From NCBI GenBank assembly GCA_019090615.1, contig JAHRVQ010000032.1, positions 1 to 38,096 of the forward strand: a stretch of DNA of 38,096 nucleotides, written 5' to 3'. The number at the start of each line of letters is the position of its first letter. Within the stretch, counting starts at the first letter, position 1. Shown piece after piece: positions 1 to 38,096 of this stretch. The DNA is from Pseudomonadales bacterium. Lineage in GTDB: Bacteria > Pseudomonadota > Gammaproteobacteria > Pseudomonadales > Azotimanducaceae. The notes under the pieces were generated by a model. The model searched no databases. It was not told the DNA's origin and saw nothing but the letters and a program-made list of their open reading frames with translations. A program made the position numbers and the translations under genes.

Positions 1-90
1 GTCTCATGATTCAAGTTTAAGATATCATAGTGAAGTTATAGGTCGATAGGACCCATTGAGATGAATTCACCTTTAAACTAATCCCACATA

Positions 91-197
91 CAGACATACC
101 ATGGTATTTTCAATTGTAATTTCAATTTGATTGCTAGAGATCTGGATACAACTAAAAATACTCTGGTATGTCTGGTATGTCTGGTATGTCTGGTATG
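91..197. repeat. Inverted 9-bp-unit array A (hairpin-capable)
   Basis: The left arm 91-110 and right arm 155-174 are inverted repeats matching at 18 of 20 positions, around a 44-nt loop. The right side continues as a tandem array. Read on the minus strand, the right side is (CATACCAGA) units closed by GTATTTTT; the left arm, read on the plus strand, is CATACCATG closed by GTATTTT. Both arms therefore obey the rule (ATACCAnnN)n then GTATT, pointing inward. Confidence 0.75.
162..197 (+). repeat. Perfect 9-bp tandem repeat, 4 copies of TCTGGTATG
   Basis: Four identical back-to-back copies of TCTGGTATG occupy 162-170, 171-179, 180-188 and 189-197. The corresponding place in the second large repeat (about 650-677) has only degenerate units, so the array has expanded or contracted between copies. 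There are no spacers, so this is not a CRISPR. Confidence 0.9.
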
Positions 198-481
198 TCC
201 TCAGATAATTCCAGTTAATCAGCCCCTTTGGGGCTCGTTGTACACCAAACCCTTTGGGTTCTCTGTAATCGACTTCACTTCGTTCGGGTAGTGCAGAGCC
301 AATAATTTCAGTTGTATCCATAGCCCATATTTTTATTGATTGAATCAATATGGCTAATTCCCAGGTAGGTTCCATTCTTTAGGCTATAGCTATCACTTTG
401 AGGTTGGTGATAGAGGAAAGCAGAGTCCGTCTGAGGTGGAACCATCCAGTCCAGGTGATCTTCTGAGTCTTTCCTGGAGAG

Positions 482-950
482 GTCTCATATCCAATCTGTA
501 CCTGTCACATTAGAACTTGACCAGTGATGAATAAAATCATTTCAGATGAATTCACCTTTAAACTAATCCCACATACCAGACGTACCATGGTATTTTCGAT
601 TGTAATTTCAATTTGATTGCTAGATGTCTGGAATCAGTAAAAATACTCTGGAATGTCTGGTATCGCTGGTATGTCTTCAGAATATCCCCCAATCAATCAG
701 TTCTTTGAATTAGAAGCAAGTTTCACTCCCATGATTTCCTATAGACATAATAGTGTTGTTGGGATGGTTGGAAGTAATACTCAGGATTGTTTTGTTACAA
801 TCCACCTAAAATCCCATGATATTTTTAGATTTCTGATTTAATCAGTTTGATTTAAACCAATTAATCTGGCTAATTCCTGGATGGCTCCCATGGTTTAAGG
901 TGTAGATATCACATTGAAACTAAAATTATTATCAATAAAAACAATAAGGT
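482..950. repeat. About 480-bp direct repeat, copy 2
   Basis: This is the second copy of the 1-481 unit. It keeps the same order of landmarks: GTCTCAT, the AGATGAATTCACC block, the inverted TACCA/TGGTA arms, TGGCTAATTCC, then a TAGATATCAC motif matching TAGCTATCAC in copy 1. A much eroded third start may follow at about 951 (ATCTCAT, then AATCCCACATGCC). Confidence 0.65.
572..677. repeat. Inverted 9-bp-unit array B (hairpin-capable)
   Basis: This is the counterpart of array A in the second 480-bp copy. The left arm 576-596 pairs with 640-660 at 17 of 21 positions. The left side reads CATACCAGA, CGTACCATG, GTATTTT. The right side, read on the minus strand, has units CATACCAGC, GATACCAGA and CATTCCAGA, followed by GTATTTT. 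The number and sequence of units differ from array A, but the 9-bp phase and the GTATTTT boundary are kept. Confidence 0.7.
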
Positions 951-1030
951 GATCTCATCCTTAATCAAATCCCACATGCCAAATAGGTTGTTGCAATTCA
1001 GGTAAAAATTGCCCTTGACTGCTGGATTTC

Positions 1031-1374
1031 ATTTCCTGAAAATATTAGACTTGAAACCCGCTGACCTGTTTCATCTGAATCTATCACATCGAGATCCATC
1101 GATTCTGAAGCAATTTGAAGGTGTCTAACAGGAATAATCTGATATTCTGATTGAAGACACAGCTCCCATAATGACCAGTTCTAGAATCGAATCTGTAGGT
1201 CTGATAAATCATTTTGGTATTACAGGTGGATATCGGTCATCAAGTACCATGGATACCATAGTATTCTGGCTTTAAAGAATGAAACTGGATGATTTCATCT
1301 GATATCAATCCATAATACCATGGTATCTGTGGTATCTGAACTGCAAACCGAAACTGGGTCTTCATTAATATAAG
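1031..1374. repeat. About 340-bp direct repeat, copy C
   Basis: Copy C aligns over its whole length with 2403-2740. Shared blocks include GAAACC(C/T)GCTGA, GAAGACACAGCTCCCATAAT versus a one-base variant, ATTTTGGTATTACAGGT, CCATGGATACCATAGTATTC and GATATCAATCC. By eye the two copies agree at roughly four fifths of positions. No reading frame is conserved between them. Confidence 0.75.
1244..1336. repeat. Inverted 9-bp-unit array C
   Basis: The left arm 1244-1265 has TACCATG and GATACCATA, then GTATT. The right arm 1314-1336, read on the minus strand, has GATACCACA and GATACCATG, then GTATT. The arms are inverted to each other and about 48 nt apart, the same architecture as arrays A and B although the surrounding sequence belongs to another repeat family. 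Confidence 0.7.
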
Positions 1375-1442
1375 TTTTTATTCCAACTAATATATTGATC
1401 AATAACAGAAATTTGGGTGAAATCAGCTCCGATTGAATCCCA

Positions 1443-1471
1443 CATACAAGACATACCATAGCATTTCAGAT
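1443..1471. repeat. Solitary, eroded 9-bp-unit array
   Basis: The sequence has CATACAAGA, CATACCATA and GCATTTCAG in 9-bp phase, preceded by AATCCCA as in arrays A and B. I see no clear right arm; a partial ATACCAGAG unit lies at about 1605. It looks like a decayed member of the family. Confidence 0.5.
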
Positions 1472-2402
1472 CAATTGTCGATTTGACATTCGAATATGAA
1501 ACTTCAGATGAATATCCCGAAATAAACCCCTTAGTATCCTGTTGGAAGTAAAATAAATCCAAATACCCCAACAAATCGAGTAAAGCCATTCCATCACATC
1601 ATAAATACCAGAGCTATTTTTGCTTTTGGCATAAATATCAATGAAAGATGTGGAATTGGGCATGGGACTATTGCTGCCACATAAAAAACAATAGGACTCA
1701 AGGTGTCTGAATTATATAAAATGACCTTGAACAAATCAGACAAACTCTATCATCGCTCGTGTTGGATGAAACAGACGATGAATCATAAGCAATATATTTC
1801 CGATGAGTAGATAACAACTACTGGATCTATACCACCTATGATGAAATTGATTAAAACCATTTATTAAGAGGACGCACGACTTGATCTTCCCATTGATGAC
1901 ATTATTTGATGGGGTATAAGAGCAAGAATAAATCACTAAAGATAAAGCGTGATATGTTGATATAGCAGGGTGGTCTCCTGTACTTCGATCTGTTGGATCT
2001 AGCAATCAGCTAGCCAATTGGTCAGGAGTTACTCAAAAAGGACAGTGGATAATAGTCGATGATAGATTGAGATGGGGATAATATTCCATCGAAGGGATGT
2101 GCATTAGTCGTAGTGGCATATTGATAAGTAATCAGAATATTTCAGGATGATTTGAAAGATTTTGTTTTTTATTGATATCATGCTTACGTCCTCAGCTGTG
2201 CCCCAAATATATTGAACCCATTGAGCTTATCCAGCAATCAAATTGATGGAGATTGCTTTGGAGTTCTTTGATTGGATTTTTGTGCTGATCATACTGACAA
2301 TACTGTGGAATCCCTGATTATAAATCCCTTGCGCTGTTATCTGGTTAGCTACCAACAAAAATACTAAGGTGTATCTGATGCTATTGGATGAGATTGAATG
2401 TC

Positions 2403-2740
2403 ATTTTCCCCAAATATTCGAATTGAAACCTGCTGAGCTGTTTGATCTGGCTCTCTCGTGTTGATATCCATGAATTCTGAGGCAATTTGAAGCTGTCTGA
2501 CATGATTAATCCGGTATTCTGATTGAATACACAGCTCCCATAATAACCAGTTATCAAATCGAATCTATATAATTAATCTTCATTTTGGTATTACAGGTAA
2601 GGGTCAGTCAAAAGATACCATGGATACCATAGTATTCTGACCTTGAAGAATAAACCTGGATGAATACGCCTGATATCAATCCAAAATACCATGGTATCTG
2701 TGGTATTTGAATTACAAATTGGACGTTGATTAATATGAGG
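2403..2740. repeat. About 340-bp direct repeat, copy D
   Basis: This is the second copy of the 1031-1374 repeat in the same orientation, starting about 1.37 kb further on. The landmarks are in the same order (see copy C). The copy ends at about ATTAATATGAGG, the counterpart of ATTAATATAAG at the end of copy C. Confidence 0.75.
2614..2708. repeat. Inverted 9-bp-unit array D
   Basis: The left arm 2614-2636 carries GATACCATG and GATACCATA, then GTATT. The right arm 2685-2708, on the minus strand, carries AATACCACA and GATACCATG, then GTATT. The left arm has one more intact unit start than array C (GATACC instead of GTACC). The arms are separated by about 48 nt. Confidence 0.7.
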
Positions 2741-2956
2741 GGGGTTGAAAGCAGTAATAATAAGGTCAGAGTAGTGTTGCTATGAACTCCTAGAATAACC
2801 CCTTACCTTTTTTGATTTATTTTCTACCAATGGATCTCGATTTTTCGGCTTTAATCAAAAACACTGCCAATAATATTGGGTACATGACCTAATCATTGGG
2901 GCAGATTGGGCCATTAAAAAAATATTTTCAAAAAATTTCAGAAAGAATAATGGCAG

Positions 2957-3331
2957 TTAGCCTTTTTTACCAAGGTTATCCAAATGTTCACGCTTTAATT
3001 TGGCGTAATAGGTGCCAGCACCTGCTTTGGTTAATTTAACTCTATGAGACTGAAATTCCAAAATGATATCTTTTCGAGCTATACCATCCTTACCAAACAT
3101 TTCACTGAACACAATCCTGGCATTATCCATTTTGGTGGGTTCATTTATGGACTTGACGATTAAACCTTCATCCTGAGTCTTGCAATCAACTTCAGAAGAT
3201 TGTGCTGAATCATCGCCTGAAACGGAATCTGAAGGTGTAGAAGCTGGTTTTGAATCTACACTGGATGATTTGTCAGATCCATGAGTGGATTGGAATCTAC
3301 CATTTTTATCACGCTTTGAAAAAATGCTCAT
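2957..3331 (-). CDS. Small hypothetical protein with a C-terminal LTKAGA..YY motif
   Basis: The product is 124 residues. Residues 1-60 are hydrophilic, rich in Ser, Asp and Lys and probably disordered. The C-terminal half (about 70-124) has ARKDIILEF and LTKAGAGTYYAKLKRE, which looks helical and could be a small nucleic-acid-binding fold. From memory, a similar 'T-x-A-G-A-x-T-Y-Y' ending occurs in other uncharacterised gammaproteobacterial proteins; I could not check this. The ATG directly follows the stop of the upstream gene with no gap, and an AAGGTGAT ribosome binding site lies inside that gene's end, so the two are co-translated. It ends with a lysine-rich tail. No function is assigned. 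Confidence 0.6.
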   Translation of the reverse strand: MSIFSKRDKNGRFQSTHGSDKSSSVDSKPASTPSDSVSGDDSAQSSEVDCKTQDEGLIVKSINEPTKMDNARIVFSEMFGKDGIARKDIILEFQSHRVKLTKAGAGTYYAKLKREHLDNLGKKG

Positions 3332-3571
3332 TTATTGATCACCTTTAATGGTTTGTTGGAATTCATCGACTTTGGTCTTAATTGTGATGATCAAATTTTC
3401 AGTTTTTTTAGCAGATAGAGACTCACATCCAGCTGTATTTTCCAGATGCATCCCTATTAACTCAGTGATATCAGTGTCTTCTGAAGTTTGAATATCTTCC
3501 AGAACGAATTGGGTGATTTGGTCGATGTCTTTTGCTGAAATTGGTTGATATTTGATCATGGGGCACACCAT
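3332..3571 (-). CDS. Small acidic hypothetical protein, first gene of a two-gene operon
   Basis: The product is 79 residues, acidic and without membrane segments. Residues 10-40 are strongly acidic (ED, SEDTDITE), and the C-terminal third looks like one amphipathic helix. I do not recognise the family. The ATG at 3571 has a weak AGGG upstream; an in-frame ATG at 3559 (MIKYQP) is an equally possible start. Its stop codon abuts the ATG of the next gene, so the pair probably forms one unit, for example two interacting small proteins. The pair sits between the repeat-rich region and a divergent plus-strand operon. Confidence 0.5.
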   Translation of the reverse strand: MVCPMIKYQPISAKDIDQITQFVLEDIQTSEDTDITELIGMHLENTAGCESLSAKKTENLIITIKTKVDEFQQTIKGDQ

Positions 3572-3883
3572 CGACCCTTTTTTGGTTTAGGACAACGGGT
3601 GAAACTTGGCGGTTTTTTAATAATACTCCGCGAGTTGAGTAACTTGAAAATGGGGGGTATTTTATACCCAAATGATGTAGGCTCTTTCAGCCTAGTATCG
3701 TGGCATATTAGTTTAAGATGTAAGTACCCCTTTGGTCATCTTAGCTTCGTATGGTTTGAGTACTAAAGAATGTATCAGTAGCGAGCGGTATTAAATTGGT
3801 CTCGAAACTAATTTATTTTAGCTGATCATTTGAGCATTTGGTTCTAGCGGATTATTTTTTTGCGCTACAAGAAGGAGTGTTAT
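3572..3883. promoter_or_regulatory. Divergent intergenic region with several hairpins
   Basis: This 312-bp gap separates the minus-strand small-gene pair from the plus-strand lipoprotein operon, so promoters for both must lie here. I see three inverted repeats: GGGTA-TTTTA-TACCC at about 3655-3669, TAGGCT-CTTTC-AGCCTA at 3678-3694, and TAAGATG/CATCTTA at 3714-3743. No convincing -35/-10 pair stands out. A good ribosome binding site, AAGGAG at 3872-3877, decides the lipoprotein start at 3884. A 73-codon frame here has no support and overlaps the hairpins. Confidence 0.45.
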
Positions 3884-4399
3884 ATGAAAATTTGTAAGTT
3901 CAACAGTTTCTTATTAGGAGCAATCATAGCGTTGACTGGTTGCGGTCAGAATGAACTTATGGAGGCCATAAGTGGAGTGCCAAATGTACAAATAAGTACT
4001 AGTGGCAACATAGTGCAACGACTGCAAATATGCCATTATGTCTTGGAAGATCAAGTAGACGTGATGCTAGTGGAGCTTAATAAACACGATTTGGACCAAA
4101 TTTATACTCCAACGTTCATTGACAAAGTTTGCAAGAATGACCAGTCACAGCCCAGTGGAAGAACAATTCTCGGTTCGATTGAGGCTGAAGGCTTATTTGA
4201 TTTTCTAAAAAATGCAGGGCAGAACTATCACGTGAAATTGGAATGCCATCGAAATAAACTGGATATACATACTATTGAGGTCGGATCAGGGTATAGAATT
4301 GTTAACTGTGAAGGTACAAATGTGATAAGTACCAACGACCTATCCAAAATGAAATTATCTATCCTAAGTTCTATTGCTACAACAGGCGAATTTAGATAG
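3884..4399 (+). CDS. Predicted outer- or inner-membrane lipoprotein, family unknown
   Basis: The ATG at 3884 is preferred because AAGGAG lies 6 nt upstream; a TTG eight codons earlier is less likely. The 171-residue product begins with a short basic stretch, a hydrophobic core and the lipobox LTGC, so it should be processed by signal peptidase II and lipidated on Cys. The mature part is soluble and has further Cys residues (ICHYVLE, KVCKND, ECHRN, VNCEG) that could form disulfides in the periplasm. I recognise no domain. It lies 9 bp upstream of a membrane-protein gene and a sulfatase-fold transferase, in an AT-rich operon, which suggests a shared envelope role. Confidence 0.75.
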   Translation: MKICKFNSFLLGAIIALTGCGQNELMEAISGVPNVQISTSGNIVQRLQICHYVLEDQVDVMLVELNKHDLDQIYTPTFIDKVCKNDQSQPSGRTILGSIEAEGLFDFLKNAGQNYHVKLECHRNKLDIHTIEVGSGYRIVNCEGTNVISTNDLSKMKLSILSSIATTGEFR

Positions 4400-4408
4400 G
4401 CTACATTG

Positions 4409-5260
4409 ATGTCTTTTGCTTTAGGTTTAATTGGCTGTGTCTTAACAATATTTGGTCTTCTAGAGGGTTTTTCTGATAACGATAGTAAAAGAAAATTTAC
4501 TAATATTATTTTACATACGGATGATTCTACTAGTTTTCTTATCAATACATATCTAGGCAGCTTTGATAGATTGTTTGCTTGTGATCAATTCCCAGGCAGC
4601 ATGTTTACAGCAAAATTCTTTTTTCGATCGATGTTTGTTTCGTTGTGCGTACTTCTGACTGTCTTATTATATTATGAGTCTCGAAATGGATATGTTCTGT
4701 TAGGCAACTTTCCAGAAAATCCATCTATTCTCTTGAAGTTTTTTCTCTACATTTTACTTTTTAATGTGGTGATAGACTATTTTTCGATAGTGGAAACCAG
4801 ATGTTTGCTTGATTTTGTTTCGAAAGGCGGTATTGGTCAAAGTTGGTTCAAGATAATTGTGGTCGATCTTTTGCTTACAGGCTTGATTTTTCTAGTTCCT
4901 GTTTTACTCGTAATCGGGGTGATTTTTCCACTTGTAATTGGCTTTGATTTTCACGAGATCATCGCACGGTTTAGTGGCGAATTTTGGAAATTGATCCGGC
5001 TTCTTACGTATGAGTCTATGCATCAAACCCCTGTGGCTAAAGTGTCAATGGGTGTGTTTTTTTGGACTACATTTGCCAGTACGCTCTGGGTAATTGTCTA
5101 CGTTGGGGTAACTAGAGTGACAGCCATTTTTCTGAAGGTTGTAAATATACAATGGGCTATTCCAGTGGCGAAACACCCTTATATTCTTGCTGGTTTATGC
5201 GTCTCTTTTATCATCTTTGTAATGGCTCTAATATATGAGTTACTTAAATTCCTATTTTAA
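4409..5260 (+). CDS. Polytopic inner-membrane protein, uncharacterised
   Basis: The protein is 283 residues from the ATG at 4409 (a TTG directly before it is the alternative). It has about five or six hydrophobic segments, near residues 1-18, 68-90, 108-128, 148-180, 215-240 and 255-280. The stretch FNVVIDYFSIVETRCLL recalls an N-x3-DY-S-x3-ETR motif that I associate with uncharacterised bacterial membrane proteins; this is memory, not a search result. Residues 32-62 lie between the first two segments. Its 3' end overlaps the sulfatase-like gene by 26 bp, so the two are translationally linked. It may be a partner or anchor of that enzyme. Confidence 0.75.
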   Translation: MSFALGLIGCVLTIFGLLEGFSDNDSKRKFTNIILHTDDSTSFLINTYLGSFDRLFACDQFPGSMFTAKFFFRSMFVSLCVLLTVLLYYESRNGYVLLGNFPENPSILLKFFLYILLFNVVIDYFSIVETRCLLDFVSKGGIGQSWFKIIVVDLLLTGLIFLVPVLLVIGVIFPLVIGFDFHEIIARFSGEFWKLIRLLTYESMHQTPVAKVSMGVFFWTTFASTLWVIVYVGVTRVTAIFLKVVNIQWAIPVAKHPYILAGLCVSFIIFVMALIYELLKFLF

Positions 5261-6929
5261 AAGATGGGACATTATCCTTATATCGTTCATCTTATATTTC
5301 CTAGATGTTCAAAGCCTCAATTTAAATCACCTCAGTAGTGCGCAATCTCTTTTTATTAAAATAGAAATGTTTATATTTTATTGGCTTTCTCTTCGTGTCT
5401 TAGAAAGTTTTTTAATAGGGGTGGGTTTATTTCCCCGCTTTATCAGCAGGCTCGTTTGTTATGGTATTCTTGTAAACCTATTGATTGCCCAAGCTCTCTA
5501 CTATCAGGTTTTTCGAAGAAAATTTGATATCAATGCAATTTTAAATATAGTTGAAAATTTCGAATACTGGAGTCTATTTGCTACGGAAACCTTTAACTAC
5601 CTTTATTTACTAATCCCATTGTTGTTTCCTTTGGTACTTTTATGCATAACTGCCGTGGCAAGTACGACGCTAGATAAGAAAGACCAGAAGTTTACTACCT
5701 TTGTCATGGTGGTTCTAGCTGTGGCTATACTTATCCGTTTAGCAGCGTATGGTAGTCCTAGTGATGGGAGTGTACTTGCGTTTTTAACTAGGGATATGTT
5801 TCCTGCAGGCGTGTTTGTCGTACGCAACGCAGGCGAGACGACCACTCAACCCACAATTATCCAGAAGGAATCTAGGAGCATTTACGTTGCTGCCACAGAT
5901 TTCTCCCCTAATGTTTTAATTGTTTTGCTCGAGTCTGTTAGGAAAGACTACTTCGAAAAGTATATATTGAATCAAATTCCAACTTCGTTTACTGAGCAAG
6001 CTGCTAACTATGAATACGTGTATGCGTCGTCACCCTCAACTGTGCTGTCACTTAACGATGTCTTTGGGAGGGGGGTTAGTTGTCCTTCATGTAAAGAATC
6101 TGTTATCCGCTTAGTTCAAAATTCAGGCATAGAGACTATGTATTATTCTTCACATTGGAATGATTGGAGTGTCGGTGGTAGGCAAGCTTTTCAGCTGCTT
6201 GATTTTGACTACTCCTCCGTAGTCGATTACCCCGACATAAGAATGGGAAGGCCTGATAGTGATACTTTAAGGTTGGTAAAAAATTCAATCGACTCTCTTG
6301 GTGAAAATAAGCGATTTCTTTCTATTATTCATCTTAATGACACGCATTACCCTTACCATGAGAATTGCTATGGACCAATTTCGCTAAAGAAAGCTCAACA
6401 TTGTTATGAATTGTCTTTGATTGGTCTTGGTGAAAAGATAAGTGATTTTCTCCGGTATCTGCAACGCCTGCGGCTGCTCGATAGAACGGTGATTATTATA
6501 ATTTCCGATCACGGTGAATCTTTTGGGGAGAAAGGCTATTATTTTCACGGTAGCTCTCTGTCGGATGCTCAATTAAAAATACCCTTACTTGTCTACTTTC
6601 CACAATCATTCCTCGAATCACTTTCTTCAAGTGCATTTCAAAACGCGGTAGCAAAGGTTGCGACCCCTGTCAGTGCAATGGATATCGCACCGACTCTGTT
6701 GGATATTTTTAATATAGAAAGTCCGAATTATTTTGGAGAAAGTTTGTTTCGTTCGGATCTCAGCGAGCCTGTTTTATCCTATTTATTGGACGGTTCGTAC
6801 TTTATTGTTGATCGGGTGTCTGGGTGCAAAAAACACTTTGACAAATATAATGGGTCTAATTCTACTTTCAGCATTTATGGGACTAAAACAAAACGGAGTA
6901 AAAACTGCGCGCCTCTATTTGGCAGATAG
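5235..6929 (+). CDS. Membrane-anchored sulfatase-fold transferase (EptA/LtaS/OpgB-like)
   Basis: The 564-residue protein has about five N-terminal membrane segments (residues 12-30, 40-62, 72-92, 118-142, 155-172) and a periplasmic alkaline-phosphatase/sulfatase domain from about 215. Visible metal and catalytic motifs are NVLIVLLESVRKD (Glu233), SSPST with likely nucleophile Thr269, HLNDTHYPYH (His371), and SDHGESFGEKGYYFHG (Asp425, His426, His438). Cys283 and Cys286 follow the nucleophile, as the disulfide-rich loops of phosphoethanolamine transferases do. The family moves phospho-groups such as phosphoethanolamine or phosphoglycerol from lipids to an envelope glycan or lipid. The acceptor here is unknown. 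The ATG lies inside the end of the preceding gene. The gene is intact; an IS66 element starts 12 bp after its stop. Confidence 0.8.
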   Translation: MSYLNSYFKRWDIILISFILYFLDVQSLNLNHLSSAQSLFIKIEMFIFYWLSLRVLESFLIGVGLFPRFISRLVCYGILVNLLIAQALYYQVFRRKFDINAILNIVENFEYWSLFATETFNYLYLLIPLLFPLVLLCITAVASTTLDKKDQKFTTFVMVVLAVAILIRLAAYGSPSDGSVLAFLTRDMFPAGVFVVRNAGETTTQPTIIQKESRSIYVAATDFSPNVLIVLLESVRKDYFEKYILNQIPTSFTEQAANYEYVYASSPSTVLSLNDVFGRGVSCPSCKESVIRLVQNSGIETMYYSSHWNDWSVGGRQAFQLLDFDYSSVVDYPDIRMGRPDSDTLRLVKNSIDSLGENKRFLSIIHLNDTHYPYHENCYGPISLKKAQHCYELSLIGLGEKISDFLRYLQRLRLLDRTVIIIISDHGESFGEKGYYFHGSSLSDAQLKIPLLVYFPQSFLESLSSSAFQNAVAKVATPVSAMDIAPTLLDIFNIESPNYFGESLFRSDLSEPVLSYLLDGSYFIVDRVSGCKKHFDKYNGSNSTFSIYGTKTKRSKNCAPLFGR

Positions 6930-6932
6930 GGC

Positions 6933-6940
6933 CTGAGGAA
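6933..6940. repeat. Target site duplication of the IS66 element, left copy
   Basis: CTGAGGAA directly precedes the left terminal inverted repeat and is identical to 9267-9274. Confidence 0.93.
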
Positions 6941-6948
6941 GTTAGCGT

Positions 6949-8538
6949 TCATTTGCCTAATTCATCACCCCCATGATAAATGGCTGACCGCATTGGCGCC
7001 TGGGCAAACTTCTCTTTCCATAATCGCGGCGTGAGGGCTTCAACATTGCTGGCTGGATGCAGGTTAATACGCTGTAGTACATCCACCAGATAAACATAAG
7101 GGTCGATATCCTGTATTTTGCAGGTACTGATCAAGCTCTGGATAATACCCACATGCTCAGCGCCAAGTTCCGTCCAACAAAAGTTCCAGTTCTTGCGCCC
7201 CATCGGGATGGGTCGTAATGCGCGTTCAATATAATTGGTATCCATTGGCACATCAGGGTCTTCCAAAAAAACCTTCAGTTTAGCCTGACGATGCAACATA
7301 TAGCGGACGGCCTTAAGCAGCGGGTTATCCGGCAATAACTCCTTATTGTTCAACTGGTTTTCACACCAGGCAAAGAAGGCATTGACCACGGGCGCACTGT
7401 ATTTCATCCGCCAGTTGCGTTTTTTGTCGCCGGTTAATTGCTTTTGCTTGATCACAGCTTCAATCGCATAAAGTTCTCTGATGTGTTGCAGGGCGGTGGC
7501 GACAAGCGCTGGCTCAACGTCCTCTGCAGTAATAAAATGCCGCCGGCCGTGGACCCAGCACTGCGCATGGATAACGCCTTCCTGCGCCTCGGTATAGCAC
7601 GCATAGGCGACATAACCATCAGAGATTAAGGTGCCCTTAAAGCCCTCCGCCAGTACTTGCTCAATATGCGCTTTGGCGCGACTATTGGCATAGGTGAAGA
7701 CAATTTCACCCTGGTCACCACACACCGGCCAAAACCAGCCCGTTTTCATTTTTCCTTTGCCGGATCGACGGGACTTCACCGGGGTTTCATCCATGGCCAA
7801 CACTTTGCTGCGCAAGATGTTGCGTAATTGCGCTTCGACGATCGGCCTCAGTAGTTCGATACTGCGGCGGGTTAAATTAGTCAGTGTTGCGCGGCTTAGC
7901 GCTATACCCGCTTGCTGTAGTCGTTGATGTTGGCGGTATAAGGGCAAATGATACATAAACTTATCAACCAGCATACCGGCCAGAAAGCTTACATCCGCCA
8001 ATGACTGATCAAACACGCCACCCGGAACCAGAGTGTTGATGACAGCTTTACTGTCTTTACGTTTAATGACTTTGTGGTCATAACGTAAGACCACATAACT
8101 GGCAGGTCGCTGAGCTAATCGATGGACACTTTTGTTGCCAATCACTTCGTATTGATCTGCGTCAGGGCCACTGAGTTCGGGCGAGGCAACTTCAATCACT
8201 TCAACCGGCACTGTTTCATCAAACCGCAGACCACTGTCCGTCACACAATCACTGCCGCGTTTTTTGCTGGCTTTGCCGCGCTGATAAGTAATCGTTTCCA
8301 GTGGCACTGGTGCCGTTTTCGGCGCTTCGCCCAATAGACCATCGAGTAATAACTGGTCAGGGTTTTCATCTGCTAAACGACGTTCTGACTTGCTACCGAA
8401 CATCTGTTTCTGGAACCAGGCCACTTGCCGTTTGAGATTTTCAACCTGGCTTTCCAGCACCTGAACCTGCCCTGCGGTGGCCGCGTTAGCATCTTTCAGT
8501 TCAGCATAACTTGGCTGTTGGTTGGTGTCTTTTGGCAT
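6949..8538 (-). CDS. tnpC: IS66-family transposase TnpC
   Basis: This 529-residue protein is the DDE transposase of the element. An N-terminal coiled-coil-like region (about 10-45) with WFQKQMFGSKSER is typical of the family. It is followed by a zinc-binding/helix region and a catalytic core with LAMDET (Asp250), LISDGY (Asp307) and NYIERALRPI (Glu438). The CWVHGRRHF block after the second Asp is also characteristic. The C-terminal segment (LISTCKIQDIDPYVYL) matches the IS66 C-terminal domain. The stop codon lies inside the left terminal inverted repeat, as is common in compact IS elements. It starts 29 bp after tnpB. Confidence 0.95.
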   Translation of the reverse strand: MPKDTNQQPSYAELKDANAATAGQVQVLESQVENLKRQVAWFQKQMFGSKSERRLADENPDQLLLDGLLGEAPKTAPVPLETITYQRGKASKKRGSDCVTDSGLRFDETVPVEVIEVASPELSGPDADQYEVIGNKSVHRLAQRPASYVVLRYDHKVIKRKDSKAVINTLVPGGVFDQSLADVSFLAGMLVDKFMYHLPLYRQHQRLQQAGIALSRATLTNLTRRSIELLRPIVEAQLRNILRSKVLAMDETPVKSRRSGKGKMKTGWFWPVCGDQGEIVFTYANSRAKAHIEQVLAEGFKGTLISDGYVAYACYTEAQEGVIHAQCWVHGRRHFITAEDVEPALVATALQHIRELYAIEAVIKQKQLTGDKKRNWRMKYSAPVVNAFFAWCENQLNNKELLPDNPLLKAVRYMLHRQAKLKVFLEDPDVPMDTNYIERALRPIPMGRKNWNFCWTELGAEHVGIIQSLISTCKIQDIDPYVYLVDVLQRINLHPASNVEALTPRLWKEKFAQAPMRSAIYHGGDELGK

Positions 8539-8567
8539 GCCGGGATTATAACAAACACTGCCTGTTT

Positions 8568-8909
8568 TTACCGCTTGAATCGCTTATATTGTCGACTATT
8601 TTCAAGGTCAATGCCCTCCAGCAATAGCTTTAATTGCATCCAGTCCAACAGGGTTTTACCGGTCGCATCAGGCTTGAAATTAAACTGCCCCTGGACCAGC
8701 CGTTTACTCCAGATACAATATCCGCTGCGATCAAAATACAGGATTTTAACCTGCGTCTGGCGACGATTAATAAACACAAATAGCTGCCCGCTGAGTGGGT
8801 CCTGCTGGAGTTGATGTTTGGCGAGACCAGAAAGCCCATCATACGACTTTCTCATATCCGTTGGTGTGGTACATAACCAGACTTTGACCTGACCCTCAGG
8901 GAAAAACAT
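8568..8909 (-). CDS. tnpB: IS66 accessory protein TnpB (IS66 Orf2-like)
   Basis: The product is 113 residues. KVWLCTTPTDMRKSYDGL at the start and QLFVFINRRQTQVKILYFDRSGYCIW in the middle (two overlapping conserved blocks) are the hallmark of IS66 Orf2. Family members are needed for efficient transposition of IS66 elements, although their biochemical role is unclear. The ATG overlaps the stop of tnpA (TGATG), so the two are translationally coupled. The length is normal for the family. Confidence 0.95.
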   Translation of the reverse strand: MFFPEGQVKVWLCTTPTDMRKSYDGLSGLAKHQLQQDPLSGQLFVFINRRQTQVKILYFDRSGYCIWSKRLVQGQFNFKPDATGKTLLDWMQLKLLLEGIDLENSRQYKRFKR

Positions 8910-9187
8910 CAGGCTTGTTTCAGATTGAGTTTAATACCGTCACCCAAATCAAGCTCGATATGCCAGCGCACGGATGGATCAATGGCAACCACGCTGGTGA
9001 TATCAATCATGTTGACAGCTTCTGGCGTCGCGGATACTTCAAGCCGCTTGCGCCATCGATAGAAACTTTGATACCGAATCCCTTGTTGCTCGCAAAAAGT
9101 ACTTACAGGCAAGTTTGAATCTGCTTGCTGGTCAATGATTTTTTGCCAGTCTGCTTCGGATCGATATAGCCGGGTTTGTGGTTTCAT
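8909..9187 (-). CDS. tnpA: IS66 accessory protein TnpA (IS3/IS66 Orf1-like HTH)
   Basis: I place the start at the ATG at 9187 (MKPQTRLYR), which has GAGGAG 7 nt upstream, rather than nine codons earlier. The 92-residue product has a helix-turn-helix-like segment, VSTFCEQQGIRYQSFYRWRK, at about residues 28-47, typical of IS66 TnpA proteins. It probably contacts the element's ends. Its last codon overlaps the ATG of tnpB. Confidence 0.9.
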   Translation of the reverse strand: MKPQTRLYRSEADWQKIIDQQADSNLPVSTFCEQQGIRYQSFYRWRKRLEVSATPEAVNMIDITSVVAIDPSVRWHIELDLGDGIKLNLKQA

Positions 9188-9266
9188 AAATGCGCTCCTC
9201 AATGTGAAACGCAAAGATACTGATAAATTATGTTACGGGGTAGAACGGTGCGGAATGAGCGCTAAC

Positions 9267-9274
9267 CTGAGGAA
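9267..9274. repeat. Target site duplication of the IS66 element, right copy
   Basis: CTGAGGAA directly follows the right terminal inverted repeat. Its identity with 6933-6940 defines the insertion point and suggests no rearrangement since insertion. Confidence 0.93.
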
Positions 9275-9677
9275 GCATTGAAGTAATTTGTCTCAGAGAA
9301 CATACCAGAGATACCACAGTATTTCAGACTAATAAATCAAAAGAAGAAGATCCCTTCACATTTCAAACAGAAAATAACACAGTATCATCAATATTCGCCC
9401 AAAAGCCGCCATTAAAAGGTAGAGATGTTAACGCCACCCAAATACTGCGGTTATTTGCCGCTGAGTTTAATGCGGGCTGTAGGTCATTAAGAATAGTCAT
9501 TATAAACCACATTTTCTGAAGAACGGTCAAGTATCACAATTGTAGATGTTCGTTGAAATTTTGGACACCGTGACGTGGTGATCCTTTTGATGGTCAATGA
9601 CTGTCATGCTGCTAATCTGCAGGCTTACAGACTGTTGGGCTGATTGCTTAGTCTCTCTCAACAAGTGGCGACCGTGA
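9275..9677. other. Intergenic sequence right of the IS66 element
   Basis: I see no gene here. The stretch contains a 9-bp-unit array at 9301-9327 and a related short palindromic segment at 9440-9456 (AAATACTGCGG then TTATTT). The remainder, including an ACACCGTGACGTGGTG palindromic patch near 9566, has no feature I can name. Confidence 0.5.
9301..9327 (+). repeat. 9-bp-unit array E
   Basis: CATACCAGA, GATACCACA and GTATTTCAG lie in 9-bp phase, following the same rule as arrays A-D at the left end. A possible inverted partner is 9440-9456, which on the minus strand reads AAATAACCGCAGTATTT. Before the IS inserted, this array lay about 35 bp after the transferase stop codon. Confidence 0.65.
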
Positions 9678-9839
9678 TATAACAGACTTGTCATAGGCGT
9701 TAAATATATCTTTGGGCATCAAAGCAAATACGGTGCTTGGGATTCTTGGCCTTTACTCGCAGAAGATATGGAACGTTTGAAAGCGTTGTGTGATGAAGCA
9801 ATTGAAGATCAAAACCAAGTGGATCTTAAAAATGAGTAG
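9678..9839 (+). pseudogene. C-terminal remnant of a small protein gene
   Basis: An open frame with protein-like composition runs from after a TGA at 9675 to a TAG at 9837. It includes SKYGAWDSWPLLAEDMERLK and ends DQNQVDLKNE, and has no suitable start codon before ATG 9768. The end overlaps the ATG of the next gene by 8 bp, as genuine neighbours often do. I read it as the tail of a gene whose 5' part was lost or broken. The family is not recognised. Confidence 0.35.
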
Positions 9840-10128
9840 TGACTTTGAGAAGGGATTACATATCTATGGCAATGAACCAGGGGAAGGTGCACTCGGCTGG
9901 CAAGACCATAGTGTGAGCGAGTTCGAGGGATGCTGGCGAATGCACGGTTGGGCGGCAGCTAAAGAAGAGGCTATCGCCTACGCTAAACAAGGAATAGACC
10001 ACAGGATCATCAACACCCCAGGTGAGGGTCCTGATGATGAAATTGATACATGGTACGTTATCACTGAGAACAATGTTAGTTGGAGTACGTGGGCATCGTA
10101 TACTGGATACAAAACTAGAGGAAAATAA
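9832..10128 (+). CDS. Small hypothetical protein, unknown family
   Basis: From ATG 9832 the product is 98 residues, acidic and Trp-rich, soluble, with no signal peptide. Sequence features are GEGALGWQDHSVSEFEGCW at the front, a helical AAAKEEAIAYAKQG segment, and DDEIDTWYVITENN near the end. In-frame starts upstream (9793, 9790) would make it 13-14 residues longer but fall inside the preceding frame. The ribosome binding site is weak. It overlaps the remnant upstream by 8 bp. I do not recognise it; composition and overlap make it more likely real than not. Confidence 0.55.
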   Translation: MSSDFEKGLHIYGNEPGEGALGWQDHSVSEFEGCWRMHGWAAAKEEAIAYAKQGIDHRIINTPGEGPDDEIDTWYVITENNVSWSTWASYTGYKTRGK

Positions 10129-10174
10129 AATGGCAAGACATAACGGACAAGAAGCATAACGATATTCAAAAAAG

Positions 10175-10199
10175 AAATACCGCAGTATCCGTAGTATTT
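10175..10199. repeat. 9-bp-unit array F, nearest the tRNA
   Basis: AAATACCGC, AGTATCCGT and AGTATTT are in 9-bp phase. The outer six bases (AAATAC/GTATTT) are an inverted repeat. It is a diverged relative of arrays A-E and the last copy I see before the chromosomal genes. Confidence 0.5.
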
Positions 10200-10399
10200 C
10201 CCATAATAAGACTATGTAGAGATTCCGTAACGCTCGTCAATTTTTTCCAAACGCAGGCTACGTGGTTCTTACGGTGGGCCATGGGATAATTACGACTTTT
10301 TTCACCTGAGTAAATAGCGCTGAGAGGTTTTTATACTTGGATGGAGCTCTCGCAATTTTCCGTTGGAAAATGCTGCCGCCACTATTTCTGCGGGGTCTC

Positions 10400-10431
10400 T
10401 TTTGTGTTTTCGCGAAGCGAAAGCCACAAAA
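10400..10431 (-). terminator. Hairpin directly after tRNA-Phe, possible terminator
   Basis: On the minus strand, starting 1 nt after the CCA end, TTTTGTG pairs with CACAAAA, and inside it TTTCGC pairs with GCGAAA around TTC. The stem is long but there is no clear run of T after it, so it may act in 3' processing or termination of the tRNA transcript rather than as a standard intrinsic terminator. Confidence 0.45.
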
Positions 10432-10432
10432 T

Positions 10433-10508
10433 TGGTGGCCAGAGGTGGAATCGAACCACCGACACGGGGATTTTCAGTCCCCTGCTCTACCGACTGAGCT
10501 ATCTGGCC
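10433..10508 (-). tRNA. tRNA-Phe (anticodon GAA)
   Basis: The 76-nt gene folds as a normal cloverleaf. The acceptor stem is GGCCAGA/TCTGGCC with discriminator A and encoded CCA. The D-arm is AGCTCAGTCGGTAGAGC, the anticodon loop CTGAAAA in a GGGGA/TCCCC stem, and the T-arm GTTCGATTC. The anticodon GAA reads Phe codons. Overall it resembles the E. coli tRNA-Phe closely. The 3' end points to the accessory block, the usual side for island integration. Confidence 0.97.
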
Positions 10509-10572
10509 ATAAGGTCTTCATGGTGTCCGGCATTTGCATGCTGGCCGAGTGTGTCTGCTCGGAAAGGGCGCT

Positions 10573-10601
10573 ATTAAACCGAAGCGCGTGGTTGTAGTCA
10601 A
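10573..10601 (-). promoter_or_regulatory. Promoter of tRNA-Phe with GC-rich discriminator
   Basis: On the minus strand, TTGACT (10601-10596) and TTTAAT (10578-10573) are separated by 17 bp. The -10 box is followed by AGCGCCC, a GC-rich discriminator typical of stringently controlled stable-RNA promoters. The predicted start leaves a leader of about 55-60 nt before the tRNA. Confidence 0.65.
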
Positions 10602-10802
10602 GGTCCGATTTAGTGGATTTTGCTACTTGGCGTTTAGTGGCGTAATTGGTTGTTAATGAGGCCCAGATCATGGCTTTTCGGGTTAGTAGATTAGTGTTTG
10701 TCAAGCTTTGATAGGCTGTATTTCAGGTATTAGCTTGGGTCAGGTAGCATTTGCGACTCGCTACATATTTCTCGGTGATTTAGCTAGTAAAAATTTAATT
10801 CA

Positions 10803-10832
10803 ATTAATTTAAAATAATTTCGATTAATTTAA
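10803..10832 (+). promoter_or_regulatory. Paired ATTAATTTAA direct repeats, possible operator or UP element
   Basis: Two identical 10-mers sit two helical turns apart, about 57 bp before the VWA lipoprotein ATG. The spacing would put bound protein on one DNA face. Alternatively, this is an AT-rich UP-like element of the operon promoter. Confidence 0.35.
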
Positions 10833-10888
10833 CCCCCATTCGGAATGCTCAACGTTTCATTAGTAAATCGACGCTTGAGGATAAAGAT

Positions 10889-12610
10889 ATGCGCAAGGTT
10901 AATAAGTCAGGTTTTCTGCTGGTTTTTGGTTTGACGAGTCTATTGGTTGGCTGTTTTGAAACTCAGCTGATTGATAACAAAGCTAATCAGACGCCGCCGG
11001 CAGAAAGTAATACACGGGATGATCAGCGGCTAGATCATAAGATCGGACGTGCCGTTGCCGAGGCGGCTATCGAGCAGCGCAGCAGGGTTGCCAAGCAGCG
11101 GGTGGGTATGCCGTTATTAGCGGGGGTTGTGGCGGCGAGTTATCAACTTAATACGCCGCTTGCTGATCGGGAGAATTATCAGCAGTTTGATGAAAATGCG
11201 GTTAAGCGGGTGGCGGAGGCGCCGGTATCAACTTTTAGTGTGGATGTTGATACTGCCGCCTATAGCAATATCCGGCGGATGATTATGCAGGAGGGCAGGT
11301 TGCCGCCGCGGGATGCCGTTAAGGTGGAGGAGATGATTAATTATTTCAGTTATAACTATGATTTACCGCCATCGTTGCAGCAGCCTTTTTCGGTCTCGGT
11401 TGAGATGGCTGCGGCACCCTGGGCGCCGCAGCATCAGTTGTTGCAGATCGGTTTAAAAGGTTTTGAGCCGGCACGGGAACAGCGCCCAGCAGCTAATCTG
11501 GTTTTTCTGGTGGATGTCTCTGGCAGTATGCGCGCAGCGGATAAGCTGGGCCTGGTTAAAAAGTCATTACGTCTGCTGGTTAACCAGATGGGCGCTGAGG
11601 ACCAGATCGCGTTGGTGGTTTATGCCGGCGCAGCAGGTTTAGTGCTTGATTCCACCAGCGCGGATCAAAAGGCCAGGATAATGCGCGCCATTGATGGCCT
11701 TGAGGCAGGTGGCAGCACCAACGGCGGGGCCGGTATTGAGCTGGCGTATCGATTGGCGGAGGAACATTTTATTGCGGGGGGGATTAATCGGGTGCTTATC
11801 GCCTCCGATGGCGATATGAATGTTGGTGTCGTCAGCCAGGACAAATTAAAGGCGCTGATTGAGCAAAAGCGTAAAAAAGGTGTGGCGTTGACAACCCTGG
11901 GGTATGGCAAAGGTAACTATAACTACGCCTTAATGGAGCAGTTGGCGGCTGTGGGCAATGGTAATGCGGCCTATATTGATTCGCTTAAAGAAGCTCAAAA
12001 GGTGCTGGTGGAGCAGCTGCAGTCAACCTTGTTAACCATCGCTAAGGACGTCAAAATTCAGATCGAATTTAACCCGCAACTGGTCGCAGAATATCGATTA
12101 TTAGGTTATGAAAATCGCTTGCTGAAGCGCGAAGATTTTCGGAATGATAAGGTTGATGCGGGCGATATGGGTGCAGGTCATACGGTTACGGCATTATATG
12201 AGCTGGTGATGGTGGCTGATGCTGACACTGGCTTGATTGCGGCTAAACGTTATGCGGGCGTTCAGTCTGGGCAATCAAGCGCAGTGGCGACGGAGTACGG
12301 CGATGAAATCGCCTTTGTTAAGTTGCGTTATAAGCAGCCCGATGCAGATACCAGCACAGAAATATCGCAACCGATTTTGCGGCCTCAGCAATTGACGCCG
12401 ATTGAGGATGCTTCGGCTAATTTACGTTTTGCATCGGCGGTGGCGGGCTTCGGTCAGTTATTGCGCGGCGGTCAGTATACCGGCGGCTGGGATTATGCCG
12501 ATGCGCTGACACTGGCGCGGAATGCACGTGGTGAAGATCTGCATGGCTATCGTGCTGAGCTTACGAGTTTGGTAGAGTTGGCGCAGAGTTTATCCCCGTC
12601 GGGTGATTAA
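10889..12610 (+). CDS. VWA-domain lipoprotein, YfbK-like
   Basis: The 573-residue protein starts with a signal peptide and lipobox LLVGC (Cys22), so it is lipidated. A conserved YfbK N-terminal segment (STFSVDVDTAAYSNIRR, VKVEEMINYFSY; about 95-160) precedes a von Willebrand A domain (about 203-375). That domain has an intact MIDAS: DVSGS (Asp209, Ser211, Ser213), GGSTNGG and ASDGDMN. The C-terminal part fits the YfbK-type C-terminal domain (DUF3520). VWA domains of this kind bind divalent metal and protein partners; the partner here is unknown. GAGG lies 10 nt before the ATG. The stop overlaps the ATG of the ECF sigma gene (TAATG), so lipoprotein and sigma factor are produced together. Confidence 0.88.
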   Translation: MRKVNKSGFLLVFGLTSLLVGCFETQLIDNKANQTPPAESNTRDDQRLDHKIGRAVAEAAIEQRSRVAKQRVGMPLLAGVVAASYQLNTPLADRENYQQFDENAVKRVAEAPVSTFSVDVDTAAYSNIRRMIMQEGRLPPRDAVKVEEMINYFSYNYDLPPSLQQPFSVSVEMAAAPWAPQHQLLQIGLKGFEPAREQRPAANLVFLVDVSGSMRAADKLGLVKKSLRLLVNQMGAEDQIALVVYAGAAGLVLDSTSADQKARIMRAIDGLEAGGSTNGGAGIELAYRLAEEHFIAGGINRVLIASDGDMNVGVVSQDKLKALIEQKRKKGVALTTLGYGKGNYNYALMEQLAAVGNGNAAYIDSLKEAQKVLVEQLQSTLLTIAKDVKIQIEFNPQLVAEYRLLGYENRLLKREDFRNDKVDAGDMGAGHTVTALYELVMVADADTGLIAAKRYAGVQSGQSSAVATEYGDEIAFVKLRYKQPDADTSTEISQPILRPQQLTPIEDASANLRFASAVAGFGQLLRGGQYTGGWDYADALTLARNARGEDLHGYRAELTSLVELAQSLSPSGD

Positions 12611-13368
12611 TGCGCAAATTGCTGCATGGATTAAGAAGTGATGAATCGCTGATGCTGGCCTACCAGCAGGGGGATGCGCTGGCATTCGAGGTGTTATATG
12701 GGCGCCATAAAAATGCTCTGTTTGCTTTTTTATATCGCAATTGTGCACAGCCTGCCATCGTTGAAGAGTTAGCGCAGGAAAGCTGGATGTCCATAATCCG
12801 GCGCGCGGCTCACTATGTGCCTAGCGCTAAATTCAGAACTTATTTATTCCAGGTGGCGCATCATAAATTGATCGATCACTGGCGCAGAGCCGCTCTGTCG
12901 GCTGAATATCAGGCCGCTGATCAAACTTGCGCTCAGGCTGGCCAACAGGCTGATGCTGTTGGTGCTGTAGCGGCGGCGGATATTGATGCAGGTAAAAGTA
13001 TCGATGCCAGTGGGCCTGAGGCTGAGCTTGAGGAGCATATTATGCAAGAGCAAATTCAGACATTGCTGAGCCGTGCGTTAAGCCAGATACCGAACGAGCA
13101 ACGCACTGTTTTTTTGCTCCGAGAAGCAGGTTTTGGCCAGACGCAGATTGCAGAAATAGTCGGTGTTGGCAAACAAACTGTCAAAAGCCGATTACGTTAT
13201 GCGGTCAATCAATTGCGTACTTTATTGCAGGTGTCTTTGTCGACGGAGCTCTTATCTACAGCGCCGTTATCGAACCAGTCCACTTCTAATGAGATCGTAT
13301 CTAATGAACCATTGGCGGCAACATTCAGGCAGGTTGATTGCACCAGGCCCACTGGAGATAAACGATGA
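12610..13368 (+). CDS. ECF-type RNA polymerase sigma factor
   Basis: The 252-residue protein has sigma region 2 at about 14-92 (FEVLYGRHKNALFAFL, VEELAQESWMSI, FRTYLFQVAHHKLIDHWRR). Region 4 is at about 150-205, with HTH segment GQTQIAEIVGVGKQTVKSRL. Between them is an unusually long Ala/Gln/Asp-rich linker (about 95-145), and there is a Ser/Thr-rich C-terminal tail of about 45 residues after region 4. It lacks the extra domains of larger sigma factors. Both ends overlap neighbouring genes by 1-4 bp. Its position between a lipoprotein and a single-pass membrane protein fits an envelope-sensing ECF circuit. Promoter targets cannot be read from this window. Confidence 0.88.
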   Translation: MRKLLHGLRSDESLMLAYQQGDALAFEVLYGRHKNALFAFLYRNCAQPAIVEELAQESWMSIIRRAAHYVPSAKFRTYLFQVAHHKLIDHWRRAALSAEYQAADQTCAQAGQQADAVGAVAAADIDAGKSIDASGPEAELEEHIMQEQIQTLLSRALSQIPNEQRTVFLLREAGFGQTQIAEIVGVGKQTVKSRLRYAVNQLRTLLQVSLSTELLSTAPLSNQSTSNEIVSNEPLAATFRQVDCTRPTGDKR

Positions 13369-14309
13369 GCAAAACCTCAGCGTGGAGTGAGCAGCTAAAA
13401 CGTGAATATAACCCGACTTCGCCGGATAAACTTGATACTAAAATCCTGGCCTATTCCAGGCAGCACATGCCAGCCGCGCCGGGTTGGCGTCAACGGCCCT
13501 GGATGTCGGCTATGGCGACTTTTTCCGTGGCGGCTTTGGCCATTTTGTTGGTGATACAAAATCCAGGCGAGCTGCCATTGCCTGGGTTGGCCTCACCGGT
13601 TGGGGACGGTCGTGTTGCTGAGGACTTTGTTTCTGATCTGGTTGATGATTTGGCAGCTGATAGCGGCAACAACGGCGGTTTAATGCGCCAGGCATCGCCA
13701 GCGGCAGCACTAGTAGCACAGCCCCGAGCTGAGCTGGAAATAGTAGCTAAACCCGGTTCAACCAACTTAGATGAAGTGTTGACCTCAAGTGCTGTGGGCC
13801 GGCGTGATCAGCGGCAACTAGCAGCACCTCAGGTGCAGAAAATGCGTCAACAGGTCAGCCGGGATAGTTTATCTTTCGAGCAACAGAAGAAGGCGGAAAC
13901 TGCGTATATACAGCAAAATAACCAGCAGCGCGAAGAGGCCATCGGTACAGCTAGCAGAACCTTACATGACAGAACATTACCTGGCAGGGCACCGCTCGCG
14001 GCTGTTAACCCTGTCCCAACGGCAACTATTAGCCGCGAAGATACTGGGTTAACAGATATTGAGCTAGCAGATAGTAAATCACAGGCATCCTCAGGTTTAT
14101 TACCTCAAAGTGAAAGGTCTTATTTGCCAGTTGCTGGGCCTGACCCGCAACTGATCGATAAAACTTTAACAGAAATTCATGATCTGGTGGCGCAGGACAA
14201 GTTGGCTGAAGCAGCGCAACTTTATACTCAGTTCAAGCAGGATTGTCGCTGTCAGTTGCCTGATTCAATGGCGCAGGCGTTGCTGGATTTCTCGGCCAGT
14301 AAACGTTAA
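13365..14309 (+). CDS. Single-pass membrane protein, possible anti-sigma factor
   Basis: The ATG overlaps the sigma-factor stop (ATGA). The 314-residue product has a cytoplasmic N-terminus of about 48 residues, one membrane helix (about 50-65, MATFSVAALAILLVIQ), a long Gln/Ser/Ala-rich low-complexity region, and a helical C-terminal segment (about 262-312, LVAQDKLAEAAQLYTQFKQD) containing two Cys in DCRCQLP. The topology and the coupling to an ECF sigma gene fit an anti-sigma factor. However, I do not see the HxxxCxxC zinc motif of ZAS anti-sigma domains in the N-terminal part, so this role is inferred from context only. Confidence 0.75.
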   Translation: MSKTSAWSEQLKREYNPTSPDKLDTKILAYSRQHMPAAPGWRQRPWMSAMATFSVAALAILLVIQNPGELPLPGLASPVGDGRVAEDFVSDLVDDLAADSGNNGGLMRQASPAAALVAQPRAELEIVAKPGSTNLDEVLTSSAVGRRDQRQLAAPQVQKMRQQVSRDSLSFEQQKKAETAYIQQNNQQREEAIGTASRTLHDRTLPGRAPLAAVNPVPTATISREDTGLTDIELADSKSQASSGLLPQSERSYLPVAGPDPQLIDKTLTEIHDLVAQDKLAEAAQLYTQFKQDCRCQLPDSMAQALLDFSASKR

Positions 14310-14320
14310 GGCAATTTGTT

Positions 14321-14351
14321 CAGGCAGATGGTCATTGGATTTAACTGCCTG
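14321..14351. other. Hairpin CAGGCAG/CTGCCTG before the serine hydrolase gene
   Basis: A perfect 7-bp inverted repeat with a 17-nt loop lies in the 79-bp gap between the membrane-protein gene and the serine hydrolase gene. There is no T run, so it is not a standard terminator. It could attenuate read-through or stabilise the mRNA end. Confidence 0.35.
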
Positions 14352-14388
14352 TGCTAAGGTGGTGATCCCGTTCAGGATAAGGCCCGCC

Positions 14389-15768
14389 ATGAAAGTTCTT
14401 AACTTACCAATCTGGTTTTATTGTGTTTTTCTTGGCGCGCTTGTTGTTAGCAGTGCGCTACCAACAATGGCGAAAGAAATACCTCAGGTCGCGCCAAAAA
14501 AGGTCGGGGTTTCTGGGCAACGTCTGCAGCGGATTACAGACTATATGGATGCCGCAGTTGAGGCGGGTACTATGGTGGGCGGTATGGGTGTGATCGCGCG
14601 GCGCGGCAAAATTGTCTACTCCCAAACTTACGGCCTCAGTGATAGAGAGGCTAATAAGGTGATGCAGGATGACGCAATATACCGTATTTATTCGATGTCA
14701 AAACCCATAACCAGTGTTGCCCTGATGATGCTTTATGAGGAGGGCGGGTTTTTTCTTGATGACCCAGTGGCGAAATACATTCCACAGTTAGCCAATTTGA
14801 AGTTGGCCTTATCCACTGCGGACGAAGAAACTCAGGTGATGTCCGATGGGACCAATACGGCGGCTAGCAACGCCAGTTACAGTGCAGTTAAAAGCGCCAG
14901 TGCAGAAGCTGGCAGGCAACTGTTGGGCAAAACCCGCAAACCTGTTAGGCAACCAACTATTCGCGATTTATTACGCCATACGGCGGGGTTTAGCTACGGC
15001 TATTTTGGTAATACCGAGGTTGATCGGTTATATCGCCAACAGGGAATCCTGGCTGAAGCGGATTTATTGACCTTTGTAACTGATCTAGGCCAGCTTCCCC
15101 TGCAGTATGAGCCGGGTAGTCGGTGGCATTATAGTGTGTCGGTGGATGTGCTGGGGCGGCTGGTTGAAGTGTTATCCGGCATGAAGTTCAGCGATTTTTT
15201 ACAGCAACGGTTGTTTGCGCCATTGGATATGCAGGATACCAGTTTTATCGTGCCAGCCGAGAAACTACCTCGACTGGCACAAATTTACTCACCGGCTGGT
15301 AGGGCTAGCAGTCTTTTAGGCGAAGCAAAGCTAGTACCCAGTGGCGCAAGGATCAATGCCAACTATCTGCCTGGGGCAACTTTTGAAAGTGGCGGTGGTG
15401 GTATGGTATCAACTGCGCGCGATTATCTTCGGTTTAGCCAAATGTTGTTGAATGGCGGCGAATTGCAGGGCGTGCGTATCTTGTCGCCTAAAACGGTCGA
15501 GCTGATGACGCGCAATCATCTTGGTGAGTTAAAAACCGGTTTTGGCCGTAAAGGCGTTGGGCTGGGTTTTGCGGTGGCGCTGGATCAGGCTGAGATAGGT
15601 GAGTTGGGCTCAGTGGGAGAATATAACTGGGGTGGTGCTGCTGGGACACGATTCTGGATTGATCCGCAGGAGCAATTAATTGGTTTGTTTCTGGTACAGA
15701 GTATTCCGCATAAAACCAAACTCAGGCAAAAATTTAAAGTGCTCACCTATCAGGCGCTGATTGACTAA
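14389..15768 (+). CDS. Periplasmic serine hydrolase, class C beta-lactamase fold
   Basis: I start at the ATG at 14389, where a signal peptide begins (cleavage likely after PTMA, residue 28); a longer frame upstream overlaps the previous gene. The 459-residue product has the SxxK motif SMSK (Ser102, Lys105), a Tyr motif HYSV (Tyr248-Ser-Val) in place of the YxN of true AmpC enzymes, and GGAAGTRFW near the C-terminus in place of KTG. That combination is commoner in esterases and peptidases of the family (EstB-like) than in drug-hydrolysing beta-lactamases. I therefore call it a serine hydrolase of unknown substrate. Residues 135-185 hold an insertion rich in Ser, Ala and Thr. Confidence 0.85.
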   Translation: MKVLNLPIWFYCVFLGALVVSSALPTMAKEIPQVAPKKVGVSGQRLQRITDYMDAAVEAGTMVGGMGVIARRGKIVYSQTYGLSDREANKVMQDDAIYRIYSMSKPITSVALMMLYEEGGFFLDDPVAKYIPQLANLKLALSTADEETQVMSDGTNTAASNASYSAVKSASAEAGRQLLGKTRKPVRQPTIRDLLRHTAGFSYGYFGNTEVDRLYRQQGILAEADLLTFVTDLGQLPLQYEPGSRWHYSVSVDVLGRLVEVLSGMKFSDFLQQRLFAPLDMQDTSFIVPAEKLPRLAQIYSPAGRASSLLGEAKLVPSGARINANYLPGATFESGGGGMVSTARDYLRFSQMLLNGGELQGVRILSPKTVELMTRNHLGELKTGFGRKGVGLGFAVALDQAEIGELGSVGEYNWGGAAGTRFWIDPQEQLIGLFLVQSIPHKTKLRQKFKVLTYQALID

Positions 15769-15785
15769 CCGTTGTTCATCGCGCC

Positions 15786-16058
15786 TTAATCATCCTGCGG
15801 GGTATAACCTTCAGCATGGTCTACCTTCAGGCCTTTAAGAAACTTATCCCGCTGGTCATTTAAATATTTGCGCGATTCCTTGTCGATCATGTTCAGATGT
15901 TTTTCATTGATCAGCATGGTTTGCAGGTCCTGCCATTCTTGCCATGCCCTGGCTGACACAGTTTCATATACCTGCTGGCCTTTGGCGCCAGGAAATGGCG
16001 GTGTTTCAAGGGCTTCGAGTTCTTTTTTAAATCTAGTGCAGATCACCATTCGGGTCAT
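15786..16058 (-). CDS. yggX: Fe(2+)-trafficking protein YggX
   Basis: The 90-residue protein matches YggX along its length: MVICTRFKKELEALETPPFPG at the front (conserved Cys7), then VSARAWQEWQDLQTMLINE, and ESRKYLNDQRDKFLKG. YggX supports iron-sulfur cluster integrity and oxidative stress resistance, and is often co-transcribed with mutY, whose product has a [4Fe-4S] cluster. Here the ATG overlaps the mutY stop (ATGA). It converges on the serine hydrolase gene with only 17 bp between stops. Confidence 0.96.
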   Translation of the reverse strand: MTRMVICTRFKKELEALETPPFPGAKGQQVYETVSARAWQEWQDLQTMLINEKHLNMIDKESRKYLNDQRDKFLKGLKVDHAEGYTPQDD

Positions 16059-17119
16059 GACTTATCTCTTTGCAATTTAAGTTCGGTCATCAGCCGAGTG
16101 ACAGGTCTGGTCAAGCCTATTTCAACGGGTTGTGCCAGGTCATACCAAATTTTCTGGTTGGCTTCTCGCAGCTGATGTTGCGTTTGCTGGCATTTTACTT
16201 GAAGCGGCGTTATTTCTAAATGGAAGTGGGTAAAAGTATGCCGAAAAGTCGCTAATGCCTGTGGTGTCTGTGCCTCAAGGCCATACTGTTGAAACAACCC
16301 AAGCAGTGTCGCAGGGTCATCAGTTGCGCTCTCCGGGAAGCTCCATAATCCTGGCCAGATGCCATTAGGCGGGCGTTTTTCCAGTAATAGTTCACCCTGG
16401 CTATTTTCCATTAGCAACAAATAAGTAGTTTTGACCGGCATTTTTTTCTTTGGTTTTTTACCGGGTAAATCAGCCGTATTGCCGTTTTGATGGGCGCTGC
16501 AATCGGCCTTAAAGGGACAGTTGGTACATTGTGGTTTGCTGCGGGTACAAAGCGTGGCACCGATATCCATAATCGCCTGGGTATATTCTGCTACTCGCTG
16601 ATCAGGTGTCAGCGTTTCAGCTTTTTCCCATAGGGCCCTGGCCACGGCAGTTTGGCCGGGCCAGCCGCTAATGCCAAAATAGCGCGCCAGCAGCCGCTTA
16701 ACATTGCCGTCAAGAATCGTCGCCTGCTTGTGGAAGCCAAGGGCCATGATGGCACCCGCTGTTGAGCGGCCAATGCCGGGCAGGGCTTCGAGTGCTGTCA
16801 GCTCAGCAGGTAATTCGCCCTGGTAGTTGGCCTTAATAAGTTGGGCGCTTTTTCGCAGGTTGCGGGCTCTGGCATAGTAACCAAGGCCGGTCCATAAATG
16901 CAGTACTTCATCTTCCGAGGCCTGCGCCAGCGCGCTTATGGTTGGCAAGCGCTGGGTGAATTTTTCAAAATACGGGATCACCGTATTTACCTGGGTTTGT
17001 TGCAACATAATTTCTGATAGCCAGACCCGATAAGGTGTGACCTGTTGCTGCCAGGGCAGATTTTTCCGGCCATACTGGTCATACCAGTTAAGCAGCCGAG
17101 CACTGAAATCAGGCTGCAT
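16055..17119 (-). CDS. mutY: A/G-specific adenine DNA glycosylase MutY
   Basis: The 354-residue enzyme removes adenine mispaired with 8-oxoguanine in base-excision repair. Visible features are catalytic Glu36 in LSEIMLQQTQV, the helix-hairpin-helix LPGIGRSTAGAI (about 113-124), and catalytic Asp137 in ILDGNVKR. The [4Fe-4S] cysteines are Cys191, Cys198, Cys201 and Cys207, in the C-x6-C-x2-C-x5-C spacing. The C-terminal domain (about 225-350) is the MutT-like part that reads 8-oxoG, with LLLEKRPPNGIWPGLWSFPE. The length is normal. The start overlaps the stop of the asmA-like gene (TGATG). Confidence 0.97.
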   Translation of the reverse strand: MQPDFSARLLNWYDQYGRKNLPWQQQVTPYRVWLSEIMLQQTQVNTVIPYFEKFTQRLPTISALAQASEDEVLHLWTGLGYYARARNLRKSAQLIKANYQGELPAELTALEALPGIGRSTAGAIMALGFHKQATILDGNVKRLLARYFGISGWPGQTAVARALWEKAETLTPDQRVAEYTQAIMDIGATLCTRSKPQCTNCPFKADCSAHQNGNTADLPGKKPKKKMPVKTTYLLLMENSQGELLLEKRPPNGIWPGLWSFPESATDDPATLLGLFQQYGLEAQTPQALATFRHTFTHFHLEITPLQVKCQQTQHQLREANQKIWYDLAQPVEIGLTRPVTRLMTELKLQRDKS

Positions 17120-19497
17120 CAGTTAAATAACCTGTCCAGCAGGTCACGGGCAACATCCTGATATTCTTCAGGGACTTTTTCAAGTAGCTGGTCTTCGCCG
17201 CGGTTTTTGACTTCGTTGCTGAGCATTTTTTTTGCTAGCTGGGTGACCGAGCGGCTGTCAGGCAGGCAGAGCGCAGTGACAGAATCATCCAGTGAGCCGG
17301 CGCAGTGGATCGGCCATTTAATATCGGTCAGGCGTGGATTGATCGAAAACAGACTATTGGCTGTTCCTTGTAACTCGATTTCAAAATCATAGTTGAGTTG
17401 ATTAGCTAAGTAGTTAAGTCCGCCGCCGCCATTAACAGTAAATAATTCGCTAGCGAAAGAAAGTTGTTGGTCGCGTAGCAGGCCGTCGTTGATGGTATGT
17501 TCGCCCTGTAATTGTTTGAACGGCATCCGGTCTGGCCATTGGCTGATATTACCCGCCTGTTGCTGTTTGCTGGCACTGGTTTCGTTATTGCCTGAGCTAT
17601 GGTCTGGGTTATTGTCAGGGCTAATGTTTGAGTCGTTGTCCGAGTGGTTGTCCAAGTTGTTATTTTGGTTATCGTTTGGCATCACCGGGCTATTTTGCAC
17701 TGTGGCATCAGGCGGCAGAGTGTTAATGCTGCGTAGGTTATCGAGGTTGCGCAGGTTCTCAATAAGTGTGCCGATTCTTTTCAGTGGGGTAATATCCAGA
17801 CTACCATTGTCCACTGTAAAGCGGCTCCAGCCATCCAGGCTAGCCAGGATTTCGCCCAGCATATTGCCTACAAACCGAATTTTGGAATCGAGCGCGATAG
17901 TGCCAGCAATCGACTCAATCTCAGCAACTTGACTAAGATCCATTTCGCGTAGGCTGAGCGTGGTTGTGCCTCTTGGGTTTTCGCCAGGAACAATGTTGTC
18001 GAGATCAAGACGAAATTCAAAAGCGCCGGCATAAATTTCAGCCGCCAGGTTTAATTTTAATTTGCCCTGCTGGTTTTTGATCGCAAGCTCAGCGTTATTG
18101 AAAGTATAACTTTGGTAGTTCAATTCTTTAATACTCAGGCGGCCATCAAGCCCGGTGTTAAAAAGCAAAGCAACGGGTATTGCTTCAAAATCTTCATTGG
18201 CAGTGGTTCGCTGAGCTGCAGCTGCCGGCGTTGATGTTGCGGCTGTAGCTGCAGTGTTGGTTGGCGCTGCAACGGCAGGGCTGGCTGGCTCTTCTACGGG
18301 TAAATAGTCTGCGGGATTAAATCGATCCATGGCCAGGTTAAAAGTCAAATTGACGTCTGGGCTTATAGTGGCGCCAAGGTTGCCGGTTAATGTGGTCTGG
18401 TCAATTTTTGCGGTAAAGTTATTCAGCGTAATACGTGAGCTAGTACCAGCGATATCGGTGTTCAGGCTGATATGGGTCAGGGCGTTAAGGTTACTGGTTG
18501 GCATGCTAGCGGTATTGTTGGCAACCGTAGCAAGCAGTGTTCTGGCATTTAAATCTGCTATGGATAAATTACCGCGAAAACTGGGTACGGCAAAAATATT
18601 GTTGAGTTTTAGATTAAAATCGACATTGAGCTGGGCTAATTGCAGCGCCGAATCGCTAAAATCAGCGGTACCCCTGGCGTTATCTATCTGGCCGTTTAGT
18701 CTAACAGTCGGCTTTAGTGTGGGTTGATCAGGCGCGTTTATAGTCGCTTTAATAATAAAGTCTTCAAGCTGAATGAGGGACAAAGCCTGGTTGATGGCGA
18801 ACATGCCGGCAATGTTACTGGCGACATTGGTCTGGTTGGTTTTATCCTCAAATTGCAAATTGGCGGTCAGGTGAGTGAGCTGGTCTGTGCGTAGCGGGCC
18901 GGTACTTAAGGTTGTAATGTTCAGCGTATAGTCGGTTTGCTGGGTTAAATCCTGATAATGAACTTGAGTATTTTTTAATGACAGGCTGCGGATGTCCAGG
19001 ATCGGTGCCGAGCTACTTGCCAGGCTGGTGTGGTCGGTAGTCGGTAATTCGGCAGAGGTGATAACAGGCGGGGTTTTGACAATTGCATCTGGCAGCGCCT
19101 TCTGGGGTTGCCAATTTGCTACGCCGGCAGCATCTATTACCGCATTGAGTGCTAGCCCGTCGATTTCTATGCCGTTGATTTCCAGCCGGTTAGAAAATAT
19201 CAGTGGCAGCAGCTTCAGGTCGATGCGGGCTTGCTTAAGGCTGGCCAGTGGTTGCTCGGCATTGGTTGGAATGATTTCAATTTGATTCAGGCTTAAGCCA
19301 ATCGGAGGCAGCCACTGCCAATTTAGATCACCGTTGATTTTTAACTGGAAACCGGTTTGTTGCTCAAAGCCAGCACTCAGTCGTTGACCAAATAAGGCCG
19401 GATTATCCAGCACCAGCCAGAGGCCGCCAAACGCCAACGCAAACGCCAACAATGGTAATGCGATGATGACGCCAATGATGGAGAAAATCTTTTTCAT
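17119..19497 (-). CDS. AsmA family protein
   Basis: The 792-residue protein has an N-terminal membrane anchor (about 5-30) and then the AsmA-type segment with TGFQLKINGDLNWQWLPPIG and a long beta-rich periplasmic region ending in the AsmA C-terminal domain (about 650-780). Bridge-like AsmA proteins are thought to affect outer-membrane lipid transport and assembly. Residues about 605-650 form an Asn/Asp/Ser-rich low-complexity linker inside the C-terminal half, which is unusual. An Ala/Thr-rich linker lies at about 400-430. It is coupled with mutY and yggX; the three form one minus-strand unit. Confidence 0.88.
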   Translation of the reverse strand: MKKIFSIIGVIIALPLLAFALAFGGLWLVLDNPALFGQRLSAGFEQQTGFQLKINGDLNWQWLPPIGLSLNQIEIIPTNAEQPLASLKQARIDLKLLPLIFSNRLEINGIEIDGLALNAVIDAAGVANWQPQKALPDAIVKTPPVITSAELPTTDHTSLASSSAPILDIRSLSLKNTQVHYQDLTQQTDYTLNITTLSTGPLRTDQLTHLTANLQFEDKTNQTNVASNIAGMFAINQALSLIQLEDFIIKATINAPDQPTLKPTVRLNGQIDNARGTADFSDSALQLAQLNVDFNLKLNNIFAVPSFRGNLSIADLNARTLLATVANNTASMPTSNLNALTHISLNTDIAGTSSRITLNNFTAKIDQTTLTGNLGATISPDVNLTFNLAMDRFNPADYLPVEEPASPAVAAPTNTAATAATSTPAAAAQRTTANEDFEAIPVALLFNTGLDGRLSIKELNYQSYTFNNAELAIKNQQGKLKLNLAAEIYAGAFEFRLDLDNIVPGENPRGTTTLSLREMDLSQVAEIESIAGTIALDSKIRFVGNMLGEILASLDGWSRFTVDNGSLDITPLKRIGTLIENLRNLDNLRSINTLPPDATVQNSPVMPNDNQNNNLDNHSDNDSNISPDNNPDHSSGNNETSASKQQQAGNISQWPDRMPFKQLQGEHTINDGLLRDQQLSFASELFTVNGGGGLNYLANQLNYDFEIELQGTANSLFSINPRLTDIKWPIHCAGSLDDSVTALCLPDSRSVTQLAKKMLSNEVKNRGEDQLLEKVPEEYQDVARDLLDRLFN

Positions 19498-19523
19498 TCA
19501 ATATTGCCTAACTGATACATTGC

Positions 19524-19949
19524 CTAGCTGGTACTGAGCGCGAGGTTGGTGCGGGTGTATTCACATAAAGTCTGGATAATGCCACGGGTAACTTCTTTGT
19601 TGCCGGACATTAATTCGTACAGTGATTCACCATCGATGCGTAATAGCGTGCAGTCCTCTACTGCTTCAACCGTCGCCGCGCGTGGTTCAGGGTCAAGGGC
19701 TGCCAATTCGCCAAAAACTGTACGTTCTCCCAGTAACCCCAATTCCTTGGTGGCGTCGCTGATGCGTACCTTGCCACGGGCGACGATATACATGGAGGTG
19801 CCGAGTTCGCCCTGGCGAATAATGACTTCGCCCGCTGCAAAATCCCGTGTTTCGGCAATGGTGGCCAGATCAGTGAGTTGCGCCTCTGGTACCGAAGATA
19901 ATATTTTTACTGATTTTAAAATCAGCGTCTTTTCAATGGTCAATAACAT
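19524..19949 (-). CDS. Stand-alone cyclic-nucleotide-binding domain protein
   Basis: The 141-residue protein is a single CRP-type beta-roll domain with no DNA-binding or catalytic domain. The phosphate-binding cassette is intact: FGELAAL (Gly80, Glu81) and PRAATV (Arg90), so cyclic nucleotide binding is plausible. The glycine-rich turn GELGTSMYIVARGKV is also normal. It lies downstream of the nucleotide-translocase/HEAT protein gene on the same strand (250 bp gap) and upstream of asmA by 26 bp. In other bacteria such domains occur fused to similar transporters, so it may regulate that neighbour. No strong ribosome binding site precedes the ATG. Confidence 0.85.
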   Translation of the reverse strand: MLLTIEKTLILKSVKILSSVPEAQLTDLATIAETRDFAAGEVIIRQGELGTSMYIVARGKVRISDATKELGLLGERTVFGELAALDPEPRAATVEAVEDCTLLRIDGESLYELMSGNKEVTRGIIQTLCEYTRTNLALSTS

Positions 19950-20087
19950 AAATTAACGGTATTTGGTTCGTTAATGGCTGCAATATTTTCATTCTTTGGT
20001 GGCCAGGCAGTGGGTAATTGGTAGCTAGTATGCCAGTTTTGTCGGCGAACAAAAATATGCCGATTGAAAGTTAATTTCAAAAACAAA

Positions 20088-20098
20088 CGGCATTGCCG
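20088..20098 (-). terminator. Weak intrinsic terminator candidate after the translocase gene
   Basis: On the minus strand CGGC-AAT-GCCG is followed by TTTGTTTTTG (20087-20078). The stem is only 4 bp, so termination may be partial, allowing some read-through to the cyclic-nucleotide-binding gene. Confidence 0.35.
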
Positions 20099-20157
20099 CA
20101 ATCCTGTTTATTTAGCCTCAGCCGCTGTGGTCAAATCCTTAGGCCAGTATGCTCTAG

Positions 20158-20190
20158 ATGGCTAATAGGTGGCCAATAGATGACCAATAG
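20158..20190. repeat. Three 11-bp direct repeats
   Basis: ATGGCTAATAG, GTGGCCAATAG and ATGACCAATAG lie back to back, ending 9 bp before the stop codon of the translocase-like gene (which reads from the right). An 11-bp period is about one helical turn. It could be a protein-binding array or simple slippage. Confidence 0.6.
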
Positions 20191-20199
20191 AGGTTCGCC

Positions 20200-23091
20200 T
20201 TAATCCGCGTCAGTGGCCGGGATCAGCGCGGGTGTTTCGACGTCCTGGAGGTTTTGCAGCAAGCTTTGGACGATAATGCGGACGTTCTTGCCAGGGTCGT
20301 CCTGATGGGCGCGCAGGGTGCGCTGCAGGTCTTCTGGTTGTAATTTGGCCAGTGCCCAGAGCGCTGTTTCTCTAACCAGTGCTTCTGGGTCGTTAAGGCT
20401 GCTGCGGATACAGTTAATGTGTTGCTGTTTGCCTGTGCGGCCAATTTCATATAACAAGGTGGCGCGCGTCCAGAAGAATGCCTGCGCAAAATGCCGGCTA
20501 ATTATTTCGTCGAACCGTGCTGCGGCTGTTAATGTCTGTTGGGGGAATTTGCGAGAAAGTTTCTGTAATTGTTCGCTGGCGCTTAGATCGTCCAACAATG
20601 GAATGATAATCGATTTAACCTCAGGAGTTAGCAGGTTGTCCATCACTTCAAGGGCAAATACCCTCAGTTCAGAAATTTTAGAATCGATGTTGGCGCGGCT
20701 GTCGAGCATGGCAATAGAGCTGAAAATAAACGAAGTTAAAAGCAGCATATTGTCTCTATGCACATCGAGTTCATAGGCTAATGCTCGATGTAGCTGAGCG
20801 TATTCTGAATTGTGTTGCAGGCTTTCAGTGGTGGCCAATAACCAGGTGATCATTTCAACTTCCTGGTCGAGCATATTAACAAAAATATAGTGGTCATCAC
20901 GATGGGCCTCATAGTGCAGGCGGGCCAGGCTAATATAAATTTGATGGCGTAACTGGGGGCAAGATACGGTGATATGGCGGAGCAATATTTCGATCGATTT
21001 TTTACTGTTGATATCACAAATGATGTCGATAATTTTATACTTTACTTCGCGGTTAGTGGTGCTGGACGAAAAATGTTCATCCAGGTCGAATAGCGCAGAA
21101 TCGCCAAACTGTACCAGTGCCAGGCCAGTGGTGCTGCGTAACCCAGGTGAATGGAGCTTGTCTATTAGCAGGTTGATCAGGCGTATATCGCTGCTATTGC
21201 CAGCGGCCAAAATGGCCCGGTTGACTACATCTGGTTGCGTATCGTCTAGCAACTCCACCAGGAAACCGGAAAATGCTGGGCTGGCAATTTCGCTAATAAC
21301 CTCTGCAGCAAATAGCCTGTTTTCGGTCAGAGGTGCGCGTACCAGACCAAGTAAGAAGTCCAGGGCCTCATTTTCGGTTGGGTCAAAAGTTAAAATGCCC
21401 GCCAGCGCACCCTTGCTGATGGGTTTATTTCTATCACGTAAAAATGGTTTTATAGTTTTCAGCACATCATCTGGGGCAAGACCGGCATAGCTCCTCAGCG
21501 CCTGGCCCATTACTTCGGCATTGTTTTCGCGCTGCACCAGTTCTAATACATGGGGTGCCAGGGCGGTGACATTGAGCCGATCAATCCGTTGTAAAACATT
21601 GATACGTACTTCTGTATTGTCACTTTGTAGGGCTAGCTGAATATTTTGAATGATTTCTGGATGATCCATTTCCTCCAGTAAGTCGAGGCAGTAAAAAACT
21701 TCAGCGGGGTAGGGGCTGCAGAGGCCACGGAGGATAATTTCCATGCTTTCTTTATCCAGCTGTGCCAGCGAGAAACTACCGAGTTTGCGTTTTTGAATGC
21801 TGGCGGTGAGATTTGCCAGATATAGGCGGCGGATAGAAAAACCCAGTACCACCCAAAGCACCAGGATCACTGATAATACCAGCAGAAATCGATCTGGGCC
21901 CCAGTTCAAAAAGGTTGAAATGGCATATAAGCAGGCCCCTGCCAGGCCAGCTGCCAGCGGATCAATAACACCTTCGAGCAGCGCCGTGCCCTGGGCCCGT
22001 TGATGGCCTGGTAATACCTGAAACAGAATCCCGGTGCTTGGTCGCCATAAAGCGGACTGAAGTATAAAGCGTAAGCCATTGGTGATGACGATAACCACAA
22101 AAATAAGCCCGCTATTAACGTGCATAAATTCAAGCCCACTGACTAAAGTGGTACCGATGGCAATCACAATAGGGAAGCCGATAATGCCGGCAAGAATGCC
22201 AAATTTACGAATGACGGGTGCAAAGGCGAATACCATTGCCAATAGGGTTAGACCGCCAGATACCGCAAAAAACTGGCCTATAAAACCTGCTAAGGCCTGT
22301 TCGGTTGGGTACGCTGTAGCGGCATATTTATAAAATGCCACATCAAGAAAACAGTAGGCGAACATAAAGCTGGCATAACAAATCGAAATTAGACCAACAT
22401 AGGGTATTTTAAGCATACTAAGCATCTTGTTGGCTGATGCTTCTGCGTTCTCTGTAAGCTGGCCATCAGTAAGCTTTTGGCTGAATTTATTGACCGTAAT
22501 TTGCACCAGCAAAATAACCCCGAGGGTCGAAATTGCCGCCACCAGCAGCAGGTCCGCGATGGGCATAAAATTTAGTAGTATTGCAATTGACGCACCGCCG
22601 ACCATTTCAGCTAAAAATTCTCCTGACCGCACCAGACCAGCCAGACGTTTGGTCTGGCGAATATTCAACAAGCGGGTTATCAGGGCAATAAACTGCAAAT
22701 TGAACAACATATAGATCAGTTCAAAAAACAGCGGCAGGAGGAAAATTAATATTTTGTTTGGAAAACCCACCAGTAATAAACGGACTAACAACAGGCTGCC
22801 GAGGATGCCAGCCAGTACCGTAAAGGCATATCCCCTGGCTGAGAGATTTTGTGTATTTCTGGCGATCAACAAGGTAATCAGGGTGCCGCTGATGGCTAGT
22901 AAAATTGCATTTATGGCCAGTTGCTCAGAGGCAAATTGCTCCAGAAAGAGCGTAAATGCACAGACCCTAAGCACTCCCATAGCAAGCCCAGATAAAAACA
23001 TATTACCAAATAGCAGGGCCACCAGAGAACGCTCCGCTGGGCGAATACCAAGGTGGGTGAATAGTCGACCTAACAAGGTGATTTGATTCAT
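20200..23091 (-). CDS. Nucleotide-translocase/MFS-like membrane protein with HEAT repeats
   Basis: The 963-residue protein has about 12 membrane helices in residues 20-425, with sequence resembling the bacterial/plastid ATP/ADP translocase-like branch of the major facilitator superfamily. A cytoplasmic C-terminal half (about 445-950) follows, built of HEAT-type alpha repeats (e.g. EVRINVLQRIDRLN, LLDDTQPDVVNRAILAAG, SLNDPEALVRETALWALAKL, PGKNVRIIVQSLLQNL). HEAT arrays act as protein-interaction scaffolds. True nucleotide transport is not shown by the sequence. A separate small cyclic-nucleotide-binding protein is encoded just downstream, which would complete the MFS-HEAT-cNMP arrangement known from fused proteins. 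Confidence 0.82.
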   Translation of the reverse strand: MNQITLLGRLFTHLGIRPAERSLVALLFGNMFLSGLAMGVLRVCAFTLFLEQFASEQLAINAILLAISGTLITLLIARNTQNLSARGYAFTVLAGILGSLLLVRLLLVGFPNKILIFLLPLFFELIYMLFNLQFIALITRLLNIRQTKRLAGLVRSGEFLAEMVGGASIAILLNFMPIADLLLVAAISTLGVILLVQITVNKFSQKLTDGQLTENAEASANKMLSMLKIPYVGLISICYASFMFAYCFLDVAFYKYAATAYPTEQALAGFIGQFFAVSGGLTLLAMVFAFAPVIRKFGILAGIIGFPIVIAIGTTLVSGLEFMHVNSGLIFVVIVITNGLRFILQSALWRPSTGILFQVLPGHQRAQGTALLEGVIDPLAAGLAGACLYAISTFLNWGPDRFLLVLSVILVLWVVLGFSIRRLYLANLTASIQKRKLGSFSLAQLDKESMEIILRGLCSPYPAEVFYCLDLLEEMDHPEIIQNIQLALQSDNTEVRINVLQRIDRLNVTALAPHVLELVQRENNAEVMGQALRSYAGLAPDDVLKTIKPFLRDRNKPISKGALAGILTFDPTENEALDFLLGLVRAPLTENRLFAAEVISEIASPAFSGFLVELLDDTQPDVVNRAILAAGNSSDIRLINLLIDKLHSPGLRSTTGLALVQFGDSALFDLDEHFSSSTTNREVKYKIIDIICDINSKKSIEILLRHITVSCPQLRHQIYISLARLHYEAHRDDHYIFVNMLDQEVEMITWLLATTESLQHNSEYAQLHRALAYELDVHRDNMLLLTSFIFSSIAMLDSRANIDSKISELRVFALEVMDNLLTPEVKSIIIPLLDDLSASEQLQKLSRKFPQQTLTAAARFDEIISRHFAQAFFWTRATLLYEIGRTGKQQHINCIRSSLNDPEALVRETALWALAKLQPEDLQRTLRAHQDDPGKNVRIIVQSLLQNLQDVETPALIPATDAD

Positions 23092-23703
23092 TCTACTAGT
23101 CTGCCACTGGATGCCAATTGCAGTGGATTGTCTGTTTATTAATCAATGGCTTGCCTGCGGTTTGAAGGACTGCTCACGCAGTAATTTATTAACGGGATTG
23201 ATAGTAAGGTATTATGCGTCATGCAATCCAGTCCGGCGAGGCCAATTGCATTTAGAAATTAGCGTGACGGCTATCTTTGAGTTACTTTGGGTTTTATCTG
23301 GCGTTTTATCTACTGCGCCAAATACGCGGTTGAGGATTTAGAAAAAGCGGCGTAAGGCAGCATAAGATGATAGTCTCACCAGGATGGTTTTTTTGAATAG
23401 CTGTTTTTTGAATAGTTGTTTGTTTGAATAAATTGTTTGTTGATAGCTAATGCTTCACCAGCGAAGTGTTAGAGAAATTAATTGAGCGATTATGATGCCG
23501 GCATTCTTTTGCAGAGACAGTGTTTTGCAGAGATAGTGTTTTGCAGACATAGTGTTTTGGAGCAAGTACGATCTGTGAAACGCATAGTTCTTTGCAATGC
23601 ATAGTGCTTTGCAATGCATAGTGCTTTGCAATGCATGGTTCGTTGCAAACGGTGAATGGGTACTGAAATGGTGGTGAAATGATAAAGCAGGAGCGCAAGA
23701 TCG
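23092..23703. promoter_or_regulatory. Divergent intergenic region with a repeat array
   Basis: This 612-bp gap lies between the divergent translocase-like and NADP-reductase genes. A 76-codon frame at 23111-23341 has no start signal or motif, and I leave it out. The right third is an array of 16- and 17-bp repeats (23507-23650). AGGAG at 23689-23693 supports the reductase start at 23704. I do not see a confident -35/-10 pair. Confidence 0.5.
23507..23650 (+). repeat. Array of 16-bp and 17-bp direct repeats upstream of the NADP reductase
   Basis: Three copies of TTTTGCAGAGATAGTG-type units (16 bp: 23507, 23523, 23539) are followed by a degraded stretch, then by four copies of GCATAGTGCTTTGCAAT-type units (17 bp: 23582, 23599, 23616, 23633). 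Both classes share ATAGTG-n-TTTGCA, so they are one family in shifted phase. The second class contains the palindromic TTGCAATGCA. The array ends about 54 bp before the reductase start, where a regulator or a slippage-prone leader would be expected. Confidence 0.8.
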
Positions 23704-25101
23704 ATGTCTGAAGTAGGTAGTGAACAACAACCTTTAAGAGTGGCAATCATAGGTTCCGGACCAGCGGGATTTTATACAGTAAGTAATTTTCTTAAACACA
23801 AGGATATCCATGTTGAAATGGATATGTATGAGCGCCTGCCGACGCCATTTGGTCTGGTTCGAGCTGGGGTTGCACCTGATCATCAGAAGTATAAGACAGT
23901 GACTCGTGCTTACAATAAGAGCGCCGACAACCCAGCGTTTCGTTTTTTTGGTAATGTGGCCTACGGGGAGCATTTTAAACTGGCCGATTTGCAACAGTAT
24001 TATCATCAAATAATTTTTTGCTCTGGGGCATCCAGTGATCGCAACCTGGATGTGCCTGGTGAGGATTTAACCGGCAGTCATTCCGCAACCGATTTTGTTG
24101 CCTGGTATAACGGTCATCCGGATTGCGTGGATTTTAAATTTGATTTAGGTCAGGAAAGTGCGGCCATCATTGGGCTGGGCAATGTGGCAGTAGATGTTGC
24201 GCGTATTCTGTGTAAAACCAACGATGAATTGAAAAATACCGATATGGCTGATTATGCCATTGCAGCGCTGGCCGACAGTAATATTAAAAATGTTTATATC
24301 CTCGGGCGGCGTGGTCCTGCACAGGCGGCTTTTACCCCGCCAGAAATCAAAGAAATGGGCGAGCTTGAAGATACTGATGTCAGCATAAGCCTGGATGAGG
24401 CGACGGTTGATGCTGCGAGTCTTGAAGAAATGGAAGCCAAAGGTGATAAAAATACGGCCAAGAATGTAAAAATTATTCGCACCCTGGCCGAAACACAGCC
24501 ACAGGGGAAGGGTAAACAATTGAATATTCGCTTCCTGGTTTCGCCGACTGAAATTATTGGCGATGAAAATGGCAACGTCACTGGTATTAAGGTTGTTAAA
24601 AACGAAGCTTATAAAGACGAAGACGGTTCAGTTAGGGCGCGGGCTACGGCTGAGACAGAAACCATACCTGTGGGTCTGGTATTCCGCTCTGTAGGTTATC
24701 GCGGCGTACCTTTGCCAGAGATTCCATTTAATGCTGCCTGGGGAACAATATTTAATGACGCTGGCCGTATTACCAATAGCGACGGTGCTGTCCAGCCAGG
24801 GCTGTATACGGCTGGCTGGATCAAACGAGGTCCTACCGGAGTGATTGGAACGAACAAAACCGATGCTCAGGAAACGGTCAACAATATGGTTGAAGACCTG
24901 AAAGCAGGCAAGTTTAATCAACCTGATGAACCTGCCAAAGAAGCTGCCGAAGCTTTTATACAATCCCGTCAGGCAGACCTTATTAGCTATCAGGACTGGG
25001 CCAAAATCGATGCCAGCGAAGTTGAAAAAGGCCTTGCCGCTGACCGGCCAAGGGTCAAATATACTGATGTCAAAAGTATGTTGGATCTGTTAGAGCGGTA
25101 G
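23704..25101 (+). CDS. Ferredoxin/adrenodoxin-type NADP+ reductase (FprA-like)
   Basis: The 465-residue flavoprotein has an FAD-binding GSGPAG at 17-22 and the conserved block YERLPTPFGLVRAGVAPDHQ. The NADP-binding GLGNVAVDVARIL is at about residues 156-168, and YTAGWIKRGPTGVIGTNK near 380 is the conserved C-terminal FAD loop. The family passes electrons between NADPH and ferredoxin or adrenodoxin-like iron-sulfur proteins. No ferredoxin gene lies beside it. The start is supported by AGGAG 10 nt upstream. The AEC transporter gene begins within 4 bp of its stop, so the two are likely co-transcribed. Confidence 0.92.
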   Translation: MSEVGSEQQPLRVAIIGSGPAGFYTVSNFLKHKDIHVEMDMYERLPTPFGLVRAGVAPDHQKYKTVTRAYNKSADNPAFRFFGNVAYGEHFKLADLQQYYHQIIFCSGASSDRNLDVPGEDLTGSHSATDFVAWYNGHPDCVDFKFDLGQESAAIIGLGNVAVDVARILCKTNDELKNTDMADYAIAALADSNIKNVYILGRRGPAQAAFTPPEIKEMGELEDTDVSISLDEATVDAASLEEMEAKGDKNTAKNVKIIRTLAETQPQGKGKQLNIRFLVSPTEIIGDENGNVTGIKVVKNEAYKDEDGSVRARATAETETIPVGLVFRSVGYRGVPLPEIPFNAAWGTIFNDAGRITNSDGAVQPGLYTAGWIKRGPTGVIGTNKTDAQETVNNMVEDLKAGKFNQPDEPAKEAAEAFIQSRQADLISYQDWAKIDASEVEKGLAADRPRVKYTDVKSMLDLLER

Positions 25102-25104
25102 TTT

Positions 25105-26052
25105 TTGTACCTCTCAATACTGGCTGATACGTTTAATGTCACCGGGCCTATTTTTATCTTGGTGATGATTGGTTATGGCCTGAAACGGATCGGTTTTCTG
25201 GATGAGCATTTTATTCAGATCTCTTCTAAGTTGGTATTTAGCCTCTGTTTACCGCTGCTGCTGTTTGTCACTATTATTAAAATAGGCGCGGTGGATAGCC
25301 TCAGCCTGGATGTTTTTAATTTTAGTATTCTGGGTTGTGTGTTGGCATTTGTGCTGAGCTGGCTGGTGGCGATTGTGCTGGTTAAGCCGCGACAGGATCG
25401 AGGCGTTTTTGTTCAGGGGTGTTTTCGCAGCAATCTTGGGGTGGTGGGATTAGCGCTGTGCGTCAATGCTTATGGGGATGAGGGGCTGGCCCTGGCTTCA
25501 TTGCTAATGGCGAGTATGACGGTGGTATACAATATTTTAAGTGTCATCGTATTGTCTTATTATCAGTCTACGCTCACTGTTTCCTGGTCCAGGATTGGTC
25601 TGGATATCGTCAAAAATCCGCTGATTGTGGCAATCTTGCTGGCATTTGTTGTAGTCTGGTTAGCTTTGCCTGTACCAACGGTATTAGTGGCTGCTGGCAC
25701 TTACCTGGGTAATGTTGCGTTGCCACTGGCGCTGCTTGGCACTGGGGCGGGCATCAGTCTTGGCTCCATTCGTCAATCCGCTCTGAATACCCTGCTAGTG
25801 ACCCTGATGCGGACTTTGATTTTGCCGTTCATCATCACTCTGCTGGCCTTACAGTTAGGCTTCCGGGGTATTTCTCTGGGTGTTCTATTCCTGCTATTTA
25901 TTAGCCCAACAGCGACCGCGAGCTTTATTATGGCAAAGGCCATGGGGGCCAATGCGGCACTGGCTGCCAACGTTATTGTGGTGACCACACTGGTTAGTTT
26001 ATTTACCTGCAGTCTCGGATTATTTGTACTCAAGTTGTTTCAACTTGCCTAG
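25105..26052 (+). CDS. AEC-family (auxin efflux carrier) transporter
   Basis: The 315-residue membrane protein has ten hydrophobic helices in the 5+5 arrangement of AEC permeases. Family-like segments are FILVMIGYGLKRIGFL at about 14-29, FSLCLPLLLF, and the C-terminal LFISPTATASFIMAKAMGAN. The best start is a TTG at 25105, 3 bp after the reductase stop; no in-frame ATG gives a complete first helix. AEC members export organic acids or similar anions; the substrate here is unknown. Confidence 0.85.
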   Translation: MYLSILADTFNVTGPIFILVMIGYGLKRIGFLDEHFIQISSKLVFSLCLPLLLFVTIIKIGAVDSLSLDVFNFSILGCVLAFVLSWLVAIVLVKPRQDRGVFVQGCFRSNLGVVGLALCVNAYGDEGLALASLLMASMTVVYNILSVIVLSYYQSTLTVSWSRIGLDIVKNPLIVAILLAFVVVWLALPVPTVLVAAGTYLGNVALPLALLGTGAGISLGSIRQSALNTLLVTLMRTLILPFIITLLALQLGFRGISLGVLFLLFISPTATASFIMAKAMGANAALAANVIVVTTLVSLFTCSLGLFVLKLFQLA

Positions 26053-26180
26053 AGGAGGTTTGAATAAGGTCTGATTCAGGGGTTCCAGGTGGGAGTTTTG
26101 CTGGCGGGAGGTCTTTTATATTTCTTCTATACTAAGAAGAGCCCGACTAAAACACCGTCCGCGCAGGAATTGTATTCAAC

Positions 26181-28721
26181 ATGGCATTGTTACCTCGCTC
26201 TATTGATAGTCCGTACCTTAATCGTGCCGCTCGGCCAGCGGCGCCTAATGGCGTTGCGCGGGCAAAATCTGGTGTCACCGCTGAATATGTGCGGGCGGTT
26301 ATTTATACGCTTAATCGAGATGCCAACCTATGGGCTTCCGAGCTGCCGGTGGCGTTAAATCAAATATTGGAAATTGGCATTGCTTCGCTGGATTGTCAGG
26401 TTGCATCGGTATGGCAGGTCTATGATGGTGGCAAAAAATTATCCTGTCTGGCCCAACACGAACTTGGCCTGGGCCAGGTTGAACCCTCAGCTGATATGCA
26501 GAAAGACCAGTACGGGCTGTTCTTTACTGCCATTGATAATCATAAAGTACTTGCTGTTGAGGACAGTTTGGCGGATGCAAGGACCGAGGAACTGGTTGCC
26601 CCTTATCTTATACCCCATGATGTAGGGGCATTACTGGCGGGTACCATCCAGCGCGGTGGGTGTTGCCATGGTTATATTGTATTTGAACAACTGGCGCAGT
26701 CACGCCAATGGACCCAGACAGAAAAGGAGTTTGTTGCTGCGATAGCTGAGCTAGTTAATCAAATAATACAAGTTTGTGCGCTGCGAAAACAAAACCAGTT
26801 GCTTGGTTTATTAAACAGTATTTCTCATGGTCTTGGCGCACCATTGTCCGCAGCGGCGCTGGCGCAATTAGGGATGGAAAAACTTAGAATATTTTATCCT
26901 GATATTTGGGCGGGCTTTTACAAAATCGAACAGCCCTCCAGGGCAGCGCAACTGGTGTGTTTCATCGGTGATGATATTCCGAAAATTGCCCGCCAGGCTG
27001 GGCGAGATATACCGCTGAATAATGATCTTTGTATGACCCTCAAGCAAACCGATGAGATTTTTATCATCCCGGATTGCAGTGCCTGGGACGGCGCGCTGGA
27101 TTTGCCGTTTATGGATATTGCTATTGCTGTGGGGACCGCGGCGGTGGCCGCTGTACCACTAAAAACCAACGGCGAATTACTGGGTTTTATCTTAATTTGG
27201 TCACGCCAGAAAATTTATAATGTTGATGCCTATTGTGAGACCTATCGATTTTTTGGCGAGATATTTGAACTTGAGTACGCCAAAGCCGTGAGTATCGAAA
27301 GGCTGACTAGCGATTTGCACCATGACAGTCTGACGGGGGTCTATAATCGTCAACAGCTGCTAGCAGACCTTGAGCAATTAGAACCAGCTGAGGCGAATGC
27401 CAATCACGCTACTATACAGCCAAAGGAGCCGGAAAAATGCCACTTATGTCTGCTGATTGAGCTCAAAGGTTTTAAACAAATTAATGATACGCTAGGTCAT
27501 AGCCATGCCAATTCAATTTTGGTGGAGTTATCAAAACGACTGGTTGAGGTGGCGAAAAATTATAATGATGTTGTTATATATCGTCTCGATGGCGCGGAAT
27601 TAGGGTTGCTAGGTAGAGGTTTTGATAGCTCGGTAGAAAAACTAATGGCGCAGTTACAGGTGTGTATTAGTCGGCCTGTGCTGGTGTCGGGATTACAAAT
27701 CGTAATCACTGCAAGGTTTGGTATTGCTCAGACGCCGAATAATTACCTGCCAGATTATGGCTTGCTTAAAAGCGCTGATATTGCATTAGGCTGGGCGAAA
27801 AAGGCTGATAACAGTTTTGTCTTTGCCGCTGAACCGCAGCTGGGTGAATTGACTCCAGTATCGATCTTTGGGGATTTAGGCAAGGACCAGATGCCGGCAG
27901 AAATGTTGTGTAATAAAACAATGATCTATGAACCTTGCAGAGATATTGTCGGCCCGGACGATGCTGAACTAACGGCTGACCTAAGTCGAGCGATTGAATA
28001 TAACGAACTGATTCTATACTACCAGCCGCAGTTCGATCTGAATACAGGCAAGATGGTCAGTTGCGAGGCATTACTTAGATGGAAGCATGAACAGCATGGT
28101 TTTATCGCCCCAGAAAAATTTATTCGGCTGGCGGAACGGGGCAAGCTGGTGCGGACCCTGACAATGTGGGTGTTACGGCAATCGGTGAGCCAGATCAGTA
28201 TTTTTAAATTGATGGAAATGGATGTGCCGGTAGCTATTAATGTCAGTGCACTGGATATAGTCGACCTGGACTTCCCCGCTCAAATCCGTGATCTATTTGG
28301 TGAGTTTGAGGTGGACCCGGAAGACCTGGTGATGGAAATTACTGAGGCTGTTTTGATGTCGGACCCAGAGCGGTCTTTAGCGGTGATATCCCGATTGGAA
28401 AAGTATGGCCTGCGGGTAGATATCGACGAATTCGGTGCTGGTTTTTCGTCTTTGGCCTGCATGCATCAATTACCGTTAAGTAGTGTGAAAATTAATCGCA
28501 ATTTTATTAAGGGCCTGGTTGATAATAGTCGCCATCAACGTATTGTCCGCTCCATTATCGGCATGGCACATGGTCTGGGTGTGAAAGTAATTGCGGTTGG
28601 TATTGAGGATAAATTAACTCTTGAATTATTAAAATCCTATGGTTGTGATCTTGGCCAGGGGTTTCATTTTGGTAAACCCGTATCCGCGGCAGAATTTATT
28701 GCTGGCTCCGGCGGGCAGTAG
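26181..28721 (+). CDS. GAF-GAF-GGDEF-EAL protein with degenerate catalytic motifs
   Basis: The 846-residue protein has two GAF-like sensory regions (about 50-195 and 210-370), a GGDEF-type domain (about 380-540) and an EAL-type domain (about 590-840). The GGDEF signature is DGAEL (from Asp470), lacking the Gly-Gly and Asp needed for diguanylate cyclase activity. The EAL domain keeps EALLRW (Glu629), VAINVSA and MEITE. However, DDFGTG is DEFGAG (749-754), the usual KID motif is KIN (Asn772), and the AEGVE motif is AVGIE with Val806 in place of Glu. Both activities are probably lost or weak, so it may be a c-di-GMP or GTP receptor. An out-of-frame membrane segment lies just upstream (26089-26180). 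Confidence 0.88.
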   Translation: MALLPRSIDSPYLNRAARPAAPNGVARAKSGVTAEYVRAVIYTLNRDANLWASELPVALNQILEIGIASLDCQVASVWQVYDGGKKLSCLAQHELGLGQVEPSADMQKDQYGLFFTAIDNHKVLAVEDSLADARTEELVAPYLIPHDVGALLAGTIQRGGCCHGYIVFEQLAQSRQWTQTEKEFVAAIAELVNQIIQVCALRKQNQLLGLLNSISHGLGAPLSAAALAQLGMEKLRIFYPDIWAGFYKIEQPSRAAQLVCFIGDDIPKIARQAGRDIPLNNDLCMTLKQTDEIFIIPDCSAWDGALDLPFMDIAIAVGTAAVAAVPLKTNGELLGFILIWSRQKIYNVDAYCETYRFFGEIFELEYAKAVSIERLTSDLHHDSLTGVYNRQQLLADLEQLEPAEANANHATIQPKEPEKCHLCLLIELKGFKQINDTLGHSHANSILVELSKRLVEVAKNYNDVVIYRLDGAELGLLGRGFDSSVEKLMAQLQVCISRPVLVSGLQIVITARFGIAQTPNNYLPDYGLLKSADIALGWAKKADNSFVFAAEPQLGELTPVSIFGDLGKDQMPAEMLCNKTMIYEPCRDIVGPDDAELTADLSRAIEYNELILYYQPQFDLNTGKMVSCEALLRWKHEQHGFIAPEKFIRLAERGKLVRTLTMWVLRQSVSQISIFKLMEMDVPVAINVSALDIVDLDFPAQIRDLFGEFEVDPEDLVMEITEAVLMSDPERSLAVISRLEKYGLRVDIDEFGAGFSSLACMHQLPLSSVKINRNFIKGLVDNSRHQRIVRSIIGMAHGLGVKVIAVGIEDKLTLELLKSYGCDLGQGFHFGKPVSAAEFIAGSGGQ

Positions 28722-28737
28722 GTGCTGGGGTTTGTTT

Positions 28738-28750
28738 GCAGCGTTGCTGC
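28738..28750 (+). other. Short hairpin GCAGC-GTT-GCTGC after the GGDEF-EAL gene
   Basis: A 5-bp stem lies 17 bp after the stop and lacks a T run. A second small stem, AGCCT/AGGCT, occurs at about 28826-28841. The remaining 286-bp gap to the peroxiredoxin gene must contain that gene's promoter, but I see no convincing boxes. Confidence 0.3.
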
Positions 28751-29007
28751 CGAGCCTATTTAACAAGCTGCGCTCAATATCTTCTGTCAAAATCTGTTGT
28801 AACCAAAAAATATCGCAGTATAGAGCCTGACTCAAGGCTATTGTGGCAGGCCTAAAAACCTTACAAGTCGCATGGTTGAAGTTATTCGCGCATCGCATCA
28901 CACTGCGGCAGCGTTATCAGGATAATTACCCGCAGCCGGTGGATAAAAGCGGCCGTCGAGCATACGCATTTGGAAATACACTAACTAATTTATAGAAGGA
29001 GAAAACC

Positions 29008-29487
29008 ATGGCAGTTCAAGTCGGAGATAAGGTGCCAGCCGCGACGTTGAAAGTGATGGGTGAGAAGGGCCCTCAGGATCTAACCACCGAGGCATTATTT
29101 AGCGGAAAGAAGGTCGTTTTATTTGCTGTGCCTGGTGCTTTTACGCCTACCTGTAGTGCAGCTCACCTACCAGGGTTTGTGGTTAACGCGGATAAAATAA
29201 AGGCCAAAGGGGTTGATAGCATTGTATGTGTATCGGTCAATGATGCGTTTGTGATGCATGCCTGGGGTCAGGATAAAAATGCTGAAGCTTTAGTGATGGC
29301 GGCGGATGGCAACGGTGATTTTGCTAAATCGATGGGTCTGGAAATGGACGGTACTGGCTTTGGTATGGGTAAACGCTCACAACGTTATGCGATGCTGGCT
29401 GATGACGGCGTTATCAAGGTACTCAATGTTGAAACTGGGCCAAAATTTGAAGCCTCTTCAGCCGAAAAAATTCTCGAAGCGCTGTAG
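29008..29487 (+). CDS. Peroxiredoxin of the Prx5 type
   Basis: The 159-residue thiol peroxidase has the Prx5 signature PGAFTPTCS with peroxidatic Cys49, and a second Cys74 in IVCVSVND, at the place seen in type II plant and bacterial Prx5 enzymes. GKRSQRYAMLADDGVIKVLN is the conserved C-terminal block. It reduces hydrogen peroxide and alkyl hydroperoxides, usually using glutathione/glutaredoxin or thioredoxin. A strong AAGGAG at 28996-29001, 6 nt before the ATG, suggests high expression. No glutaredoxin domain is fused. Confidence 0.95.
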   Translation: MAVQVGDKVPAATLKVMGEKGPQDLTTEALFSGKKVVLFAVPGAFTPTCSAAHLPGFVVNADKIKAKGVDSIVCVSVNDAFVMHAWGQDKNAEALVMAADGNGDFAKSMGLEMDGTGFGMGKRSQRYAMLADDGVIKVLNVETGPKFEASSAEKILEAL

Positions 29488-29581
29488 ACGCTGCACTTTA
29501 AGTCTGCCAACAATCTGCCTGAGCATATCAGGGATACCTAACTATCATTGGTTTGCGGACTTAACCTGCGCTTATACTCAA

Positions 29582-29607
29582 CAATGCCTGCTGTATAGCG
29601 GGCATTG
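29582..29607 (+). other. Stable 11-bp hairpin between peroxiredoxin and EamA genes
   Basis: CAATGCCTGCT pairs with AGCGGGCATTG around a GTAT loop, with one G-T pair. It is one of the best stems in the window, but it lacks a T run on either strand. It lies 25 bp before the EamA start and could protect the peroxiredoxin mRNA end or affect translation of the next gene. Confidence 0.5.
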
Positions 29608-29632
29608 TCGGGTATAGGGGCAGGGAAAAACG

Positions 29633-30544
29633 TTGATTATTGAAAGTTGGGTATTGTGGACATTATTAGCCGCTAGCATGCAGGCGGTGCGCACTGCGGG
29701 TCAAAAATATTTGACTCGGGATATAACACCTTTGGCGGCAACGCTGGTTCGGTATTTATTCGGCTTGCCGTTTGCGCTTGGCTGGTTAGGGTTTATATAC
29801 TCTAGCCGAGCGACTGAAACTGCCGGCTTTGGCCTGCCTGAGATCAACCCGACCTTTCTAATTTCGGGTTTTTTAGCCTGTATTTTACAAATCCTGGCGA
29901 CTATCCTGCTTATCCAGTTGCTAACCCTGCGTAATTTTGCGGTGGGCAGCACCTATGTAAAATCAGAAATTTTATTAACTGCGGTGATCGGGTTTTTGTT
30001 CTTTAATGAGCAGATCTCCCTGGTTGGTCTGTCAGCAGTACTGGTTTGTGTTTTGGGCCTTATAATTATCAGTATTGGTAAAAGTGGTCGTTTATCCAGT
30101 TTATGGAATCAGTCGGCATTATACGGTTTAGGTGCGGGTTTAAGTTTTGCGCTTACGTCATTATTTCTGCGTCAGGCCAGCCTATCTTTTGGTATTGACG
30201 ATGCGATGTTTAGCGCTGCATTAACGCTGGCCTATATGGTTTCTATGCAAACTGTAATTACCCTGGTTTGGGTAGCATGGCGACAACCCGGACAAATCAG
30301 TCTGGTGTTAAAGCGTTGGCGGCCAGCGTTGTTTGTTGGCATAACCAGTGTGGTAGGGTCGGTAGGCTGGTTTACGGCCATGACGCTTGAGCTGGCAGCT
30401 TATGTAAAAACCCTCGGCCAGGTAGAGTTTTTGATTACGCTGGTGATCGCCAGGATTTATTTTAAGGAAAACCCCACTAGAGCAGAAATGATAGGCATGG
30501 TACTTATTGTTGGTGGCGGTATGGTACTGTTATTGTCGCATTAA
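29633..30544 (+). CDS. EamA/DMT-family transporter
   Basis: The 303-residue protein has ten hydrophobic helices in two EamA halves. Segments include LVRYLFGLPFALGWLGF, STYVKSEILLTAVIGFLFFNEQIS (split motif) and LAAYVKTLGQVEFLITLVIARIYFKENPTRAEMIGM (conserved helix-9/10 region). DMT members export amino acids or small metabolites; the substrate is unknown. The start is a TTG with CAGGGA 6 nt upstream; the first ATG would cut the first helix. Its stop lies 11 bp from the stop of the convergent cinA gene. Confidence 0.85.
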   Translation: MIIESWVLWTLLAASMQAVRTAGQKYLTRDITPLAATLVRYLFGLPFALGWLGFIYSSRATETAGFGLPEINPTFLISGFLACILQILATILLIQLLTLRNFAVGSTYVKSEILLTAVIGFLFFNEQISLVGLSAVLVCVLGLIIISIGKSGRLSSLWNQSALYGLGAGLSFALTSLFLRQASLSFGIDDAMFSAALTLAYMVSMQTVITLVWVAWRQPGQISLVLKRWRPALFVGITSVVGSVGWFTAMTLELAAYVKTLGQVEFLITLVIARIYFKENPTRAEMIGMVLIVGGGMVLLLSH

Positions 30545-30555
30545 TTGCGTTGAGT

Positions 30556-31959
30556 CTAGTCCAGGCGGTTCTTTTGTTGCAACCAGTCTTGCATTAACCA
30601 GCGTAAGCCGTGATAGACCGCCGCAGTGGGCAACCGAGCAGGATCGGGTGGTAATTTGAGTCGTTTAGCCTGGCTGCTGCCAGCCTGAGGATTTGCCAAC
30701 CATTTTGCCAACCATACTGTGCCGGGCGGATTGTTTGTCTGGTCTGGCTTAGCCTGGCTTAATGCAATATTAGCGGGGTCGGTCAATATAGTTGTAATGC
30801 TGAAGCCAATATCCGCTGCAAATTGCTTGCCTGCGGCGCTCGCCATTTTTATCGCCAGTTGTTCGGGGTCTGCATCAGGTGCATTAATTTCAGCTTCGGC
30901 TATGTCAAAAAGCTGACTTTTAGAATGGCTATCACTGGCCACTATGGAACCCTTAAAAAGTGCCTTAGAGCGCGTTGTATCGGCGTTGGTATTGGTATTG
31001 GTGTTGGTATTGGTATTGGTATTGGTATCACTGGTGTTGCTAGCAGTGGTGTTGTTTGCAATGGGATTATTGTTACTGCGCTCAGTAATGCAGCGGCTGA
31101 TGGTAGTAGCTGCGAGGCCGGCGGTAAACGATTCGGCTAGCGCCAGGGTTTGTTGCGTCTCTGCCAGGAATTCAGCAAATAATTCGGGTACCGACTGACG
31201 TTGATAGCTGGTTAGAAACTGACCCAGGTTTTTATAGGCAAATTCACACAGCGAGCGCCTTTTTTCGGCATCCGGTTGGTAAAGTTTTACTTCCATTTCA
31301 GGAAAATCCTGGCGATAACTGACTTCGCCCCAGATGCTGGTCCAGGGTGCAAGCGCTTCTGCTAATGGTGATTCACCAATGCCCAGGAAATGCATAATTA
31401 GATGTGCGCTATCTGGTATCGCTTGATAGCCGCCGTTTTCTAGCCAGTCGGCGATCATAGGATATAATTCTCGCGGTGGGCCAGGTAGGGCGATAATGTG
31501 TTTTTGCCGTTCGTTATGAATAAAACCAAGGTCAAACCCAGGTGCGGTACCATTGCTGTTGGCGAGTATATTAGCGCCGCTGGGTAACATTGCCTGCTTT
31601 TTATTGTTTTCACCGGGCGCGACCTGAAATTTTTTAAATAGATCGATAATTGCCTGCCAGCTGGGCGGGTCAAAAACCAATTCCTGGTGGGCAATAGAGG
31701 CCGCCACCGCTGAGGTTAGGTCGTCTTCTGTGGGGCCTAATCCGCCGCTGATAAAGACATAGTCAGCTCGCTGCAAGCCACTATCTATAACATATTGTAA
31801 ATCTTCAAAGCGGTCACCTGCAGTCATCATCAATTGGACGTCAAAACCATGGGCACCGAGGGTGTTGGCAAGGTGATGGTTGTTGGAATCGAAAATTTCA
31901 CCGCGTAGTACTTCTTCACCGGTGCTTACAAGGCAGGCCGTTGGTCTGATTTTGGTCAT
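30556..31959 (-). CDS. cinA: CinA-family protein with a degenerate, interrupted amidase domain
   Basis: I use the ATG at 31959 (MTKIRPTACL); a TTG six codons earlier is possible. The 467-residue protein has the molybdopterin-binding-like N-terminal domain (about 5-170, with STGEEVLRGEIFDSN and GGLGPTEDD) and the C-terminal CinA domain that in relatives deamidates nicotinamide mononucleotide (PncC). Ser is kept in AESFTAG (normally AESCTGG), but the following region is interrupted by about 40 Asn/Thr-rich residues, including an (NT)n run, and the conserved GxAGP segment near the end is not recognisable. Amidase activity is therefore doubtful. Confidence 0.85.
   Translation of the reverse strand: MTKIRPTACLVSTGEEVLRGEIFDSNNHHLANTLGAHGFDVQLMMTAGDRFEDLQYVIDSGLQRADYVFISGGLGPTEDDLTSAVAASIAHQELVFDPPSWQAIIDLFKKFQVAPGENNKKQAMLPSGANILANSNGTAPGFDLGFIHNERQKHIIALPGPPRELYPMIADWLENGGYQAIPDSAHLIMHFLGIGESPLAEALAPWTSIWGEVSYRQDFPEMEVKLYQPDAEKRRSLCEFAYKNLGQFLTSYQRQSVPELFAEFLAETQQTLALAESFTAGLAATTISRCITERSNNNPIANNTTASNTSDTNTNTNTNTNTNTNADTTRSKALFKGSIVASDSHSKSQLFDIAEAEINAPDADPEQLAIKMASAAGKQFAADIGFSITTILTDPANIALSQAKPDQTNNPPGTVWLAKWLANPQAGSSQAKRLKLPPDPARLPTAAVYHGLRWLMQDWLQQKNRLD
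30985..31026 (+). repeat. Hexanucleotide tandem repeat within cinA, 7 copies
   Basis: Seven units of ATTGGT (two as GTTGGT) encode alternating Thr-Asn on the minus strand. As the unit is 6 bp, copy changes keep the reading frame, altering the length of a linker in the CinA C-terminal domain. Confidence 0.9.
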
Positions 31960-32059
31960 ATTAGAGTGCCGCAACAATGATGGTTTTATTTGACGCTTAT
32001 TTGATGTTTAGATGATAAAAAGTCTATGCATAACCTATGTTGGTTTAAAAACAGCGGCA

Positions 32060-32087
32060 ACTCTTGTAAAAGGCGACTCTTGTAAAA
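32060..32087. repeat. Two 12-bp direct repeats before cinA
   Basis: ACTCTTGTAAAA occurs at 32060-32071 and 32076-32087, 16 bp apart, enclosed by AGCGG and CCGCT, about 100 bp upstream of the cinA start. It may be part of the cinA control region. The 256-bp gap between cinA and cheB has no gene. Confidence 0.45.
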
Positions 32088-32145
32088 CGCAACCGCTGGT
32101 ATAGCCCAGGTTCAAAGCATGTTTCTAGCTTGAACACAGTAGCAT

Positions 32146-32164
32146 AAAAAATCCACGGGTGTGG
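32146..32164 (-). terminator. Probable intrinsic terminator after cheB
   Basis: On the minus strand the stem CCAC-ACCC-GTGG is followed by ATTTTTTA. It lies about 52 bp after the cheB stop and would end the chemotaxis/kinase unit. The stem is short (4 bp, extendable with a bulge). Another hairpin, GTTCAA/TTGAAC, lies further downstream at about 32110-32135. Confidence 0.5.
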
Positions 32165-32215
32165 TTTGGGTTGAGTAAAATAACTAAGCCGAAGTGATGT
32201 AACCCCGCTGCCAGG

Positions 32216-33298
32216 CTAACTGATTTTGAAATGGGCATTGGCCTTGCCGTGGCTGGGTTTTTTCATGATTTTTGCGGCGATACTATGTAGCGGTAAAATG
32301 TCGTCGGCAGCATTGATTGCCACTGCGCTACCCGGCATACCCCATATAAGTGAGGATTTTTCATCCTGGGCTATGGTATAGCAACCAGCCTGCTGCATAC
32401 GTAGCATGGCATTGGCACCATCTGCACCCATACCGGTAAGTAAAATGCCGGTGGCATCGATATTCGCCTGTTCGGTGACGGAATCAAACATCACCTCAAC
32501 CGATGGCCTATGGCGGTTTACCTTGTCGTCTTTGCCCAACTGGCAAATATAGTGGCCACGAACAGTTTTAAGTCGAAGATGATAACCACCTGGCGCAATA
32601 TAAGCAGTGCTTGGGTTAATCGGCTGATCATGCCTGGCTTCAACTACATGAATTTCACAGGTATTGTCCAGTCGTTTGGCAAAAGAAGCGCTATAACCTG
32701 GGGGTATATGCTGGCTGATAATTATTGGTGGGGTTCGGCCAGGTAAATCCAGTAGTATCTCTTTAATGGCTTCGGTGCCGCCCGTAGACGCACCGATGGC
32801 AACCAGGTGGCGGTAGCTACACTTTTCGCCTTTTTCTAAAACGTATTTTCCGCGGGTTTGAAAACGGCCGCGTAAATAGGTTTCCAACTGTTGAATATTG
32901 GCCTGTGAGGCAGTGACAATTTTTTCATGGAGTTCTTCGGTAAAAGAATCCAGGTTTCCTTTCAGGGTGGCATTTGGCTTTTGGATATAGTCTACAGCGC
33001 CCAGTTCGAGCGCGTTCAGGGTGGCGTCGCTGCCGTTAGCGGTGAGGGTGGATACCATGACCACAGGCATTGGGTGCAGGCGCATTAAATTGGCAAGAAA
33101 TGTAATGCCGTCCATTTTCGGCATTTCAACGTCAAGGGTAATGACATCGGGTTTATATTGTTTGATTTTATCTCTTGCCATGTAGGCATCAATAGCGGTA
33201 CCGATCACCTCAATGTCATCCATCTGCTCTAAACTGGAGGTTAGCATTTTTCGAATTAGCGCCGAATCGTCAACAATTAGAACACGGATTTTTTTCAT
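32216..33298 (-). CDS. cheB: Chemotaxis response regulator protein-glutamate methylesterase CheB
   Basis: The 360-residue protein has an N-terminal receiver domain (Asp11, Asp12, phosphoacceptor Asp57 in TLDVEMPKMDG, Lys108) and a C-terminal methylesterase domain. The catalytic triad is visible: Ser172 in GASTGGTEA, His198 in SQHIPPGYS and Asp294 in GMGADGANAM. It removes methyl groups from (and deamidates) chemoreceptors to adapt signalling, when phosphorylated by CheA. No cheA, cheW or cheR lies in the window. It follows cheD by 13 bp. Confidence 0.96.
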   Translation of the reverse strand: MKKIRVLIVDDSALIRKMLTSSLEQMDDIEVIGTAIDAYMARDKIKQYKPDVITLDVEMPKMDGITFLANLMRLHPMPVVMVSTLTANGSDATLNALELGAVDYIQKPNATLKGNLDSFTEELHEKIVTASQANIQQLETYLRGRFQTRGKYVLEKGEKCSYRHLVAIGASTGGTEAIKEILLDLPGRTPPIIISQHIPPGYSASFAKRLDNTCEIHVVEARHDQPINPSTAYIAPGGYHLRLKTVRGHYICQLGKDDKVNRHRPSVEVMFDSVTEQANIDATGILLTGMGADGANAMLRMQQAGCYTIAQDEKSSLIWGMPGSAVAINAADDILPLHSIAAKIMKKPSHGKANAHFKIS

Positions 33299-33311
33299 CT
33301 GTTTATGCCTG

Positions 33312-33938
33312 CTAAAATAGTTCTACACTGCCATCGGTATCGCTGGCCACGGTCTTGCTGTAGGCTTTTTCTCGGTCTTTTAATACTTGACTGCTGCTGC
33401 GGATTACTTTTATTCGGCAGCGGCCAGAGTGCGGGTTAAAATAGACTTTGCGTGGATAAGGCCCGCCGACGCTGGAGGCCGCAATCAGTAGTTTTTCGTT
33501 GGACAGGTAATCAAATGCGAAGGATATATTCTTATCACCAATGTCGTTTGACATGCCTTCTAAAACTGCGCCGCCGCCAAATATCTTAACCTCAAGGTTT
33601 TTCCTGCTACCGCCATTTTTCAAAATTTCGTTAATCAATTTTTCCATTGCCCAATTGCCGTAGCGGGTTTTGGCGAGGGAAAACTGAGACGATGCGTGGG
33701 TGGTTTCCTGGGGCAGCATAAAATGATTCATGCCGCCTACGTGGGTTATTTTGTCACGAATACAAGCGGCCACGCAGGAACCCAGTACAGTCACGATGAT
33801 TTCTGCGTGTTGGGTGATATAAAGCTCACCCGGGGCGATTTTGGCGCTCCAGATATGATGCTGGTCATCCCAGTATCGATTGATATGTTGCATGCCCTGG
33901 AGTACTGGTGGTTGGTTGGGTGGATTTGTTTGACGCAT
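33312..33938 (-). CDS. cheD: Chemoreceptor glutamine deamidase CheD
   Basis: The 208-residue protein has the CheD active-site elements: Cys55 in TVLGSCVAAC and His72 in GGMNHFMLP, plus the conserved KIFGGGAVLEGM and PRKVYFNPHSGRCRIK blocks. CheD deamidates specific glutamines in chemoreceptors and in some bacteria interacts with CheC. The N-terminal 40 residues are longer than in Thermotoga CheD. It lies between a histidine kinase gene and cheB in one minus-strand unit. Confidence 0.95.
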   Translation of the reverse strand: MRQTNPPNQPPVLQGMQHINRYWDDQHHIWSAKIAPGELYITQHAEIIVTVLGSCVAACIRDKITHVGGMNHFMLPQETTHASSQFSLAKTRYGNWAMEKLINEILKNGGSRKNLEVKIFGGGAVLEGMSNDIGDKNISFAFDYLSNEKLLIAASSVGGPYPRKVYFNPHSGRCRIKVIRSSSQVLKDREKAYSKTVASDTDGSVELF

Positions 33939-34023
33939 TACGATTTGCCTGGTCTCTGTTTTCTATATGGCTAGTCTATTATTGGTATTTAACGTTTGTT
34001 TTTAACATAAGCCTGATACAAAT

Positions 34024-35991
34024 TTAGTCCAAATTCTGTGATTCAGAAGGGATAATATTTTCATTTTTGACCAGCTGTTGCGGGTCTGGGGCTAAATGAA
34101 GATTAAATTCAAATTGGCTGCCAGTACCCTGTTCGCTGCGGACCAGGATATTGCCATTCATCAGCTCGCAAATATTTTTACAAATCGCCAGGCCAATGCC
34201 AGTGCCCCCGTAGGCGCGGGTGCTGGAGCTATCTACCTGGGTAAACTTAGAAAATAGAAAATCTAGTTTGGATGGGGCAATACCAATGCCGGTATCTTCA
34301 ATAACGCAGTTAAAAAATACCTTTGAAGATTGCGCGGCGGGATCATTGGTCGCAGAGGTGGTGTTATTTGTCGCCGAGGCGGTGTTATTTATAGCATCGG
34401 TTGTTTTAATTCGAATCGTGACTTCACCTGCATGAGTGAATTTGATCGCGTTGGTGACCAGGTGGGTCAATATGGTTTTTATACGCGCTGGGTCACCTTC
34501 AACTATTGTGTGGGTTAACTGAGTGGTATCAAGGTTTAATTGCAGCTTTTTGTGCTCTGCAAGCGGGCGTATGTTGGCAATAAACTTATCCAGTAAAACG
34601 GTAAGGTTAAAAACCTCCAGGTCGATTTCAAGATTACCGGCCTCAAGCCTGGATAAATCCAGTACATCATTCACCAGATCCAGTAATGTTCTGGCGCTTT
34701 CGTTGGCGAGGCTAGCCTGACGGCGCTGTTTATCTGATAAGTTGCTGCGTAGTAGTAGGGTAAGCATGCCCAGTATATGGTTCATTGGGGTGCGAATTTC
34801 ATGGCTGATATTGGACATGAACTGGTTTTTTATCTTGTCGTTCTGTGTCGCCGTTGACTCCGCCAGGTTGCGCCGTTGTTCTAGTTGGGCTTGCTGGGTT
34901 TTATGTTGCATGATGGTTTCGGCCAGCATGTTGCCTACTTCCTGGAATAGCAGCGGGTATTCGCCAGCCTGGTCCAGCGCCAGTTTGCCGCATAAATATA
35001 ATATGCCCAGCAATGCTGGCGGTTGTTCCTGGTTGTCCTGGTTAAGCGTCTGTGCCTGTTTAATATTAAGGTCAGGGTTGATTAAAGGTATAAAACAATC
35101 GGTTGTTGTGTTACTCGCTGAGTTGGTGTTATTCGATCGGTTAGCGTTTTGGGAATCATTATTAATAAGTCTAAGTATTTGATGTTTAGCCTGTTGCCAG
35201 TCCTGTATCTGGGGCAGGATTTTTGATTCGTTCAAATTGCCGTGTTGAACTGAAAGCGTTAACTGCTGCTTATCATTGAGCAGAAATAAGCCGGCCTTAA
35301 ATTCTGCCGCGAGACATTTAAGTTGTAATAGTTTGCCTACAGCAAGGCTTAATTGTTCCTGTAATGAGCAGGGGCTCATAAGTGCGCGGGTAATAGATAA
35401 TTTAACCGCTAATAATTCCATATTTTTACTTTGTTGCATTACAGCCTGTTTATGCTGGCTGATATCTCGGCACAGGTAAGCAGAAGTATTATCACCATGA
35501 TCGGTAGGATTAACTCGGCTGGGGCGCATTTCTACGGTAAAAATTGAACCGTCTTTATGTTGTGCTTCAAATTCGATGGTTTTATTTGTTGGCTGAATGC
35601 CTGGCCCAGGCTGGCTGATGATAGATATATGTTGCGCGCTGACAATCAGGCTGGCAGGCCTGTCCAGCAGCTCATCCAGCTGATAACCAAATAACGCAGC
35701 GGCGGCCGGGTTAAGAGCGATTATGCTGTTATGTTCGTTGAGACAGATAATGCCATCAGAGAGTGAATCGTAGAGATGTTGTTTAAGTAGTTCAGCGTTT
35801 GTTGGTTTATTGGCATTTAGCCGAGCTGCTAACCCCAGTGCCATTAATGTGGCGACCACAGACAAACAGATTACTGCAGCTGCGAGCCAGGGCTGAGTAT
35901 ATTGATATAACAACGCCGTCAGAAAAATAAAGGCTATGCAACAGCCGACGAAATATAAGCGTTGATGCCATGTTGGCTGGCTAGTGCTCAT
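34024..35991 (-). CDS. Membrane-bound PAS histidine kinase (no receiver domain)
   Basis: The 655-residue kinase has two membrane helices (about 10-30 and 34-54), a PAS domain (about 68-180), a GAF-like region (about 195-375), a HisKA domain and a HATPase domain. HisKA carries the phospho-accepting His in NISHEIRTPMNHILG; HATPase has an N box in TNAIKFTHAG, a G1 box DTGIGIAP and GGTGIGLAI. There is no receiver or Hpt domain, so it should signal to a separate regulator; CheB is the only receiver protein nearby. Asn/Ser/Thr-rich low-complexity stretches occur at about 280-300 and within the ATPase domain (about 535-565). Confidence 0.92.
   Translation of the reverse strand: MSTSQPTWHQRLYFVGCCIAFIFLTALLYQYTQPWLAAAVICLSVVATLMALGLAARLNANKPTNAELLKQHLYDSLSDGIICLNEHNSIIALNPAAAALFGYQLDELLDRPASLIVSAQHISIISQPGPGIQPTNKTIEFEAQHKDGSIFTVEMRPSRVNPTDHGDNTSAYLCRDISQHKQAVMQQSKNMELLAVKLSITRALMSPCSLQEQLSLAVGKLLQLKCLAAEFKAGLFLLNDKQQLTLSVQHGNLNESKILPQIQDWQQAKHQILRLINNDSQNANRSNNTNSASNTTTDCFIPLINPDLNIKQAQTLNQDNQEQPPALLGILYLCGKLALDQAGEYPLLFQEVGNMLAETIMQHKTQQAQLEQRRNLAESTATQNDKIKNQFMSNISHEIRTPMNHILGMLTLLLRSNLSDKQRRQASLANESARTLLDLVNDVLDLSRLEAGNLEIDLEVFNLTVLLDKFIANIRPLAEHKKLQLNLDTTQLTHTIVEGDPARIKTILTHLVTNAIKFTHAGEVTIRIKTTDAINNTASATNNTTSATNDPAAQSSKVFFNCVIEDTGIGIAPSKLDFLFSKFTQVDSSSTRAYGGTGIGLAICKNICELMNGNILVRSEQGTGSQFEFNLHLAPDPQQLVKNENIIPSESQNLD
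34349..34390 (+). repeat. Two 21-bp tandem repeats inside the kinase gene
   Basis: Two near-identical 21-bp units (34349-34369 and 34370-34390; two mismatches) encode part of the Asn/Thr/Ala-rich insertion in the ATPase domain on the minus strand. The length is a multiple of three, so expansions stay in frame. Confidence 0.7.
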
Positions 35992-36050
35992 TAGGTGTCT
36001 TAGGTAAAAGGTCTTGCAGGATGCAAGAGCGGCAATGTGCTGCCGATGAA

Positions 36051-36104
36051 GGAAAAGTAGGAAAAGTAGGAAAAGTAGGAAAAGTAGGAAAAGTAGGAAA
36101 TGCA
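36051..36104 (+). repeat. 9-bp tandem repeat, 5 perfect copies plus one degenerate
   Basis: Five perfect copies of GGAAAAGTA (36051-36095) are followed by GGAAATGCA. On the coding strand of the downstream kinase it reads TACTTTTCC. Slippage here would shift spacing in the kinase 5' region by nine-base steps. Confidence 0.92.
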
Positions 36105-36229
36105 GGCAAGTGATAGTTGCTGGCTATAGCGCCGTTGAGCGCAACGAGTGGGCCGATAGCTAACGATCATTTATGGTTGACCTGAGGAGCGTCTGATTAA
36201 GACTTGTTGCTACTGTGGCGGCGTCAGGT

Positions 36230-36284
36230 GTGAATGTCAAAAGGTTGTTAATGGGTATTAATTCAACAACTTCTTTCCATTCAC
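36230..36284 (-). terminator. Nested inverted repeat after the MCP gene, possible terminator or cruciform
   Basis: The outer arms GTGAATG (36230-36236) and CATTCAC (36278-36284) and the inner arms GTTGTT (36244-36249) and AACAAC (36265-36270) are perfectly complementary. It lies about 58 bp after the MCP stop. The T tract is poor, so a terminator role is uncertain. Confidence 0.35.
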
Positions 36285-36342
36285 TCCTGCCTTGCCAGCT
36301 GGATTTAAAAACCAGAGTATTCACTACTTAATCAGAGGTTCT

Positions 36343-38096
36343 CTAAAAGTCCTCCCAGCTGTCATCGCTACTATGCCCGCCACCCTGAGCACTCAGGTTA
36401 GGGGACATAATAGGTGCGCTGGCGGGTGCTGTTGCCATGCCCATACCGGCACCTGCTGACATAATGGCGGCAGAGTTATTAACAGTGAAAAACTCCATCA
36501 TTTTCGACAGTCCGATGGCCTGTTCGGAGACGGCCTCACTGGATGCGGAAGCTTCCTCCACCAATGCGGCATTTTGCTGAGTCATTTCATCCATTTGAGA
36601 AATGGCGGTATTCACCTGTTCGATCCCCGATGTCTGCTCCTGGGTGCCGGCGGTGATATCGGCTATCATACTGCTCACCTTGACTACAGCTTCCTCAATA
36701 TCACCAAGGGTGGTGCCTGATTGGTTAACAAGGTTTGAGCCTTCACTGACCTTGGTCTCACTATCTCGAATCAGATCTTTAATATCCTTCGAGGCATCGG
36801 CTGAGCGCTGGGCAAGGTTACGTACTTCAGCGGCAACTACCGCAAAACCTCGGCCCTGTTCACCGGCCCGTGCAGCTTCTACCGCGGCATTAAGGGCCAG
36901 CAAATTAGTCTGGAAGGCAATTTCTTCGATAACGCCAATAATATCGGCGATTTCTTTCGAGGATTTATTGATCGCCTCCATGGCAACAATGGCATTTTGG
37001 ACAATTTCACCACCTTCAGAGGCTTTTTTACTGGCTGATTGGGCCAGATCATTGGCATCTTTAGCGTTATCTGCGCCCTGTTTGACCACTGATGTCATCT
37101 CTTCCATGCTGGATGCGGTTTCTTCAAGCGCTGAGGCCTGCTCTTCAGTGCGCTGGCTTAGGTCGGCGTTGCCGGTAGCTATTTCTGAGGCACCATTACG
37201 TAAGGTAGTGGAAGCGACTCGAATATTGCCGATAACTTCAGTTAACTTATCTACGGTGCCATTTACGCCATCTTTTAGAGAGGCGAAAATGCCCGCATAG
37301 TCGCCATCGATTTTGTTGGTTAAATCGCCTTCGGCAAGGGTAGAAACCACTCTAAGTACGTCCGACAGGCCGGCATGGGCGGTTGCAGTTAGCGAATTAA
37401 GGCCAAGGGTAAGATTCTGGAAAAAGCCTTCTTTACCGTCTTCAGATAACTGGATGGTGAAATCACCTGCATTAGCCGCAGTAACCAGATTGTTGATCTC
37501 CTCTTCGATAGCGACTTCCATGGTTCTATCATTCCACTCAACCACCGTGCCGATACGTTCGCCCTCCAGTTCGATGGAATTGGCAACAATAGACATGGTG
37601 CGGCCCCCCACTTTCAGCTCAGATTTAAAGGTGCCGCGTAGGCCGCCTACCAGATTGCGCTGATGAGAGGGGTTTTTATGGTAGATATCGATATTTGAGC
37701 CAATAATTGCCGCCGCCTCGAAATTGGGTAAATCGGTGCGTATATCGGCTTCAGCGTTGCGCATCATGGTGATCGCTGAATTGTTGGTGTAGATGACATT
37801 CAAATCAACGTCGGTAATCATGGTGGCGGTGCCAACGTTATCCAGGGCCATTTTAACCCGTGCATTTTCGGCGGCAGTAGTATCCGCAATCAGTTGCGCT
37901 GCAATTGCTTCAGTCTTGTCATTCCATTCCACCACGGTGCCGCTACGATTACCGGCATTATCAAATACCGGTGTGGCGATCAGGCCAAAGGTCAGGCCGG
38001 CGAGGTCAAGGTCGGTTTCATAGGTATCTTTAAGGCCATCAAGCATACCGCGCTGGTGAGCGGGGTTAGCATGGAAGTCATCTACACAGGTGCCCA
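36343..38096 (-). CDS. Methyl-accepting chemotaxis protein with tandem PAS domains (5' end outside the window)
   Basis: The reading frame is open to the window edge and continues beyond it, so the N-terminus is missing; at least 584 residues are visible. Two PAS-like units end with a repeated pattern (VVEWNDKT and VVEWNDRT), each with an NPAHQR or NPSHQR motif. They are followed by a HAMP-like linker, then the coiled-coil signalling domain with hairpin tip [20 protein letters not shown] and [18 protein letters not shown]. No membrane segment is seen in the visible part, so the receptor may be cytoplasmic. The C-terminus ends DSWEDF, resembling the NWETF-type pentapeptide that tethers CheR or CheB. 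CheD and CheB are encoded downstream. Confidence 0.93.

Follow-up and report, generated by a model that had tools for sequence, protein, structure and literature searches.

The window, the whole stretch of 38,096 nucleotides that was analysed and an entire contig (C28) of its own genome (G000), carries repeated arrays of short phased units, and the question raised by this locus is what these arrays are and what recognises them. The original prediction described rows of 9-bp ATACCAnnN units, closed by GTATT and facing each other 45-50 nt apart, and it considered iteron-like protein binding, ends recognised by a recombinase, and a hairpin or hairpin-processing nuclease. Five complete double arrays and two damaged copies are present in the window. 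A double array comprises ATACC-type units in 9-bp phase, a GTATTT closure and a mirror-image array across 45-47 bp, with the consensus [ATACCnnnn]n-ATACCnnnGTATTT, spacer, AAATACnnnGGTAT-[nnnnGGTAT]n. The copies are given here with their scores against the sequence profile R1, which is described below; a strand is assigned to the last one only.

87-199: double array A (60.0 bits, at 89-179)
573-677: double array B, with degenerate units (56.2 bits, at 572-663)
1245-1335: double array C, two units per arm (66.4 bits)
1443-1538: decayed array, only the left arm clear (22.8 bits; 17/22 core positions)
2615-2706: double array D, two units per arm (64.3 bits)
9301-9393: double array E, between the R-end and an IS66 element (52.9 bits)
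10153-10197, minus strand: single-armed half array F, part of the end module downstream of tRNA-Phe (21.1 bits)

The left arm of array A (87-109) ends in ATACCATGGTATTT, and its right arm (156-196), separated from the left by a 46-bp spacer, consists of AAATACTCTGGTAT followed by three further GGTAT units, four in total. Array B, with a left arm at 573-595 and a right arm at 641-672, has the same layout. The double array is a real feature of the sequence: Tandem Repeats Finder (TRF) reports 4.2 copies of period 9 with a 100% match at 162-199 in array A, the string GGTATN4GGTAT occurs 8 times on both strands of the window compared with a mean of 0.06 and a maximum of 1 in 200 dinucleotide-preserving shuffles, and the two-arm pattern occurs 6 times on both strands compared with 0 in such shuffles. 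The predicted 9-bp phase is strict, while the unit itself is to be read as ATACCnnnn, usually with G or C before it, and not as ATACCAnnN. The boundary is fixed, as was proposed, with the correction that it is usually GTATTT, which is itself an inverted half-unit. The number of units varies from 1 to 4 per arm in the better preserved copies, defined by at least 18/22 core positions (25 of the 30 intervals examined, five being left out), with phase and boundary kept. In 24 of these 25 copies the arms are 45-47 bp apart, the exception being that of G020 with 53 bp, and the distance between arm centres calculated from the spacer is about 61-62 bp, near six helix turns. The sequence of the spacer, or loop, is poorly conserved among copies, and the fixed spacing and phase despite these diverged loops suggest a constraint. 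Short direct repeats in fixed phase and variable number are what characterises iteron-type sites. The first 2,950 bases of the window, in which the longest open reading frame spans 100 amino acids, have a G+C content of 36%, compared with 48% beyond the tRNA-Phe gene.

The distribution of the arrays was determined with R1, a profile trained on 15 copies, of which the window supplied five, contig C29 of the same genome one and other genomes nine, and the high scores of the five complete window arrays (52.9-66.4 bits) are therefore expected. Copies outside the training set were found in G893, G885, G808 and G914, five times in NORP299 and, weakly, twice in C29. Matches at E<=0.01 occur in 11 of the 206 genomes of the host's family, and matches of at least 25 bits in 10 of the 206, a count from which a 17.8-bit match in G906 was left out. 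None of the approximately 372 genomes outside the family in the order sample (390 genomes; the count was made on a listing of what is apparently this same sample) reaches 25 bits, the best scoring 21.0 bits. Both scans used the stricter filters of Infernal, with at most 20 (family) and 10 (order) first-look candidates scored per genome, so weak copies may be missed. A pattern scan of genome contigs gave 19 stretches, six of which were judged real by extra phased units; they come from five metagenome-assembled genomes (MAGs) titled Gammaproteobacteria, Pseudomonadales or Proteobacteria, all five of which recur in the family scan. The other 13 stretches, and the exact-pattern hits L011, L013-L016, L021-L023, L025, L028, L029, L032 and L033, were dropped by eye because they lack further phased units. 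The arrays are thus restricted to one lineage in the genomes searched. The enrichment in islands that was to be checked was borne out within this one family (10/206 genomes, 0/~372 outside), and a genome-wide background frequency, which was to count against the arrays, was not what was found. They stand in tandem clusters, upstream of a small gene pair or a recombinase gene, at cassette ends, or alone; many contigs are short MAG pieces ending in or near repeats, and for this reason the absence of a neighbour is weak evidence. One array query had no match in plasmids and another had none in phages, and no published description of such arrays was found, as judged by title and abstract.

Since the two arms are mirror images, the arrays could be read as a hairpin of RNA or single-stranded DNA that is recognised by its structure, in the manner of attC or of a structured RNA. 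Complementarity between the two arms is 83-90% in A, in B and in the G020 copy, which is what this reading expects, but the same motif on both arms provides such pairing for free. The variable positions are more informative. At six variable spacer positions in the 15 copies, 55 cells are paired compared with a mean of 56.1 for shuffled partners, and Watson-Crick pairs number 35 compared with 37.5; a selected hairpin is unsupported because these positions pair no better than shuffled ones. One further position, beside the core, is the exception: it pairs in 14 of the 15 copies with changes on both sides, a pattern that is allowed by both the hairpin and the binding-motif readings and that counts against the explanation preferred below. 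At the Rfam gathering thresholds no family other than tRNA was found, and at a relaxed threshold two microRNA models appeared far below their own cut-offs. Given that ATACC/GGTAT is conserved and that the variable spacer positions show no co-variation, the fold-back is most probably due to a single binding motif in inverted orientation rather than to a selected hairpin, and both the hairpin and the hairpin-processing nuclease of the original prediction are disfavoured to the point of being very improbable. This case also illustrates that co-variation can tell a fold-back repeat from a true hairpin.

The strict phase, fixed arm distance, variable unit number and free spacers argue, from sequence, for the iteron-like protein binding that had been proposed. 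Among the published systems considered, BldC shows the nearest behaviour, with RdfS as a further precedent, and for this reason a regulator or excision factor that binds head to tail is favoured here. In Streptomyces, BldC occupies direct repeats that vary in number, with 9 bp bound per subunit (PMC5859096), and RdfS, an Xis-type recombination directionality factor, forms head-to-tail filaments and binds attP as well as its own promoter (PMC11963761). By analogy, the arrays may be a variant of such iteron-type sites. The differences are also clear: BldC sites have the sequence AATTnnnn(C) and serve a host regulator without a link to cassettes, a consensus motif is lacking in RdfS sites, and the accessible parts of the two papers describe neither a mirrored second arm nor a closing inverted unit (PMC5859096; PMC11963761). 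Our leading interpretation, held tentatively and at somewhat less than even odds, is that the arrays are iterons bound by a small head-to-tail DNA-binding island regulator or excision factor of this kind. The double-stranded arrays would then be protein-binding sites of genomic islands that are built from tRNA-Phe integrative cassettes in one gammaproteobacterial family. Each arm would present a head-to-tail row of 9-bp half-sites with one inverted closing half-site, and a small oligomerising protein encoded by the island, working like BldC, Xis or RdfS, would load on both arms. The resulting complex would control promoters in the vicinity; for arrays located in a cassette end, it would also govern excision or integration at that end. 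If the arrays are the sites of a shared island protein, they mark DNA that moves or is expressed under common control, and would provide a concrete and searchable signature of it.

The link with tRNA-Phe is visible in the window itself, where half array F belongs to the following module.

10433-10508, minus strand: tRNA-Phe(GAA), the 3' half of which is the repeated attachment sequence of the cassettes
10210-10308, minus strand: m97, a conserved segment of about 97 bp between tRNA-Phe and the array

The order at such ends is tRNA-Phe, or a fragment of it starting at the anticodon loop, then m97, and often then an array, which lies 171-285 bp downstream of the tRNA-Phe 3' end in the seven modules measured. 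The opposite end, termed the P arm, carries two motifs 89-90 bp apart in all seven sites that hold both (three of the seven are orthologs), and reversed controls gave no hit in the 24 sequences searched. Of the 10 sites of the outer P-arm motif, 2 (L078 and C29 14915) have an array about 30 bp further in. Tandem copies of tRNA-Phe are found in L042 and C29. These positions suit a different explanation, in which a tyrosine integrase cutting in the tRNA-Phe anticodon loop would use the arrays as arm-type sites, its N-terminal domain binding the 9-bp repeats at cassette ends; an array 113 bp upstream of a recombinase gene also agrees with it. An array at every end would be expected, but of the 18 m97 sites counted (orthologs and near copies such as L085/L086 and L173/L174 are included, so they are not independent, and one was read by eye) 9 carry an array, two of these one arm only (window, L082), and 9 do not. 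Erosion of some copies is possible. R1 found nothing in the loci of eight of the array-less sites and no match near the ninth (C29 18470); five further m97 matches, three in C29 (weak or partial) and two, both weak, in L168 and L171, were left out of the count. The array-less ends weigh against the regulator reading as well. Moreover, the array clusters of the window and of NORP299 contig C160 show no P arm, and no integrase was found beside these cassette ends. Binding by the integrase itself is hence an unlikely explanation of the arrays, and yet it leads the alternatives, followed in order by operators without a recombination role, IS91 passengers and the hairpin. As some copies do lie just inside the ends of integrative cassettes, there may be some truth in the earlier suggestion of ends recognised by a recombinase. 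Scans of viral contigs for the array, P-arm and m97 patterns, bearing on a possible viral helper, gave 0-2 stretches each, none convincing, and one of them (L196) is apparently coding sequence without the core.

The clearest cassette was found in G907, for which a relative without the insert is available. In G912 (genus g22), genes that by eye are glutaredoxin-like and hydantoinase-like lie about 200 bp apart; homology of the G907 locus (L085) to this region ends at 8127 and resumes at 10405. The insert is bounded by GGGGATTTTCAATC at 8217-8230 and 10387-10400, a 14-bp repeat that matches the tRNA-Phe anticodon stem-loop and is absent from the G912 locus, and it measures 2,184 bp including both repeats. 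A P arm lies inside one end, and the 3' half of tRNA-Phe, m97 and an array (9979-10070) lie inside the other. About 105 bp of G912 are unaligned at the insertion site, so that the exact target is not readable base by base. The same insert is present in G908 and in part in G914, and counts as one insertion event. Among the five PF00589 (integrase) matches listed for G907 at E<=1e-5, none is on the cassette contig C93. With its end repeats, a relative lacking the insert and no integrase found, this is probably a tRNA-gene integrative cassette of the CIME-like kind, in which the 14-bp core is repeated and the tRNA 3' half stands at one end only. CIMEs (cis-mobilizable elements) and tandem tRNA islands likewise keep attL and attR after loss of their integration genes and accrete in tandem at the target gene, as far as the available part of the source goes (PMC5704250), and attachment at the anticodon loop is a known class in the portion seen of another report (PMC4383910). 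The present elements differ in that one cassette sits at a non-tRNA site and in that their ends carry m97 and often arrays. Judging by the G907 case, an element as small as about 2 kb and devoid of an integrase may be able to use the tRNA anticodon-loop core even outside a tRNA gene, and island finders that require an integrase gene would miss elements of this type. The G907 cassette encodes a 319-aa protein that by eye resembles a shortened Rho factor (L038:2885-3844; same locus in L085).

Further cassettes, carrying MgtC (G809), an ABC-F-like gene (G808) and RND efflux genes (G893), we infer from the tRNA-Phe fragments on either side. Integron cassette arrays are likewise tandem series of small cassettes with toxin-antitoxin cargo and imperfect inverted repeats. 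A bolder reading, which we regard as improbable, would take the cassette ends (anticodon-loop core, P arm, m97 and double array) as an integron-like system without a local integrase, in which small cassettes with MgtC, an ABC-F-like ATPase, RND efflux with a two-component system, toxin-antitoxin or Rho-like cargo stack in tandem or jump to secondary sites, and in which the array is the switch by which a shared island protein releases or silences them. Unlike at integron attC sites, the arms do not co-vary and the core is a tRNA anticodon loop; no attC boxes were recognised by eye. Gammaproteobacterial integrative elements with a small auxiliary protein have been described (PMC10214605); no intA-tfp-intB-srap operon was noticed on reading the present loci. 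In contig C29 (L030:6145-9182), toxin-antitoxin-like gene pairs lie among tRNA-Phe remnants; one HigB-like toxin is confirmed by Pfam and the rest are assigned by eye.

Some array modules share sequence with IS91-like elements, as is seen next to array E.

9490-9651, minus strand: R-end, a conserved segment of about 160 bp shared with an IS91-like element, with a promoter-like end read by eye

Further copies of the R-end stand at the right end of the G001 IS91-like element and in G885, and C29 has four, whole or partial. R-end and m97 flank an array in C29 and L081, and likewise in the window, although a gene intervenes there. In C29 and G885 nothing but the array separates m97 from the R-end, and these modules could therefore be non-autonomous derivatives of IS91-like elements. 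This raises the explanation that a non-autonomous IS91-like (HUH) element carries the arrays along as passenger repeats, which would then do nothing for the island. Some array modules do share both ends with an element that has Y2_Tnp and Zn_Tnp_IS91 domains, the array of C29 and G885 standing between sequences shared with the left part (second half of m97) and the right end of an IS91-like element. In addition, six of the nine array-less m97 sites (five aligned, one by eye; one ORF domain-tested, L169) continue into IS91-like sequence. These six transposase-type sites lack an array, however, and a location outside IS91-like ends is common among the arrays: the clusters beside the gene pair resemble neither of the two ends, and no R-end match was found in clusters or in L042, L082, L085, L086 and L079. 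The spacing and phase held fixed across copies with diverged loops also suggest a constraint, and the passenger explanation is accordingly doubtful. The R-end terminates in an outward promoter-like sequence (TTGACC, TTTATA, by eye), which could drive whatever gene lands beside it. The IS66-type element beside array E (6949-9214) has two ORFs that match IS66 families, and a related fragment occurs in C29 (14155-14838).

The original prediction also proposed a check for adjacency to a gene pair (2957-3571), and in the window array D is 251 bp from it.

2957-3331, minus strand: p124, a small protein (NORP299 homolog 62% over 123 aa, tblastn)
3332-3559, minus strand: p75, a small protein directly upstream of p124 (NORP299 homolog 49%)
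1649-2211, minus strand: conserved segment with no long ORFs (65% over 571 columns with the NORP299 cluster)

NORP299 belongs to the same genus as the window's host. Read on its minus strand, the window has p75, p124 and an array cluster in the same order as NORP299 contig C160, with other genes, including an Mrr-type endonuclease, between pair and cluster in C160; the pair region corresponds to C160 3173-3740 (65%) and the segment at 1649-2211 to C160 7246-7738. Seven arrays lie between 6203 and 9618 of C160, followed at 9731 by the tyrosine recombinase gene mentioned above. A further NORP299 array lies 66 bp upstream of p75, and on a second contig (C150) an array precedes a p75 head that is truncated at about codon 22, with AbiEi- and AbiEii-like genes beyond it. 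It could thus be argued that a single island regulator, for which p75 or p124 might be considered, uses the arrays as operators, and that these have been copied around the island without taking part in recombination. All three family genomes with the pair (G000, G004 and G893, of 206) have arrays (hypergeometric 8e-5, a value inflated since two of the three share a genus), and in G893 the pair is on a contig without an array. On the other side, the pair was not found in the remaining 7 of the 10 array genomes and so, unless missed, cannot bind the arrays there, an absence that also counts against the regulator reading preferred here. Furthermore, the 400 bp upstream of p75 in the window are free of arrays, and the clusters of 5 and 7 arrays stand in DNA where ORFs reach about 100 aa at most. 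Operators alone are consequently a rather unlikely account. The adjacency in question was seen at 251 bp in the window and 66 bp in NORP299, both in one genus, and does not extend to a general partnership (3/206).

As for the protein that would load on the arrays under the preferred regulator reading, p124 is a weak candidate. Its model has a confident three-helix C-terminal domain (mean pLDDT 88-92, residues 71-120) and a low-confidence N-terminal part. The sequence has no match in Pfam (E<=0.1), PHROGs (E<=0.1) or PDB (E<=1), none was found in plasmids, and a Foldseek search of the fold returned nothing significant (best E 2.2); among phages, the NORP299 homolog matches one Vibrio phage protein that has the C-terminal part in common. 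With p124 in 2 of the 369 genomes of the class sample and 3 of the 206 of the family, and with no significant fold match, it was rejected as a universal binder. An integrase beyond position 1 of the window, predicted from synteny with NORP299, is likewise unsupported: no homolog was found in G000 at E<=1e-6, in an assembly that is 97.5% complete and in which the contig ends at this position. The 12 other genomes with a match to the NORP299 recombinase hold weak relatives only, several with stops, and six loci of these relatives (2.4-3.4 kb each) contain no array, P arm, tRNA half or m97.

Several smaller features accompany the gene pair and the clusters. The leader and start of p75 recur truncated and joined to unrelated DNA (L030:1406-1461, L077 from ~930, window 3549-3602), in one NORP299 case to an AbiE-like system, which suggests a repeated breakpoint just inside p75. 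Elsewhere in the window, TRF reports a perfect tandem array of 5.7 copies of the 9-bp unit AGGAAAAGT at 36050-36100 and three tandem arrays of 15-17 bp units at 23389-23648. A small multi-hairpin motif at 218-287 (minus strand), which may be a small RNA or a terminator pair, occurs twice in the NORP299 cluster (L076:8555-8625 and 9110-9165) at 76-80%, and by eye its stem changes on both sides, from AGCCCC/GGGGCT to AGTCCT/AGGACT.
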